This document shows, in pieces, positions 1 through 64,000 of a stretch of DNA of 64,000 nucleotides; the first letter of the stretch is position 1, and every line of letters starts with the position of its first letter. The notes below the pieces were generated by a model that had not been told where the DNA came from, did no database searches, and saw only the letters and a program-made list of their open reading frames with translations. The stretch spans positions 62,001-126,000 of the forward strand of contig NZ_JAODOR010000003.1 of NCBI RefSeq assembly GCF_025398275.1, written 5' to 3'. The translations under genes and the position numbers were made by a program. This DNA comes from Microbacterium memoriense (GTDB lineage: Bacteria; Actinomycetota; Actinomycetes; Actinomycetales; Microbacteriaceae).

Positions 1-1
1 G

Positions 2-1204
2 CGACTTCCGGTGAAGAAGGCACGCGAATCGCGCGCGGCGCTGACGCAGCGCCCCACCGCGAAGGGTGTCATCGCCTGGTCGGATGTCGCCGGCGCGCGA
101 CGGGTGTCGCGGAAGGTGCCGCGCCCCGCACTCGACGACACCGCCGTGCTGCAGTTCACGAGCGGCACCACCGGGCGTCCGAAGGCCGCCATCCTCACTC
201 ACGGCAATCTGCGATCCAACGCCGCACAGTCCGTCGCATGGGTGCCCGGGCTCGTGCCCGGCGGCGAAGTGTTCTACGCCGTCCTCCCGCTCTTCCACGC
301 GTACGGACTGACCCTGTGCCTGACCACCGCGATCTCGATCGGCGCGCGGATTGTGCTGTTCCCCACGTTCGAGGTCGGCATGACGATGGATGCGATCCGT
401 CGCACGCCACCCACGTTCCTTCCCGCCGTGCCCCCGATCTACGACGCGCTCGCACGCGCGACGTCGCGCGCCGGCATCGACCTGTCATCGCTGCGCAATG
501 CCATCTCCGGCGCCATGGCGCTCCCGGCGGCGACCGTGCAGCGGTGGGAGAAGGCCACCGGGGGGATCCTCGTCGAGGGCTATGGTATGACCGAGTCCTC
601 ACCCATCAGCATCGGCAATCCGATGGGCCCCCTCCGCCGGACGGGCACCGTCGGCCTACCGTTCCCGAGTACCGACATCCGGGTGGTCGACCCCGAGGAT
701 CCGACCGTCGACCGCGCCTCCGGAGAACCGGGCGAACTGCTGGTGCGGGGCCCGCAGGTGTTCCAGGGTTACTGGAAACAACCCGATGAGACGGCGCGTA
801 CGCTCCTCGCCGGAGGGTGGCTGCGCACGGGTGACATCGTCACAGCGGACGCCGGCGGTTTCGTCACGGTCGTCGATCGCATCAAGGAACTCATCATCAC
901 GGGCGGTTTCAACATCAGCCCGAGCGAGGTCGAGAATGCGCTCCTCCTCAACCCGGATCTCGTCGATGCGGCGGTCGTGGGCATCCCGCGCGCCGACGGA
1001 GGCGAAGTGGTGACGGCGGCGGTCGTCATGCGCGAGGGTGCGGATTTCGATGCCGAGGCGATCCGTGACCTCGTCCGCTCTCACCTGGCGGCGTACAAGG
1101 TGCCGCGTGCGATCGTTTCCTTCGACACGCTCCCGCGGTCGCTCGTCGGGAAGGTTCTCCGCCGCGAAGTGCGCGAAGAGCTCGTGCGCCGACGCCAGGG
1201 CTGA
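2..1204 (+). CDS. Acyl-CoA synthetase (FadD-like), 5'-truncated by window edge
   Basis: C-terminal 400 residues of an ANL-family AMP-forming acyl-CoA ligase, which activates a carboxylic acid to acyl-AMP and then to the CoA thioester. Visible motifs in order are the P-loop TSGTTGRPK, the adenine-binding YGMTESSP, the hinge region GWLRTGDIV followed by DRIKELIITGG, and near the C-terminus PRSLVGKVLRREV with the catalytic lysine. Family members are usually 500-560 residues, so roughly 100-150 N-terminal residues lie upstream of the window. The GTG at 11 is internal and is not the real start. The chain length of the substrate cannot be read from the sequence; long-chain fatty acid is the usual default. 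The convergent Nudix gene ends three bases downstream. Confidence 0.9.
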   Translation, partial: RLPVKKARESRAALTQRPTAKGVIAWSDVAGARRVSRKVPRPALDDTAVLQFTSGTTGRPKAAILTHGNLRSNAAQSVAWVPGLVPGGEVFYAVLPLFHAYGLTLCLTTAISIGARIVLFPTFEVGMTMDAIRRTPPTFLPAVPPIYDALARATSRAGIDLSSLRNAISGAMALPAATVQRWEKATGGILVEGYGMTESSPISIGNPMGPLRRTGTVGLPFPSTDIRVVDPEDPTVDRASGEPGELLVRGPQVFQGYWKQPDETARTLLAGGWLRTGDIVTADAGGFVTVVDRIKELIITGGFNISPSEVENALLLNPDLVDAAVVGIPRADGGEVVTAAVVMREGADFDAEAIRDLVRSHLAAYKVPRAIVSFDTLPRSLVGKVLRREVREELVRRRQG

Positions 1205-1207
1205 CCC

Positions 1208-1681
1208 TCAGCGGCCGCCCGAGAACACGGCTGGGTCGTCCTCCGCGAGCGCGAGGGCGATCTTGCGGACGTGGAACGGCTCGACATCCACGAGTTCTCC
1301 CAATCCGTACCAGCCCACCTCGGTGAGCTCGCCGTCGGCGGGGTGGGGCGTGCCCGACACCCAGTCGCAGCGGAAGACCAGATCGAGGTAGTCGGCCTGA
1401 TCGCCGTTGGTGTAGGTGATGCGGGGGATCTGTTGAACGATCGCGAGACGCGTGGCCTTCACGACGACGCCCGCCTCTTCCCAGCACTCACGGACGGCCG
1501 CATCCGCGGGCTCTTCACCCGGATCCACGATGCCCGAGACGCACTGCCACGCGCCGTTGTCGGCGCGCTTTCCCAGGAGGATCTTCTCGTCCCGGAAGAC
1601 CACGGCGGTGACCCCGACGAGACTGAGCGGCTCATGCCCGATCTTCTCGCGCAACGACAGGATGAACTCAGGAGTGGCCAT
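1208..1681 (-). CDS. Nudix hydrolase
   Basis: 157-residue Nudix-fold pyrophosphohydrolase. The Nudix box spans about residues 50-72 with the full G-x5-E-x7-R-E-x2-E-E-x-G pattern, so the metal-binding glutamates are intact. The substrate cannot be assigned from sequence; the segment GKRADNGAWQCVSG resembles the general NUDIX/MutT-like group. The ATG start lies seven bases after a TAGGCT hexamer, so the mRNA is probably leaderless. It is divergent from dnaE across a 54-bp intergenic region, which could suggest a nucleotide-pool role, but that is only inference. Confidence 0.9.
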   Translation of the reverse strand: MATPEFILSLREKIGHEPLSLVGVTAVVFRDEKILLGKRADNGAWQCVSGIVDPGEEPADAAVRECWEEAGVVVKATRLAIVQQIPRITYTNGDQADYLDLVFRCDWVSGTPHPADGELTEVGWYGLGELVDVEPFHVRKIALALAEDDPAVFSGGR

Positions 1682-1687
1682 GCGATC

Positions 1688-1693
1688 AGCCTA
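1688..1693 (-). promoter_or_regulatory. -10 box of the Nudix gene (leaderless)
   Basis: TAGGCT on the minus strand, with its last T seven bases from the ATG at 1681. This places the transcription start on the start codon. Confidence 0.6.
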
Positions 1694-1723
1694 GATGTCG
1701 GAGCTCTGTCGGACCCTCCGACG

Positions 1724-1729
1724 TAGACT
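1724..1729 (+). promoter_or_regulatory. -10 box of dnaE (leaderless), possible damage box upstream
   Basis: TAGACT with its last T seven bases before the GTG at 1736. A TGTCGGA at 1707-1713 lies 17 bases upstream of the TA, one base longer than in the uvrA and uvrB promoters of this window, so a PafBC-type element is possible but weak. Confidence 0.6.
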
Positions 1730-1735
1730 CGTCGG

Positions 1736-4700
1736 GTGGCATCCGACTCCTTCGTTCACCTGCACGTGCACAGCGAATACTCGATGCTTGACGGGGCCGC
1801 CCGCATCGGCGCGATGGTCCAGGAGGCGGCGCGGTTGGACATGCCGGCGATCGCCGTCACGGACCACGGCAACACGTTCGCGGCCTTCGAGTTCTACCGG
1901 AAAGCCCACGCCGCCGGCATCAAGCCGATCATCGGCATCGAGGCGTATGTGACCCCGGGAACCCATCGCTCGGACAAGTCGCGGGTGCGGTGGGGGACTC
2001 CCGAGCAGAACCGAGACGACGTGTCCGGTTCGGGCGCGTACACGCACATGACTCTGCTCAGCGAGACGACGGAAGGGATGCACAATCTCTTCCGGCTGAG
2101 CTCGAAGGCGTCGCTCGAGGGCTATTACTTCAAGCCCCGCATGGACCGCGAGCTCCTCCAGACCTACAGTGCGGGCCTGATCGCCACGACCGGATGCCCG
2201 TCGGGCGAGATCCAAACCCGACTGCGGCTCGGTCAGTACGACGCGGCGCGCGCCGCGGCCGCGGAGTTCCAGGACATCTTCGGCAAGGACAACTACTTCG
2301 CCGAGATCATGGACCACGGTCTCGAGATCGAACGGCGTGTCACGGGCGACCTGCTGAAGATCGCCAAGGACCTCTCGATCCCGCTCGTCGGCACGAACGA
2401 TCTGCACTACACGCACCAGCACGACGCCACATCCCACGCCGCGCTTTTGTGCGTCCAGTCCGGCTCGACGCTCGATGATCCCAACCGCTTCAAGTTCGAC
2501 GGCGACGGGTACTACGTCAAGAGCGCTGCGGAGATGCGGCAAGTGTTCCGCGACAATCCCGAGGCGTGCGACAACACTCTGCTGATCGCCGAGCGGTGCA
2601 ACGTCGAGTTCAACGAGTCGGCGAACTACATGCCCCGCTTTCCGGTGCCCGCCGGTGAGACCGAGGAGAGCTGGTTCGTCAAGGAGGTCGAGAACGGCCT
2701 CGAATTCCGGTATCCGGACGGCATCCCCGCGAACGTGCGCGCACAGGCCGAGTACGAGACGGGCGTCATCCTGCAGATGGGCTTCCCGGGGTACTTCCTC
2801 GTCGTCGCCGACTTCATCAACTGGGCCAAGGACCACGGCATCCGCGTGGGTCCCGGACGTGGATCCGGTGCCGGTTCCATGGCCGCCTACGCGATGCGCA
2901 TCACCGATCTCGATCCGCTTCAGCACGGCTTGATCTTCGAGCGCTTCCTCAACCCCGACCGCGTCTCCATGCCCGACTTCGACGTCGACTTCGACGATCG
3001 TCGCCGCGGCGAGGTCATCCAATACGTGACAGAGAAGTACGGCGACGAGCGCGTCGCCCAGATCGTCACGTACGGCACCATCAAGGCCAAGCAGGCGTTG
3101 AAGGATGCCGGGCGTGTGCTCGGGTTCCCTTTCAGCATGGGGGAGAAGCTCACCAAGGCGATGCCGCCCGCAGTGATGGGCAAGGACATGCCGCTGGAGG
3201 GCATGTTCGACCCGGCCCACGCTCGTTTCAAGGAGGCGAGCGAGTTCCGTGCCCTGATCGAATCGGACCCCGAGGCCAAGACGGTCTTCGACACGGCCGT
3301 GGGCCTGGAGAACCTGAAGCGTCAGTGGGGTGTCCACGCTGCCGGTGTGATCATGTCGTCGGAGCCGCTGATCGACATCATCCCGATCATGAAGCGTGAG
3401 CAGGACGGCCAGATCGTCACGCAGTTCGACTACCCGTCGTGCGAGTCGCTCGGACTCATCAAGATGGACTTCCTGGGGCTGCGCAACCTCACGATCATCG
3501 ACGATGCGCTCGACAACATCGCCGCCAACCGGGGGGAGACGGTCGTGCTCGAAGACCTCGCCCTCGACGATCAAGCCGCCTACGACCTCCTGGCTCGCGG
3601 CGACACGCTCGGCGTGTTCCAGCTCGACGGCGGGCCGATGCGGTCGCTCCTGCGGCTGCTCAAGCCCGACAACTTCGAAGACATCTCGGCCGTGATCGCT
3701 CTGTATCGACCGGGCCCGATGGGCGCGAACTCGCACACGAACTACGCGCTCCGTAAGAACGGGCTGCAGGAGATCACACCGATCCACGCAGAGTTCGAAG
3801 AGTCGCTCGCCGAGATCCTCAGCACCAGCTACGGCCTGATCATCTACCAAGAGCAGGTCATGGCGATCGCGCAGAAGGTTGCCGGCTTCAGTCTCGGTCA
3901 AGCCGACATCCTGCGTCGCGCGATGGGTAAGAAGAAGAAGGAAGAGCTCGACAAGCAGTTCGCCGGCTTCGAAGCGGGAATGCACGCCAACGGGTACTCG
4001 GATGGAGCGGTGCAGAAACTCTGGGAAATCCTGCTCCCCTTCTCGGACTACGCCTTCAACAAGGCGCACTCCGCCGCGTACGGACTCGTCTCGTACTGGA
4101 CGGCGTACCTCAAGGCGCACTATCCGGCCGAGTACATGGCCGCTCTGCTCACGAGCGTCGGCGATGCGAAGGACAAGCTCGCGGTCTACCTCAACGAGTG
4201 CCGCCGGATGGGCATCCGCGTGCTGCCGCCGGACGTGGGGGAGTCGATCCGCTACTTCGCCGCCGTCGGCGAAGACATCCGCTTCGGTCTCGGCGCCGTC
4301 CGCAACGTCGGTGCGAACGTCGTCGACGGGATCGTCGCGGTGCGCGCGGACGACAGCTTCGTGAGTTTCCACGATTTCCTCACGAAGGTGCCGGCGCACG
4401 TCGCCAACAAGCGCACGATCGAATCGCTCATCAAGGCCGGTGCCTTCGATTCACTCGGATCGACCCGGCGCGCCCTCATGGAAATCCACGAGGACGCGAC
4501 CGAAGCTGCCGTCGAAACCAAGCGGAAGGCGGCCACCGGCGCGATCGGCTTCGACTTCGACAGCTTGTACGACGAAGCCGAAGAGATCATGCCGGCCAAG
4601 GTCCCCGAGCGTCCTGAGTGGACCAAGAAGGACAAACTCGCGTTCGAGCGCGAGATGCTCGGTCTGTACGTGTCGGACCACCCGCTGGCCGGGCTGGAGA

Positions 4701-5254
4701 TCCCGCTGGCCAAGCACGCGTCGACCTCGATCCATGACCTGCTGGCTTCGGACGAGGTCGACGACGGCGACCAGGTGACGATCGCGGGACTCGTCACCAG
4801 CGTGCAGCACCGTGTCGCCAAGCAGAGCGGCAATCCGTACGGCATGATCACGGTCGAGGACTTCGACGGCGAGGTCACCGTCATGTTCATGGGGAAGACG
4901 TACACCGAATTCCAGTCGATGCTGGTCGCTGACGCGATTCTGGTCGTGCGCGGTCGAGTGTCACGCCGCGACGACGGGCTGAATCTGCACGGACAGATGG
5001 CGTTCGCCCCCGATCTCGGGACGGTGGATGCCGCGGGCCCTCTCGTCCTGCTCATGCCCGAGCACCGGGCGACCGAGACCACGATCGGTCAACTCGCGGA
5101 GGTCTTCACGAGACATCCGGGCGAGACTGAGATCACGGTCAAGCTGCACAAGGCAGGGGTCGCGAAAGTGTTCGAGGTGCCCACGCGCGTGCGCGTCACG
5201 GTCGACCTCTACGGAGAGCTGAAAGGGCTTCTCGGACCGCAATGTCTCGGGTGA
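1736..5254 (+). CDS. dnaE: DNA polymerase III subunit alpha (DnaE1 type)
   Basis: 1172-residue C-family replicative polymerase, of normal length for actinobacterial DnaE1. The N-terminal PHP domain has its metal motifs HLHVHSEYS (H8, H10, H12) and TDHGN (D43, H44), so it is probably an active proofreading exonuclease, as established for mycobacterial DnaE1. The palm domain carries PDFDVDFDDRR with catalytic D414 and D416. A YDF..NKAHSAAYG segment, helix-hairpin-helix region and C-terminal OB fold (about residues 1000-1090) follow. GTG start at 1736, leaderless. Intact PHP residues and length favour DnaE1 over the error-prone DnaE2. Confidence 0.97.
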   Translation: MASDSFVHLHVHSEYSMLDGAARIGAMVQEAARLDMPAIAVTDHGNTFAAFEFYRKAHAAGIKPIIGIEAYVTPGTHRSDKSRVRWGTPEQNRDDVSGSGAYTHMTLLSETTEGMHNLFRLSSKASLEGYYFKPRMDRELLQTYSAGLIATTGCPSGEIQTRLRLGQYDAARAAAAEFQDIFGKDNYFAEIMDHGLEIERRVTGDLLKIAKDLSIPLVGTNDLHYTHQHDATSHAALLCVQSGSTLDDPNRFKFDGDGYYVKSAAEMRQVFRDNPEACDNTLLIAERCNVEFNESANYMPRFPVPAGETEESWFVKEVENGLEFRYPDGIPANVRAQAEYETGVILQMGFPGYFLVVADFINWAKDHGIRVGPGRGSGAGSMAAYAMRITDLDPLQHGLIFERFLNPDRVSMPDFDVDFDDRRRGEVIQYVTEKYGDERVAQIVTYGTIKAKQALKDAGRVLGFPFSMGEKLTKAMPPAVMGKDMPLEGMFDPAHARFKEASEFRALIESDPEAKTVFDTAVGLENLKRQWGVHAAGVIMSSEPLIDIIPIMKREQDGQIVTQFDYPSCESLGLIKMDFLGLRNLTIIDDALDNIAANRGETVVLEDLALDDQAAYDLLARGDTLGVFQLDGGPMRSLLRLLKPDNFEDISAVIALYRPGPMGANSHTNYALRKNGLQEITPIHAEFEESLAEILSTSYGLIIYQEQVMAIAQKVAGFSLGQADILRRAMGKKKKEELDKQFAGFEAGMHANGYSDGAVQKLWEILLPFSDYAFNKAHSAAYGLVSYWTAYLKAHYPAEYMAALLTSVGDAKDKLAVYLNECRRMGIRVLPPDVGESIRYFAAVGEDIRFGLGAVRNVGANVVDGIVAVRADDSFVSFHDFLTKVPAHVANKRTIESLIKAGAFDSLGSTRRALMEIHEDATEAAVETKRKAATGAIGFDFDSLYDEAEEIMPAKVPERPEWTKKDKLAFEREMLGLYVSDHPLAGLEIPLAKHASTSIHDLLASDEVDDGDQVTIAGLVTSVQHRVAKQSGNPYGMITVEDFDGEVTVMFMGKTYTEFQSMLVADAILVVRGRVSRRDDGLNLHGQMAFAPDLGTVDAAGPLVLLMPEHRATETTIGQLAEVFTRHPGETEITVKLHKAGVAKVFEVPTRVRVTVDLYGELKGLLGPQCLG

Positions 5255-5271
5255 CTCATCACCCGGCCGGG

Positions 5272-5277
5272 TAGGAT
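5272..5277 (+). promoter_or_regulatory. -10 box for the 355-residue membrane protein gene
   Basis: TAGGAT 34 bases before the GTG at 5311. A ribosome binding site (GGAAGG, about 5295-5300) lies between them, so this transcript has a short leader. Confidence 0.45.
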
Positions 5278-5310
5278 CTCACCCGAACCGTCCCGGAAGG
5301 ACCAATCACC

Positions 5311-6378
5311 GTGAGTGACGAGAAGACCACCCCCGAAGAGGCTCAGGCCGACGTCTTCGCAGCCGAGAGCCCGACGCGCGATGCGTCCACCGCGGAGCTC
5401 GGCGCGCCGGCATCCGTCGACGAAGGGGGCCCCGACCAGGACCCCGATGTCTCGTTCGAGTCGTTCGGCGAGGCATTCGCGGCCGTCACCGACGGTCCCG
5501 AGACCGTCGACGAGGCGGCACCGCCGCAGTACGGGGTGGGCCCGTTCTCGATCCGCGAGGTGGCGCTCGGTGGCGTATGGCTGCTGGCCTTCATCTTTTC
5601 GTTCTTCCCGATCTACGGGCAGATCGGCAATGGCGTCTCGACGTGGAACGGCATCGACTGGGTCCTGACGATCGGTGTGCCCACCGTTGCGGTCTTCCTC
5701 GTGGGGCTCCGTCGTCTGTCACCGCAGGGTATCCGCCGCGTCGGCTCTCTCGGGATCGACCAGTTCGCGTCCGTCGCGTTCTCGGTGTCGACCGTGGTGT
5801 GGCTGGGGATGCTCTGGAACTCCTTCGTCACACTCGCCGGTTCCCGTGTCTTCTACGCCACGTGGGTCGTGTGGGTCGAGTTCGTCCTGATGCTCGCCGG
5901 TGTTTTCCTCACGGTCTTCGCGCCGCTGTTCCCGACGATCGGCGATGACTTCCGTCACCGCTCCGAGATCCCGGCGCACCGTTTCGCGAGCCCTGCACGA
6001 CCCGTGATCGCCCGTCCGGCGTCCGCGCGTCCGACCCCGCAGGCCGCGCCGGCAGCTGCTGCGCCGGTGGCCACGCCGACGACCGAGCACGGTGTCACCG
6101 ATGTGACACCGACTCCCTACGTCGCGGACGAGACGCAGGCGTTCGATCTTTCGACGCAGGATGAGCAAACGCCCGTCGTCGCTCCCGCCACGCAGGCGTT
6201 CTGGGCGCTGGTCCCGGTCGAGCGCGATGTCGTGGACGAGAACGGGGTGGCGCTGTTCACAATCGACCCGACAGCGTGGGCGCTCGTGATCGAGGACCGC
6301 GGAGACAGCTTCGTCGTCCGCCACGAGGACGGTCGCATCGGCTCGTTGCGGGACGTCTCCGGCGTCACGCGCGGCTGA
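5311..6378 (+). CDS. Four-TM membrane protein of unknown function
   Basis: 355-residue protein that I do not recognise beyond general similarity to hypothetical membrane proteins of Microbacteriaceae. An acidic, disordered N-terminus (about 1-75) precedes four hydrophobic helices near 82-102, 115-133, 150-172 and 188-207. An Ala/Pro-rich linker then leads to a compact C-terminal segment (about 298-355) containing FWALVPVERDVVDENG. GTG start supported by GGAAGG. It lies between dnaE and hisD on the same strand with its own -10 box. No catalytic motif is visible. An envelope or scaffold role is only a guess. Confidence 0.75.
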   Translation: MSDEKTTPEEAQADVFAAESPTRDASTAELGAPASVDEGGPDQDPDVSFESFGEAFAAVTDGPETVDEAAPPQYGVGPFSIREVALGGVWLLAFIFSFFPIYGQIGNGVSTWNGIDWVLTIGVPTVAVFLVGLRRLSPQGIRRVGSLGIDQFASVAFSVSTVVWLGMLWNSFVTLAGSRVFYATWVVWVEFVLMLAGVFLTVFAPLFPTIGDDFRHRSEIPAHRFASPARPVIARPASARPTPQAAPAAAAPVATPTTEHGVTDVTPTPYVADETQAFDLSTQDEQTPVVAPATQAFWALVPVERDVVDENGVALFTIDPTAWALVIEDRGDSFVVRHEDGRIGSLRDVSGVTRG

Positions 6379-6386
6379 CCTCGCGA

Positions 6387-6392
6387 TAGCCT
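6387..6392 (+). promoter_or_regulatory. -10 box of hisD (leaderless)
   Basis: TAGCCT with its last T seven bases before the hisD ATG at 6399, overlapping the end of the preceding gene's 3' region. Confidence 0.6.
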
Positions 6393-6398
6393 GATCCG

Positions 6399-7700
6399 AT
6401 GCTGCGCACGATTGATCTGCGCGGTCGCGCTCTGAGTACCGATGAGCTGCTGGCCGCTGTCCCGCGTGCGTCCGCCGCGCGCGATGAGGCGTTGGTGACC
6501 GCGGCGCGCATCGTGAGCGATGTCGCCGTCGGAGGAGAAGCGGCGCTGCGCGACCAAGCGTCGCGCTTCGACGGTGTCCACGGGCACGACCTCCGCGTGC
6601 CGCAGGCACACCTCGATGAGGCCCTCGCCGAGCTCGATCCGGATGTGCGGACGGCTCTGGAAGAAGCCATCCGCCGGGTTCGTATCGCGTCCGCAGCCCA
6701 GGTTCCGCCGGCTGTGGTCACGGAACTCGGCTCCGGCGCGCGCGTCGAGCAGCGCTGGCGACCCGTCCGCCGCGTCGGCGTCTACGTTCCCGGCGGCAAG
6801 GCCGTTTATCCGTCGAGCGTCGTGATGAACGTCGTCCCGGCCCAGGTCGCCGGCGTCACCGAGGTGGCGCTGGCGTCGCCTCCGCAGCGGGAGTTCGGTG
6901 GACGGGTGCACCCGGTGATCCTTGCCGCTGCGCGCCTGCTCGATGTGACCGAGGTGTACGCGATGGGTGGTGCCGGTGCGATCGGAGCGTACGCACACGG
7001 TGTTGCGTCGCTGGGCCTGCACCGCGTCGATGTCATTTCCGGTCCCGGCAACAACTTCGTCGCCCTTGCCAAGCGCGTCGTGGCGGGCATGGTCGGCACC
7101 GACTCCGAGGCGGGTGCGACCGAAATCCTGATCGTCGCCGACGACTCCGCCGACCCGGACTGGGTCGCGGCGGACCTCGTGAGCCAGGCCGAGCACGATG
7201 AGCAGGCCGCAGCGGTGCTGGTCACCGACTCGGCGGAACTCGCGGCATCCGTTGCCGACCGCGTCGCCGACCGCGCCGCTCGCACCCTCCACGCGACCCG
7301 TGTGGGAGAAGCCCTCGCAGGCGTACAGTCGGCGATCGTCCTGGTCGACGACATCGCCGTCGCGACGGCGTTCAGCAACGCCTACGCCCCCGAGCACCTC
7401 GAACTGCACCTGGCCGACCCGCGCGTCGATGATTTCGTCAACGCCGGAGCCGTCTTCGTGGGGCCGCACTCACCCGTGAGTCTCGGCGACTATCTCGCCG
7501 GCAGCAATCACGTTCTGCCGACCGGTGGACAAGCCCGCTACGCGGCGGGGCTGTCGGCGTCGACCTTCCTTCGACCCCAGCAGGTGATCGCGTACGACCG
7601 CGAAGGTCTGCAGGATGTCCGCGATGCGATCGTCTCTCTCGCGACGGCGGAAGTCCTCCCCGCCCACGGCGAGGCCGTTCTCGCCCGATTCGAGGGGTGA
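6399..7700 (+). CDS. hisD: Histidinol dehydrogenase
   Basis: 433-residue zinc-dependent NAD enzyme catalysing the last two steps of histidine synthesis (L-histidinol to L-histidine). Visible signatures are the cofactor-binding SGPGNNFVALAKR, GTDSEAGATEILIVAD, the zinc ligands of SQAEHDEQ, the active-site segment NAYAPEHLELH and GDYLAGSNHVLPTGG. Length is normal. No other his gene follows; the next gene is nrdR three bases downstream, so hisD probably forms a two-gene leaderless transcript with nrdR. Confidence 0.97.
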   Translation: MLRTIDLRGRALSTDELLAAVPRASAARDEALVTAARIVSDVAVGGEAALRDQASRFDGVHGHDLRVPQAHLDEALAELDPDVRTALEEAIRRVRIASAAQVPPAVVTELGSGARVEQRWRPVRRVGVYVPGGKAVYPSSVVMNVVPAQVAGVTEVALASPPQREFGGRVHPVILAAARLLDVTEVYAMGGAGAIGAYAHGVASLGLHRVDVISGPGNNFVALAKRVVAGMVGTDSEAGATEILIVADDSADPDWVAADLVSQAEHDEQAAAVLVTDSAELAASVADRVADRAARTLHATRVGEALAGVQSAIVLVDDIAVATAFSNAYAPEHLELHLADPRVDDFVNAGAVFVGPHSPVSLGDYLAGSNHVLPTGGQARYAAGLSASTFLRPQQVIAYDREGLQDVRDAIVSLATAEVLPAHGEAVLARFEG

Positions 7701-7703
7701 GCT

Positions 7704-8165
7704 GTGCACTGTCCTTTCTGCCGCCATGCCGACTCCCGCGTGATCGACTCCCGCACGAGCGATGATGGACTCAGCATCCGCCGTCGTCGGCAATGCCCCG
7801 AGTGTGGTGGGCGGTTCTCGACGATGGAGACGGCCAGCCTGAACGTCATCAAGCGGTCCGGTGTGATCGAGCCGTTCAGCCGCGAGAAGGTCATTTCCGG
7901 CGTGCGCAAGGCGTGCCAAGGACGTCCCGTGACCGAGGCGGATCTTGCGGTCCTGGCCCAGGCCGTCGAGGAGGCGGTACGTCAGACCGGGTCGTCGCAG
8001 ATCGATACGAATGATCTCGGCCTCGCGATCCTCGAGCCGCTGCGCACCCTCGACGAAGTCGCCTATCTCCGATTCGCCAGCGTCTACCAGGCCTTCGACT
8101 CGCTCGAGGACTTCGAGAGTTCGATCGCGCAACTGCGGGCCGACCACGCCGCGGCGTCCGAGTGA
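7704..8165 (+). CDS. nrdR: Transcriptional repressor NrdR
   Basis: 153-residue nucleotide-sensing repressor of ribonucleotide reductase genes. The N-terminal zinc ribbon has CPFC at residues 3-6 and CPEC at 31-34 with the basic loop RRRRQ between them, followed by an ATP-cone domain from about 49 to 139. GTG start three bases after the hisD stop with a GAGGGG ribosome binding site inside the hisD end, so it is translated from the hisD mRNA. The nrd genes it would control are not in this window. Confidence 0.97.
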
Positions 8166-8209
8166 ATTGTCCCGGCCCGAGTCGCGACGATCCGTGGCCA
8201 CCCAAGAAA

Positions 8210-8215
8210 TAGGCT
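8210..8215 (+). promoter_or_regulatory. -10 box of pyrD (leaderless)
   Basis: TAGGCT with its last T eight bases before the ATG at 8223. Confidence 0.55.
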
Positions 8216-8222
8216 GACACCG

Positions 8223-9248
8223 ATGTATGACTTCGTCTTCCGCCACGTGTTCACCCGGATGGATCCGGAGGTCGCCCACCACCTCGTGATGCCGGTCATC
8301 CGCGTGCTGGGGATCTGGCCCCTCCGCCCGCTCGTCCGTGCCCTGACGCGGCCCGATCCGTCACTGCGGACCGAGGCGCTCGGCCTGGTGTTCGATTCGC
8401 CGTTCGGCATCGCGGCCGGGTTCGACAAGAACGCCGTTGCGACGCCCGGCCTGTACGCGCTGGGTTTCGGTCACGTGGAGGTGGGCACGGTGACCGCGAT
8501 CCCGCAGGACGGCAACCCGAAGCCGCGCCTGTTCCGGCTGGTGCCGGACCGTGCGCTCGTGAACCGGATGGGATTCAACAACGCGGGCGCGAAGGCAGCT
8601 GCCGCGCGACTTGCCCGGGCGCGGCGTCGTGAGAAGCGCCTCGTGTTGGGCGCCAACATCGGCAAGAGTCGCGTCGTCGACGTCGATGCGGCGACCGCCG
8701 ACTACGTCGCGAGCACGCGGCTCGTCGCTCCCGTCGCGGACTACCTCGTCGTCAACGTCTCTTCTCCCAACACTCCGGGGCTCCGCGGGCTCCAGGCCGT
8801 TGAGACGCTTCGCCCCTTGCTGCGGGCCGTGAAGGATGCCGCCGAGGCGACGCCGCTGCTTGTCAAGATCGCCCCGGATCTCCCAGACGAGGAGGTCGCG
8901 GCTGTCACCCGGCTGGCGGTGGAGCTCGGACTTGCCGGGCTCGTCGCGACGAACACGACGATCGCCCGCGACGGCTTGCGCACCGATTCCGCGAAGATCG
9001 AGGCGGCCGGCGCGGGCGGGCTCTCCGGCGCACCGCTCAAGCGACGTGCGCTCGAGGTCTTGCGGCTGGTGCGTGCCACAGCCCCGCAACCGGAGTTCTG
9101 CGTGATCTCGGCCGGAGGAGTGGAAACCGCCGCCGACGTCCGCGAGCGGCTCGCGCTCGGCGCGACCCTCGTCCAGGGATACTCGGGCTTCATCTACCTC
9201 GGCCCGCTGTGGGCCAGGCAGATCAGCCGCGCGCTCGCGCGAGCCTGA
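8223..9248 (+). CDS. pyrD: Dihydroorotate dehydrogenase (quinone), class 2
   Basis: 341-residue FMN enzyme of pyrimidine synthesis that oxidises dihydroorotate and reduces menaquinone. The N-terminal amphipathic segment MYDFVFRHVF is typical of membrane-associated class 2 enzymes. Core motifs are GFDKNAVATPGLYALGFGHVE, the catalytic-serine segment NVSSPNTPGLRGLQ, and near the C-terminus ISAGGVETAADV with GYSGFIYLGP for FMN phosphate binding. No other pyr gene is adjacent. ATG start is supported by a leaderless -10 box. Confidence 0.97.
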   Translation: MYDFVFRHVFTRMDPEVAHHLVMPVIRVLGIWPLRPLVRALTRPDPSLRTEALGLVFDSPFGIAAGFDKNAVATPGLYALGFGHVEVGTVTAIPQDGNPKPRLFRLVPDRALVNRMGFNNAGAKAAAARLARARRREKRLVLGANIGKSRVVDVDAATADYVASTRLVAPVADYLVVNVSSPNTPGLRGLQAVETLRPLLRAVKDAAEATPLLVKIAPDLPDEEVAAVTRLAVELGLAGLVATNTTIARDGLRTDSAKIEAAGAGGLSGAPLKRRALEVLRLVRATAPQPEFCVISAGGVETAADVRERLALGATLVQGYSGFIYLGPLWARQISRALARA

Positions 9249-9323
9249 GCGTCACCGCTTGCCTCATCCGTCGCACATGGCGCCCACGCAGCGGGTCGGC
9301 GGCGATGAGCTCGCCACGGCATC

Positions 9324-9386
9324 CTTCGTCCGTCGCACATCGTGCGTTCGCTCCCCGGATGCCGCCATTTCGGACGGATGACGAAG
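9324..9386. terminator. Hairpin between convergent pyrD and DUF3043 gene
   Basis: CTTCGTCCGTC at 9324-9334 pairs imperfectly with GACGGA-TGA-CGAAG at 9373-9386. Inside it a perfect CGCAC-ATC-GTGCG hairpin occupies 9334-9346. The 12-mer TCCGTCGCACAT at 9329-9340 also occurs at 9267-9278. A bidirectional terminator role is inferred from the convergent arrangement. Confidence 0.35.
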
Positions 9387-9408
9387 ACTGCCGGCGACCG
9401 ACGTCGCC

Positions 9409-9969
9409 TCAGACGGGGTACTGGCCGCGCTTGACCTGCGCCTTGGGCAGTCGCATGAAGCGCATCTGCACGGTGCGCATCGCGGCGTACCAGCCGATGC
9501 CCTTTTCCATCTTTGTCTCACCGAATTTCGCCTTCACGGCCCGCTTGACGCGGATGCTGGTGAAGATCATGTCGGCGACGACGAAGAGGATGAACATCCA
9601 CAGACCCACGAAGCCGTAGTAGACCCAGGCCTGCGGCAGGAAGGTCATCAGGATCACGACGAGCATGAGGGGCATGAGCGCCTCACCGAGGTGCCACCCG
9701 GCATCCACGAAGTCGCGGACGAAGCGGCGCTGCGGTCCCTTGTCGCGGAGCGGCAGATACTTCTCGTCGCCGTTGGCCATGCCGATGCGGGCCTTCTCGC
9801 GCGCCGACGCGATCTCCATCTTCGCGCGTGCCTTCGCCTCTTTCGTGTCGGCGACCAGGGGGCGCTTGCGCGCGGCCTCCTGCTCGGCGCGCGACGGCGT
9901 CGGGCGATTCTTGCCGGCGCCGATCGGTGCGTCGGGGGCGGTCTCGGGTGCTGCAGGCGTGTGGGCCAC
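9409..9969 (-). CDS. DUF3043 domain membrane protein
   Basis: 186-residue actinobacterial conserved protein of unknown function. The N-terminal signature KNRPTPSRAEQEAARKRPLV and the following charged helix are characteristic of DUF3043. Two adjacent hydrophobic helices follow (about residues 105-145), then a basic C-terminus. The GTG start at 9969 is chosen because a GAGG ribosome binding site lies about 10 bases upstream and because the open frame further upstream is antisense to the peptidase gene. Genes of this family often sit near cytochrome oxidase genes in actinobacteria, as here. Function unknown. Confidence 0.85.
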   Translation of the reverse strand: MAHTPAAPETAPDAPIGAGKNRPTPSRAEQEAARKRPLVADTKEAKARAKMEIASAREKARIGMANGDEKYLPLRDKGPQRRFVRDFVDAGWHLGEALMPLMLVVILMTFLPQAWVYYGFVGLWMFILFVVADMIFTSIRVKRAVKAKFGETKMEKGIGWYAAMRTVQMRFMRLPKAQVKRGQYPV

Positions 9970-10004
9970 GGGAGGTACCTCGGTTCGGCGGGAATCGTGC
10001 CCCT

Positions 10005-10012
10005 TAAGATTA
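10005..10012. promoter_or_regulatory. Overlapping divergent -10 elements
   Basis: TAAGAT on the plus strand (10005-10010) serves the peptidase ATG at 10018, eight bases downstream. TAATCT on the minus strand (10012-10007) suits the DUF3043 gene with a leader of about 30 bases. The two hexamers share four base pairs, so one melted region could fire both ways. Confidence 0.5.
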
Positions 10013-10017
10013 CCCGC

Positions 10018-11412
10018 ATGAGCTCCGACCTGTCCCGCCCCGCTGCCGTCCGCGAGGCGGCGCTGTCCGCTGTTCCCGCCGCCCTTGCCGATCTCGGCAC
10101 ACTGGTGCGCATCCCGTCGGTCGCTTTCCCCGGATTCGATCGTGCCGAGGTCGAGCGCAGTGCGGCGGCCGTGAAAGGGCTTCTCGACGACCTCCAGATC
10201 TTCGACACGGTGCAGATCAAGACCGCGATCATCCCCGAGACGGGCGTCGAGGGAATGCCGGCGGTCCTCGCGTCGCGCGCCGCACGCAACGGGCGCCCCA
10301 CGATCCTGCTCTACGCACACCACGACGTGCAGCCCGTCGGCGATGAGGCGCTCTGGGAGTCGGCGCCGTTCGAGCCCACTGTGCGCGACGGACGCCTGTA
10401 CGGACGCGGCGCGGCCGATGACAAGGCGGGCGTCATGGCCCACGTGGGCGCGCTTCGTGCCCTCACGGAGGCGCTCGGCCCTGACTTCGACCTGGGGGTG
10501 AATCTCTTCATCGAGGGTGAGGAAGAGGCCGGTTCCGCCTCGTTCGCGCAGTTTCTGAGCGACAACGCCGAAGCGCTGCGCGCCGACGTGATCGTGGTCG
10601 CCGATTCGGGCAACTGGGATGCCGCCACTCCCGCGCTCACGGTCTCGCTGCGCGGCAACGCACGGTTCACCCTGACGGTCAAGACGCTCGAGCACGCCTC
10701 GCACTCCGGGATGTTCGGGGGAGCGGTGCCGGACGCGATGATGGCGACGATCCGCCTGCTCGCGACGCTGTGGGACGACGACGGGGCTGTCGCCGTCGCG
10801 GGCCTCGCCGAGCGTGATGCCGAGACGCCGGCGTACACGGAGGACACGTTGCGGAGCGAAGCGGGTCTGCCGACCGGCGTCGACCCCATCGGGCGGGGCA
10901 GCATCCTGAGCCGCATCTGGAACAAGCCCACGGTGACCGTGACCGGAATCGATGCACCGAGCGTGAAGAACGCGTCGAACACCCTGAGCCCCGAAGTCTC
11001 GGTCGTCATCAGCTCGCGGGTCGCTCCCGGGCAGCCCGCGCGCGAGGCGTACGCGGCACTGGAAGCACACCTGCGCGCGCATGCCCCGTTCGGCGCCGAG
11101 CTGACCTTCCGCGATGTCGACTGCGGCGACTCGTTCCTCGTCGACACGAGCGGATGGGCCGTCGCACAGGCGCGCGCCGCCCTGGCCGGCGGCTACGGTG
11201 TGGAGCCCGTGGACATCGGGGTCGGCGGCTCGATCCCGTTCATCTCCGATCTCGTCCGGGAATTCCCGGCGGCGCAGATCCTGGTCACGGGTGTCGAAGA
11301 CCCGCACGCACGAGCGCACAGCCCGAACGAGTCGTTGCACCTGGACACATTCCGCCACGCGCTCCTCTCCCAAGCTCTGTTGCTGGAGAGCTTGGACGCC
11401 ACCACGATCTGA
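10018..11412 (+). CDS. M20-family metallopeptidase (dipeptidase)
   Basis: 464-residue zinc peptidase of the M20/ArgE/DapE/ACY1 family, probably hydrolysing dipeptides in the cytoplasm. Metal and catalytic motifs are AHHDVQP (H101, D103), RGAADDKAG (bridging D134) and EGEEEAGS (catalytic E169, metal E170). A dimerisation lid domain occupies about 210-330, and the C-terminal metal histidine lies in DPHARAHSPNE. ATG at 10018 is chosen over upstream in-frame codons because it has a leaderless -10 box and starts the conserved domain correctly. Exact substrate unknown. Confidence 0.92.
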   Translation: MSSDLSRPAAVREAALSAVPAALADLGTLVRIPSVAFPGFDRAEVERSAAAVKGLLDDLQIFDTVQIKTAIIPETGVEGMPAVLASRAARNGRPTILLYAHHDVQPVGDEALWESAPFEPTVRDGRLYGRGAADDKAGVMAHVGALRALTEALGPDFDLGVNLFIEGEEEAGSASFAQFLSDNAEALRADVIVVADSGNWDAATPALTVSLRGNARFTLTVKTLEHASHSGMFGGAVPDAMMATIRLLATLWDDDGAVAVAGLAERDAETPAYTEDTLRSEAGLPTGVDPIGRGSILSRIWNKPTVTVTGIDAPSVKNASNTLSPEVSVVISSRVAPGQPAREAYAALEAHLRAHAPFGAELTFRDVDCGDSFLVDTSGWAVAQARAALAGGYGVEPVDIGVGGSIPFISDLVREFPAAQILVTGVEDPHARAHSPNESLHLDTFRHALLSQALLLESLDATTI

Positions 11413-11447
11413 ACCGGCTTTTCCGGTCCCCCTTGCGGGCGACCGCG

Positions 11448-11453
11448 TAGAAT
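11448..11453 (+). promoter_or_regulatory. -10 box upstream of erpA
   Basis: TAGAAT 62 bases before the erpA ATG, giving a leadered transcript. No convincing -35 is seen. Confidence 0.4.
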
Positions 11454-11514
11454 CAGAGGCATCCCGCCGTCGCGCTCGAGCGAGCATCGGACGGCCCGAC
11501 AACCGGGAGTACTC

Positions 11515-11874
11515 ATGACCGATCTCGCCACGACCCCCGCCGCGACCGCTCACGGCGTCGGCCTCACCGATGCCGCTGCAGCCAAAGTCAAGAGCCTCCT
11601 CGACCAGGAAGGCCGAGACGATCTGCGCCTGCGCGTCGCCGTGCAGCCCGGTGGATGCTCGGGTCTGATCTACCAGCTCTACTTCGACGAGCGGTTCCTC
11701 GACGGTGACCAGGCGGTCGATTTCGACGGCGTCGAGGTCATCGTCGACGACATGTCGGTGCCGTACCTCGACGGCGCCAAGATCGACTTCAAGGACACCA
11801 TCTCGGAGCAGGGCTTCACGATCGACAACCCCAATGCGGCCGGTAGCTGCGCCTGCGGCGACAGCTTCCACTGA
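11515..11874 (+). CDS. erpA: Iron-sulfur cluster insertion protein (A-type carrier)
   Basis: 119-residue HesB/IscA/ErpA-type carrier that accepts Fe-S clusters from the SUF machinery and passes them to target proteins. The three conserved cysteines are present: C48 in PGGCSGL, and C112 and C114 in the C-terminal SCACGDSF. ErpA rather than IscA is the usual name for the single actinobacterial A-type protein, but sequence alone does not separate them firmly. It lies directly upstream of the respiratory genes, where the Rieske protein QcrA would be a client. Confidence 0.93.
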   Translation: MTDLATTPAATAHGVGLTDAAAAKVKSLLDQEGRDDLRLRVAVQPGGCSGLIYQLYFDERFLDGDQAVDFDGVEVIVDDMSVPYLDGAKIDFKDTISEQGFTIDNPNAAGSCACGDSFH

Positions 11875-11944
11875 CCCCACGAAAACCCCCCCCGATAGTC
11901 CGGACATCCTGAGCGCATGGCCTGAAACGCGTGAGAGGTTGCCC

Positions 11945-11950
11945 TAGACT
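11945..11950 (+). promoter_or_regulatory. -10 box of the ctaC-ctaD-ctaF operon
   Basis: TAGACT 38 bases before the ctaC GTG. An AAAGGTG ribosome binding site at about 11977-11983 shows this is a leadered transcript. Confidence 0.5.
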
Positions 11951-11987
11951 GACTCGTGTCGACCTTCATGACCCCGAAAGGTGAACC

Positions 11988-12884
11988 GTGCGCGTCAAAC
12001 GTCGCCTCCGCTGGGCTGTCGTCCCGATGGGGATTGCCACCGCAGTCGCTCTGGCTGCCTGCACTCCGACCGAGCTGAACGGCTACCTTCCCGGTTTCGA
12101 GGATGCTGACGCGAAGCCCGCAACCAACCACACCGAGATGGTGTCTGGGCTGTGGGTGAACTCGTGGATCGTCCTCCTCATCGTCGGGGTGATCACGTGG
12201 GCGCTGATGGGCTTCGCGGCTGTGGCCTACCGTCGCCGCAAGGGCCAGAGCGGCCTGCCGGTGCAGATGCGCTACAACATGCCGATCGAGATCTTCTACA
12301 CGATCGTGCCGCTCATCCTCGTCATCGGTTTCTTCGCGTTCACCGCTCGTGACCAGGCGATTCTCGAGACACAGTACGAAGACCCGGACGCGTGCATCAC
12401 CGCGATCGGCAAGCAGTGGGCCTGGGATTTCCAGTACAACGAGGCTGACTGTGAAGAAGACGAGGCCGCGGTCTGGTCGATGGGTGTTCAGGCGCAGACC
12501 GATGCGCAGGGCAACATCATCAGCGAACTGCCCACGCTCTACCTCCCGGTCGACAAGGAAGTGAAGATCAAGCTCACGTCGCGTGACGTGATCCACTCCT
12601 TCTGGATCATCGACTTCCTGTACAAGAAGGACATGTACATCGGCAAGGACAACTACTGGTCCTTCACGCCGACCCGTGTCGGGGAGTACGACGGCAAGTG
12701 CGCCGAACTGTGTGGCCAGTACCACTCGATGATGCTCTTCAAGGTCAAGGTCGTCGAACAGGCCGAGTACGACGCCTACCTCGACAGCCTGCGCGATGCC
12801 GGCCAGACCGGTGGCATCAACGACGCGTACGACCGACTGCAGAACCTGCCCGGTACCGGTGCACACTCCGAGGGAGACAACTGA
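11988..12884 (+). CDS. ctaC: Cytochrome c oxidase subunit II (lipoprotein)
   Basis: 298-residue aa3 oxidase subunit II that takes electrons from cytochrome cc (QcrC) through the dinuclear CuA centre. A basic N-terminus and a lipobox ending ALAAC put a lipid on C25. Two membrane helices follow (about 53-75 and 97-117), then the periplasmic cupredoxin domain. CuA ligands are visible: H203 in DVIHSF, then C238, C242, H246 and M249 in [16 protein letters not shown] start. First gene of ctaC-ctaD-ctaF; its TGA shares one base with the ctaD ATG. Confidence 0.97.
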
Positions 12885-14647
12885 TGGCGACGACGGTTCC
12901 CCTCCAGGGCGAGGCTCCCCGCCGCACGTCCACCCTCCCGCCGCGTCAGGCAGCTCTCCTGAGCTCGTCTCGCGTGGAGCAGAAGGGCAACATCATCGTC
13001 AAGTGGATCACCTCCACTGACCACAAGACCATCGGGTACATGTACCTGATCGCCTCGGTGCTGTTCTTCCTCCTCGGTGGCGTGATGGCGCTCATCATCC
13101 GTGCCGAGCTGTTCGAGCCGGGCATGCAGATCCTCCCCACGAAGGATCAGTACAACCAGCTGTTCACGATGCACGGCACGATCATGTTGCTCATGTTCGC
13201 GACGCCCCTGTTCGCCGGCTTCGCCAATGCGATTCTGCCGTTGCAGATCGGCGCGCCCGACGTCGCGTTCCCGCGTCTGAACGCCTTCGCACTGTGGCTG
13301 TTCATCTTCGGTTCGTTGATCGCGGTCGCCGGCTTCCTGACGCCGCAGGGCGCGGCGTCGTTCGGCTGGTTCGCGTATCAACCGCTCGCCAATGCGAGCT
13401 TCTCGCCCGGTGCCGGTGGCAACCTGTGGATGCTCGGTCTCGGTATGAGTGGTTTCGGAACGATCCTCGGTGCCGTCAACTTCATCACGACGATCATCAC
13501 GATGCGCGCGCCCGGTATGACGATGTGGCGACTGCCGATCTTCTCCTGGAACACGCTGGTCACCAGCATCCTCATCCTGATGGCGTTCCCCGTGCTGGCC
13601 GCCGCGATTCTCTCCGCCGCCGCAGACCGCGTTCTCGGTGCGCACATCTTCGATCCCGCCAACGGCGGAGTTCTGCTCTGGCAGCACCTGTTCTGGTTCT
13701 TCGGTCACCCCGAGGTCTACATCATCGCGTTGCCGTTCTTCGGCATCGTCTCCGAGATCCTGCCGGTCTTCAGCCGCAAGCCGATCTTCGGATACAAGAC
13801 ATTGGTGTACGCGACCATCGCGATCGCCGCGCTGTCTGTGTCGGTCTGGGCGCACCACATGTATGTCACGGGAGCTGTGCTCCTGCCGTTCTTCGCCCTG
13901 ATGACCATGCTCATCGCGGTCCCGACCGGTGTGAAGATCTTCAACTGGATCGGCACGATGTGGCGAGGGTCCGTCACGTTCGAGACACCCATGGTGTTCT
14001 CGCTCGGCTTCCTGGTCTCCTTCGTCTTCGGTGGTCTCACGGGTGTCATCCTGGCCTCGCCGCCGCTCGACTTCGCGTTGTCCGATTCGTACTTCGTCGT
14101 CGCGCACTTCCACTACGTCGTCTTCGGCACGGTCGTGTTCGCGATGTTCGCCGGCTTCTACTTCTGGTGGCCCAAGTGGACCGGCCGCATGCTGAACGAG
14201 CGACTCGGAATGGTGCACTTCTGGCTGCTGTTCATCGGCTTCCACATGACCTTCCTGATCCAGCACTGGCTGGGCGTGGACGGTATGGTGCGTCGCTACG
14301 CCGACTATTCCGCCGCAGACGGGTGGACGTGGCAGAACCAGGTGTCCACGATCGGCGCGATGATCCTCGGTGCCTCGATGCTCCCGTTCTTCCTGAACGT
14401 CTGGATCACGGCGCGCACCGCGCCCCTCGTCACGGTCAACGACCCGTGGGGCTACGGCGGATCGCTCGAGTGGGCGACGAGCTGCCCGCCGCCGCGTCAC
14501 AACTTCACGTCGATCCCGCGCATTCGTAGTGAGCGTCCCGCCTTCGACCTGAACCACCCCGAAGCGGCCACGCCGGTCGGCGTGGGCCCGGCAAAGGACG
14601 CACCCGACGCCCCCGTCGTAGATCTGGCTGATGGAGAGGTCAAGTAA
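12884..14647 (+). CDS. ctaD: Cytochrome c oxidase subunit I
   Basis: 587-residue heme-copper oxidase catalytic subunit with about 12 membrane helices. It reduces O2 to water and pumps protons. Heme and copper ligands are intact: H97 in FTMHGTIML (heme a), H275 and the cross-linked Y279 in FGHPEVY plus H324/H325 in WAHHMYV (CuB), and H408 and H410 in VAHFHYV (heme a3 and heme a). The ATG at 12884 overlaps the ctaC stop by one base; frame further upstream is a shadow of ctaC. Long hydrophilic tail rich in Ala/Pro/Asp. Confidence 0.98.
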
Positions 14648-15082
14648 GTGAAGACCAACACCAACCTCTGGTGGATCCTGGCCGCGTTCTTCTTCTTCTG
14701 CTTCGCGCTGTACACCGGCTGGAACATCATCGAGCACTCCGACCGCGCGTGGTACAACGCGATCGAGTGGGTCGGCACGGTCGTGCTGCTGTTCACCGTG
14801 TTCATGGCGGCGCTGATCGCGTTCTACGTCAACCGCGTGCACCACGCGCAGGGCGGCGAGCTGCCGGAAGACACCCTGACGGCCGACATCGACGACGCCG
14901 ATCCCGAGATGGGCGAATTCAGCCCGTGGTCGTGGTGGCCGCTCGTTCTGGCGTTCTCGGCAGCGCTGGCCATCCTCGGACTCGCCGTGGGGACGTTCCT
15001 CCTGCCGATCGGGTTCGCGGTGTTCATCATCGCGATCGTCGGTTGGGTCTACGAGTATTACCGCGGGTACTTCGCGCGCTGA
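14648..15082 (+). CDS. ctaF: Cytochrome c oxidase subunit IV (actinobacterial CtaF)
   Basis: 144-residue accessory subunit found only in actinobacterial aa3 oxidases. Four hydrophobic helices are seen near residues 5-25, 35-57, 98-115 and 116-136. An acidic stretch (TADIDDADPEMGEFSP) separates the two pairs. The GTG start follows the ctaD TAA with no gap, so translation is coupled. Last gene of the operon. Confidence 0.92.
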   Translation: MKTNTNLWWILAAFFFFCFALYTGWNIIEHSDRAWYNAIEWVGTVVLLFTVFMAALIAFYVNRVHHAQGGELPEDTLTADIDDADPEMGEFSPWSWWPLVLAFSAALAILGLAVGTFLLPIGFAVFIIAIVGWVYEYYRGYFAR

Positions 15083-15131
15083 GCGGAGAGGGCGGAGCTG
15101 ACGCTTCGCCCGTCCGTCGGCTCTGCTGACA

Positions 15132-15929
15132 ATGACACTGCACCTCGACACGGGCCTGGCCAGTGATGTCGGCGGCTATCGCGACATCAACCAGGATGCG
15201 GCATTCGTCGCGCCCTGGGGAGCCGGTGTCGCCGACGGGGTCGGCGGGGGACCTGCGGGCGATCTCGCCTCGGCGGCGCTCCTGCACCGGTTGGTCTCGG
15301 GCGGAGCGCGGGTCGATGACGTGGAGGGGCTGAAACGCCGTATCCGCGGAGCCAACTGGGACCTGGGTGCACATGTCCGCCGCGACCCGGCGCTGACCGG
15401 GATGGCGACGACCTTCACCGGTATCTGGTTCGCCCGCGACGGCGCCCTGCTGTTGGCGCACACCGGAGATTCGCGCGCGTATCTTCTTCGGGATGGCCAT
15501 CTGATCCGTCAGACGCGCGATGATTCGTTCGTTCAAGGGCTGGTCGACCAGGGGGTCGTGCGCGAAGAAGACGCGATGCGCCACCCGCGGCGCAACATCA
15601 TCACGGCATCGCTCCGCGGTGACGACGGTGACGTCGTGCGCGTCACCGACCGGATGGCGATGCGCGGTGACCGGTGGCTGCTCTGCAGTGACGGTATCAG
15701 CGACTATCTGCCGGACGACATCATCGCGGCGGTCCTGCGGTCCGTGGGGGCCGCGCAGGAGGCTGCAGACCTGTTGGTCGCAGCGGCACTCGACGCCGGC
15801 TCCCGCGACAACGTGACCGCCGTTGTGGGGGACATCGTGCCGGGGGAGCGCGACGAGGATGAGCTCCCCGACTTCGGCGGCGCGGCCGCGATCCGATTCA
15901 TGGAGCGCTTCGGAGATCTCGCGGGCTGA
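15132..15929 (+). CDS. PP2C-family serine/threonine phosphatase
   Basis: 265-residue metal-dependent protein phosphatase. Conserved motifs are present: RDINQDAAFVAP near residue 18, GVADGVGG (metal aspartate), HTGDSRAYLLRDG, LCSDGISDYL and the final GSRDNVTAVVGD. There is no membrane segment or sensor domain, so it is a soluble single-domain enzyme like PstP without its anchor. No Ser/Thr kinase gene is adjacent. It begins about 50 bases after ctaF and ends five bases before the convergent rhodanese gene. Target unknown. Confidence 0.9.
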   Translation: MTLHLDTGLASDVGGYRDINQDAAFVAPWGAGVADGVGGGPAGDLASAALLHRLVSGGARVDDVEGLKRRIRGANWDLGAHVRRDPALTGMATTFTGIWFARDGALLLAHTGDSRAYLLRDGHLIRQTRDDSFVQGLVDQGVVREEDAMRHPRRNIITASLRGDDGDVVRVTDRMAMRGDRWLLCSDGISDYLPDDIIAAVLRSVGAAQEAADLLVAAALDAGSRDNVTAVVGDIVPGERDEDELPDFGGAAAIRFMERFGDLAG

Positions 15930-15933
15930 GCGC

Positions 15934-16347
15934 TCAGACCCCGGGTCGCACGAACATGACCCGCGGATCGAACACCCGTGGAAGGTCTCCGTCCACGCCG
16001 GTGCAGGGCAGGCCCTCGCGGAGCCAGTATTCGTAGCCGCCGATCATCTCCCGCACGGTGAAGCCGAGCTTCGCGAACTCGACGGCGCCCTTGGCGCCCG
16101 CGTTGCACCCCGGACTCCAGCAATAGACGACGACGGGCACTGTCGCGTCGAGTTCCAGGGGTGCGCGATGGGCGATGTCGCGATAGGGCATGTGGATCGC
16201 ACCGACCACGTGTCCCTGGTTCCAGGCATCCGTGCTGCGCACGTCGATCACGACCACGTGTTCGCCCGCCTTCTGGGTGGCATAGACGTCGGACGGATCG
16301 GTCTCGTGGGCGAGCTTCGTCGAAAAGTAGGTCAGGGAGTCGGTCAT
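15934..16347 (-). CDS. Rhodanese-like protein
   Basis: 137-residue single-domain rhodanese, which moves sulfane sulfur between donors and acceptors. The active-site loop is C76-W-S-P-G-C81-N, with the catalytic cysteine in the expected place after the VVVY strand; the CDC25-type or arsenate-type length is excluded by this loop. VIDVRSTDAWNQGHVVGAIHMP is the conserved entry helix region. Leaderless ATG start. Position between the oxidase and bc1 genes suggests no specific partner; thiosulfate sulfurtransferase activity is inferred only from the fold. Confidence 0.88.
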   Translation of the reverse strand: MTDSLTYFSTKLAHETDPSDVYATQKAGEHVVVIDVRSTDAWNQGHVVGAIHMPYRDIAHRAPLELDATVPVVVYCWSPGCNAGAKGAVEFAKLGFTVREMIGGYEYWLREGLPCTGVDGDLPRVFDPRVMFVRPGV

Positions 16348-16354
16348 GACTCCG

Positions 16355-16360
16355 AAGCTA
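16355..16360 (-). promoter_or_regulatory. -10 box of the rhodanese gene (leaderless)
   Basis: TAGCTT on the minus strand, with its last T eight bases before the ATG at 16347. Confidence 0.5.
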
Positions 16361-16370
16361 CGGGATGCAG

Positions 16371-16412
16371 AAAGCGGCGAGGGTGACCGGGACGGTCACG
16401 CCTCGCCGCTTT
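16371..16412 (-). terminator. Terminator of the ctaE-qcrCAB operon
   Basis: Long stem: AAAGCGGCGAGG (16371-16382) pairs with CCTCGCCGCTTT (16401-16412), continuing inward with GTGACC/GGTCAC around a five-base loop and one bulged G. It ends in TTT on the minus strand just after the qcrB stop. Confidence 0.85.
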
Positions 16413-16430
16413 CCGGCCAGATCTCGAAGG

Positions 16431-18131
16431 TCAGTGGCCCTTGTGATCCGATCCGTCTCCTTCTTCGAGCTCGGCGTGATCCGCCTGCTCGAGGGCGTGG
16501 TGCTGATGTGCACGGGCTTCGTCGATGTCGGCCTGCGTGACCGGCGCGAGGCGGTCTTCGAAGAACCACCGCGAGATCGAGGCGCGCATGTTCTCGTGCC
16601 AGGGGATACGTCCCTGATCGTTCGGGCGCACGACGAGCGGCTCGTGGGTCTCGAAGTCAACGAGCTTGACGAGCTCGTAGTCATCGACCGGCTGATGGAC
16701 CTCGATGTACTCGCCACCGGGCAGACGCACGATGCGACCGGATTCGTAACCGTGCAGAGCGATCTCACGATCCTTCTTCTGCAGCGCGAGGCAGATCCGC
16801 TTCGTCACGAAGTACGCGAGAACCGGGCCGACGATCAGCAGGGCCTGGAGGGTGTGGATGACACCCTCCATCGTGAGCCAGAAGTGGGTCGCGATGATGT
16901 CGGAGGAGGCGGCAGCCCAGAGGACGGCGTAGAAGGTGACACCCGCAGCACCGATCGCGGTACGCGTCGCGGCGTTCCGCGGGCGCTGGGCGATGTGGTG
17001 TTCACGCTTGTCGCCGGTGACCCACGCTTCGATGAACGGGTAGATCAGGACGAGGACGATGAAGATCCCGATGATGCCGAGCGGCAGCAGGATGTTCCAC
17101 GACCAGGTGTGACCCCAGAACACCGACTCGAGGTGCGGCGGCACGAGTCGCAGAGCGCCGTCCGCGAAGCCGATGTACCAGTCAGGCTGCGTTCCTGCCG
17201 ACACCGGGGAGGGGTCGTACGGACCGTAGTTCCAGATCGGGTTGATCGTGAACATCGAGGCGATCAGCACGATCACGCCGAAGGTGATGAAGAAGAAGCC
17301 ACCCATCTTCGACATGTAGACGGGCATCATCGGATAGCCCACGACATTGCTGTTCGTGCGGCCGGGGCCGGCGAACTGCGTGTGCTTGTTGACGATCATG
17401 AGCATGAGGTGCACGGCGAGGAGCGCCACCAGAATCGCCGGCAGCAACAGGATATGCAGCGTGTAGAGACGTCCCACGATCTCGGTGCCGGGGAACTCTC
17501 CACCGAACAACAGGAACGAGATCCAGGTGCCCACCAGCGGGATGCCCTTGACCATGCCGTCGATGATGCGCAGGCCGTTACCGGAGAGCAGGTCGTCGGG
17601 GAGCGAGTAACCGGTGAAACCCTCGGCCATCGCGAGGATGAAGAGGATGAAGCCGATCACCCAGTTCAGTTCACGGGGCTTGCGGAACGCGCCGGTGAAG
17701 AAAACGCGCAGCATGTGCACGCCGATACCGGCGACGAAGACCAGCGCGGCCCAGTGGTGGATCTGACGGACGAGCAATCCGCCGCGGATGTCGAACGAGA
17801 TGCGCAGCGACGAATCGAGCGCCGCCGACATCTCCACGCCACGCAACGGCAGGAAGGCGCCGTAGTAATGCGTCTCGACCATGGATGCCTGGAAGAAGAA
17901 CGTCAGGAAGGTGCCGGACAGCAGCACTGCCACGAAGCTCCACAGCGCGATCTCGCCGAGCATGAACGACCAGTGGTCGGGGAAGATCTTCCGGCCGAGT
18001 TCCTTGACCAGGCCCGAGATGCTCGTGCGCTCGTCGATGTAGTTCGCCGCACCCGCAACGAACCGGCCGCCGAGCGGCTTTTCGTTCGGGTTCTTCTCGG
18101 TGTCTGTCTCAGTGACAGTAGCGGTGCTCAA
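16431..18131 (-). CDS. qcrB: Cytochrome bc1 complex cytochrome b subunit
   Basis: 566-residue actinobacterial cytochrome b, the menaquinol-oxidising, proton-translocating core of complex III. Heme-binding histidines lie in RQIHHWAALVFVAGIGVH and in LYTLHILLLPAILVALLAVH-type helices. The C-terminal soluble extension of about 140 residues is typical of actinobacterial QcrB. The TTG start at 18131 overlaps the qcrA stop (TTGA) and has GGAG a few bases upstream. Last gene of the operon; a strong terminator follows. Homologous to the target of Q203/telacebec in mycobacteria. Confidence 0.96.
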   Translation of the reverse strand: MSTATVTETDTEKNPNEKPLGGRFVAGAANYIDERTSISGLVKELGRKIFPDHWSFMLGEIALWSFVAVLLSGTFLTFFFQASMVETHYYGAFLPLRGVEMSAALDSSLRISFDIRGGLLVRQIHHWAALVFVAGIGVHMLRVFFTGAFRKPRELNWVIGFILFILAMAEGFTGYSLPDDLLSGNGLRIIDGMVKGIPLVGTWISFLLFGGEFPGTEIVGRLYTLHILLLPAILVALLAVHLMLMIVNKHTQFAGPGRTNSNVVGYPMMPVYMSKMGGFFFITFGVIVLIASMFTINPIWNYGPYDPSPVSAGTQPDWYIGFADGALRLVPPHLESVFWGHTWSWNILLPLGIIGIFIVLVLIYPFIEAWVTGDKREHHIAQRPRNAATRTAIGAAGVTFYAVLWAAASSDIIATHFWLTMEGVIHTLQALLIVGPVLAYFVTKRICLALQKKDREIALHGYESGRIVRLPGGEYIEVHQPVDDYELVKLVDFETHEPLVVRPNDQGRIPWHENMRASISRWFFEDRLAPVTQADIDEARAHQHHALEQADHAELEEGDGSDHKGH

Positions 18132-19207
18132 TGGCGCTCCCAGAAGCTCGGGCCGACGGGTTCTTGGAAATCGCTCTGTGCGACGAGGTAGCCCTCGTCA
18201 TCGACCGTGATCGGCAGCTGAGGCAACGCACGCGCCGCCGGGCCGAAGATCACCGCGGCCGAACGCGACACGTCGAACTGCGACTGGTGACACGGGCAGA
18301 GGAGGTGGTGGGTCTGCTGCTCGTACAGGGCGACCGGGCAGCCGACGTGGGTGCAGACCTTCGAGTACGCGACGATGCCGTCGTAGGACCACTCGAGCTT
18401 GTTCTGGTCGGCGGGCAACTGCTCGGGGAGCAGACGCATGAGAAGAACGATCGCTTTCGCCTTCTCTTCGAGATAGCCGTCGTGGTGGCTGAGCTCGGCG
18501 AGAGGTGCGGGGATGACGTGCACAGCGGAGCCGAGGGTCAGGTCGGCGGCACGAATCGGCTCACCACTCGGGTCGTGCGCAAGGCGCATCCCTTCCTTCC
18601 ACATCGTGTGGCTGAGGAGAGCGACGGGGTCGCCAGCGATCGGGTTGCTGGGGCTGTTCTCCGGGGCGAGGCCGCGGAACAGAGTGATGCCCGGCAGGAT
18701 CGACGCGGCCAGCGCGGCGATCAGCGATCCGCGGATCGCGGTGCGGCGTCCGAAACCGGATTCGTCGTTGGCTGCGCGCAGCGCCTCGACGGCACCGTCA
18801 CGCGTCGTGTCGCGGCCGCGGGTCGCGTGGCGGGGTTCGATGAACTCCTTGTCGCTCATGACGGCCTTGGACCAGTGGATCGCACCGATACCGAGGGCCA
18901 GCAAGGCGAGGCCGATGCCGAGACCGATGAAGAGGTTGTTGTGGCGGATGTCGATGATCCGGCCGCTCTCGATGGGGAAGAGCATGTAGGCGGCGACCGC
19001 CCAGATGCTGCCCGCCAGCGAGAGGTAGAACAACGTGTAGACCGTGCGGACAGCGCGCTTCATAGCGGCAGGGTCCTGGTCGGTCACGCGCGCCCGGTGC
19101 GGGGGGAGCCCCGGGTTCTGCACGGGGTCGGGAACCGCGACAGCGAGCCCGGCGGAGGGCTTCCACGAAGCCCTCTCGTGCTCGAGCGCGTCTTCCTCGT
19201 GTGCCAT
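18128..19207 (-). CDS. qcrA: Cytochrome bc1 complex Rieske iron-sulfur subunit
   Basis: 359-residue Rieske protein of the bcc complex. The [2Fe-2S] ligands are in CTHVGCP and, about 20 residues later, CPCHQSQF (residues about 283-309). Three hydrophobic helices in the N-terminal half are the actinobacterial arrangement, with RRTAIRGSL before the third helix, a twin-arginine motif consistent with Tat export of the folded domain. It overlaps qcrB by four bases. It shuttles electrons from menaquinol to QcrC. Confidence 0.96.
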   Translation of the reverse strand: MAHEEDALEHERASWKPSAGLAVAVPDPVQNPGLPPHRARVTDQDPAAMKRAVRTVYTLFYLSLAGSIWAVAAYMLFPIESGRIIDIRHNNLFIGLGIGLALLALGIGAIHWSKAVMSDKEFIEPRHATRGRDTTRDGAVEALRAANDESGFGRRTAIRGSLIAALAASILPGITLFRGLAPENSPSNPIAGDPVALLSHTMWKEGMRLAHDPSGEPIRAADLTLGSAVHVIPAPLAELSHHDGYLEEKAKAIVLLMRLLPEQLPADQNKLEWSYDGIVAYSKVCTHVGCPVALYEQQTHHLLCPCHQSQFDVSRSAAVIFGPAARALPQLPITVDDEGYLVAQSDFQEPVGPSFWERH

Positions 19208-19246
19208 GGTGCTCCTCGCGTTATTTCTCGTCAGTGAAGTTCGTGA

Positions 19247-20047
19247 TCAGTTGGACTTCGCCGTGATCCACACGGTGAGGCCGATGAGGGAACCGATGCC
19301 GAAGATCCAGATGAACAGACCCTCAGACACGGGGCCGAGTGAACCGAGCGAGAACCCGCCGGCCGACTCGTTCTCCTGAAGGAAGATGAGCGACGAGATG
19401 ATGTCGCGCTTCTCCTCGGTCGTGAGTGTCATGTCATTGAACACCGGCATGTTCTGCGGGCCGGTCGCCATCGCGGCGTACATGTGCAGAGCGCTCGTCG
19501 ACGTCAGGGCAGGTGCGTACTTGCCCTCCGTGAGCGCGCCGCCGGCGGCGGCCACGTTGTGACACATCGCACAGTTGATGCGGAAGAGCTCGGCGCCGTT
19601 GGCGACGTCACCCTCGCCGTCGAGGATCTGCTCGTCGGGGAAGGTGGGGCCGGGAGCCACGGACTGCACCCACGCCGCCATCGCGAGGGTCTGCTCCTCG
19701 GTGAACTGCGTCGGCTTCTGCGGGGCCTGCGGTCCCTGTGCCTGCAACGGCATGCGGCCGGTCGACACCTGGAATTCGACGGCGAGCTCGCCGACGCCGT
19801 AGAGGGACGGGCCGTCGGCCGTGCCCTCCATGTCGAGGCCGTGACACGTGGCGCAGTTCGCCTGGAAAAGCTTCTTGCCGTCGTCGGCGGTGAGTGACGA
19901 CGCGACGGTCGTGGGTTCGGTCGCCGCCATCGCGGCGGAGGCGCCGGCGTAGATGCCACCCGTGACGAGCAGGCCGATGCCGATCAGGGCGGCCGCGGCC
20001 CACTTGCTGCGGCGGCCGGACTGACGGCGAGGGGTCTTCGATGCCAT
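19247..20047 (-). CDS. qcrC: Cytochrome bc1 complex diheme cytochrome c subunit
   Basis: 266-residue diheme cytochrome that replaces soluble cytochrome c in actinobacteria and links complex III to CtaC within the supercomplex. Two heme c sites are visible: C65-A-T-C68-H and C159-A-M-C162-H. An N-terminal signal/anchor (about 15-42) and a C-terminal membrane helix (about 243-263) flank the periplasmic part. I prefer the ATG at 20047. A GTG at 20071 overlapping the ctaE stop (GTGA) is possible but has no ribosome binding site; the ATG has GGAG about 12 bases upstream. Confidence 0.93.
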   Translation of the reverse strand: MASKTPRRQSGRRSKWAAAALIGIGLLVTGGIYAGASAAMAATEPTTVASSLTADDGKKLFQANCATCHGLDMEGTADGPSLYGVGELAVEFQVSTGRMPLQAQGPQAPQKPTQFTEEQTLAMAAWVQSVAPGPTFPDEQILDGEGDVANGAELFRINCAMCHNVAAAGGALTEGKYAPALTSTSALHMYAAMATGPQNMPVFNDMTLTTEEKRDIISSLIFLQENESAGGFSLGSLGPVSEGLFIWIFGIGSLIGLTVWITAKSN

Positions 20048-20067
20048 GGAAGTGTTCAGCTCCGCTC

Positions 20068-20703
20068 TCACTTGATGAAGTAGATGACGACGAACAGGAC
20101 GATCCAGACGACATCGACGAAGTGCCAGTAGTAGGAGACGACGATCGAGGACGTCATTTCCTTACGACCGAAGTTCTTGACCGCATAGGCACGGCCGATG
20201 ACGAGGAGGAACGCGATGAGTCCACCGGTGACGTGCAGGGCGTGGAATCCGGTCGTGATATAGAACGCCGACGCATACGAATCAGAGCTGATCGACACGC
20301 CCTCGGCGACCAGGGTGGCGTACTCCCACACCTGGCCGGAGACGAAGATCGCACCCATCACGAAGGACAGGAAGAACCACTCGACCATGCCCCACTGGCG
20401 GAACTGCCACAGTGAACCCTTCCGGTACGGCTGGAAGCGCTCGGCGGCGAACACGCCAGCCTGGGCAGTGAACGAGGACAGGATCAGGATCACCGTGTTC
20501 GTGGCCGCGAACGGCACGTTGAGTTCGCCGGTGCGCTCTGCCCAGAGCTCGGGCGAGGCGTTGCGCAGTGTGAAGTAGATCGCGAAGAGGCCGGCGAAGA
20601 ACATGACTTCACTGCCGAGCCACACGATCGTTCCGACCGCGACCGGGTCCGGTCGCTTCACGGAGCGCAAGGCTTGGGGGTATGTCGCTGAAGTGCTCGT
20701 CAC
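20068..20703 (-). CDS. ctaE: Cytochrome c oxidase subunit III
   Basis: 211-residue five-helix subunit III of the aa3 oxidase. Conserved segments are [35 protein letters not shown] and the C-terminal [17 protein letters not shown] with the lipid-binding WHFVD motif. The GTG at 20703 is chosen because a CATAAT box lies seven bases upstream; frame further upstream overlaps the promoter region. First gene of ctaE-qcrC-qcrA-qcrB, so a subunit of complex IV leads the complex III genes, the standard actinobacterial order. Confidence 0.96.
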
Positions 20704-20709
20704 CTGTCC

Positions 20710-20715
20710 ATTATG
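20710..20715 (-). promoter_or_regulatory. -10 box of the ctaE-qcrCAB operon (leaderless)
   Basis: CATAAT on the minus strand, one base from the TATAAT consensus. Its last T is seven bases before the ctaE GTG. No clear -35. Confidence 0.6.
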
Positions 20716-20840
20716 GCTGATGTGGGGCAAGGTTTTCGCATCACTGAAGGTGGTTTTGGAACGAATCGTCCCGGCATCCGACTTTCGGAGGGATGAGGAA
20801 GCTCTTTGAACCGGCCGTGAGTTCGCCGTCAGAGTGCCGA

Positions 20841-20846
20841 TAGGAT
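20841..20846 (+). promoter_or_regulatory. -10 box of trpD
   Basis: TAGGAT with its last T nine bases before the trpD ATG at 20855, giving a leaderless or nearly leaderless mRNA. Confidence 0.5.
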
Positions 20847-20854
20847 CGGTCACC

Positions 20855-21916
20855 ATGGCGGAGCTCTACTCGTGGCCCGAGATTCTCACAGCAGTTCTGG
20901 ATCGGCGTGACCTGACCGTCTCTGAATCGACGTGGGCCATGCGCCACGTGATGGCAGGCCAGGCGACCCCATCGCAACTGGCGGGATTCCTCGTCGCCCT
21001 GCGGGCGAAGGGTGAGACGGTCGATGAGATCGTCGGATTCCGCGACGCGATCCTGGAAGCAGCGGTTCCCCTGCCCGTTCCCGCCGAGGTGCTCGACATC
21101 GTCGGTACGGGCGGCGACCGGTTCGGCACGGTGAACATCTCGACGATGTCGGCGATCGTCGCCGCCTCCGCCGGTATTCCGGTCGTCAAGCACGGCAACA
21201 AGGCGGCGAGTTCGGCGTCGGGGTCCTCTGATGTCCTCCGGGCGCTCGGTATCGATCTGACACTGTCGCCCGAGCGCGTCGCGGCGGTGCTCGCCGAGGT
21301 CGGCATCACGTTCGCATTCGCCTCGGCTTTCCACCCCGGCTTTCGGCACGCCGGCCCCACCCGCTCCGAACTCGGCGTGCCGACGGTCTTCAACTTCCTC
21401 GGGCCCCTGTGCAACCCGGCCCGCGCCGAAGCGAATGCCGTCGGTGTCGCGAATCTGGACCGTGTCCCCTTGATTACGGGCGTCTTCCAAACACGCGGTG
21501 CCACGGCGCTCGTGTTCCGGGGCGACGACGGCCTCGATGAGCTCACCACGACCGGCCACAGCCGCGTGTGGGAAATCAGTCGTGGTGACATCCATGAGCA
21601 CGATCTCGACCCGCGCGACCTGGGGATCCCGCTTGCGCAGATCGACGACCTGCTCGGCGGCGACGCGGAGCACAATGCCGCCGTCGTGCACCGCGTGTTG
21701 GCGGGGGAGACGGGTCCGGTGCGCGACATCGTGCTTCTCAACACCGCCGCCGGCATCGTCGCGTACGACCTGTTCCGTGACGCGACGCAGGTGCAGCGCC
21801 CGATCGTGGAGCGGCTGAGCGACGCTGTCGCCCGTGCCGCCGAGGCGATCGACTCCGGCGCTTCCGCCGCAAAGCTGGCGGCGTGGGTCGAGGCGACCGC
21901 GACCGCCTCGGCGTGA
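20855..21916 (+). CDS. trpD: Anthranilate phosphoribosyltransferase
   Basis: 353-residue enzyme of tryptophan synthesis transferring phosphoribosyl from PRPP to anthranilate. Motifs are [17 protein letters not shown] (PRPP binding), [21 protein letters not shown] and [11 protein letters not shown]. The ATG at 20855 is chosen over an in-frame codon at 20834 because of the -10 spacing and because [11 protein letters not shown] aligns with the family N-terminus. It stands alone, away from other trp genes, divergent from the respiratory operon. Confidence 0.96.
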
Positions 21917-22018
21917 GCGGCCCCCTCGTGGCCTTTCTCCGGCGATAAGTCTGGTGAGCGTGGCCTCGTCGGCGCTACGGTGAGTACACACATCACGGCC
22001 CCTGAGAGAGGAACCGCC

Positions 22019-22510
22019 ATGTCAGAACAGGTTGTGACGGCAGACACCGTCGAGCCGCCCCAGAAGAAGGTCGGCATCGTCAAGCTTGCCGGTATCCTCG
22101 GCATTCTCGGTGGCATCGCACTGATCGTCGTCGGGATCGTGGTCTGGGTGATCGTCTCGTCGCAGCTGCGAGCCGAGAACATCACGATCCCCGATGACGC
22201 GATGGCGTTCCAAGGCCAGACGGTCGCCGGTCCCTTGACCGCGTACGTCCAAGCCGACATCATCCAGCACCACGCGCTCGGTGCGTCGGGTGGCAAGACG
22301 TATGCCGAGCTCGCACAGGACGATCCGGTGCGCGCCACGATGATGAACGCGTCATTCCTCCGCGCATCGCTGTTCACGTCGGTCGTCTCGTTCGGTGTCG
22401 CCGCCTTCGCGATGGGAGTCGGCATCCTGTCGATCTTGTTCGGGTTGGCACTCAACCGGCTGGCGTCGGTGCCGGTCGTCGTCCGACGGTCGACGGTCAC
22501 CCCCTCCTGA
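22019..22510 (+). CDS. Small two-TM membrane protein of unknown function
   Basis: 163 residues: a short polar N-terminus, a strong membrane helix (about 19-48), an extracytoplasmic loop of about 65 residues (ENITIPDDAMAFQG onward) and a second helix (about 116-148). Similar actinobacterial proteins are often labelled 'aromatic ring-opening dioxygenase LigA', which nothing in this sequence supports. ATG start with GAGAGAGG about 10 bases upstream. A terminator hairpin follows at once. No function can be assigned. Confidence 0.8.
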   Translation: MSEQVVTADTVEPPQKKVGIVKLAGILGILGGIALIVVGIVVWVIVSSQLRAENITIPDDAMAFQGQTVAGPLTAYVQADIIQHHALGASGGKTYAELAQDDPVRATMMNASFLRASLFTSVVSFGVAAFAMGVGILSILFGLALNRLASVPVVVRRSTVTPS

Positions 22511-22519
22511 TCAGACGGA

Positions 22520-22548
22520 ACGGGCTCGCGCTTCGGTGCGGGCCCGTT
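22520..22548 (+). terminator. Intrinsic terminator
   Basis: Ten-base stem ACGGGCTCGC (22520-22529) with GCGGGCCCGT (22538-22547), one G-U pair, loop GCTTCGGT, followed by TT. It ends only 14 bases before the next gene's ATG, so some readthrough may be needed to express that gene. Confidence 0.8.
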
Positions 22549-22561
22549 TCGCGTACCCGCC

Positions 22562-23554
22562 ATGGAACCCGCAGACGCGCTGGACGAGATCGCTTCGCTC
22601 CTCGAGCGCGAGCGCGCCTCGCGCTATAAGTCGAAGGCGTTCCGCGCGGCATCGGCGGCGATCGCCGGGCTGTCCGCAGCGCAACTCGATGACGTCGCGA
22701 GCCTGCGTCGGCGCCCCGGGCTCGGCGAGTCCACGGTGCGCGTCATCGTCCAGGCGCGCGAGGGAGCCATTCCCGACTACCTCGCCGAGTTACGTGCGCT
22801 ACACGGACCGCCCACGTCGGCGCTGCGGTCACTGCTCCGCGGTGACCTGCACGCGCACTCGGACTGGTCGGACGGGCTGACATCGATCGACCTCATGGTC
22901 GATGCGGCGCGCGCGCTCGGTCATGAGTATCTCGCGCTCACCGATCATTCCCCGCGGTTGCGCGTCGCGCACGGACTGTCGGCAGAGCGCCTGCGCGAGC
23001 AGATGGGCGTCGTCGCAGGGTTCAGCAGTCGGGGGTTCACGCTGCTCAGCGGCATCGAGGTCGACATCCTCGACGATGGCGACCTCGACCAGGATCCGGA
23101 GCTCCTCGGCGCACTCGACATCGTCGTGGCATCGGCGCATTCGAAGCTCCGCATGGAGAAGAGGGCCATGACCCGTCGCCTCATCGCTGCGGTGCGTGAC
23201 CCACGCACTGATGTCCTGGGACACGTCACCGGGCGCTTGATCGCCGGATCACGCGGGCTGCGCCCCGAGTCGGAGTTCGACGCGGCCGCGGTCTTCGCGG
23301 CGTGCGCAGAGCGCGGTGTCGCGGTCGAGATCAACTCCCGTCCGGAACGCGAAGACCCACCCGACGAGCTGATCGCCGTGGCGCTCGACGCGGGCTGCCT
23401 CTTCTCGATCGCCTCCGACGCGCATGCGCCAGGACAGCTCGCCCTCCTCGCCGAGGGCGCGGCACGCGCGGAAGCGGCCGGCATCCCTCCCGAACGTGTG
23501 GTGACGACGTGGTCGCTGGATCGGCTGCGGGAATGGGCCGCGCGGCCGCGCTGA
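22562..23554 (+). CDS. HhH-PHP phosphoesterase (PolX-like without polymerase domain)
   Basis: 330 residues. The N-terminal 90 resemble the 8-kDa/helix-hairpin-helix region of family X polymerases (ALDEIASLLERERASRYKSKAFR, then RPGLGESTVRVI). A PHP metal domain follows with HAH at H97/H99 in GDLHAHSDWSDG, TDHS at D128/H129, the ASAHSKL histidine and the ASDAHAPGQ aspartate-histidine. The nucleotidyltransferase palm of PolX is absent, so it is probably a DNA-end phosphoesterase or exonuclease rather than a polymerase. Histidinol phosphatase is an alternative PHP function, but the HhH module argues against it. Confidence 0.85.
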   Translation: MEPADALDEIASLLERERASRYKSKAFRAASAAIAGLSAAQLDDVASLRRRPGLGESTVRVIVQAREGAIPDYLAELRALHGPPTSALRSLLRGDLHAHSDWSDGLTSIDLMVDAARALGHEYLALTDHSPRLRVAHGLSAERLREQMGVVAGFSSRGFTLLSGIEVDILDDGDLDQDPELLGALDIVVASAHSKLRMEKRAMTRRLIAAVRDPRTDVLGHVTGRLIAGSRGLRPESEFDAAAVFAACAERGVAVEINSRPEREDPPDELIAVALDAGCLFSIASDAHAPGQLALLAEGAARAEAAGIPPERVVTTWSLDRLREWAARPR

Positions 23555-23581
23555 GGGCATGGCGAACCCATCTCGTTCCAC

Positions 23582-23855
23582 ATTTTGGGTCTGGTGTGGT
23601 CGCTGCGTCGCCCGCGGGGCGGCCACAGAGGACCCAAATCCTCGGGGCCGGGGCCGGGGTCCGGGGTGTGGGGTGGTCGCCGCACGGCGGGCGGAGTGCC
23701 TACCGGGAAAACCCTGGGCGCTGGTTTCGGGTCTCGTGTCGTCGCCTGAGCCCTCTAGGGCGGCCACATGGGACCCAAATATGCTGGCGTCGAGAATTTG
23801 GGGTCTGGTGTGGTCACTCTGGGGCTCGCGGGGCGGCGACAGGGGGCCCGAAACC
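23582..23855. repeat. Array of four imperfect hairpin repeats
   Basis: The 340 bases between two genes hold four related units of about 58-60 bases: 23582-23639, about 23655-23713 (degenerate), 23723-23780 and 23796-23855. In each, a left arm like TTTGGGTCTGGTGTGGTC is followed by about 20 variable bases and a right arm like GGCGGCCACA-NN-GGACCCAAA, the imperfect reverse complement. Units 1 and 3 are both 58 bases. Units alternate between ATTTGGG-type and GGTTTCGGG-type ends. I see no plausible gene here despite long open frames on both strands. Confidence 0.8.
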
Positions 23856-23894
23856 TTGGGGGATGCGGGTGGGGATCAGGTCGGGTGCGGAGGC

Positions 23895-24818
23895 TTAGAC
23901 GCGCGCAGCGATCGCCGCGACGGCGCGGTCGAGCGAGGAGCCAAGGTTCCACGCGGCGCTGAGGATCGCCACTTCCGCGGAATCCGCGGCGCGGAGGCGG
24001 CCATCGGCGTCCGGCAGGTCCAGGGTTCGGACAACTTCGACGACTGTCGGTGCCACGTCGAGGTAGTCGGCGGACGCCTGCAGTTTGGCGCGGATGCCGG
24101 CCGTCATCCCCTCGCCCCGCTCGGCGGCGGCGCGGATGCCGGCCAGGTCGCCGTGCGCGGCGAGAAGCGTCGCTGCGGTCTTCTCGCCGATGCCGGCGAC
24201 CCCCGGGAGTCCGTCGGACGCGTCGCCGCGAAGAACCGCGAAGTCGGCGTACTGACCGGGGAACACGCGGTACTTCGTGACGACGGCGGCTTCGTCCAGG
24301 ACCTCGAGGTTGCTCATGCCGCGCCCGGTATAGATGACGCGCACGCCGCGCGCGTCGTCGACGAGCTGAAACAGATCGCGATCGCCGGTGACGACATCGA
24401 CCGCCATCGTCGCCTGCGTCGCGAGGCTGCCGATGACGTCGTCGGCTTCGTGCGCGGCGATTCCGACGATCGGGATGCCGAGGACTCCGAGCTCTTCGCG
24501 GATCACCGGAATCTGGACTTCGAGCGGATCCGGCACCACTTCGACGTCGGGACCCACCTCCACTTCGGCGGCGACGCGATGCGTTTTGTAGCTGGGGATG
24601 AGGTCAACCCGCCATTGCGGTCGCCAGTCGTCGTCCCAGCAGGCGATGAGGTGCGTCGGCTCGTACGTCGTGACGAGCTTGGCGATCATGTCGAGGAGGC
24701 CACGTGCCGCGTTCACGGGCCGACCGTCGGGGGAGCGCACCGTGTCGGGCACGCCGTAGAACGCGCGGAAGTAGAGACTCGCAGTGTCGAGCAGCATCAG
24801 TCGGTCGGCCACGTGCAC
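23895..24818 (-). CDS. 5'-3' exonuclease (FEN-like)
   Basis: 307-residue stand-alone homologue of the DNA polymerase I N-terminal 5' nuclease domain, acting on flaps or RNA primers. Metal-binding acidic clusters are seen in LMLLDTASLYFRAFYG, CWDDDWRPQWR, HEADDVIGSLA and VTGDRDLFQLV. The helix-3-turn-helix DNA-binding motif is GDASDGLPGVAGIGEKTAA. GTG start at 24818; a second GTG at 24812 (VADRLML) lies seven bases after a CAGGAT hexamer and could be the real leaderless start. The hairpin array lies at its 3' end. Confidence 0.93.
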   Translation of the reverse strand: MHVADRLMLLDTASLYFRAFYGVPDTVRSPDGRPVNAARGLLDMIAKLVTTYEPTHLIACWDDDWRPQWRVDLIPSYKTHRVAAEVEVGPDVEVVPDPLEVQIPVIREELGVLGIPIVGIAAHEADDVIGSLATQATMAVDVVTGDRDLFQLVDDARGVRVIYTGRGMSNLEVLDEAAVVTKYRVFPGQYADFAVLRGDASDGLPGVAGIGEKTAATLLAAHGDLAGIRAAAERGEGMTAGIRAKLQASADYLDVAPTVVEVVRTLDLPDADGRLRAADSAEVAILSAAWNLGSSLDRAVAAIAARV

Positions 24819-24842
24819 ATCCTGCCACGCGCCACCGACTCT

Positions 24843-25610
24843 TCAGCAGCCGGGGCCACGGGGGTTCTCGAGGCACGTCAAATCGACGAGCGCGGTGCGC
24901 ACCTCGACGATCTCGATCGCCGCGGAGGGAGTACGCACCTCGAGCAGGCCTGGCACCGCCACGTCCCCACTGCCGAAGTCGACGGTCGCGGAGTACTGGA
25001 CGATCGCGGACGCGCCGTACGTGCCGCGCGCGCCGTAGGCATGACTGGTCGCGGTCGCGCTGAACTGCGCCTGGCCGAGCGCGGCCCAACTGCGGCCGCC
25101 GGTCGCCGATGTGCGCGAGGTGCCGTCGCCGTGGACGAACACGAAGGATGCGGGCACGAACCGCACGGTCACCGGCAGATCGAACAAGGTGCCGGTCGCC
25201 GTGTGCGACGTCGCCGCGACGACGAAGTTCATCGGCATCCCGACGATGCCCACGCCGTCCGGCTCATCGGCGAGGATCGATGCCGCCGGTGCGAAGGATG
25301 CGACGTCGGCCAGGGTCGGGCGCAGCACGACGATCGAATAGCACCGCGGGTCCCGCGGATCGACCACGCAGTCCGGTCCGGGCGGAGCCGGAGCGGCGGG
25401 ACCGCCGGGCGAGCGCGGGCCGGCGTCGGGATCGGAACCGTCGTTTCGCCCGCCCCCGGTCGAGCCGCTCCCGGGCTGTATGGCGCCGATATCGACCGTT
25501 GATCCGGAGTTCGAGATCGTGCAGAGCCCTGCAGATGCCAGGGCTGGGGCGCAATCACGAAGCTCAGCACTGACACTCATTATGGTTGCGAGTACGAATA
25601 TCTCTAGCAC
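24843..25610 (-). CDS. Secreted PKD-like protein, translationally coupled to upstream lipoprotein
   Basis: 255 residues if started at the GTG at 25610, which overlaps the stop codon of the lipoprotein gene. The N-terminus LEIFVLATIMSVSA is a weak signal sequence; a Gly/Pro/Asp-rich linker (about 40-75) follows. The body has FVFVHGDGTS, then SHAYGARGTYGASAIVQY, like the conserved core and last strand of PKD domains. Four or more cysteines may form disulfides. The C-terminus ends LENPRGPGC. Codon use is more AT-rich near the start than in neighbours. Function unknown; likely surface-exposed. Start uncertain. Confidence 0.7.
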   Translation of the reverse strand: MLEIFVLATIMSVSAELRDCAPALASAGLCTISNSGSTVDIGAIQPGSGSTGGGRNDGSDPDAGPRSPGGPAAPAPPGPDCVVDPRDPRCYSIVVLRPTLADVASFAPAASILADEPDGVGIVGMPMNFVVAATSHTATGTLFDLPVTVRFVPASFVFVHGDGTSRTSATGGRSWAALGQAQFSATATSHAYGARGTYGASAIVQYSATVDFGSGDVAVPGLLEVRTPSAAIEIVEVRTALVDLTCLENPRGPGC

Positions 25611-26122
25611 TGCGACCCGCTCGTGGTGCTTTCGACTATCAGCGCTGAGGGGATAGCCCAGATCACTTTGATTTCTAGTCCGACCACGCTGGCTCGGTCG
25701 GATGGGGTCTTGTCCTCGCCCGCCTCGTTCACTACCCGAGAAGCGGTGCTGTCCAGGCACACTAGAACCTCTGCTTGAGTGTCAGACGCGTCCGAAAATG
25801 ATATTGACTTGACTCGACTTGGCCCCTCAATACGCAGGCCCATCTCAGCGAGCCTCCGGTCGCCGTCCAGATCAACTTCCAACGCGCGCCCCGTCAAAAA
25901 CCAGGTTGGGTCCGGTTCTGAAGCAGGGTCTTCCCGCCGTGCGTTGACCGCATCGACGTAGGCGCGATACGTGGCCTCGGCGGCGGCGAAGGCTTCCTCC
26001 TCGGAGGCGAAACCGGTGGGGGAGGGCGTCGAAGCCGGCTCGGGCGCGCACCCGGTCGCGAGCAGCACGGCGACGACAGCGGCGAACGCCGCACTCGCGA
26101 TCTGCCGCATCCGATCCGCCAT
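25604..26122 (-). CDS. Putative lipoprotein
   Basis: 172 residues with a lipoprotein signal: hydrophobic stretch to LLATGC, lipid on C25. A Ser/Pro spacer follows, then a helical segment (EEEAFAAAEATYRAYVDAVNARR) and a small alpha+beta domain resembling the NTF2-like lipoproteins of actinobacteria, which is an inference from pattern only. It ends SQC with its stop overlapping the start of the PKD-like gene. ATG leaderless. The last third has unusually low GC for this window, suggesting acquisition or fast drift. Confidence 0.75.
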   Translation of the reverse strand: MADRMRQIASAAFAAVVAVLLATGCAPEPASTPSPTGFASEEEAFAAAEATYRAYVDAVNARREDPASEPDPTWFLTGRALEVDLDGDRRLAEMGLRIEGPSRVKSISFSDASDTQAEVLVCLDSTASRVVNEAGEDKTPSDRASVVGLEIKVIWAIPSALIVESTTSGSQC

Positions 26123-26128
26123 GTGCCT

Positions 26129-26134
26129 ACGCTA
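26129..26134 (-). promoter_or_regulatory. -10 box of the lipoprotein/PKD pair (leaderless)
   Basis: TAGCGT on the minus strand, with its last T seven bases before the ATG at 26122. Confidence 0.55.
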
Positions 26135-26180
26135 GCCAGTGGCCCCGTTCCGGGCACCGGATTATCCACAAGGAGACGGC

Positions 26181-26600
26181 ATGTCGTTCGGTTCCGCCGC
26201 AGCGCGCCGAGGTCGTCGCCCGCCACCGGCCGTCCCGTGTCCGTGCGGGAGCGGCCACACCTTCTCCGCGTGCTGCGGACCCGTGCTGGAGGGTGCTTCG
26301 GCCCCCTCACCCGAAGCGTTGATGCGGTCGCGGTTCACGGCATTCGCGCTCGGGGATCTCGCGCACCTGCAGAGTTCCTGGCATCCGACTACCCGGCCCC
26401 AATCACTTGCGCTCGACGACGCGTCGGAATGGCGCCGGCTCGACGTCATCCGTACGCACCAGGAGGGCACGCGCGGCACGGTGGAGTTCCGGGCGCACTG
26501 GCGCGATCCGGCCTCCGGAGCCACCGGCGAGTTGCACGAGGTGAGCCGTTTCCGGCAGTTCAGTGGTCGCTGGTTCTACGTCGACGGCGAGATCGAGTAG
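26181..26600 (+). CDS. YchJ-family (UPF0225) SEC-C motif protein
   Basis: 139 residues. The N-terminal SEC-C-like zinc motif is CPCGSGHTFSACCGP (C20, C22, C31, C32). The remaining NTF2-like body contains MRSRFTAFALGD and ends RFSGRWFYVDGE, both characteristic of YchJ/UPF0225. Function unknown. The ATG at 26181 is chosen for the AAGGAG ribosome binding site about six bases upstream. Confidence 0.88.
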   Translation: MSFGSAAARRGRRPPPAVPCPCGSGHTFSACCGPVLEGASAPSPEALMRSRFTAFALGDLAHLQSSWHPTTRPQSLALDDASEWRRLDVIRTHQEGTRGTVEFRAHWRDPASGATGELHEVSRFRQFSGRWFYVDGEIE

Positions 26601-26627
26601 GGAACTGCAGGGGACGGGCCGTTCTGA

Positions 26628-26633
26628 TAGCCT
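26628..26633 (+). promoter_or_regulatory. -10 box of rpsA with a long leader
   Basis: TAGCCT about 153 bases before the rpsA ATG, implying a 5' leader of about 145 bases. Within it, CATCCG (26707-26712) and CGGATG (26725-26730) form a hairpin. An autoregulatory site is possible but not shown. Confidence 0.45.
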
Positions 26634-26785
26634 TGAGTGTCATTTGTGTGGCGCTATTGCCATGCGTTCGTGACACGCACTCCCTACCCACCGTTTCGGC
26701 TTGAGACATCCGGACGTCTTCGGACGGATGGATGCCGCAGACAGCGCGAAGCCCGATACCCAACCCAACAAGGACAACCCACTAC

Positions 26786-28240
26786 ATGACTACCGCAACG
26801 ACCGCCCCGGCCACCAAGCAGGTCGCCATCAATGACATCGGATCTGCTGAAGACTTCCTGGCCGCGGTCGAACTGACGATCAAGTCCTTCAACGACGGCG
26901 ACCTCATCGAAGGAACCGTCGTGAAGGTCGACCGCGACGAGGTCCTCCTCGACGTCGGCTTCAAGACCGAGGGTGTCATCCCCTCGCGCGAGCTTTCCAT
27001 CAAGCACGACGTCGACCCCAACGAGGTCGTCAAGGTCGGCGACGAGGTCGAAGCACTTGTTCTCCAGAAGGAGGACAAGGAAGGCCGCCTCATCCTGTCG
27101 AAGAAGCGTGCGCAGTACGAGCGTGCGTGGGGCGACGTGGAGAAGATCAAGGAGAACGACGGTGTTGTCACCGGTTCCGTGATCGAGGTCGTCAAGGGTG
27201 GACTCATCGTCGACATCGGCCTCCGTGGCTTCCTGCCGGCATCGCTCATCGAGCTGCGTCGCGTTCGCGACCTCACGCCGTACCTCGGCCAGGAGATCGA
27301 GGCGAAGATCCTCGAGCTCGACAAGAACCGCAACAACGTCGTGCTCTCGCGCCGCGCCCTGCTCGAGCAGACGCAGTCGGAGTCCCGCACCACGTTCCTG
27401 AACAACCTGCACAAGGGTCAGGTCCGCAAGGGTGTCGTCTCGTCGATCGTCAACTTCGGTGCGTTCGTCGACCTGGGCGGCGTGGACGGCCTCGTGCACG
27501 TCTCCGAGCTCAGCTGGAAGCACATCGAGCACGCCTCCGAGGTCGTCGAGGTGGGCCAGGAGGTCACCGTCGAGATCCTCGAGGTCGACCTCGACCGTGA
27601 GCGCGTCTCGCTGTCGTTGAAGGCGACGCAGGAGGACCCGTGGCAGGTCTTCGCCCGCACCCACGCCATCGGCCAGGTTGCTCCGGGTAAGGTCACCAAG
27701 CTCGTTCCGTTCGGTGCGTTCGTGCGCGTCGCAGACGGCATCGAGGGCCTCGTGCACATCTCCGAGCTGTCCGGCAAGCACGTCGAGCTCGCTGAGCAGG
27801 TCGTGTCGGTCGGCGAAGAGGTCTTCGTCAAGATCATCGACATCGACCTCGAGCGTCGCCGCATCTCGCTGTCGCTCAAGCAGGCCAACGAGTCGGTCGA
27901 CCCCAACGGCACCGAGTTCGACCCGGCGCTGTACGGCATGGCGACCGAGTACGACGAGCTCGGCGAGTACAAGTACCCCGAGGGCTTCGACCCCGAGTCG
28001 GGTGCCTGGCTCGAGGGCTTCGACGCTCAGCGCGAGAAGTGGGAGCAGGACTACGCTGCGGCCCAGGGTCGCTGGGAGTCGCACAAGGCTGCCGTCGCCA
28101 AGGCGATCGAGGCCGAGGCGAACGCCCCGACCGAGACCACCTCGGCTTCGCCGTCGTTCACGTCGGACAGCACCGGCGGCGGAACGCTCGCCGATGACGA
28201 GGCACTCGCGGCACTCCGCGAGAAGCTGTCGGGTCGCTGA
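26786..28240 (+). CDS. rpsA: 30S ribosomal protein S1
   Basis: 484 residues with four S1 RNA-binding repeats starting near residues 38, 121, 211 and 294 (for example GQVRKGVVSSIVNFGAFVDLGG in the third), followed by a Glu/Trp-rich helical tail. This is the four-repeat actinobacterial type, shorter than the six-repeat E. coli protein. The ATG at 26786 (MTTATTAPATKQ) is preferred to an in-frame start at 26732 because AAGGA precedes it and the family begins here. In mycobacteria RpsA has been discussed as a pyrazinoic-acid target. Confidence 0.97.
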   Translation: MTTATTAPATKQVAINDIGSAEDFLAAVELTIKSFNDGDLIEGTVVKVDRDEVLLDVGFKTEGVIPSRELSIKHDVDPNEVVKVGDEVEALVLQKEDKEGRLILSKKRAQYERAWGDVEKIKENDGVVTGSVIEVVKGGLIVDIGLRGFLPASLIELRRVRDLTPYLGQEIEAKILELDKNRNNVVLSRRALLEQTQSESRTTFLNNLHKGQVRKGVVSSIVNFGAFVDLGGVDGLVHVSELSWKHIEHASEVVEVGQEVTVEILEVDLDRERVSLSLKATQEDPWQVFARTHAIGQVAPGKVTKLVPFGAFVRVADGIEGLVHISELSGKHVELAEQVVSVGEEVFVKIIDIDLERRRISLSLKQANESVDPNGTEFDPALYGMATEYDELGEYKYPEGFDPESGAWLEGFDAQREKWEQDYAAAQGRWESHKAAVAKAIEAEANAPTETTSASPSFTSDSTGGGTLADDEALAALREKLSGR

Positions 28241-28256
28241 ACCTAGACCCGTGTGA

Positions 28257-28296
28257 GGGCCGCCGCCTTCGGAGAGATCCGAGGGTGGCGGCCCTT
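28257..28296 (+). terminator. Intrinsic terminator after rpsA
   Basis: Eleven-base stem GGGCCGCCGCC (28257-28267) with GGTGGCGGCCC (28284-28294), one G-U pair, containing an inner TCGGA/TCCGA hairpin, followed by TT. Confidence 0.85.
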
Positions 28297-28311
28297 CGCC
28301 GTTGTTCGCGC

Positions 28312-28317
28312 TAACGT
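28312..28317 (+). promoter_or_regulatory. -10 box of the histidine kinase gene (leaderless)
   Basis: TAACGT with its last T seven bases before the ATG at 28324; supports that start rather than the internal ATG of MDLRD. Confidence 0.55.
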
Positions 28318-28323
28318 CGACGT

Positions 28324-29991
28324 ATGCGCGCACACCGAGGTGACCGTCGCCCCTCCTCGGGTGCGGCGATGGACCTGCGCGATCGCGTCGCAGCCAATAA
28401 TCAACTGCTTCTCTCTGCCATCGTCGGCACGTTGTTCATCGTCGGGTTCGCGACCCAGTCTCTGCGCGATCCGGAGCTCTTCGGTCTGGGCGTGCTGATC
28501 ATCGTCGCCGGCGCCGCGGCGAGTCTTGCCGTGCCGTGGACGCGGATCTCGCCGGTCTGGGTCGCGGTCATCCCGCTGGTGGATATCGGGGCGATCACGA
28601 TCCTCCGGGCATCCGACCCGTCGGCAGGTCTCGGCCTGCTGTGGGCGTTCCCGATGCTGTGGCTTTCGTCGCTCGGCCGGTGGGCCTTCCTTCTCGCCTC
28701 CGTGCTCGTGACCACGATTTACTGGGTGGTGGTCGTCATCTCCGGCGAGACCGAGCGCACCTACGCCTATGTGCTGCTGCCCATGCTGATGGTCGCGATC
28801 GGATGGGCCAGCTATTCCGCAACCCGCCGATCCTCCGCACAGCGCACACTGCTGGATCGACAGACCGAGCGCCTTTCCGCGGCGCTGGCGCAGGCGAATC
28901 GGCAAGAGCAGCTGGTCACCGAGGTGCTCGACACCGTCGACTTCGGGGTCATCCGCATCGATGCATCCGGCACCGTTACGTTCGTCAACGACGCGCTCGG
29001 CGGGTTCCGGCAGCGAATCCCCGGCTTCGGCAGGGTCGACGAAGACATCGTCTCGTACGGTGAAGACGGCACGACTCCCGTGCTCCCCGACGAACGGCCG
29101 TTGGCGCGGGCGCTCCGGGGCGAGGAGTTCAGCGACGTCATCGTCTGGTTCCCGCTGTCCGAGTCGAAGCGGATCGCGCTCAGCTTCACCGCACGGGCCC
29201 TGCTGGATCACCTGGGCCGGTCCGCCGGCAGTGTGCTCGTCGCGCGCGATGTGACGGCGGAGCGGTCGGCGATGCGTGCTCGCGACACACTCGTCGCGTC
29301 GGTGTCGCACGAACTCCGCACGCCTCTCACGTCGATCCTCGGATATCTCGATCTCGCGCTCGACAGTGACGACCTCACCCCGAATGTGCGACGCCAGGTC
29401 GACACAGCGCATCGCAACAGTGAGCGGCTGCTGGCCATCGTCGCCGACATCTTGTCGGCGTCGACCGACTCGCGGCTCTCGGCCGGGGTCGCGATCTCAC
29501 CGCAACAGATCGATCTCGCCGACCTCGTGCGTGCCTCCGTGTCGGACCTTTCGGTCATTGCCGACGAACGAGCGATCGCGATCGACGCGTCGGCGGTCGA
29601 ACATGTCGGGGCGTACGTCGACGCCGCACGGATGCGGCAAGTCGTCGACAACATCGTGGGCAACGCGATCAAGTTCAATCGGGACGGAGGCCTCGTCACG
29701 CTGTCGACCGGCAGCGCCGGGGATGCGGCCGTCATCCGCGTGGCCGACACGGGTATCGGCGTGCGCGGAGAGGAGCGCGAGCGCGTGTTCGAGCGCTTCT
29801 TCCGCGCGGAATCGAGCGTGCCCGGAAACGGTCTCGGTCTGGCGATCAGTCGTGAGATCGTGGGGGCGCACGGCGGGCACGTCGACCTGGAATCGGAACC
29901 CGGTGTCGGGTCGGTGTTCACCGTTTCCGTGCCCCGCGACGCTCAGGCCTTCGCGCGCGCGATCGTCGTCGAGAGCGGAGAGCTGCCGTGA
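28324..29991 (+). CDS. Membrane sensor histidine kinase
   Basis: 555 residues. Six hydrophobic helices (about 28-46, 52-70, 78-95, 101-116, 119-139, 147-165) with very short loops form an integral-membrane sensor. A coiled linker and PAS-like domain (about 195-310) follow. The H-box is ASVSHELRTPLTS with the phospho-acceptor H329. The N, G1 and G2 boxes are DNIVGNAIKFN, VADTGIGV and NGLGLAISREIV. No response regulator lies beside it; instead its stop overlaps a degenerate GGDEF protein by four bases (GTGA), so the two are made together. Signal unknown. Confidence 0.92.
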   Translation: MRAHRGDRRPSSGAAMDLRDRVAANNQLLLSAIVGTLFIVGFATQSLRDPELFGLGVLIIVAGAAASLAVPWTRISPVWVAVIPLVDIGAITILRASDPSAGLGLLWAFPMLWLSSLGRWAFLLASVLVTTIYWVVVVISGETERTYAYVLLPMLMVAIGWASYSATRRSSAQRTLLDRQTERLSAALAQANRQEQLVTEVLDTVDFGVIRIDASGTVTFVNDALGGFRQRIPGFGRVDEDIVSYGEDGTTPVLPDERPLARALRGEEFSDVIVWFPLSESKRIALSFTARALLDHLGRSAGSVLVARDVTAERSAMRARDTLVASVSHELRTPLTSILGYLDLALDSDDLTPNVRRQVDTAHRNSERLLAIVADILSASTDSRLSAGVAISPQQIDLADLVRASVSDLSVIADERAIAIDASAVEHVGAYVDAARMRQVVDNIVGNAIKFNRDGGLVTLSTGSAGDAAVIRVADTGIGVRGEERERVFERFFRAESSVPGNGLGLAISREIVGAHGGHVDLESEPGVGSVFTVSVPRDAQAFARAIVVESGELP

Positions 29992-31178
29992 ACCTCGATC
30001 TGCTCTCCGTCAGCGTGATGACGGCCGTGGTGGCCACCGTGGCCGGGTCGGTCTTCATCGCCGAAACCCTGATCCGTCGCGATCGCGGAGCAGGACGGCT
30101 GTGGGCCGTTGCCTATCTCAGCGGCATGGCGACGACGTTTTCGTACATGGCCTGGACGGCCGGGATCGGCGGTGCTTTCACGATCGCGAGCGGCAATGCG
30201 CTCTTCGTCTGCGTCCCCGGATTCATGTGGCTCGGGTGTCGCCGCTTCAACGAACGCGCCCGCACCCTGGTGCCGCCAGCGATCCTCGCCGCATTGGCGA
30301 CCGTGACCTTCGTGTCCGCGCTGGTGACGGTACCGGTGCAGGGGAGTTGGGGCGGCTGGGCGCAGATGAGCGTGTGCATCGTCCTTCTCTTCGGGGCCGG
30401 CGCGTACGAGTGCGCGCGACGTCCGATGAACCGGGTGCGTTCGGCCTGGGCGCTGGGCGCAGTGCTCGCGGCGGCAGCGCTCTACTATCTGGTGCGCGTG
30501 ACGCTCTTCCTCACGCTCGGACCGACGGATGCCTTCTTCGACTCATGGTTCGGGACGATCTCGGCGAACATGATGACCGTCATCTTGACGATGGTCGCCG
30601 TCATCGTGACGACGGTCCTCCGATCGACGAAGACCGAGGTGCAGCGATACGAGTGGCTCAGTGACAGCGGGGTGGCGGCCGACGGCATCCTGCTGGCCCG
30701 CCCCTACCATCGCGCGGTCGACGATATCTGCGAGCGGGCGGGATGGCGTCAGGAACTCGTGGCGGTGATTGTGATCCAGATCACCGGTCTCGATGAGATG
30801 GAAGCGGCCTTCGGGCACGTCATAGTCGACCGGATCGCCGAGCGCTGGCGGTCGGCGGTGCGCCGGTTCGCTCCGGCCGCGTCCAGCGTCGGTGAAGACG
30901 TCGACGGCGCGTTGTCTGTCTGCGGTCTGGCGATGACGGCTGCCGACGCGCGGCGCCAGGCGGCCGCGATCTATCGGGGGTGTGTCGACGAGTTGAGCGG
31001 GCTCGATCGAGGGCTTCTGCCGCAGGTCGGCGTCGGCGTGGCTCTCACCGAGACGCTCGGATACGACGCGGAGCGGCTGTTGGCGGCGGCGCGGATTGCT
31101 GCGGTCGACGCGGCGCGGAGCGTAGAAGCATCGGTGTTGATCGGCGGCGTCGGAGGCTCGCGTCCCGCGCACCGCTGA
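29988..31178 (+). CDS. Membrane protein with degenerate GGDEF domain
   Basis: 396 residues: six or seven hydrophobic helices in the first 210, then a GGDEF-fold domain. Landmarks of that fold are recognisable (VIVIQITGLDEMEAAFGHVIVDRIAERW for the first strand-helix, VGVALTETLGYDAERLLAAARIA for the last helix). The position of the GGDEF loop reads SSVGEDVDGALSV and the DxLTxLxNR segment is lost, so diguanylate cyclase activity is unlikely. It starts inside the kinase stop codon. It may be a sensor or partner of the kinase; that is inference. Confidence 0.8.
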   Translation: MNLDLLSVSVMTAVVATVAGSVFIAETLIRRDRGAGRLWAVAYLSGMATTFSYMAWTAGIGGAFTIASGNALFVCVPGFMWLGCRRFNERARTLVPPAILAALATVTFVSALVTVPVQGSWGGWAQMSVCIVLLFGAGAYECARRPMNRVRSAWALGAVLAAAALYYLVRVTLFLTLGPTDAFFDSWFGTISANMMTVILTMVAVIVTTVLRSTKTEVQRYEWLSDSGVAADGILLARPYHRAVDDICERAGWRQELVAVIVIQITGLDEMEAAFGHVIVDRIAERWRSAVRRFAPAASSVGEDVDGALSVCGLAMTAADARRQAAAIYRGCVDELSGLDRGLLPQVGVGVALTETLGYDAERLLAAARIAAVDAARSVEASVLIGGVGGSRPAHR

Positions 31179-31199
31179 GGGGCATGGCATCGTGTTCTC

Positions 31200-31796
31200 A
31201 TGGCCCTGATCGCACTCACCGGTGGCATCGCCTCGGGAAAGTCCACCATCGCGCGGCGGCTTGCCGAGCACGGCGCCGTCATCGTGGATGCCGACCAGAT
31301 CGTGCGCGATGTGCAGAGCGCGGGCTCGCCCGTGCTCGCGAGCATCGCCGCGGAGTTCGGCGCGGCGGTGATTCGCGCGGACGGTTCGCTCGACCGCCCC
31401 GCGCTCGGAACGTTGGTCTTCGGAGATGAATCGCGACTGGCCGCGCTCAATGCGATCGTGCATCCTGCGGTCCGTGCGGAGTCGGCACGGCGATTCGCGG
31501 AGGCCTTCGCGGACGACCCGAGCGCTGTTGTCGTCTACGACGTGCCGCTCCTCGTGGAGGCACGTGTCGAAGACCCTTGGGATCAGATCGTCGTCGCGCA
31601 CGCCCCCGTCGACATGCGGATGCGCCGACTGGTCGAGATTCGCGGACTGAGCGAGTCCGAGGCCTCCGCACGGATCGCCGCGCAAGTCTCCGACGATCGG
31701 CGACTGGCCGTCGCCGATGTCGTGATCGACACGACCGGCACGCTCGCGGACACCGAGGCGCAGGTCGATCGGTTCTGGGAGGGACTGCGCCGATGA
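31200..31796 (+). CDS. coaE: Dephospho-CoA kinase
   Basis: 198 residues; phosphorylates dephospho-CoA at the 3' hydroxyl in the last step of CoA synthesis. P-loop GGIASGKST at residues 8-16, the DADQIVRDVQ substrate motif at about 30 and VVYDVPLLVEA at about 105 are all intact. It lacks the long C-terminal domain of mycobacterial CoaE. A CATCGT hexamer seven bases before the ATG is a weak leaderless -10 candidate. Downstream, a coding-like acidic tail lies in the +1 frame (see the next entry). Confidence 0.96.
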   Translation: MALIALTGGIASGKSTIARRLAEHGAVIVDADQIVRDVQSAGSPVLASIAAEFGAAVIRADGSLDRPALGTLVFGDESRLAALNAIVHPAVRAESARRFAEAFADDPSAVVVYDVPLLVEARVEDPWDQIVVAHAPVDMRMRRLVEIRGLSESEASARIAAQVSDDRRLAVADVVIDTTGTLADTEAQVDRFWEGLRR

Positions 31797-31902
31797 AGGC
31801 GCGTCCACGGCGAGAAGCGGAACCCGGAAATCCGATCCGGATGTCGAATGGGACGACTTCGCCGTCGGCGACTTCGAGTCGGGCGCAGGCGAGGACGTCT
31901 GA
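31797..31902 (+). other. Coding-like tail in the +1 frame after coaE
   Basis: Read one base out of phase with coaE, this stretch is open, ends in TGA at 31900-31902 and encodes an acidic segment ending [17 protein letters not shown]...EDV with strongly GC-rich third positions (nearly all of the last 16 codons). No ATG, GTG or TTG starts it in that frame. It looks like a lost C-terminal extension of coaE after a frameshift, or a short leftover gene. Confidence 0.4.
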
Positions 31903-31927
31903 CGCCGACGGCGAACGATCGCCGCAG

Positions 31928-31949
31928 TGTCGGAGGCCCCGCCTACGCT
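31928..31949 (+). promoter_or_regulatory. uvrB promoter with PafBC-type damage box
   Basis: TGTCGGAGGC at 31928-31937 lies 16 bases (T to T) upstream of the -10 TACGCT (31944-31949), which is seven bases before the uvrB ATG. The box and spacing match the uvrA promoter of this window and, from memory, the mycobacterial recA P1 (RecA-NDp) motif. Confidence 0.7.
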
Positions 31950-31955
31950 GGAGTG

Positions 31956-34025
<2,070 letters not shown>

Positions 34026-34034
34026 ACGCGCGAG

Positions 34035-34271
34035 TCACGGGCAGTGCATGAGCGGCTTCGGTCCCGAGCGGTCGAACGTGTGTTCCGACATCGCGTGCCC
34101 GCAGAGGGGGCAGGCGCGTTCGGTGCGCACCGGCTCCGGGTCGGTGTCGTAGGGTCCGACCGATGCCGGCCCCGCGACGCGGATGAGGTTGCTGTTCAGA
34201 TAGGCGTACCACCCCCCGGCCGCACGCACGCGTTCGCGGAGCGGGCGGCGGATAGGATCGGGCTCGGTCAT
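34035..34271 (-). CDS. Small cysteine/histidine protein divergent from an OhrR-like regulator
   Basis: 78 residues that I do not recognise as a named family. The C-terminal part holds C54-P-L-C57-G-H59, H64 and H76-C77, spacing suited to one metal site or redox centre. The N-terminal part (VRAAGGWYAYLNSNLIRVAG) is basic. The ATG is leaderless from a TACACT box that lies inside a palindrome shared with the regulator gene, so it is probably controlled by that regulator. Convergent with uvrB, ten bases away. Confidence 0.7.
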   Translation of the reverse strand: MTEPDPIRRPLRERVRAAGGWYAYLNSNLIRVAGPASVGPYDTDPEPVRTERACPLCGHAMSEHTFDRSGPKPLMHCP

Positions 34272-34275
34272 ATCC

Positions 34276-34301
34276 TTAGTGTACTAACTAATCTGTAGGA
34301 T
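34276..34301. promoter_or_regulatory. Divergent leaderless promoters with palindromic operator
   Basis: Perfect palindrome TTAGT-GT-ACTAA at 34276-34287. The minus-strand -10 TACACT (34283-34278) lies inside it, seven bases from the ATG at 34271. The plus-strand -10 TAGGAT (34296-34301) lies seven bases before the regulator ATG at 34308, placing the palindrome over its -35. The whole divergent region is 36 bases. Confidence 0.7.
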
Positions 34302-34307
34302 GGGGTC

Positions 34308-34754
34308 ATGAACGCCGACGACCCGCGTGACGACCTGCTGAAGCTCGACAATCAGCTCTGCTTTGCGGTCGTGACCGCCGCGCGGAACGTCGTCGCGATC
34401 TACCGCCCGATCCTCGAGCCGCTCGGTCTCACGCATCCGCAGTACCTCGTCATGCTCGCGCTCTGGGAAAGCTCGCCCCGCGCGCTGGGGGAACTTGCCG
34501 AGGAGTTGGCGATGGAGCCCGCGACCCTGTCCCCCCTCATCGGGCGCTTGCAAACGCAGGGGCTGGTGTCTCGCGGTCGCAGTGCGGCGGATGCCCGCGT
34601 GCTCGCCCTCGGTCTGACACCGGCTGGCGCGGCGCTTCGAGAGCGCGCGCTCGATGTCCCGGGTCAGGTGATGGCGGCCACCGGCATGACGCCCGAACAG
34701 GTGGCTGCCCTTCGTGACGGGCTGACGCCGTTTGCGGGACGACGTTCGCCCTGA
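34308..34754 (+). CDS. MarR-family regulator, OhrR-like
   Basis: 148-residue winged-helix repressor. The N-terminus LLKLDNQLCFAVVTAARN followed by LGLTHPQYLVMLALWE is the OhrR signature, with the peroxide-sensing C18 present; no second conserved cysteine is seen, so it is of the one-cysteine type. The recognition helix lies in AMEPATLSPLIGRLQTQGLV. No ohr gene is adjacent; the likely target is the divergent 78-residue gene plus itself through the shared palindrome. Sensing of organic hydroperoxide is inferred from family. Confidence 0.85.
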   Translation: MNADDPRDDLLKLDNQLCFAVVTAARNVVAIYRPILEPLGLTHPQYLVMLALWESSPRALGELAEELAMEPATLSPLIGRLQTQGLVSRGRSAADARVLALGLTPAGAALRERALDVPGQVMAATGMTPEQVAALRDGLTPFAGRRSP

Positions 34755-34805
34755 CGAGGTCCCGGCATCCCTACCCGCTTCGCTCAGAGCGCACGCGGGG
34801 CCCGG

Positions 34806-34827
34806 TGTCGGAGGCCCCGCCTAGACT
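34806..34827 (+). promoter_or_regulatory. uvrA promoter with PafBC-type damage box
   Basis: TGTCGGAGGC at 34806-34815 lies 16 bases upstream of the -10 TAGACT (34822-34827), itself seven bases before the uvrA GTG. The first 18 bases of this region are identical to the uvrB promoter. Confidence 0.7.
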
Positions 34828-34833
34828 TGTGCG

Positions 34834-37755
<2,922 letters not shown>

Positions 37756-37756
37756 G

Positions 37757-39658
37757 ATGGCCGACGCACTGCCGTACAAGCCGAAGCCGGGGGAGATCCC
37801 CACGGAGCCCGGCGTGTATCGCTTCCGCGACGCGCAGGGCCGTGTGCTCTACGTGGGGAAGGCGAAGAACCTTCGCGCACGACTCTCGAACTATTTCGCA
37901 CCGCTGCACACGCTCCACGAGCGGACCAGGCGGATGGTGTTGACGGCGTCCTCGGTCGAGTGGACCGTCGTCGACTCCGACGTTGATTCACTTCAGCTGG
38001 AATACACGTGGATCCAGGAGTTCTCGCCGCCTTTCAACGTGCGCTACAAAGACGACAAGTCCTATCCCTACATGGCGATCACGCTGGCTGATGAGGCGCC
38101 GCGCGTCATCGTGACCCGGAACCGCCGCATCCGGGGAGCGAAGTACTTCGGCCCGTATCCGAAGATCTGGGCCGTGCACGACACGATCGACCTGATGATC
38201 AAGGTGTTCCCGATTCGCACCTGCTCGGACTCGTCGTACAAAAAGGCGATGGCCAGCGGCCGGCCCTGCTTTCCCGGTCAGATCGGTCGCTGCGGCGGCC
38301 CGTGCTCGATGACCGTGACGATCGATGAGCACCGGGCGATCGTCGACAACTTCGTCGCCTTCATGTCCGGCGGCGACCAGCGCTTCGCGAAAGAACTGAC
38401 GAAACGGATGAGCGAAGCCTCGGCAGCGATGGACTACGAGTCCGCTGCGGTCTATCGCGACCGCCTGCAATCGATCGATGCCGTTCTGCAGCGCAGTGCA
38501 CTGGTCCTCCCGGACGACACGGATGCCGATCTTTTCGGCATCGCGGAGGACGAGCTCTCGGCCGCGGTCCAGCACTTCATCGTGCGCGGCGGACGTGTGC
38601 GTGGAGTGCGCGCGACCACGATCGACAAAGAGCTCGACATCGCCGGCGCCGACCTCGTCGATCAGGTGCTGCAGCGTACATACGGCGACGCGACGGCCGC
38701 CGACATTCCGCGCCACGTCCTCGTGCCGGTGCTGCCGGATGATTCCACCGAGATCGAGCAGTGGCTCACGGAACGCCGCGGCCGCCGGGTGTCGGTACAG
38801 GTCGCCCAGCGCGGACAGAAGGCAGAGTTGCTGAAGACCGCGACGCGCAACGCCGCGCAGGCGCTCCTGCTGCACAAGATGCGTCGCACCAGCGACTACA
38901 CGTCCCGCACGCGCGCCCTGACGGATCTGCAAGAAGCGCTCGGTCTCGACGAGGCACCGCTGCGCATCGAGTGCTACGACGTCTCTCACCTCGGGGGCAC
39001 GAATGTCGTGGCGTCGATGGTGGTCTTCGAAGACGGGCTACCCCGCAAGGACCAGTACCGCTCGTTCGGGGTTGCCGAGACCACCGACGACACCGACTCG
39101 ATCTATCAGGTCCTCACCCGCCGCCTCGCGCACATCGACGCCGATGACCCTTCGACGGCCGAGCCCGACCCGCAGGCGGAAGGCGACGAACCGGTGGTCA
39201 CGGTGCGCAAGAAGCCACGGTTCGCCTATCGTCCTCAGCTCCTGGTGGTCGACGGCGGCAAGCCCCAGGTCGAAGCAGCTGCTCGAGCGTTACGGGACGC
39301 CGGCGGGCCGCAGATCGCGCTCTGCGGCATCGCCAAGCGACTCGAGGAGGTGTGGCTCCCGGGGGAGGACTACCCCGTGATCCTGCCGCGCACATCCGAG
39401 GCGCTGTATCTGCTGCAGCGACTGCGCGATGAAGCTCACCGGTTCGCCATCACGCATCAGCGGTCGCGGCGGAAGCGCGACATCACGACGGTCTTGAGTG
39501 ACGTCCCCGGACTCGGCCAGATCCGCATCAAAGCGTTGCTGCGGCACTTCGGATCCGTCGCGAAGCTGACACAGGCGACGCCTGAGCAGATCGCCGAACT
39601 TCCCGGCATCGGGCCGACGCTCGCCGACTCGGTGCACCGCCACCTCGCGAATCGATAA
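37757..39658 (+). CDS. uvrC: Excinuclease ABC subunit C
   Basis: 633-residue dual nuclease of excision repair. N-terminal GIY-YIG domain ([27 protein letters not shown]), a UVR domain near residues 208-243 ([23 protein letters not shown]), an RNase H-like domain with [16 protein letters not shown] and VVDGGKPQ, and two C-terminal HhH motifs ([28 protein letters not shown]). ATG at 37757, one base after the uvrA stop; the frame upstream of it is a shadow of uvrA. Confidence 0.98.
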
Positions 39659-39700
39659 GCTGGCAGGGCGATCCACGCGACGAACCTGGGGAGAGTCACA

Positions 39701-40582
39701 GTGGCCACACCGGACGCGAAGCCACCGGGCGAGGTGCTCATCGTCACCGGCATGTCCGGCGCCGGTCGGACGACCGCAGCCAACGCGCTCGAAGACCTCG
39801 ACTGGTACGTCGTCGACAACCTCCCGCCGCAGATGCTCCGCCCTCTGCTGGAGCTCACCGAATTCGCCGGCGAAGCGTTGCCGAAGGTCGCCGCGGTCGT
39901 CGACGTGCGCGGACGCGATTTGTTCCGTGAGCTTCCGGCCGTTGCGCAATCGCTCCGTGGCGGTCGCCAGTTGCGCGTGCTGTTCCTCGATGCCTCCGAT
40001 GAGGTTCTCGTCCGGCGGTTCGAGTCGGTGCGGCGGCCGCATCCCCTACAGGGGGAGGGCACGATCCTCGACGGCATCCGACGTGAGCGTGAGCGGGTGG
40101 CGATCATCCGCGAGAGTGCGGACGTCATCGTCGACACGACGAACCTGAACATCCACCAATTGGCCACGCGGATCGTCGACCTCTTCAGCGAGGACGGCGC
40201 CGCGCGACACACGGTGACCGTCATGAGCTTCGGGTTCAAGTACGGGCTCCCGACCGACGTCGACCTCGTCGCCGACATGCGCTTCCTGCCGAACCCGTTC
40301 TGGATCCCGGAACTGAAGGCCCACACCGGTGAAGAGAAGCCGGTGCGCGACTACGTGCTGTCCCAGACCGGCGCGGTCGAGTTCATCGACGCGTACGCGC
40401 TCGCCCTGCGGCCGGTGCTGGAGGGCTATCAGCGTGAGAACAAGCGGCATTCGGTCGTCGCGGTCGGCTGCACGGGGGGCAAACACCGCTCGGTTGTGAC
40501 CGCTCTGGAACTCGCGGATCGCCTTGCCGATGTGCCCGGAGTGGCTGTCCGAGTGAAACACCGCGACCTCGGTCGCGAGTAG
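39701..40582 (+). CDS. rapZ: RNase adapter RapZ / YvcJ-type nucleotide-binding protein
   Basis: 293-residue P-loop protein. The Walker A reads GMSGAGRTT with Arg where most RapZ proteins have Lys, a variant I recall as usual in actinobacteria. WYVVDNLPPQML and the C-terminal FKYGLPTDVDLVADMRFLPNP and GCTGGKHRSV are strongly conserved. In E. coli RapZ senses glucosamine-6-phosphate and guides RNase E; the role in actinobacteria is unclear. GTG start with GGGGAGAG upstream. Between uvrC and whiA, the conserved neighbourhood. Confidence 0.95.
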   Translation: MATPDAKPPGEVLIVTGMSGAGRTTAANALEDLDWYVVDNLPPQMLRPLLELTEFAGEALPKVAAVVDVRGRDLFRELPAVAQSLRGGRQLRVLFLDASDEVLVRRFESVRRPHPLQGEGTILDGIRRERERVAIIRESADVIVDTTNLNIHQLATRIVDLFSEDGAARHTVTVMSFGFKYGLPTDVDLVADMRFLPNPFWIPELKAHTGEEKPVRDYVLSQTGAVEFIDAYALALRPVLEGYQRENKRHSVVAVGCTGGKHRSVVTALELADRLADVPGVAVRVKHRDLGRE

Positions 40583-40621
40583 GCTGGACACTTCCCTCCG
40601 CTGCTTTACCGAAGGATCGCT

Positions 40622-41599
40622 GTGTCGCTGACCGCTGATGTGAAGACCGAGCTGGCCAGCGTTCGTGACCCTCGTCCCACTGCGCGGGTCGCTGAGTTGA
40701 CAGCTCTTCTGCGTTTCTCCGGCGGACTCCACTCGATCGCGGGACGCGTCGCAGTGGAAGCGGAGGTCGAGTCCGAGGCCCTGGCCCGACGCGTCGCCCG
40801 CGACCTGATGGAGATCTACGGCGTCCGCCCCGAGTTGCACCGCGTGCAGGCGTCCGGTGGGCGCGCGGGCGGCCACTTCGCGGTCCGCGTCATCGACGGG
40901 GGAGAGACGCTCGCTCGCCAGACCGGTCTCCTCGACGCGCGTCGTCGACCCGTCCGCGGTCTCCCGAACAAACTCACGACCGGTGCCCGTCCCGACCTTG
41001 CGGCCGTCTGGCGCGGAGCGTTCCTCGCGGCCGGTTCGCTGACCGAACCGGGCCGCTCGGCGGCGCTGGAGATCGGATGCCCCTCGGGCGAAGCCGCGAT
41101 GGCTCTCGTGGGCGCCGCCCACCGGATCGGCATCGCTGCGAAGGCCCGCGAAGTGCGGGGGGTACCCCGCGTCGTCGTGCGCGACGGCGAGGCGATTCGC
41201 GTCGCGCTGGCCGAAATGGGCGCCACGCGCACCGCGAGCGCCTGGGAAGAACTGCGTCAACGCCGAGAGGTCCGCGCGGGCGTCAACCGCCTCGTGAACT
41301 TCGACGACGCGAATCTGCGCCGTTCCGCGCAGGCCGCCGTCGCTGCGTGCGCACGGGTCGAGCGGGCGCTGGAGATCCTCGCCGACGACGTGCCCGACCA
41401 CTTGCGTCACGCCGGCGAGCTGCGCCTGGCGCACCGCGACGCAAGCCTGGATGAACTCGGTCACCACGCTGATCCACCGATGACGAAGGATGCCGTGGCT
41501 GGTCGCATCCGTCGACTGCTGGCAATGGCCGACAAGAAGGCTGTGCAGGACGGCATCCCGGGAACGGATTCGGCCGTGCCGGAGGGCATGGAAGACTGA
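40622..41599 (+). CDS. whiA: DNA-binding protein WhiA
   Basis: 325 residues: an N-terminal degenerate LAGLIDADG-homing-endonuclease-like domain ([18 protein letters not shown]) and a C-terminal helix-turn-helix ([34 protein letters not shown]). In Streptomyces it partners WhiB for sporulation; in non-sporulating relatives it is linked to cell division. GTG start 39 bases after rapZ with a TAGGCT at 40580-40585. The yvcK/cofD-like gene that usually lies between rapZ and whiA is absent here. Confidence 0.96.
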
Positions 41600-41673
41600 C
41601 TTTCCGACGCGGGCGTTCGTCTCACGTCCCCGAACGGGAAGCAACCCCCTGCATCCCGCGTTGTCCCTGTCAA

Positions 41674-41679
41674 TAGGAT
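41674..41679 (+). promoter_or_regulatory. -10 box of the superoxide dismutase gene
   Basis: TAGGAT about 53 bases before the ATG at 41732; AGGAAGAAG serves as ribosome binding site. Confidence 0.4.
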
Positions 41680-41731
41680 GAAGACGTCCACTCGCCGCGC
41701 GGACGTGCGGCGCCGACAGGAAGAAGACAGT

Positions 41732-42352
41732 ATGGCGAAGTACACCCTCCCCGATCTCCCGTACGACTTCGCGGCGCTCGAGCCGCACATCAGCGGCAAG
41801 ATCATGCAGCTGCACCACGACAAGCATCACCAGGCGTATGTCACGGGTGCCAACACTGCGCTCGAGCAGCTCGCCGAGGCCCGCGAAACGGGCAACCTCG
41901 CGAACGTCAACAAGCTCGAGAAGGACCTGGCGTTCAACCTGGGTGGTCACGTCAACCACTCGATCTTCTGGACCAACCTGTCGCCGAATGGCGGCGGTCA
42001 GCCCGAGGGTGAGTTGCAGGCGGCGATCGATGACACCTTCGGTGGCTTCGAGAAGTTCCAGGCGCACTTCACGGCCGCGGCCACCGGCATCCAGGGTTCG
42101 GGCTGGGCTGTGCTCAGCTGGGACATCCTCGGCGAGCAGCTGATCATCCAGCAGCTGTTCGACCAGCAGTCCAACACCGCGCAGGGCACTGTGCCGATCT
42201 TCCAGCTCGACATGTGGGAGCACGCCTTCTATCTCGACTACCTGAACGTGAAGGCTGACTACGTCAAGGCCGTGTGGAACATCGCGAACTGGGAGAACGT
42301 CGCCCAGCGCTTTTCCACGGCACGCGACAAGACGTCGGGCCTGCTCGCGTAG
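41732..42352 (+). CDS. sodA: Superoxide dismutase, Mn/Fe family
   Basis: 206-residue cytoplasmic superoxide dismutase. All four metal ligands are present: H28 (LHHDKHHQAYV), H76 (GGHVNHSIFW), D160 and H164 (QLDMWEHAFYLDY). Gln in IQGSGW before the second metal region favours manganese, but cambialistic use is possible. ATG at 41732 is chosen over 41678 because the family begins MxxYxLPxLPYxxxALEP and a good ribosome binding site is present. A strong terminator follows, so it is monocistronic, inserted between whiA and gap. Confidence 0.96.
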   Translation: MAKYTLPDLPYDFAALEPHISGKIMQLHHDKHHQAYVTGANTALEQLAEARETGNLANVNKLEKDLAFNLGGHVNHSIFWTNLSPNGGGQPEGELQAAIDDTFGGFEKFQAHFTAAATGIQGSGWAVLSWDILGEQLIIQQLFDQQSNTAQGTVPIFQLDMWEHAFYLDYLNVKADYVKAVWNIANWENVAQRFSTARDKTSGLLA

Positions 42353-42370
42353 TAGGGTCATGACCAGGTG

Positions 42371-43499
<1,129 letters not shown>

Positions 43500-43507
43500 G
43501 AACCGCC

Positions 43508-44722
43508 ATGGCTCTGCGTACCCTCGATTCGCTGGGTTCGCTGGCCGGTAAGCGCGTCATCGTCCGTGTTGACTTCAATGTCCCTCTGAAAGAGGGCGTC
43601 ATCACGGACGATGGCCGTATCCGGGCAGCACTTCCCACGCTCAACCATCTCCTCAACCAGGGCGCCCGCGTCATCGCGTGCTCGCACCTGGGTCGCCCGG
43701 ACGGTGCACCGGACGCGAAGTACAGTCTCGAGCCGGTCGCTCAGCGGCTGTCCGAGCTTCTCGGCGCACCGGTCGCGTTCGCACGCGACACCGTGGGGCA
43801 GTCCGCCCAGGACGCTGCCGGCGCCCTCGCCGACGGTGAGATCGCCGTGATCGAGAACCTCCGCTTCAACCCGGGGGAGACCGCGAAGGACGACGCTGAG
43901 CGTCGCGCGTTCGCGGAGCAGCTCGCTGCCCTCGGTGACGCGTTCGTCTCGGACGGCTTCGGTGTCGTCCACCGCAAGCAGGCCTCGGTCTACGAGCTCG
44001 CTGAGCTCCTGCCGTCGGCCGCCGGGTTCCTGATCGAGAAGGAGGTCGACGTGCTCGACCGCCTGACCGAGAACCCCGAGCGCCCGTACGCCGTCGTCCT
44101 CGGCGGATCGAAGGTGAGTGACAAGCTCGGCGTCATCGAGCACCTGCTGCCGCGCGCCGACAAGATCCTCGTCGGTGGCGGCATGCTCTTCACCTTCCTC
44201 GCGGCCCAGGGCCACCCGGTCGGAAAGAGCCTGCTCGAGACCGATCTGCTCGACACCGTCCGCGGATACATCACGACCGCGCACGAGCGGGGCGTGGAGC
44301 TCATCCTCCCCGTGGATGCGGTGATGGCGTCCGGCTTCGCCGCCGACGCTGATCACGTCATCGCCCCCGCGGATGCCCTCGAGGACACACCATTCGGAGC
44401 GGACGGGATGGGCCTGGACATCGGCCCGGCGTCGGCGGAGCTGTTCGCCGAGGCGATCCGCACCTCGAAGACGGTGTTCTGGAACGGCCCGATGGGTGTC
44501 TTCGAGATGGCGGCTTTCGCGGCCGGTACGAAGACCGTTGCGGCGGCCTTGACCGAGGTCGACGGCCTGTCGGTCGTCGGCGGCGGCGACTCGGCTGCCG
44601 CCGTGCGTCAGCTCGGTTTCACCGATGACCAGTTCGGTCACATCTCCACGGGTGGCGGCGCCAGCCTGGAGTTCTTGGAGGGCAAGAAACTGCCCGGTTT
44701 GGAGATTCTCGGATGGCAGTGA
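43508..44722 (+). CDS. pgk: Phosphoglycerate kinase
   Basis: 404-residue monomeric glycolytic kinase. N-domain signature VIVRVDFNVPLK and the basic patch SHLGRPDG; C-domain nucleotide site with GGSKVSDKLGVIEHLL and GGGDSAAAVRQLG. One small difference from the usual DFxVVHRxxAS pattern is SDGFGVVHRKQAS, still normal. ATG at 43508, eight bases after gap. Its last ten bases overlap tpiA. Confidence 0.97.
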   Translation: MALRTLDSLGSLAGKRVIVRVDFNVPLKEGVITDDGRIRAALPTLNHLLNQGARVIACSHLGRPDGAPDAKYSLEPVAQRLSELLGAPVAFARDTVGQSAQDAAGALADGEIAVIENLRFNPGETAKDDAERRAFAEQLAALGDAFVSDGFGVVHRKQASVYELAELLPSAAGFLIEKEVDVLDRLTENPERPYAVVLGGSKVSDKLGVIEHLLPRADKILVGGGMLFTFLAAQGHPVGKSLLETDLLDTVRGYITTAHERGVELILPVDAVMASGFAADADHVIAPADALEDTPFGADGMGLDIGPASAELFAEAIRTSKTVFWNGPMGVFEMAAFAAGTKTVAAALTEVDGLSVVGGGDSAAAVRQLGFTDDQFGHISTGGGASLEFLEGKKLPGLEILGWQ

Positions 44723-45498
44723 GAACCCCGCTCATCGCGGGCAACTGGAAGATGAACCTCGACCACCTGCAGGCGGTCGCGTTCGTGCAGAAGTTGCATT
44801 GGACGCTGAAGGAGGCCGGGCACGAGAACGGCTCCGTCGAGGTCGCGGTCTTCCCGCCGTTCACCGACATCCGCACCGTGCAGACCCTGCTGGATGCGGA
44901 CAAGATTCCGTTCTCGCTGGGTGGTCAGGACCTCTCGACGAAGGACTCCGGCGCCTACACGGGCGAGATTTCGGGTGCCTTCTTGAAGAAGCTCGATTGC
45001 GGATACGTGATCATCGGGCACTCCGAGCGCCGCGACTACCACGCCGAGACGGACGATGTCGTCGCCGCCAAGGTGCAGGCCGCGCTTCGCCACGGACTCG
45101 TTCCGGTGATCTGCGTGGGGGAGACGTTGGAGCAGCGCGAGCAGTCCGGTCCCACCGCCGTCTCGGTCGCCCAATTGCGGGCCGCCCTGGAAGGCATCTC
45201 CGCGGATGCCGACATCGTCGTAGCGTACGAGCCGGTCTGGGCGATCGGCACGGGTCAGGTCGCCTCTCCCGAGCAGGCGCAGGAAGTGTGCGTCGCCTTG
45301 CGCGCCGTGATCGCGGACGTGCTCGGTGACGACGCGGCGGCACGCACGCGTGTGCTCTACGGCGGTTCGGTGAAGTCGGGCAACATTGCGAGCTTCATGC
45401 GCGAACCCGATGTCGACGGAGCTCTCGTCGGTGGCGCGAGCCTGGTGGTCGACGAGTTCGCCGCCATCATCCGATACCAGAAGCACGTCGGCGTCTGA
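44713..45498 (+). CDS. tpiA: Triose-phosphate isomerase
   Basis: 261-residue TIM-barrel enzyme. N-terminal GNWKMN with the catalytic lysine, the electrophilic histidine in VIIGHSERR and the catalytic glutamate in VVAYEPVWAIGTG, loop 6 following. ATG at 44713 lies inside the pgk end, so translation is coupled. A strong hairpin follows the stop. Confidence 0.97.
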   Translation: MAVRTPLIAGNWKMNLDHLQAVAFVQKLHWTLKEAGHENGSVEVAVFPPFTDIRTVQTLLDADKIPFSLGGQDLSTKDSGAYTGEISGAFLKKLDCGYVIIGHSERRDYHAETDDVVAAKVQAALRHGLVPVICVGETLEQREQSGPTAVSVAQLRAALEGISADADIVVAYEPVWAIGTGQVASPEQAQEVCVALRAVIADVLGDDAAARTRVLYGGSVKSGNIASFMREPDVDGALVGGASLVVDEFAAIIRYQKHVGV

Positions 45499-45504
45499 CC
45501 GTAC

Positions 45505-45548
45505 GTCGACAGGCCCGGGGACCCGTGAGAGTCTCCGGGCCTGTCGAC
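45505..45548 (+). terminator. Hairpin between tpiA and the secG promoter
   Basis: Perfect 14-base stem GTCGACAGGCCCGG (45505-45518) with CCGGGCCTGTCGAC (45535-45548). No T-run follows; the secG -10 begins two bases later. Confidence 0.75.
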
Positions 45549-45550
45549 GG

Positions 45551-45556
45551 TATACT
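45551..45556 (+). promoter_or_regulatory. -10 box of secG-rbpA
   Basis: TATACT, close to consensus, directly after the tpiA hairpin; its -35 region would lie inside the right arm of that hairpin. Confidence 0.6.
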
Positions 45557-45604
45557 TGAAAATTGTGCGCCCTGTCGCGGGCGCAGCGAAAGGCTTCATC
45601 GATC

Positions 45605-45853
45605 GTGGACATCCTCGAGTTCGTTCTGCAGGTGCTGCTGGGTATCACCAGCCTCCTGCTGACTCTGCTGATCCTGCTGCACAAGGGTCGCGGTGGCGGC
45701 CTGTCCGACATGTTCGGCGGCGGGATGAGCTCGGCGATGGGGTCTTCGGGTCTCGCCGAGCGCAACCTCAACCGGTTCACGGTGGTGCTCGCTCTTGTCT
45801 GGTTCGTGGCGATCGTCGCCCTCGGCCTTATTACGAAGTTCCAGGGGATCTGA
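45605..45853 (+). CDS. secG: Preprotein translocase subunit SecG
   Basis: 82 residues with two membrane helices (about 3-23 and 54-74) separated by the conserved LLHKGRGGGLSDMFGGGM loop. Part of the SecYEG channel. GTG at 45605 (VDILEFVLQ) with AAAGG upstream is preferred over an in-frame start at 45563 that falls in the leader. Its TGA shares one base with the rbpA ATG. Confidence 0.94.
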   Translation: MDILEFVLQVLLGITSLLLTLLILLHKGRGGGLSDMFGGGMSSAMGSSGLAERNLNRFTVVLALVWFVAIVALGLITKFQGI

Positions 45854-46209
45854 TGGCATCCGGCGGAAACGCAATCCGTGGCACCCGTGTCGGTGCCGGC
45901 CCGATGGGCGAGCAGGACCATGGACACCACGCGGACCGTATCTCGGTCTCGTACTGGGATGCCTTGGGCAACGAGACCGTGCGGCATTTCGCCGCCGGGA
46001 TCGCCGAGGAAGAGATCCCCGAGACGATCGACTCGCCTCACTCGGGTCTTCCGGCCGGGCGCGACAAGGCCAACCCGCCGGCTCTCGCCAAGGCAGAGCC
46101 GTACAAGACTCACCTCGCGTACGTGAAGGAACGCCGCACCGAGGACGAGGCGGAGACGCTCCTCGAGGACGCTCTGCAGCAGTTGCGCGAACGGCGCGGC
46201 CAGGACTGA
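45853..46209 (+). CDS. rbpA: RNA polymerase-binding protein RbpA
   Basis: 118-residue actinobacterial activator that binds the principal sigma factor and stabilises the open complex. N-terminal MASGGNAIRGTRVGAGPMGE, the central barrel with ISVSYWDALGNETVRHFA, and the C-terminal sigma-interaction helix LAYVKERRTEDEAETLLEDALQQL are all present. It has no cysteines, so it is the zinc-free type like the mycobacterial protein. Translation coupled to secG by a one-base overlap. Confidence 0.95.
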   Translation: MASGGNAIRGTRVGAGPMGEQDHGHHADRISVSYWDALGNETVRHFAAGIAEEEIPETIDSPHSGLPAGRDKANPPALAKAEPYKTHLAYVKERRTEDEAETLLEDALQQLRERRGQD

Positions 46210-46217
46210 GCGACTCG

Positions 46218-46248
46218 GCACGTCCACGGCGGGATCGCCCGCGCGTGC
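46218..46248. terminator. Hairpin between convergent rbpA and pgl
   Basis: GCACG (46218-46222) pairs with CGTGC (46244-46248), enclosing GCGGG-ATCG-CCCGC (46229-46242). Only 45 bases separate the two genes. No T-run, so the role is uncertain. Confidence 0.4.
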
Positions 46249-46254
46249 GTGCTC

Positions 46255-47034
46255 TCAGTACTCGCCGTCGATGAGCTCGATCGGCACGTTCGTCGCCGCA
46301 GCCTGGTCGACGAACAGGATCGTGCGCTTGCGGCCCTTCGCTCCGGCCGCGGGGACGGTTTCGTAGCTCGCACCGGCCAATGCCAGGCCGAGCGCCGAGG
46401 CCTTGTCTGTGCCGACGAGCACCATCCACACGCGCTTCGACGAGTTCAGCACGGGCCTCGTGAGCGTGATCCGCGTCGACGGCGGTGTCGGGGAATCGTA
46501 GACCGGCACGACGGCTCGGTCCTTGACCTGGATCTCGGGACGGTCGGGGAACAGCGACGCAATGTGGGCGTCAGGTCCGACACCCAGGAAACAGACGTCG
46601 AAGGACGGCCACGGCTGGTCGTCCTGACCGAATCGCGCGAGTTCAGCGGCGTACTCCTCTGCCGCGGTATCCGCATCGACGCCGTCATCGGCGGCGTGCA
46701 TCGCGTGGATGTTCTCGGCCGGGACGTCGATCTGGCTGAGGAACGCGGCGCGCGCTCCGCGCTCATTGCGCAGATCGTCCTCACGGTCGACGAACCGCTC
46801 GTCGCCCCACCAGAAGTGGACGCGCGACCAGTCGATCGAAGCGCGCGCAGGGTTGGCGCCGGCGGCTTCGAGCACCTGCGTGCCGATCATCCCGCCGGTG
46901 AGGCCCACATGCACGGTCTTTCCCGCGCTCGTGCTCTTGGCGATCCGTTGGATCAGGCGGCACGCGACGTTGGAAGCGACCGTGGCCGGATCGGAGTCGA
47001 TCACGACACGTTTGTCCGTCCAAAACTCGGCCAT
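46255..47034 (-). CDS. pgl: 6-phosphogluconolactonase
   Basis: 259 residues of the glucosamine-6-phosphate isomerase-like lactonase family (DevB). Conserved GLTGGMIGTQVLEA, WWGDERFV and FLGVGPDAHIASLFP. Hydrolyses the lactone made by Zwf. Last gene of the tkt-tal-pgi-zwf-opcA-pgl operon, nine bases after opcA. In the first motif, GLTGGMIG replaces the more usual GLSGGSTP, a modest change worth noting. Confidence 0.94.
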   Translation of the reverse strand: MAEFWTDKRVVIDSDPATVASNVACRLIQRIAKSTSAGKTVHVGLTGGMIGTQVLEAAGANPARASIDWSRVHFWWGDERFVDREDDLRNERGARAAFLSQIDVPAENIHAMHAADDGVDADTAAEEYAAELARFGQDDQPWPSFDVCFLGVGPDAHIASLFPDRPEIQVKDRAVVPVYDSPTPPSTRITLTRPVLNSSKRVWMVLVGTDKASALGLALAGASYETVPAAGAKGRKRTILFVDQAAATNVPIELIDGEY

Positions 47035-47043
47035 GTGTGACTC

Positions 47044-47976
47044 CTACGTCGTCGCGGGACCGAGCAACTCCCAGCCCTCCGTGATCACTCGACCATACAA
47101 GACGTCGGGATCCAGACGGCGCAGCTCCTCGGCGAGGCATTCGCGCAGCGTGCGCCGGGGCAGGACGATGTCGTGCGACGGCTGCCCCGGCTGGGTCAGG
47201 GTCGCGTCGATGTCATTGCTGCGTTCGAGCACGATGTCGCCGCCTGCGCGGACGAGCCGCACGAGTCGGATGCCGTGTGACCACTCGTCGGGGGGAGAGT
47301 AGCGCCAGGTGACCGGCACGCCGAGCTTCAGGCGCAGCCAGGCAGCCAGAAGCCCCGTGGACGGCGAACTTCCGGCACCGACGACCTCGATCGCGGTGAT
47401 GGGCTCGTACGGCGGCTGATCGAGCACAGCGGCCAGCTGTTCACGCCAGTGGGTGAGGCGCGTCCAGGCGAGGTCGGTGTCACCCGGCGCGTAGGAGGGG
47501 CCCAGGGTCGAGAGCCGGTCCGCGGCGAACGGCTTGGTCGAGGCGTCCGTAATACGACGCTGCGCCATCCGTCCGATCGGGGACTGCGCGGGCTGAGCCG
47601 GCGGGTAGTCCGGCCACCAGGCGACGACCGGAGCATCCGGGAGCAGGAGTCCGGTGATGAGGCCCTCTTGATTGCTCGCGGCGTCGCCGGTCGCGCGGAG
47701 GACGATGACCTCGCTCGCGCCGGCGTCGCCGCCGACACGAATCTGCGCGTCGAGTTTCGCAGGGCCATCGGGATCGGTGATCAGCACGATGACACGCATC
47801 GGGTGCTCACGAGATGCATCGTTGGCGGCCTCGATCGCCTCCTCTTGCAGCCCGTGGGTCGTCACGATCACGAGCGTCAGTACGCGACCGAGAGCGACGG
47901 CGCCGCCTTCTTCCCGGACGTTCACGAGCGAGCGGGCGATTTTGGACACTGTGGTGTCCGGCAGGTCGACGATCAC
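47044..47976 (-). CDS. opcA: Glucose-6-phosphate dehydrogenase assembly protein OpcA
   Basis: 310-residue protein found with zwf in actinobacteria and cyanobacteria, needed for full G6PDH activity. Typical segments are VITDPDGPAKLDAQIRVGGDAGASEVIVLRA-like beta-alpha region and PVVAWWPDYPPAQPAQSPIG. GTG start overlapping the zwf stop by four bases (GTGA), so the two are translated together, as expected for partner proteins. Confidence 0.94.
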   Translation of the reverse strand: MIVDLPDTTVSKIARSLVNVREEGGAVALGRVLTLVIVTTHGLQEEAIEAANDASREHPMRVIVLITDPDGPAKLDAQIRVGGDAGASEVIVLRATGDAASNQEGLITGLLLPDAPVVAWWPDYPPAQPAQSPIGRMAQRRITDASTKPFAADRLSTLGPSYAPGDTDLAWTRLTHWREQLAAVLDQPPYEPITAIEVVGAGSSPSTGLLAAWLRLKLGVPVTWRYSPPDEWSHGIRLVRLVRAGGDIVLERSNDIDATLTQPGQPSHDIVLPRRTLRECLAEELRRLDPDVLYGRVITEGWELLGPATT

Positions 47977-49556
47977 GGGCGCCTCCAGACGCGGCCGTCA
48001 CGGGCCAAGAGTTCATCGGCGGACGGGGGGCCCCACGAACCGGGGGAGTATTGCTCGAGCGGGTCATCTTGCTTCGCCCAGTACTCCTCGACGGGGTCGA
48101 GGATCTTCCAGGACAGCTCGACCTCTTCGTGCCGCGGGAACAGCGGCGGGTCACCGAGCAGCACATCCAGGATGAGCCGCTCATATGCCTCGGGGCTCGA
48201 CTCGGTGAAGGCGTGGCCGTAACCGAAGTCCATCGTCACGTCGCGCACTTCGTTCGCGGCGCCGGGTACCTTCGAGCCGAAACGGATCGTGACTCCCTCG
48301 TCCGGCTGGACCCGGATCACCAGCGCGTTCTGGCCGAGTTCGAGCGTCTGATTGCGCTGGAACAGGTGCTGCGGTGGCCGCTTGAACACGACGGCGATCT
48401 CGGTCACACGGCGTCCGAGCCGCTTGCCGGTGCGCAGGTAGAACGGCACTCCGGCCCACCGACGTGTCGCGATTTCGAGCTTGACGGCCGCGTAGGTCTC
48501 GGTCGTCGAATCCGTCTTCATGCCGTCTTCGGCCAGGAACCCCGTGACCTCTTCGCCGCCCTGCCACCCACCGGCGTACTGCCCGCGCGCGGTCGCCGTC
48601 GCGAGGTCGGCCGGCAGACGGACTGCGGCGAGCACTTTCTCTTTCTCGGAACGCAGATCAGCCGCCTCCATCGAGATGGGCTCTTCCATCGCGGTGAGCG
48701 CGAGCAGCTGAAGCAGGTGGTTCTGGATGACGTCGCGCGCCGCACCGATCCCGTCGTAGTACCCGGCGCGACCGCCGACGCCGATGTCCTCGGCCATCGT
48801 GATCTGCACGTGGTCGACGTAGTTCGCGTTCCAGATTGGCTCGAACAGCTCGTTCGCGAAGCGCAGCGCAAGGATGTTCTGCACGGTCTCTTTGCCGAGG
48901 TAGTGATCGATGCGGAAGATCGAGTCGGCCGGGAAGGCGACCTCCAGAGCGGCGTTGAGTTCGCGCGCGGTCTGCAGATCGCTCCCGAACGGCTTCTCGA
49001 TCACAACGCGTCGCCAGGCGTCGGGGTTTCCGGACTTGTCGTCGACGAGACCGGAGTCCTTCAGCTGCTTCGCAACGATCGGGAAGTCACGCGGGGGGAT
49101 CGACAGATAGAACGCGTGGTTGCCCATCGTGCCGCGTTCGGCGTCGAGCTTCTCGACCGTTTCGCGCAGTCGGCGGAACGAGTCGTCGTCGCCGAACTCG
49201 CCGGACACGAACCGGATGCCCTGAAGCAGCTGCTTCCAGGTCTCCTCACGGAACGGGGTCCGTGCGTACTGGCGAACAGCATCATGGACGACGTTGGCGA
49301 AGTCCTGATCCTCCCAGTCGCGTCGCGCGAAGCCGACCAGCGCGAAGCCGGGGGGCAGCAGACCACGGTTGGCCAGGTCGTACACCGCCGGCATGAGCTT
49401 CTTGCGCGACAGGTCGCCCGTTACGCCGAAGATGACGAGCGCACTCGGACCGGCGATGCGGTTGAGGCGGCGATCGTCATCGTCGCGGAGCGGGTTGTTG
49501 TCGCGGGCGATCGGAAAGGGCGAATCGGGGCGGGGCCCCGTGGATTCCTCGGACAT
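47973..49556 (-). CDS. zwf: Glucose-6-phosphate dehydrogenase
   Basis: 527-residue entry enzyme of the oxidative pentose phosphate pathway. Dinucleotide-binding VIFGVTGDLSRKKLMPA near residue 40 and the substrate/catalytic motif RIDHYLGKETVQN near 217 are intact. Length is slightly above the usual 490-515 because of a polar N-terminal extension of about 35 residues. It overlaps opcA by four bases. Confidence 0.97.
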   Translation of the reverse strand: MSEESTGPRPDSPFPIARDNNPLRDDDDRRLNRIAGPSALVIFGVTGDLSRKKLMPAVYDLANRGLLPPGFALVGFARRDWEDQDFANVVHDAVRQYARTPFREETWKQLLQGIRFVSGEFGDDDSFRRLRETVEKLDAERGTMGNHAFYLSIPPRDFPIVAKQLKDSGLVDDKSGNPDAWRRVVIEKPFGSDLQTARELNAALEVAFPADSIFRIDHYLGKETVQNILALRFANELFEPIWNANYVDHVQITMAEDIGVGGRAGYYDGIGAARDVIQNHLLQLLALTAMEEPISMEAADLRSEKEKVLAAVRLPADLATATARGQYAGGWQGGEEVTGFLAEDGMKTDSTTETYAAVKLEIATRRWAGVPFYLRTGKRLGRRVTEIAVVFKRPPQHLFQRNQTLELGQNALVIRVQPDEGVTIRFGSKVPGAANEVRDVTMDFGYGHAFTESSPEAYERLILDVLLGDPPLFPRHEEVELSWKILDPVEEYWAKQDDPLEQYSPGSWGPPSADELLARDGRVWRRP

Positions 49557-49571
49557 CGGTGGGTGATTCTC

Positions 49572-51191
49572 CTACTGGGCTGCTTCGAACAGCGAAAGGA
49601 CCTCGGCCTGAGGATCGGTGAGGGTGAGCGTGACGACGGGGCGACCCTGCGCGATCAACACAGCGGCGTCGCCCGCGGCCTGCGCCGCGATCAGCTGGCC
49701 GAACGTGAACGGGCGCGCGGGGATCTCGAGGTCGACATCGCCGGCCTCGAGGATCTGCAGGAAGACGCCCGTGGCGGGACCACCCTTGTGGTACTGGCCG
49801 GTCGAGTGCAGGAACCGCGGACCCCATCCGAACGTCGTCGGGCGGCCGCTGTCGGCAGCGACGAGTTCGCGCAAGCCCGACAGCTGCGGCAGCGCGAGAC
49901 GATCGACATAAGCCTGGATCGCAACGTAGCCATCGGAGCCGACGTGCTGCCAGAGGGCATCGAGCACTCCGGGCAGTGTGCCCGAGGCTGCAAGGGCGGG
50001 ATCGGAGACGCGGACCTCGACACCGTTGACCGTGAAGGCGGGCGCCGTGGGTTCGGGTCGGGCATCGAGCAGACCACGTGTGGCGTCCTTCGCCGATTCG
50101 ACGTCGGGCTGGTCGAAGGGGTTGATGTCGAGGATGCGACCCGCGATGGCCGTGGCGTACTCCCAGACGACCAGCTGCGCGCCGAGCGAGCCGCTGATGA
50201 GAACCTCATCGGGGTGCTGCTCGAGGATGTGGAAATGGACGGCATCGTCGACGAGGCGGACGATCTGCATATCCGCGGGAGTCTGCTCGACCTCCGGGGA
50301 GACGGGCAGCAGAACGACCGGGAGGATGCCGGTTCCGTTCTTCCCCGTCGATTCGGCGACGAGCTGCTCGATCCAATCGGGCAGGCCCACGATGTGCGTA
50401 CCGTCGCTGACGAGGCCCAGCTTGTCGCGCCGCGGCGTGCCCCCGGCGATCGCGGCCGCGAGGACCAGCGCCGGGTTGCGAGGGTCATCGATGGCGACCT
50501 CGAGAAGCGTCGCTTCGGCCTCATCGAGGAGCTCGGAGATGTCGACACCCGCGAGGCCGGTCGGAACCAGACCGAACGCCGTGAGCGCGGAGTAGCGGCC
50601 GCCGACCGTCGGATCCGCGGGGAAGACGCGGTAGCCGGCGGTGCGGGCAGACGCCTCGAGCGGAGATCCGGGATCCGTGACGACGACGATCCGTTCCGCA
50701 GGGTCGATGCCGAGATCGGTCCATGCGGCTTCGAATGCCCGCCGCGCGGAGTCGGTCTCGACGGTGGAGCCCGACTTCGAGGACACGACCAGGACGGTCT
50801 GGGTCAGATCACCGGCCTCGGCGTCGCCGTCGAGCGCTGCCAGGACCTGGCCCGGAGCGGTCGAATCGAGGATGACGAGCGGAACGCCCGCCGTTGCGGC
50901 GATGACTTCGGGCGCGAGGGACGATCCGCCCATGCCGGCGAGGACCACGCGCGTGATTCCCCGCGCGACGAGGTCGGCGCGGAGCGCCTCGATCTCGGCG
51001 ACGAGCGGGCGCGATACCGAGACGGCCTGCACCCAGCCGAGTCGCCGGCCCGCTTCGGCCGCCGCATCCGGACCCCAGAGATCAGGGTCTTCCGCTGTGA
51101 TCCCGCTCGCGACGAGATCGGTGACGAGGCCCGGGAGGGTCGCGGCGACGACGTCCTTGACGTGTCCCGAGACGTGGATCTCGAAGCTCAT
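49572..51191 (-). CDS. pgi: Glucose-6-phosphate isomerase
   Basis: 539-residue SIS-fold isomerase interconverting glucose-6-phosphate and fructose-6-phosphate. Sugar-phosphate binding segments [26 protein letters not shown] and [19 protein letters not shown] are clear. This is the actinobacterial form sometimes fused or adjacent to transaldolase; here they are separate. ATG at 51191 overlaps the tal stop (ATGA); frame upstream of it is a tal shadow. Confidence 0.94.
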
Positions 51192-52306
51192 CGCTGGCTC
51201 TCGGGAGCACCCGTGAGCGCCGCCGTGACGGTGCCCTGAAGGTCGTGCCACGAGGCGATGAACTTCTCGACGCCCTCGTCCTCGAGCAGCTGAGTGACGT
51301 CGACGAGGTCCACGCCGATCGCGGCGAGGTCATCGAACACGGCGTGCGCGTCGGCGTAGTTGCCGGTGATCGTGTCACCCGTGATCACGCCGTGATCTCT
51401 CGTCGCGGCGAGGGTCTTCTCGGGCATCGTGTTGACGGTGCCGGGGGCGACGAGCTCGGTCACATACAGCGTGTCGGGGAGCGCCGGATCCTTGACACCG
51501 GTCGAGGCCCAGAGCGGCCGCTGCACGTTCGCGCCGAGCGCGACGAGGTCCTGCGCGCGCTTCTCGCCGAACTTCTGCTCGAAGAGCTCGTACGCCAGTC
51601 GGGCGTTCGCCAGACCCGCCTTTGACTTCAGCGCCAGGGCCTCGTCGGTACCGATCGCAGTCAGACGCTTGTCGACCTCGGTGTCCACGCGCGAGACGAA
51701 GAAGGACGCCACCGAGTGGATGCTCGAGAGATCGAAATCGCCGCCATGGGCGCGCTCGAGACCGGCGAGGTACGCGTCGATGACCTCGGCATAGCGCTCC
51801 AGGCTGAAGATGAGCGTCACGTTGACCGAGATACCCGCGGCGATGACCTCGGTGATCGCCGGGAGGCCCGCCTGGGTGGCGGGGATCTTGATGAGGACAT
51901 TGGCACGGTCGACCGTCGCGAAGAGCTTCTTGGCCTCCGCGATCGTGGCCGCGGTGTCGTGCGCGAGGTCGGGCGAGACCTCGATCGACACGCGTCCGTC
52001 GACGCCGGCGGTCGCGTCGTAGATCGGGCGGAAGATGTCGCAGGCATCGCGCACATCCGTTGTCGTCAGGGCGAAGATCGTGTCGTCCGTGGACGCTCCC
52101 GCGCTCGCCTGCGCGGCGATGGCCTCTTCGTAGCCGATACCGGCGCTGATCGCCGCCTGGAAGATCGACGGGTTGGTCGTCACGCCGACGACGTCGTGGG
52201 AGTCGATCAGTTCCTGGAGGTTTCCGGTCGTGATGCGCTGGCGCGAGAGATCGTCGAGCCAGATGCTGACACCGGCGGCGGACAGGTCCTGAGTGGGCGT
52301 GCTCAT
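51188..52306 (-). CDS. tal: Transaldolase
   Basis: 372-residue class I aldolase-fold enzyme moving a dihydroxyacetone unit between sugar phosphates. The Schiff-base lysine lies in [26 protein letters not shown] and the C-terminal [17 protein letters not shown] are conserved. ATG at 52306 overlaps the tkt stop (ATGA). Long actinobacterial type (about 370 residues). Confidence 0.96.
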
Positions 52307-54378
52307 GCGTTCTCCTTGACAGTTGCGCGGGCCGCCTCGGCGACCGCTTCGGCGGTGACGCCGAACTTCTCGAACAGGGTCTGGTAATCGGCCGATGCGC
52401 CGAAGTGATCGATTCCGATCGAGCGACCGGTGTCTCCGACGATCGTGCGCCACAGCGGCGTCGAGCCGGCCTCGACCGACACCCGGGCCTTCACCGCGGC
52501 GGGAAGTACGGATTCGCGGTACGCGGCATCCTGCTCGTCGAACCATTCCAGAGACGGAGCGGAGATGACGCGAGCGCGGATTCCCTCGGCGGCGAGGGTC
52601 TCACGCGCCGTGACGGCGAGCTGGACCTCGGAACCGGTGGCGATGAGGATCACGTCGGGGGTGCCACCCTCGGCATCCACCAGCACGTAGGCGCCGCGCG
52701 CGACACCCTCGGTCGTGGCGAAGCCGCCTTCGCCACGCGGGAACACGGGAATGTTCTGACGTGTCAGCGCGATGCCCGTGGGCCCGCCCTGGCGACGCAG
52801 GATCTCGACCCATGCGGCGCTCGTCTCGTTGGCGTCTGCCGGACGGACGACCGTGAAGTTCGGGATCAGGCGGAGCGTGGCGATCTGCTCGATCGGCTGG
52901 TGCGTGGGCCCGTCCTCGCCGAGGGCGACGGAGTCGTGCGTCCAGACGAACACCGAGGGGATGTCCATCAGCGCGGCCAGACGCACGGCAGGGCGCATGT
53001 AGTCGGAGAAGATCAGGAATGTCCCACCGAACGGGCGGGTGGGGCCGTGGAGCTTGATCCCGTTGACGATCGCGCCCATCGCGTGTTCGCGGATGCCGAA
53101 GTGCAGCACACGTCCGTACGGATCGCCCGACCATTCATGGGTCGACCACTCGGCCGGGATGAAGCTCTTCGCGCTCTTGATCGTCGTCAGGTTCGACTCG
53201 GCGAGGTCGGCCGAGCCGCCCCAGAGCTCAGGGAGCTGTTCGGCGAGTGCGTTGATCACCGTTCCGGACGCGGCCCGGGTCGACACGGCCTTGCCCGCCT
53301 CGAACGTCGGCGCGGAGAGGTCTTCCGGCAGCGCGCCGGATTCGAGGCGATCCAGGAGAGCCTTGCGCTCGGGGTTCGCGGCCGCCCAGGCATCGAAGTC
53401 CGCCTGCCACGCGGCACGCGTCTCGGCAGCGCGTTCCGCGAGGCTGCGCGTGTGTGCGATGACGTCGTCGGCGACGACGAAAGACTGCTCGGGGTCGAAC
53501 CCGAGCACCTTCTTGGTCGCGGCCAGTTCGTCGGAACCGAGGGCGGAGCCGTGGATCTTTCCGGTGTTCTGCTTGCCGGGGGACGGCCAGCCGATGATCG
53601 TCTTCAGGATGATCAGCGACGGCTTCGACGTCTCGCCCTTCGCCGCTTCGATCGCCGCGAAGAGCGCGGCGACATCCTCGACGTACTCACCGGTCTTCTT
53701 CCAGTCGACCGTCTGCACGTGCCAGCCGTACGCCTCGTAGCGCTGCGCGACATTCTCGGTGAAGGCGACGTTGGTGTCGTCCTCGATGGAGATCTGGTTG
53801 GAGTCGTAGATCGCGATGAGGTTGCCGAGCTCCTGGTGTCCGGCCAGGCTCGACGCTTCGCTCGTCACGCCCTCCTGCAGGTCCCCATCGCCGGCGATCG
53901 CGTAGACGAAGTGATCGAACGGGCTCGTACCGGGCGCAGCCTCCGGATCGAAGAGTCCACGCTCATAGCGTGCCGCGTAGGCGAAACCGACGGCCGAAGC
54001 CAGACCCTGGCCCAGCGGGCCGGTCGTGATCTCGACGCCCTTCGTGTGGCCGTACTCGGGGTGGCCGGGGGTCAGCGATCCCCACGTGCGCAGCGCCTTG
54101 AGGTCATCGAGTTCGAGTCCGAACCCGCCCAGGTACAGCTGCACGTACTGCGTGAGCGACGAGTGGCCGACCGACAGGATGAAGCGATCGCGGCCGAGCC
54201 AATCGGTGTCGGTCGGGTCGTGCCGCAGCACCCGCTGGTACAGGAGATAGGCGGCGGGGGCCAGGCTCATCGCCGTGCCGGGGTGGCCGTTCCCGACCTT
54301 TTCCACCGCATCCGCTGCGAGTACTCGGGCGGTGTCCACCGCACGTCGATCGATGTCATCCCAGCGCAGTTCCGACAC
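52303..54378 (-). CDS. tkt: Transketolase
   Basis: 691-residue thiamine diphosphate enzyme of the non-oxidative pentose phosphate branch. ThDP/Mg motif [32 protein letters not shown], active-site [15 protein letters not shown] at the N-terminus, and [20 protein letters not shown]. First gene of the six-gene operon. GTG at 54378 is used ([15 protein letters not shown]) because GAAAGGG precedes it and the family begins there. Confidence 0.97.
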
Positions 54379-54473
54379 GTGGTGCCCTTTCACAAGAGGG
54401 GGAGTGCATCCGACACGCAACTCCGGAGCGCAGCGATCACGCGCATCCGGCGCTGGGGGACGCCTGTGGTTTC

Positions 54474-54479
54474 AGCTTA
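54474..54479 (-). promoter_or_regulatory. -10 box of the tkt-tal-pgi-zwf-opcA-pgl operon
   Basis: TAAGCT on the minus strand about 96 bases before the tkt GTG, giving a leader of roughly 90 bases. The rest of the 295-base tkt-ctaB gap shows nothing else clear besides the ctaB promoter. Confidence 0.4.
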
Positions 54480-54637
54480 GCGAAGTGGTGTGCGCCAGAG
54501 GTCATGCGCGCTTCGATGTGACGCAGTCTTGCGCACGTGCCGCAGAGCGGTGTGTCTGGACTGTGTCGCGCGTGGGTCCGCTCCCTCACGCACGACGGGG
54601 TGTCGATGTGAGGGGCCGGCCGCAGAAGCACATGTCG

Positions 54638-54643
54638 TAGACT
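54638..54643 (+). promoter_or_regulatory. -10 box of ctaB
   Basis: TAGACT 30 bases before the ctaB ATG; GGCGGAGGCG is the ribosome binding site. Confidence 0.5.
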
Positions 54644-54673
54644 GGGGGAGATCACAGGACTGCGGCGGAGGCG

Positions 54674-55600
54674 ATGAACGTGACGACGACGCGCGAGGTC
54701 CCCCAGGACTCCTCGGCCCGCACCGTGGGCCGAAAGGTCCGCGCCTATGTGACGCTGACGAAGCCTCGCGTTCTCGAGCTTCTGCTGGTGACGACGGTTC
54801 CGGTCATGATCCTCGCCCAGGGCGGCATGCCGAACCTCTGGCTGGTCCTGGCCACCGTCATCGGCGGTGCGATGAGCGCCGGTTCGGCAGCGACGTTCAA
54901 CATGTACATCGATCGCGACATCGACGCGCAGATGCGACGCACCGAGAATCGCCCGCTGGTCACCGGCGAGGTTTCGCCCCGGGGTGCGCTGGTGTTCGCC
55001 TGGACGCTGGCCGTGGTCTCCACCGTGTGGCTGTGGGTGACGACGAACTGGATGGCGGCGACGCTCAGCGTTGCGGCGATCTTCTTCTACGTCGTCATCT
55101 ACTCGATCATCCTCAAGCGACGTACCGAACAGAACATCGTCTGGGGAGGAATCGCGGGCTGCTTCCCGGTGGTGATCGGATGGTCGGCTGTCACCGGATC
55201 GTTGTCCTGGGCCTCGTTGATCCTGTTCGTGCTCGTTTTCCTCTGGACCCCGCCGCACTATTGGCCGTTGTCGATGAAGTACAAGGGTGACTACGCCGAG
55301 GCCGACGTTCCGATGCTCGGCGCGACGCGCGACGGCATCCAGGTGGGGCTGCAGGTCATCCTCTACGCATGGGCGACGATTGCGTGCTCGCTCTTGCTGA
55401 TTCCGGTGGCCGGCATGGGCGTGGTCTACACCGTCTCGGCGCTCGTCTTCGGCGGCTGGTTCCTCTACGAGTCGCACGTGCTCTACAACCGTGCGGTGCG
55501 CGGCGAGCAGATCAAGCCGATGCGTGTCTTCCACGCATCCATCACGTACCTCACGCTGCTGTTCGTCGCGATCGCCGTCGACCCGCTTCTGCCGTTCTGA
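54674..55600 (+). CDS. ctaB: Protoheme IX farnesyltransferase (heme O synthase)
   Basis: 308-residue UbiA-family prenyltransferase with about eight or nine membrane helices. It adds farnesyl to protoheme to form heme O, the precursor of the heme A used by CtaD. The Asp-rich motifs are [19 protein letters not shown] and [13 protein letters not shown] start. Separate from ctaA, which lies on the opposite strand downstream, a common actinobacterial layout. Confidence 0.97.
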
Positions 55601-55622
55601 CCGCTGGCCGCGCTCCGCGGCA

Positions 55623-55667
55623 GTCACCGGATTCGGGTGATGTCACCGGATTCGGGTGATGTCACCG
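55623..55667. repeat. Tandem 19-base repeats after ctaB
   Basis: GTCACCGGATTCGGGTGAT occurs at 55623-55641 and 55642-55660 and is followed by a partial copy at 55661-55667. Each copy carries an internal TCACC...GGTGA inverted repeat. Confidence 0.8.
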
Positions 55668-55740
55668 CGGGTATCCGAATCTGCGGCATCCGTCCGATTC
55701 CGGTGTCGCGCGCGGGTGCGGATGCTGTCCCCGCAACGCA

Positions 55741-55780
55741 GAAGACCTGCACCCGGAACTGGTCCGGGGTGCAGGTCTTC
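55741..55780. terminator. Bidirectional terminator
   Basis: Seventeen-base stem: GAAGACCTGCACCCGGA (55741-55757) with TCCGGGGTGCAGGTCTTC (55763-55780), one bulged G, five-base loop. It lies between convergent ctaB and the 132-residue membrane protein gene. Confidence 0.85.
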
Positions 55781-55793
55781 GGTCCCGCGAGGG

Positions 55794-56192
55794 TCAGCGT
55801 GCGATCGGGGCGTCGGCCTCGTCGGTGTGCGTGACGTCCTCGGTGTGCGTGACGTCCTCGGTGCGCGTGGCGACCGACTCGTCGGCTTCCACCCATGCGG
55901 GAGCGTCGATGACCTCGACCGGTGCGACCGGCGCGAAGGAGCGCAGTGTGGCGAGCGTGGCGGCAAGGGCCAGGCCGATCAGACCGGCGCCGACCAGGAT
56001 CGCGCCCAGCACGGCCCAGATCTGTCCGGCGTAGACCTCGACGCCCGTCGCGGTGCCGTCGGCGAGGGTTGTCGCCATGGTGCCCAGCTTCTCGACGAGC
56101 ACAAAGGCGCCGGCGCCGATCGACACGACGGAACCGCCCAGAAGAATCCAGAACGGGACGCTACGCGTCAGGCGGGGGCGGGTGATGGTCAT
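55794..56192 (-). CDS. Small two-TM protein with acidic repeat tail
   Basis: 132 residues: basic N-terminus MTITRPRLTRS, two hydrophobic helices (about 13-33 and 55-82) and a soluble tail that includes EDVTHT twice in a row. The repeat is encoded by an 18-base tandem duplication (55824-55841 and 55842-55859). Similar small proteins occur beside heme A synthase genes in relatives, but I cannot name a function. ATG at 56192 has GAGGAG about 11 bases upstream. Confidence 0.75.
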   Translation of the reverse strand: MTITRPRLTRSVPFWILLGGSVVSIGAGAFVLVEKLGTMATTLADGTATGVEVYAGQIWAVLGAILVGAGLIGLALAATLATLRSFAPVAPVEVIDAPAWVEADESVATRTEDVTHTEDVTHTDEADAPIAR

Positions 56193-56277
56193 AGGGGAGA
56201 CTCCTCGGGGTTCACATCGTGCGAGCGCACGACTCATCCACCCTGGAGGACGGTTCCGTGTAGGTGCCCAGCGAACC

Positions 56278-57264
56278 CTATGAAATGGCTGTGGACGTTT
56301 CACCGACCGCGATGACGGCGCGTGGCGCCGAGATGTGCAGGACGACGGCGGTCATGGCGGCGACCAGGACGACAGCGAGCACCATGTGGATGTTCACGAG
56401 CGCGATCGGGAGACCGGTGCGCGCCTGCCACAGACCCACGGCGATCTGGATGACCTCGACCGCGAGGAGGAGACCTGTCCATCGGGGGAGTCGGAGGATC
56501 CCCGGCATCCGGAAGGAACCGGCGAACAGCAGCAGAGTCAGGGCGAAGAGCACGTAGGCCGGCCAGCTGTGCACGTGCTGCCAGAAGATCGGGTCGAGAC
56601 CGTTTCGGGCAGCCTGATCGTCGCCCGCGTGCGGACCGGATCCGGTCAGCAGGATGCCGACGAGCACCGTCACCAGGGTGGCGGCACTCGTCAGATGGAC
56701 CAGGAGCGCGTATCGACGCGGGACCGCGACGCGTCGGGGGCCGGGTTCGGCGTACACGCGGAACACGTAGACGGCCGCGAGGGCGACGAGCACCGCGGAG
56801 ACCAGGTAGTGGAACCCGACGATGCTCGGGTGAAGATGCAGCCAGACCGTGATGCCGCCGATGATGGCCTGGAGGATGATGCCGAAGCCGATCGCCAGCG
56901 TCAGCTTCATGAGCTCCGGACGCTCCGTGCGCAGTCGCAGCACCGAGAGGAAAGCGAGCAGCGCGACGATCACCAGGACGCCGGTGAGCGTGCGGTTGCC
57001 GAACTCGATGAGTCCGTGGATGCCGAGCTCGGCGGTCGGCACGAGCGACTCCGACGTGCAGTACGGCCACGTCTCACACCCCATGCCCGATCCGGTCAAG
57101 CGCACGAGTCCGCCCGTGCCCACGATGACGATGTTGCTGATCAGGACGAGCCACGCGATGACCCGGGTGCCACGGCCGATACGCTGCGGGAGTCGCTCGT
57201 ACAGACGGCCGATGACGGTCGCGCGGGCTGCCGGTGGCGATTCAACGGTGGGGACGTGGGACAT
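56278..57264 (-). CDS. ctaA: Heme A synthase (COX15/CtaA)
   Basis: 328-residue eight-helix membrane enzyme oxidising heme O to heme A. The extracytoplasmic cysteine pair is C63 and C69 in GCETWPYC, with the catalytic glutamate region HGLIEFGNR. Heme-ligand histidines lie in VWLHLHPSIVGFHYLVS and FWQHVHSWPAYVLF. ATG at 57264 has AGGAGG eight bases upstream; frame further upstream is not coding. Works after CtaB. Confidence 0.95.
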   Translation of the reverse strand: MSHVPTVESPPAARATVIGRLYERLPQRIGRGTRVIAWLVLISNIVIVGTGGLVRLTGSGMGCETWPYCTSESLVPTAELGIHGLIEFGNRTLTGVLVIVALLAFLSVLRLRTERPELMKLTLAIGFGIILQAIIGGITVWLHLHPSIVGFHYLVSAVLVALAAVYVFRVYAEPGPRRVAVPRRYALLVHLTSAATLVTVLVGILLTGSGPHAGDDQAARNGLDPIFWQHVHSWPAYVLFALTLLLFAGSFRMPGILRLPRWTGLLLAVEVIQIAVGLWQARTGLPIALVNIHMVLAVVLVAAMTAVVLHISAPRAVIAVGETSTAIS

Positions 57265-57331
57265 GACTGTCGCCTCCTGGGTGCGCGCCTGTGAATGGGC
57301 GCCGGCCACGTCCGGGGGAGGGCGTTGCCTG

Positions 57332-57337
57332 TAGACT
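57332..57337 (+). promoter_or_regulatory. -10 box upstream of the suf operon
   Basis: TAGACT with its last T seven bases before a GTG at 57344. If used, the transcript has a 172-base leader before sufB. Confidence 0.45.
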
Positions 57338-57343
57338 TGAGGG

Positions 57344-57388
57344 GTGGGCACGGCGACTCTCAACGCGTCGCGCCCACTCACAGTCTAA
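57344..57388 (+). CDS. Possible leaderless 14-codon upstream ORF of suf
   Basis: GTG to TAA encoding 14 residues (begins V/MGTATLNAS). Its only support is exact leaderless spacing from the TAGACT box and its position ahead of sufB. It could be a regulatory peptide ORF or chance. Confidence 0.25.
   Translation: MGTATLNASRPLTV
57382..57387 (-). promoter_or_regulatory. -10 box of ctaA
   Basis: TAGACT on the minus strand about 118 bases before the ctaA ATG. It faces the plus-strand box at 57332-57337, so the two transcripts would overlap by roughly 30 bases. Confidence 0.4.
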
Positions 57389-57515
57389 GCGCGCGACCCG
57401 TGTGCACTGATAAGACGCAGACAGCCCTGAAAGCGGCATCCCACCCCTCGCTCACTCCCGAGAGGCAAGGAATGTCGGAACGGATGACACCGTTGGGTCT
57501 AGAAGGAGGCAAGCC

Positions 57516-58934
57516 ATGTCGGATGTGCTGATCGACCGGCCGGAGCTCGAAGGACTCGGAACGTACGAGTTCGGGTGGCACGATGCGGATGCCGCGGGCG
57601 CCGTCGCGCAACGCGGGATCAACGAGGACGTCGTCCGCGGAATCTCCGCGCTGAAAGACGAACCCGAATGGATGCTGAAGACGCGCCTGAAGGGCTACCA
57701 GCTCTTCGGCCGCAAGCCCATGCCCACGTGGGGCGCGGACCTCAGCGAAATCGACTTCGACAACATCAAGTACTTCGTGCGGTCGACCGAGAAGCAGGCG
57801 CAGACGTGGGAGGACCTCCCCGAGGAGATCCGCGAGACGTACGAACGCCTCGGCATCCCCGAGGCAGAGCGCGCTCGTCTGGTGTCGGGTGTTGCTGCGC
57901 AGTACGAGTCCGAAGTGGTCTATCACCAGATCAACGAGGAACTCGAGGCGCAGGGTGTCATCTTCATGGACACCGACACGGCGCTCCGTGAGCACCCGGA
58001 ATTCTTCGAAGAGTACTTCGGTAGCGTGATTCCCGCCGGCGATAACAAGTTCGCGGCGTTGAACACGGCTGTCTGGTCGGGTGGGTCCTTCGTCTACGTC
58101 CCTCCGGGCGTCCACGTCGAGATCCCCCTCCAGGCGTACTTCCGTATCAACACGGAGAACATGGGCCAGTTCGAGCGGACCCTGATCATCGCCGACGAGG
58201 GCTCGTACGTCCACTACATCGAAGGCTGCACGGCGCCGATCTACAAGAGCGACTCGTTGCACTCGGCGGTCGTCGAGATCATCGTGAAGAAGAACGCACG
58301 CGTGCGCTACACGACCATCCAGAACTGGTCGAACAACGTCTACAACCTCGTGACCAAGCGCGCCGTCGCCCATGAGGGCGCGACGATGGAGTGGATCGAC
58401 GGCAACATCGGATCGAAGGTCACGATGAAGTACCCGTCGATCTTCCTGGTGGGCGAGCACGCGAAGGGTGAGACTCTCTCGGTCGCGTTCGCCGGCCCCG
58501 GTCAGCACCAGGACGCCGGCGCCAAGATGATCCACATGGCGCCGTACACGCAGTCCTCGATCGTGTCGAAGTCGATCGCCCGCGGTGGTGGGCGAGCCGG
58601 TTATCGCGGCGAGGTCCGCGTGGAAGCCAATGCGCACCACTCGGCCAACACCGTGCGATGCGATGCGCTGCTCGTCGACACGAAGTCGCGCTCGGACACG
58701 TACCCGGCGATCGATATCCGTGTCGATGACGTGCAGCTCGGCCACGAGGCCACGGTCTCGAAAGTCAGCGAAGAACAGCTGTTCTACCTCATGAGCCGCG
58801 GGATGCCCGAAGACGAGGCCATGGCCATGATCGTCCGCGGCTTCATCGAACCCATCGCTCGGGAACTGCCTATGGAGTACGCCCTCGAGCTGAACAAGCT
58901 CATCGAGATGGGCATGGAAGGATCCGTCGGCTGA
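57516..58934 (+). CDS. sufB: Fe-S cluster assembly scaffold SufB
   Basis: 472-residue beta-helix scaffold of the SUF system. Conserved segments are [63 protein letters not shown] with the key cysteine, and the C-terminal [22 protein letters not shown]. No SufR-type repressor gene precedes it, unlike mycobacteria. Strong AGGAGG ribosome binding site. Shares one base with sufD. Confidence 0.97.
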
Positions 58935-60115
58935 TGACGACAACAACCGAGGCCCCCACCCACGTGGAGGGCCACATCGACCCTGCCGCGGCATTCGTGC
59001 CGGTGCAGACCCGCTCGGAGCGTCCGCGCTCCTTCGACCCGGCCGATTTCGGGGTGCCGACGGGCCGTGAGGTCAACTGGAAGCACACGCCGTTGCCCCT
59101 CGTGCAAGAGCTCTTCGTCGATGAGCCTGCGCCGCACGGCGTCATGGCCGTCGACGTGAGCGCACCGGCCGAGGTGGAACAGCTCCGGCTCAAGGTCGGC
59201 GAAGCGCCGCGCGGCGAGCACTTCCGCCCGGAAGACCTCTCGAGCGCGATCGCGTGGACTCAGGAGGAGGAAGCTCCTCTCATCCGGATTCCGGCCGGCG
59301 TGGAGCTGACCGAACCGGTCATCGTCCACCTGACCGGCACCGGCGGCGTGGCGCACGCGCACGTCGTGATCGAGGCGCAGGCGAACTCGCGTGCGACGGT
59401 CGTCCTTCGACACGACGGTGACGCCCGCCACGCCCAGAACGTCGAGATCATCGCGCGCGACGGCTCGAACCTGACCGTGATCTCCGTCCAGCGCTGGGAC
59501 GCCGACGCCGTGCACCTCGCCGCACATCAGGCGCGCGTCGATCGCGACGCCACCCTGACGCACTTCGTGGTCAGCCTCGGCGGCGCGCTCGTCCGGGTGA
59601 ATCCCTCGGTCGAACTCGCCGGCGCGGGTTCACGCGGCTACCTGTACGGGCTGTCGTTCGCGGATGCCGGACAGCACCTGGAGAGCCAGGTCTACCTGCA
59701 CCACAAGGGTCCGCACACGACCGGCGACGTGCTCTACAAGGGCGCATTGCAGGGCGCGAGTGCGCGGAGCGTCTGGATCGGCGATGTGCTGATCGGTCGC
59801 GACGCCGCGGGCACAGACTCGTATGAGGCGAACCGCAACCTCGTGCTGACCGACGGTGCACGCGCCGACTCGATCCCGAACCTCGAGATCGAAACCGGCG
59901 ACATCATCGGCGCCGGCCACGCGAGCGCGACCGGTCGTTTCGACGACGAGCAGTTGTTCTACCTGCAGGCCCGCGGGATCTCCGAAGACGAGGCACGGCG
60001 ACTGGTGGTGCTCGGATTCTTGAGTGAAATCGTCCAGCGGATCGATCTCCCCGATCTTCAGGCCGAGCTGTCCGCTGCCGTCGAGGCGGAGCTCGCCGCA
60101 GGAGAGCTCGCATGA
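58934..60115 (+). CDS. sufD: Fe-S cluster assembly protein SufD
   Basis: 393-residue partner of SufB in the SufBC2D scaffold. N-terminal SFDPADFGVPTGREVNWKHTPL, a beta-helix core, and C-terminal HASATGRFDDEQLFYLQARGISEDEARRLVV, where the SufD-type histidine appears in GHASATG. Overlaps the ferredoxin gene by four bases (ATGA). Confidence 0.96.
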   Translation: MTTTTEAPTHVEGHIDPAAAFVPVQTRSERPRSFDPADFGVPTGREVNWKHTPLPLVQELFVDEPAPHGVMAVDVSAPAEVEQLRLKVGEAPRGEHFRPEDLSSAIAWTQEEEAPLIRIPAGVELTEPVIVHLTGTGGVAHAHVVIEAQANSRATVVLRHDGDARHAQNVEIIARDGSNLTVISVQRWDADAVHLAAHQARVDRDATLTHFVVSLGGALVRVNPSVELAGAGSRGYLYGLSFADAGQHLESQVYLHHKGPHTTGDVLYKGALQGASARSVWIGDVLIGRDAAGTDSYEANRNLVLTDGARADSIPNLEIETGDIIGAGHASATGRFDDEQLFYLQARGISEDEARRLVVLGFLSEIVQRIDLPDLQAELSAAVEAELAAGELA

Positions 60116-60441
60116 GCGCGCAGAAGGTGCTGAAGCTCAGCGAGCTGGAACAGGATGCCGCGGTGCGCGTCGTGATCGACGGCATCCCCATGGCGGTCGT
60201 GCTCGACGCCGAGGGCGAAGTGCACGCGATCGGTGACACCTGCACGCACGGCGACATCTCGTTGGCCGAGGGTTTCGTCGAGGGCGACACCCTGGAGTGC
60301 TGGGCGCACGGCTCCGCGTTCTCGTTGCGTACCGGCCGCCCGCTGAACCTCCCGGCCTACGAGCCGGTCCCTGTCTACAACGTCACGATCGACGGGGATG
60401 ACATCCTCATCGATCCGCACGTGACCAAAGAAGTGAACTGA
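60112..60441 (+). CDS. Rieske-type [2Fe-2S] ferredoxin
   Basis: 109 residues with the Rieske ligands C44-T-H46 and C63-W-A-H66. It is of the small soluble bifunctional-dioxygenase-ferredoxin type, but no dioxygenase is nearby. It sits between sufD and sufC with a four-base overlap, so it probably donates electrons to cluster assembly or is a first client; that is inference. Confidence 0.9.
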   Translation: MSAQKVLKLSELEQDAAVRVVIDGIPMAVVLDAEGEVHAIGDTCTHGDISLAEGFVEGDTLECWAHGSAFSLRTGRPLNLPAYEPVPVYNVTIDGDDILIDPHVTKEVN

Positions 60442-60452
60442 AAAGGAAAACC

Positions 60453-61223
60453 ATGGCTGTTCTCGAGATCCGCGACCTGTATGTGACGGTCACGACGGAT
60501 GCCGGTGAGACCCCCATTCTCAACGGCGTGACCCTGACGGTCCGCACGGGTGAGACCCACGCGATCATGGGGCCCAACGGGTCGGGGAAGTCGACCCTCG
60601 CCTACACGATCGCCGGTCACCCCAAGTACACCGTCACCAGCGGCACGATCACGTTCGACGGCGAGGACGTCCTCGCGATGACCGTCGACGAGCGCGCGCG
60701 CGCCGGCCTGTTCCTCGCGATGCAGTACCCGGTCGAGATCCCCGGCGTCACCGTCACGAACTTCCTCCGCACGGCCAAGACCGCCGTCGAGGGCGAGGCT
60801 CCGGCCATCCGCGCGTGGACGAAGGACGTCAAGCAGGCCATGAAGAACCTCCGGATGGACCCGAAGTTCGCGGCGCGCAACGTCAACGAGGGCTTCTCCG
60901 GTGGCGAGAAGAAGCGGCACGAGATCCTGCAGCTCGAGCTCCTCAAGCCCGCGATCGCCGTCCTCGACGAGACCGACTCCGGCCTCGATGTCGACGCCCT
61001 GAAGATCGTCTCCGAGGGCGTGAACCGCGCGAAGGACGCCACCGATCTGGGTGTGCTCCTCATCACGCACTACACGCGGATCCTGCGCTACATCACTCCC
61101 CAGTTCGTCCACGTCATGGTGGCCGGCCGGATCGTCGAAGAAGGCGGGCCCGAGCTCGCCGACCGTCTGGAAAACGAGGGCTACGACCGCTACCTCGACC
61201 CCGCTGCACCGATCGAGGCCTAG
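60453..61223 (+). CDS. sufC: Fe-S assembly ATPase SufC
   Basis: 256-residue ABC-type ATPase of the SufBCD scaffold. Walker A GPNGSGKSTLAY at about residue 35, Q-loop LAMQYPVEIPGV, signature FSGGEKKRHEILQ and Walker B AVLDETDSGLDVDALK. No membrane partner, as usual. Its stop TAG begins the -10 hexamer of the next gene. Confidence 0.97.
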   Translation: MAVLEIRDLYVTVTTDAGETPILNGVTLTVRTGETHAIMGPNGSGKSTLAYTIAGHPKYTVTSGTITFDGEDVLAMTVDERARAGLFLAMQYPVEIPGVTVTNFLRTAKTAVEGEAPAIRAWTKDVKQAMKNLRMDPKFAARNVNEGFSGGEKKRHEILQLELLKPAIAVLDETDSGLDVDALKIVSEGVNRAKDATDLGVLLITHYTRILRYITPQFVHVMVAGRIVEEGGPELADRLENEGYDRYLDPAAPIEA

Positions 61224-61226
61224 GAT
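61221..61226 (+). promoter_or_regulatory. Internal -10 box at the sufC stop codon
   Basis: TAGGAT whose first three bases are the sufC stop. Its last T is eight bases before the next ATG, so that gene may also be made from a leaderless internal transcript. Confidence 0.5.
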
Positions 61227-61233
61227 CGACGTC

Positions 61234-61563
61234 ATGACGGACACGCTCAGCCCGGAGAAGTACGACGACGTCACCGAAGCGCTCAAAGAGGTCATGGACC
61301 CCGAGCTCGGCATCAATGTCGTCGATCTCGGCCTGATCTACGACCTCAGCTGGGATCAGGAGAACGACGCGCTCGTCATCCACATGACGCTGACGTCGGC
61401 CGGGTGCCCGCTGACCGACGTTCTCGAAGAGCAGACCGCGCAGGCCCTCGACAACGTCGTGGACCGTTTCCGCATCAACTGGGTGTGGATGCCGCCGTGG
61501 GGTGCCGAGCGCATCACCGACGACGGCCGCGACATGATGCGCGCTCTCGGCTTCGCTATTTGA
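61234..61563 (+). CDS. Metal-sulfur cluster assembly factor (DUF59/SufT-like)
   Basis: 109-residue MIP18-like protein. Conserved EVMDPELGINVVDLGLIYDL and MTLTSAGCPLTD with the family cysteine C58. Such proteins (SufT, PaaD-related) help mature Fe-S enzymes. The cysteine desulfurase SufS and SufU, which commonly lie between sufC and this gene in actinobacteria, are absent. Confidence 0.93.
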   Translation: MTDTLSPEKYDDVTEALKEVMDPELGINVVDLGLIYDLSWDQENDALVIHMTLTSAGCPLTDVLEEQTAQALDNVVDRFRINWVWMPPWGAERITDDGRDMMRALGFAI

Positions 61564-61579
61564 GATGCGTCTGCGACTC

Positions 61580-61618
61580 AGGTTGAGTAGCGGCGCGGAG
61601 CGTCGCGTATCGAAACCT
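61580..61618. repeat. Intergenic imperfect palindrome
   Basis: AGGTTGAGTAGCGGCGC (61580-61596) pairs imperfectly with the segment ending TATCGAAACCT (to 61618). I recall similar GAGTAG...CGATAC palindromes as frequent intergenic repeats in Microbacteriaceae, where they follow genes. Confidence 0.6.
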
Positions 61619-61624
61619 CGGCGA

Positions 61625-61630
61625 TAGGCT
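61625..61630 (+). promoter_or_regulatory. -10 box of the MalY/PatB-type gene (leaderless)
   Basis: TAGGCT with its last T seven bases before the GTG at 61637. Confidence 0.6.
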
Positions 61631-61636
61631 CGACGG

Positions 61637-62797
61637 GTGAGTATCGCCCCCCTGGACGCCCTGCCATTGGAGACCCTGCGACGTCGGTCGAGCACGAAGT
61701 GGCGGACCTTCCCGGAGGACGTTCTGCCGCTGTTCGTCGCGGAGACCGATTTCCCGCTCGCTGAACCGATCCGCGCGGTCCTCGCCGAAGCGGTCGAGAT
61801 CGGCGACACCGGCTACACGCCGCCGGATCCGGGAGTCCGCTCGGCGTATGTCGGATTCGCACGCCGTCGTTTCGGCTGGGAGATCGAACCGCAGCGCGTG
61901 AGTTGGACCGGCGATGTCATGATGGGCGTCGTCGAGCTCCTCCGTGCCACGGTGACGCGCGGTGACCGGGTGGTCATCACTCCGCCCGTCTATCCGCCGT
62001 TCTTCTTCTGCATCGAAGAGGCCGGCGGCGTGCCGCAGGACGTGCCACTGCTCGCCTCGGACGACGGCTGGTTGCTCGACCTGGAGGGGATCGAGACGGC
62101 GCTGGCGGATGGCGCGCGCGCCGTGTTGTTGTGCAACCCGCACAACCCGACGGGAACCGCGCACGCGAAGGAGAGCCTGGCTGCCCTCGCCGAAATCGCG
62201 GCCCGGTACGGCGCGGTCGTCATCAGCGACGAGATCCACGCGCCGCTGGCACAGCCCGGCAGTGGGTTCACGCCGTTCCTCATGGCGTCGGCGACCGCCG
62301 CCGAGATCGGCTATGCGGTGACGAGCGCGTCGAAGGCGTTCAATCTTGCGGGTCTGAAGTGCGCGCTGATCGTCACCGGCGCCGACGCGACCACCGCCGT
62401 CGTCCGTGGGCTCCCGCGTGAAGTGGAATGGCGCACGGGACTGTTCGGCGCGATCGCGGCGGTCGCCGCCTTCGACGAAGCATCCGATGCGTGGCTGGAT
62501 TCGTTGCTGGCGCGTCTCGACGAGAACCGGATGCTGCTGGCCGACCTCGTCGCCGAACACCTGCCGCTCGCGCGTTTCGCGATCCCGGATGCCGGCTTCC
62601 TCGCCTGGATCGATCTGTCCGCGTACGGCTGGGGCGATGATCCTGCCCGCGCGATCCTCACCGGCGCCCGTGTCGCGCTCCACCACGGCCCCGAGTTCGG
62701 GGCGGGCGGCGCCGGCTACGCGCGGCTCAATTTCGGCTGCTCGCCCGATGTCCTGCGCGAAGCCGTGGCGCGGATCGGCGCCCTCGCCCGGGCGTGA
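61637..62797 (+). CDS. MalY/PatB-type PLP aminotransferase (C-S lyase)
   Basis: 386-residue fold-type I PLP enzyme close to MalY/PatB cystathionine beta-lyases. The PLP lysine is K233 in TSASKAFNLAGLK; LCNPHNPTGTAH and VISDEIHAPL are the other PLP contacts, and LPLFVAETDFPLAEPI is the MalY-type N-terminus. It may cleave cystathionine or cysteine conjugates. Close to the suf operon but with its own leaderless promoter; a role as sulfur donor is not supported by family knowledge. Confidence 0.9.
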   Translation: MSIAPLDALPLETLRRRSSTKWRTFPEDVLPLFVAETDFPLAEPIRAVLAEAVEIGDTGYTPPDPGVRSAYVGFARRRFGWEIEPQRVSWTGDVMMGVVELLRATVTRGDRVVITPPVYPPFFFCIEEAGGVPQDVPLLASDDGWLLDLEGIETALADGARAVLLCNPHNPTGTAHAKESLAALAEIAARYGAVVISDEIHAPLAQPGSGFTPFLMASATAAEIGYAVTSASKAFNLAGLKCALIVTGADATTAVVRGLPREVEWRTGLFGAIAAVAAFDEASDAWLDSLLARLDENRMLLADLVAEHLPLARFAIPDAGFLAWIDLSAYGWGDDPARAILTGARVALHHGPEFGAGGAGYARLNFGCSPDVLREAVARIGALARA

Positions 62798-62804
62798 CCG
62801 GCGC

Positions 62805-63713
62805 CTAAACCTCGGCCTTCCCCAACCGCCAGTAGCCCATGAATGCGACCGCACGCCGGTCGACACCGAGCGACGACACGAGATGTCGACGCAGGGTCTT
62901 GATCGCGCCCGCTTCGCCCGCGAGCCACGCGTAGAGGGGGGCGCGCTTCAGTGCGGCGCCGCCCTTGGCCGTCCGGGGAACCTCCCAAAGGATGTCGTGA
63001 TCGATGTCGATCTCCTCGACGTCCGCGCCTCGGCCGGCGGGAACGAGGATCGCCGCGGCATCCTCGACGGCGCGGACGAGGTGCGCGTGGCGCGCCGAGG
63101 GGTGCCGCGACGACACCCGGTACTCGAAGCCGGGATGGCGGGGGAGGTAGTCGGCGTCGGCGGGCTCGGGGACTTCGAGAACCACGACTCCGCGGGCTTC
63201 GCGGGGGAGTTGCTCGAGGATGACCGCGATCGCGGGTGCCGCCGTCTCGTCCCCGGCGAGGAGGATGTCATCGACCTGGGCCGGCGGTACGAAGTCGATG
63301 CCGTACGACACCCCCGAGTGCGCCGTCGTGGGCGCGAAGATGAGCACTTCGTCGCCGACCCGGGCGTCGGCGATCCATGCGGAAGCGGGGCCCACGACCT
63401 CGTGCGAGACCATGTCGACGTCGACTTCGCCGGCATCCTCGCGAACGTAGCGGGTCGTGTAGGTGCGAAACGGGGGGCGGCGGTCCTCATCCATCTCCCG
63501 CCAGAGCGTCCACCAGTCCTCACCCGTGGGCATGTCGTCGATCGAGGTCGAGGAGGTCGGGAAGACGATCTTGATGCGCTGATCGAGACCAGGGTCACCG
63601 TAGTCGGCGAGGTCGGCGCCACCGAACGTGAAACGGCGGAAGCTCGGGGTGACGTCGGTGATCGCGTTCACGCGGGCGCGGAAGAAGCGACTGGTCGGTC
63701 GTTCATCGCTCAT
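62805..63713 (-). CDS. Siderophore-interacting protein (FAD ferric reductase)
   Basis: 302-residue flavoprotein of the ViuB/YqjH family that reduces ferric siderophores to release iron. The FAD motif RTYTTR is present near residue 95, with the typical HPEVVGPASAW region in variant form (SHEVVGPASAW) and an NAD(P)H-binding C-terminal half ending GYWRLGKAEV. ATG at 63713 overlaps the ABC ATPase end by 11 bases, so both are co-translated. Convergent with the preceding gene. Confidence 0.92.
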   Translation of the reverse strand: MSDERPTSRFFRARVNAITDVTPSFRRFTFGGADLADYGDPGLDQRIKIVFPTSSTSIDDMPTGEDWWTLWREMDEDRRPPFRTYTTRYVREDAGEVDVDMVSHEVVGPASAWIADARVGDEVLIFAPTTAHSGVSYGIDFVPPAQVDDILLAGDETAAPAIAVILEQLPREARGVVVLEVPEPADADYLPRHPGFEYRVSSRHPSARHAHLVRAVEDAAAILVPAGRGADVEEIDIDHDILWEVPRTAKGGAALKRAPLYAWLAGEAGAIKTLRRHLVSSLGVDRRAVAFMGYWRLGKAEV

Positions 63714-64000
63714 CGGGCTCTCCTGTGTTTTCGAGGGGCTCGGGGGTGGTCGCGGGCGGGAGGACGCGGTGTCGACCTCGAGGAAGCACGAGGGGCGTCC
63801 CCGAGACCGGGTCGGCGATGACGAGGGAGTCGAGGTCGAACACCTGGCGGACCAGCTCGCTCGTGACGACGTCTGCCGGGGGCCCACTCGCCACCAGCCG
63901 TCCGCCCTTCAGCGCGAACAGGTGATCGGCGTAGCGTGCGGCGAGATTGATGTCGTGCAGCACCATCACGATCGTGGTTCCCCGCGACGCATTGAGATCC
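63703..64000 (-). CDS. Iron-siderophore ABC transporter ATP-binding protein, truncated by window edge
   Basis: C-terminal 98 residues or so of a FecCD-associated ABC ATPase (FepC/FhuC type). VMVLHDINLAARYADHLFALKGGRLVASG contains the H-loop histidine and the conserved D-loop neighbour; LVRQVFDLDSLVIADPVSGTPLVLP is typical of siderophore ATPases. Walker and signature motifs lie beyond the window. Its permease and binding-protein genes should lie upstream. Confidence 0.88.
   Translation of the reverse strand, partial: DLNASRGTTIVMVLHDINLAARYADHLFALKGGRLVASGPPADVVTSELVRQVFDLDSLVIADPVSGTPLVLPRGRHRVLPPATTPEPLENTGEPDER

Follow-up and report, generated by a model that had tools for sequence, protein, structure and literature searches.

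The 64-kb stretch of Microbacterium memoriense DNA analysed here (64,000 nucleotides, hereafter the window) contains two divergent genes, encoding an OhrR-derived MarR regulator and a 78-residue protein, respectively. We consider, with somewhat better than even confidence, that they form a self-contained switch with a single operator, which is probably under thiol control and governs the small protein, a predicted zinc-knuckle protein. Sequence comparisons delineate the pairing, the operator, the position of a −10 element, a near single-site regulon, the regulator clade and the partner family.

Architecture and conservation of the gene pair

The gene of the small protein (78 residues, predicted GP[AP]-helix and zinc knuckle; 34035-34271, reverse strand) and that of the regulator (148 residues, THPQY clade of OhrR-derived MarR proteins; 34308-34754, forward strand) are separated by a 36-bp gap containing the palindrome TTAGT-GT-ACTAA, as the first-pass annotation of this DNA had described. 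A search of 84,980 species genomes with the small protein gave 123 relatives, of which the best 80, almost all from Microbacterium, were taken for comparison; in all 80, the regulator lies divergently next to the small gene. That annotation had proposed to check the conservation of pair and palindrome across Microbacteriaceae: both are conserved, and both reach beyond this family. A restriction of the pair to Microbacterium was ruled out by its occurrence in other genera. An autoregulated MarR pair is by itself an ordinary, known kind of layout, and MarR dimers that bind palindromes in −10 regions and autoregulate are the rule (PMC2650471; PMC12421854).

A near-unique palindrome at two putative leaderless promoters

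The candidate operator (TTAGTGTACTAA, 34276-34287) consists of two perfect 5-bp arms around a non-palindromic GT centre. It is the single site in the 64-kb window, where 0.08 sites were expected with up to 2 mismatches allowed, and the single site in the 2.76-Mb genome. An exact 12-mer is present in 70 of the best 80 of 123 relatives, and a copy with one mismatch in the other 10; each operator position holds 1.7-2.0 bits, compared to mostly <1 bit at the flanking positions. Of 39 Microbacterium genomes scanned for the motif at the DNA level alone, 34 have it, 33 of them with one site and one with two; at each of the 29 relatives' loci that were read, it occupies the gap that separates regulator and small gene. 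Moreover, in seven other genera, 11 genomes have all of their TTAGTNNACTAA sites next to the regulator. A chance palindrome was ruled out by this conservation, by the rarity in the window and the genome, and by the near one-per-genome occurrence. Because the motif is near-unique per genome and sited at the regulator, the latter appears to act locally, as a switch with nearly a single target; the position and conservation of the operator strongly support local autoregulation.

The palindrome had been noted to cover the −10 of one gene and the −35 of the other. The former part holds well: the putative −10 hexamer of the small gene, TACACT (34278-34283, reverse strand), lies within TTAGTGTACTAA, 6 nt before the ATG. 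Among the best 80 of 123 relatives, TACACT is found in 77, and in 70 of the 80 it is located 6-7 nt from the start codon of the small gene. The regulator has a putative −10 hexamer TAGGAT (34296-34301, forward strand), also 6 nt before the ATG; in 57 of the same best 80, a TANNNT hexamer, most commonly TAGGAT, stands 5-7 nt before an in-frame regulator start. The recurrence of this layout in the relatives points to leaderless transcription of both genes, in which case the palindrome would span −16 to −5 relative to the small gene and −32 to −21 relative to the regulator. The latter part of the claim fits most of the best 80 of 123 relatives, in which 20-28 bp separate the end of the palindrome from the regulator start, which puts the palindrome on the −35, but the fit is only approximate in the window (−32 to −21); there the assignment is weak because a sigma-70 consensus scan gave no full promoter.

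An OhrR-derived regulator clade with an altered cysteine environment

The regulator is a member of the MarR family (Pfam PF01047, 41.2 bits against a cut-off of 24.6, E 1.5e-10), and its AF2 model shows helices and a beta wing (pLDDT 93.5). The closest solved structures are OhrRs (2pfb, 6e-33; 1z91, 1.5e-28), and the match to the NCBIfam OhrR equivalog NF052638 reaches 121.5 bits, below the curated cut-off of 200. Cys18 (codon 34359-34361, forward strand) aligns with the sensing cysteine in the NQLCFA segment of Xanthomonas campestris OhrR and is invariant in all 81 sequences of the set built on the best 80 of 123 relatives, in agreement with the earlier remark that the peroxide-sensing cysteine is kept. 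By contrast, His43 (codon 34434-34436, forward strand) stands in place of the OhrR tyrosine at Cys+25: all 92 members of the clade, which spans many actinobacterial families (H-type), have His at this position, and all ten canonical OhrRs (Y-type) have Tyr. The tyrosine at Cys+4 is lost as well, giving way to Ala, Ser, Val or Thr, and that at Cys+14 (Tyr32) is kept. In the OhrR structures, tyrosines at Cys+14 and Cys+25 lie around the cysteine; because two of the three tyrosine positions are changed clade-wide, classical hydroperoxide reactivity may have been lost. Once the Cys+25 and Cys+4 columns were masked and four rows with long branches dropped, the tree split the THPQY clade from canonical OhrR (89 versus 9 rows) along a single branch supported at 100/100. 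The operator follows the same division, with TTAG-N4-CTAA present upstream of 27 of 69 non-Microbacteriaceae H-type regulators in 13 genera (mean of 0.02 in a Markov control) and absent upstream of the Y-type regulators (0/9).

As previously noted, no ohr gene is found near the regulator in this window; ohr and a second, canonical ohrR sit elsewhere in the same genome (G000:C3:207402-208272), with an operator of the AATT type (ACAATTGAATTGT / CACAATTGAATTGTG). Neither the control of ohr nor an AATT-type operator, two features of OhrR, was found for the H-type regulator, which has TTAGTGTACTAA instead. The suggested search for an ohr elsewhere with the same palindrome was negative: an ohr sharing it is ruled out in this genome by the single occurrence of TTAGTGTACTAA and the AATT-type operator at ohr. 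Furthermore, no H-type regulator has ohr within the 1.5 to 3 kb of flanking sequence fetched, compared to its presence at seven of nine Y-type loci. These findings, together with a small protein unlike Ohr in sequence and size and the Tyr-to-His change throughout the clade, argue against a classical organic-hydroperoxide module, with the regulator sensing organic hydroperoxides just as OhrR does and the small protein taking over the protective role of Ohr. We regard such a module as unlikely, even though OhrRs are the best structural matches, Cys18 and Tyr32 are retained, and the segment protected by Chromobacterium violaceum OhrR, ATAGTGCACTAT, is close to TTAGTGTACTAA (PMC3469484). With the tyrosines altered and ohr missing, peroxide is weakened to one candidate signal among several thiol agents.

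The small protein combines a GPA turn with a predicted helix and a predicted zinc knuckle

The partner had been called unfamiliar, and it indeed falls into no known family, with neither a Pfam or NCBIfam match above cut-off nor a known family among PDB sequences. The RGCVC family protein NF038206 scores 17 against a cut-off of 35 and covers residues 44-64 only; this and the generic zinc ribbons of Pfam and NCBIfam, which also stay below cut-off, match weakly over the CxxC-x6-H stretch, and the Pfam matches of the wider family are weak and inconsistent. In the one annotated record found, it is a “hypothetical protein” beside a “MarR family transcriptional regulator”. The AF2 model is poor (pLDDT 74, pTM 0.31), and a fold search with this weak model gave no significant match. 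A helix is predicted at residues 21-33, followed by the motif G34-P35-A36 (34164-34172, reverse strand), which is invariant in the 81 Microbacterium-type members. The segments AGPA.VGPY, CPLC, H64, DR.GPKP and CP are invariant in 81/81 sequences of the set built on the best 80 of 123 relatives.

A C2HC zinc knuckle is predicted at 34041-34112 (reverse strand), with the ligand codons C54 (34110-34112), C57 (34101-34103), H64 (34080-34082) and C77 (34041-34043). Its C-x2-C-x6-H-x12/13-C spacing is kept in all 26 + 13 aligned members, and in the divergent Microbacterium members the CxxC, H and C persist, with the last interval shortened. The first-pass annotation had proposed CPLC...H...HC as a metal or redox site; C54, C57, H64 and C77 are likely metal ligands, through which the protein would bind zinc, but H76 is not conserved family-wide and drops out. 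The Microbacterium type and the distant members belong to one actinobacterial family (hhalign of A1 versus A3, probability 99.4, E 1.9e-21), which is characterised by a hydrophobic helix, a G-P-[AP] turn with invariant G-P, and the C2HC spacing. A profile search detected relatives in 42 of 395 genomes of the class, and a phylum-wide search with the wider profile gave nothing convincing outside the class, yielding three weak partial matches from one family.

The conserved C2HC site of the partner and the fixation of His43 along with Cys18 in the clade would also fit a ligand- or metal-responsive MarR regulator, in which Cys18 and His43 would form, instead of a redox switch, a site for a ligand or metal that is also handled by the small protein. 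However, the C2HC spacing looks structural, and the partners in other families lack the knuckle: H-type regulators face small GP[AP] proteins without it at loci L134, L140, L162, L171, L174 and L190, and small membrane proteins with FEHGPAKW at L141, L143, L157 and L160. On balance, this reading is not probable. Further H-type regulators in other families face other genes. The zinc-free GPx-helix partners match the zinc-type partners over 24 columns only, with a probability of 77, which is suggestive only of homology between the two partner types. At L157, L160 and L165 (genomes G141, G087 and G300), two tandem TTAGTNNACTAA sites, 15 bp apart, precede the H-type regulator, which is divergent to a 59-residue membrane protein with FEHGPAKW; the related 61-residue partner at L143 has a weak CrgA-like match.

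Given the near single-site regulon, in which the small protein is usually the sole visible target, it might serve as an accessory or anti-repressor of the regulator rather than as a downstream effector. This is distinctly improbable, as members of the partner family occur without the regulator in other families, several Microbacteriaceae carry a second copy, and the regulator is also found with unrelated partners. The neighbours of the regulator-free copies differ and share no functional theme. Regulator-free second copies are seen in other Microbacteriaceae genera (L216, L219 and L220, also L217, L218 and L221-L224) and most of them carry a tail resembling PLNELGMP at the C terminus. The copies of L216, L219 and L220 adjoin putative dhaK/dhaM genes, identified by eye.

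Proposed mechanism of a thiol-controlled switch

In the switch that we favour, a regulator dimer would bind TTAGTGTACTAA and cover both the −10 of the leaderless small gene and part of the regulator's own promoter, thereby repressing the small gene and tuning its own expression. Modification of Cys18 by oxidation, S-thiolation or electrophile addition, possibly aided by His43, would release the DNA, upon which the 78-residue protein would be made. This protein, predicted to consist of an aromatic/hydrophobic helix ending in the GPA turn and a subsequent C2HC zinc knuckle, might have an adaptor or docking role in the response to thiol stress, a guess from the helix-plus-knuckle layout. We infer the binding, the repression, the thiol-signal release and the adaptor role, and assign the release to Cys18 because the regulator is of the OhrR family; thiol-triggered release is a known behaviour of single-cysteine relatives (discussed in PMC11633110).

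Comparison with known systems

The regulator resembles the OhrRs of Bacillus subtilis (1z91) and X. campestris (2pfb/2pex) in the MarR fold, the N-terminal sensing cysteine in its LCFA context, the tyrosine at Cys+14, the local arrangement and the single cysteine like that of the 1-Cys type. It differs from them in the histidine at Cys+25, the Val, Ala, Ser or Thr at Cys+4, a partner other than ohr, and an operator of TTAG-N4-CTAA compared to TACAATT-N-AATTGTA. The exact 12-mer motif was not found in the open-licence bacterial papers searched. The nearest operator found there is ATAGTGCACTAT of C. violaceum OhrR, which has the same TAGTGnACTA core in a 12-bp inverted repeat within both footprints; however, that OhrR controls ohrA, and its authors also weigh AATT-type repeats (PMC3469484). 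ForZ of Streptomyces formicae is likewise a MarR protein; its one site in the genome lies in the space to a divergent gene, and a leaderless promoter is suggested, whereas the target is an exporter and ForZ is proposed to autoactivate (PMC12421854). SydR, QorR and HypS are also cysteine-controlled MarR repressors, but have other targets and are described as inactivated by disulfide formation (PMC11633110).

The clade, the operator and the partner family appear to be undescribed in the open-licence literature searched. We tentatively propose, at a little under even confidence for the whole, that Actinobacteria possess a widespread, undescribed OhrR-derived branch (Cys-x13-Tyr-x10-His), each member with one TTAG-N4-CTAA operator, which in many genera is dedicated to a new class of tiny GP[AP] proteins, often with a zinc knuckle, in a stress response separate from Ohr. 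This branch has swapped a partner tyrosine of the sensing cysteine for histidine, altered its operator and exchanged ohr for other proteins across many actinobacterial genera. With a near single-site regulon and one small gene as usually the only visible output, its function is directly testable, and the pair could bring to light a new signal, thiol or electrophile, as well as how OhrR-type sensors change specificity.

Genomic context of the pair

Among the best 80 of 123 relatives, the Microbacterium pairs are mostly flanked by uvrB, and many by uvrA too. A role in nucleotide-excision repair, suggested by this place between uvrB and uvrA, is nevertheless highly improbable, since in other genera (loci L098-L117) neither uvrA nor uvrB was detected next to the pair, so that the site looks like inherited gene order. 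In an annotated plasmid record (L266), a TfoX/Sxy-like gene (5221-5565) lies between uvrB and the small gene, and a gap of comparable size follows the small gene in L009, L013, L023 and other Microbacterium loci. In addition, Microbacterium-like loci occur in records labelled Stenotrophomonas, Planococcus and Microthrixaceae (L039, L048 and L057), probably through contamination or misbinning.
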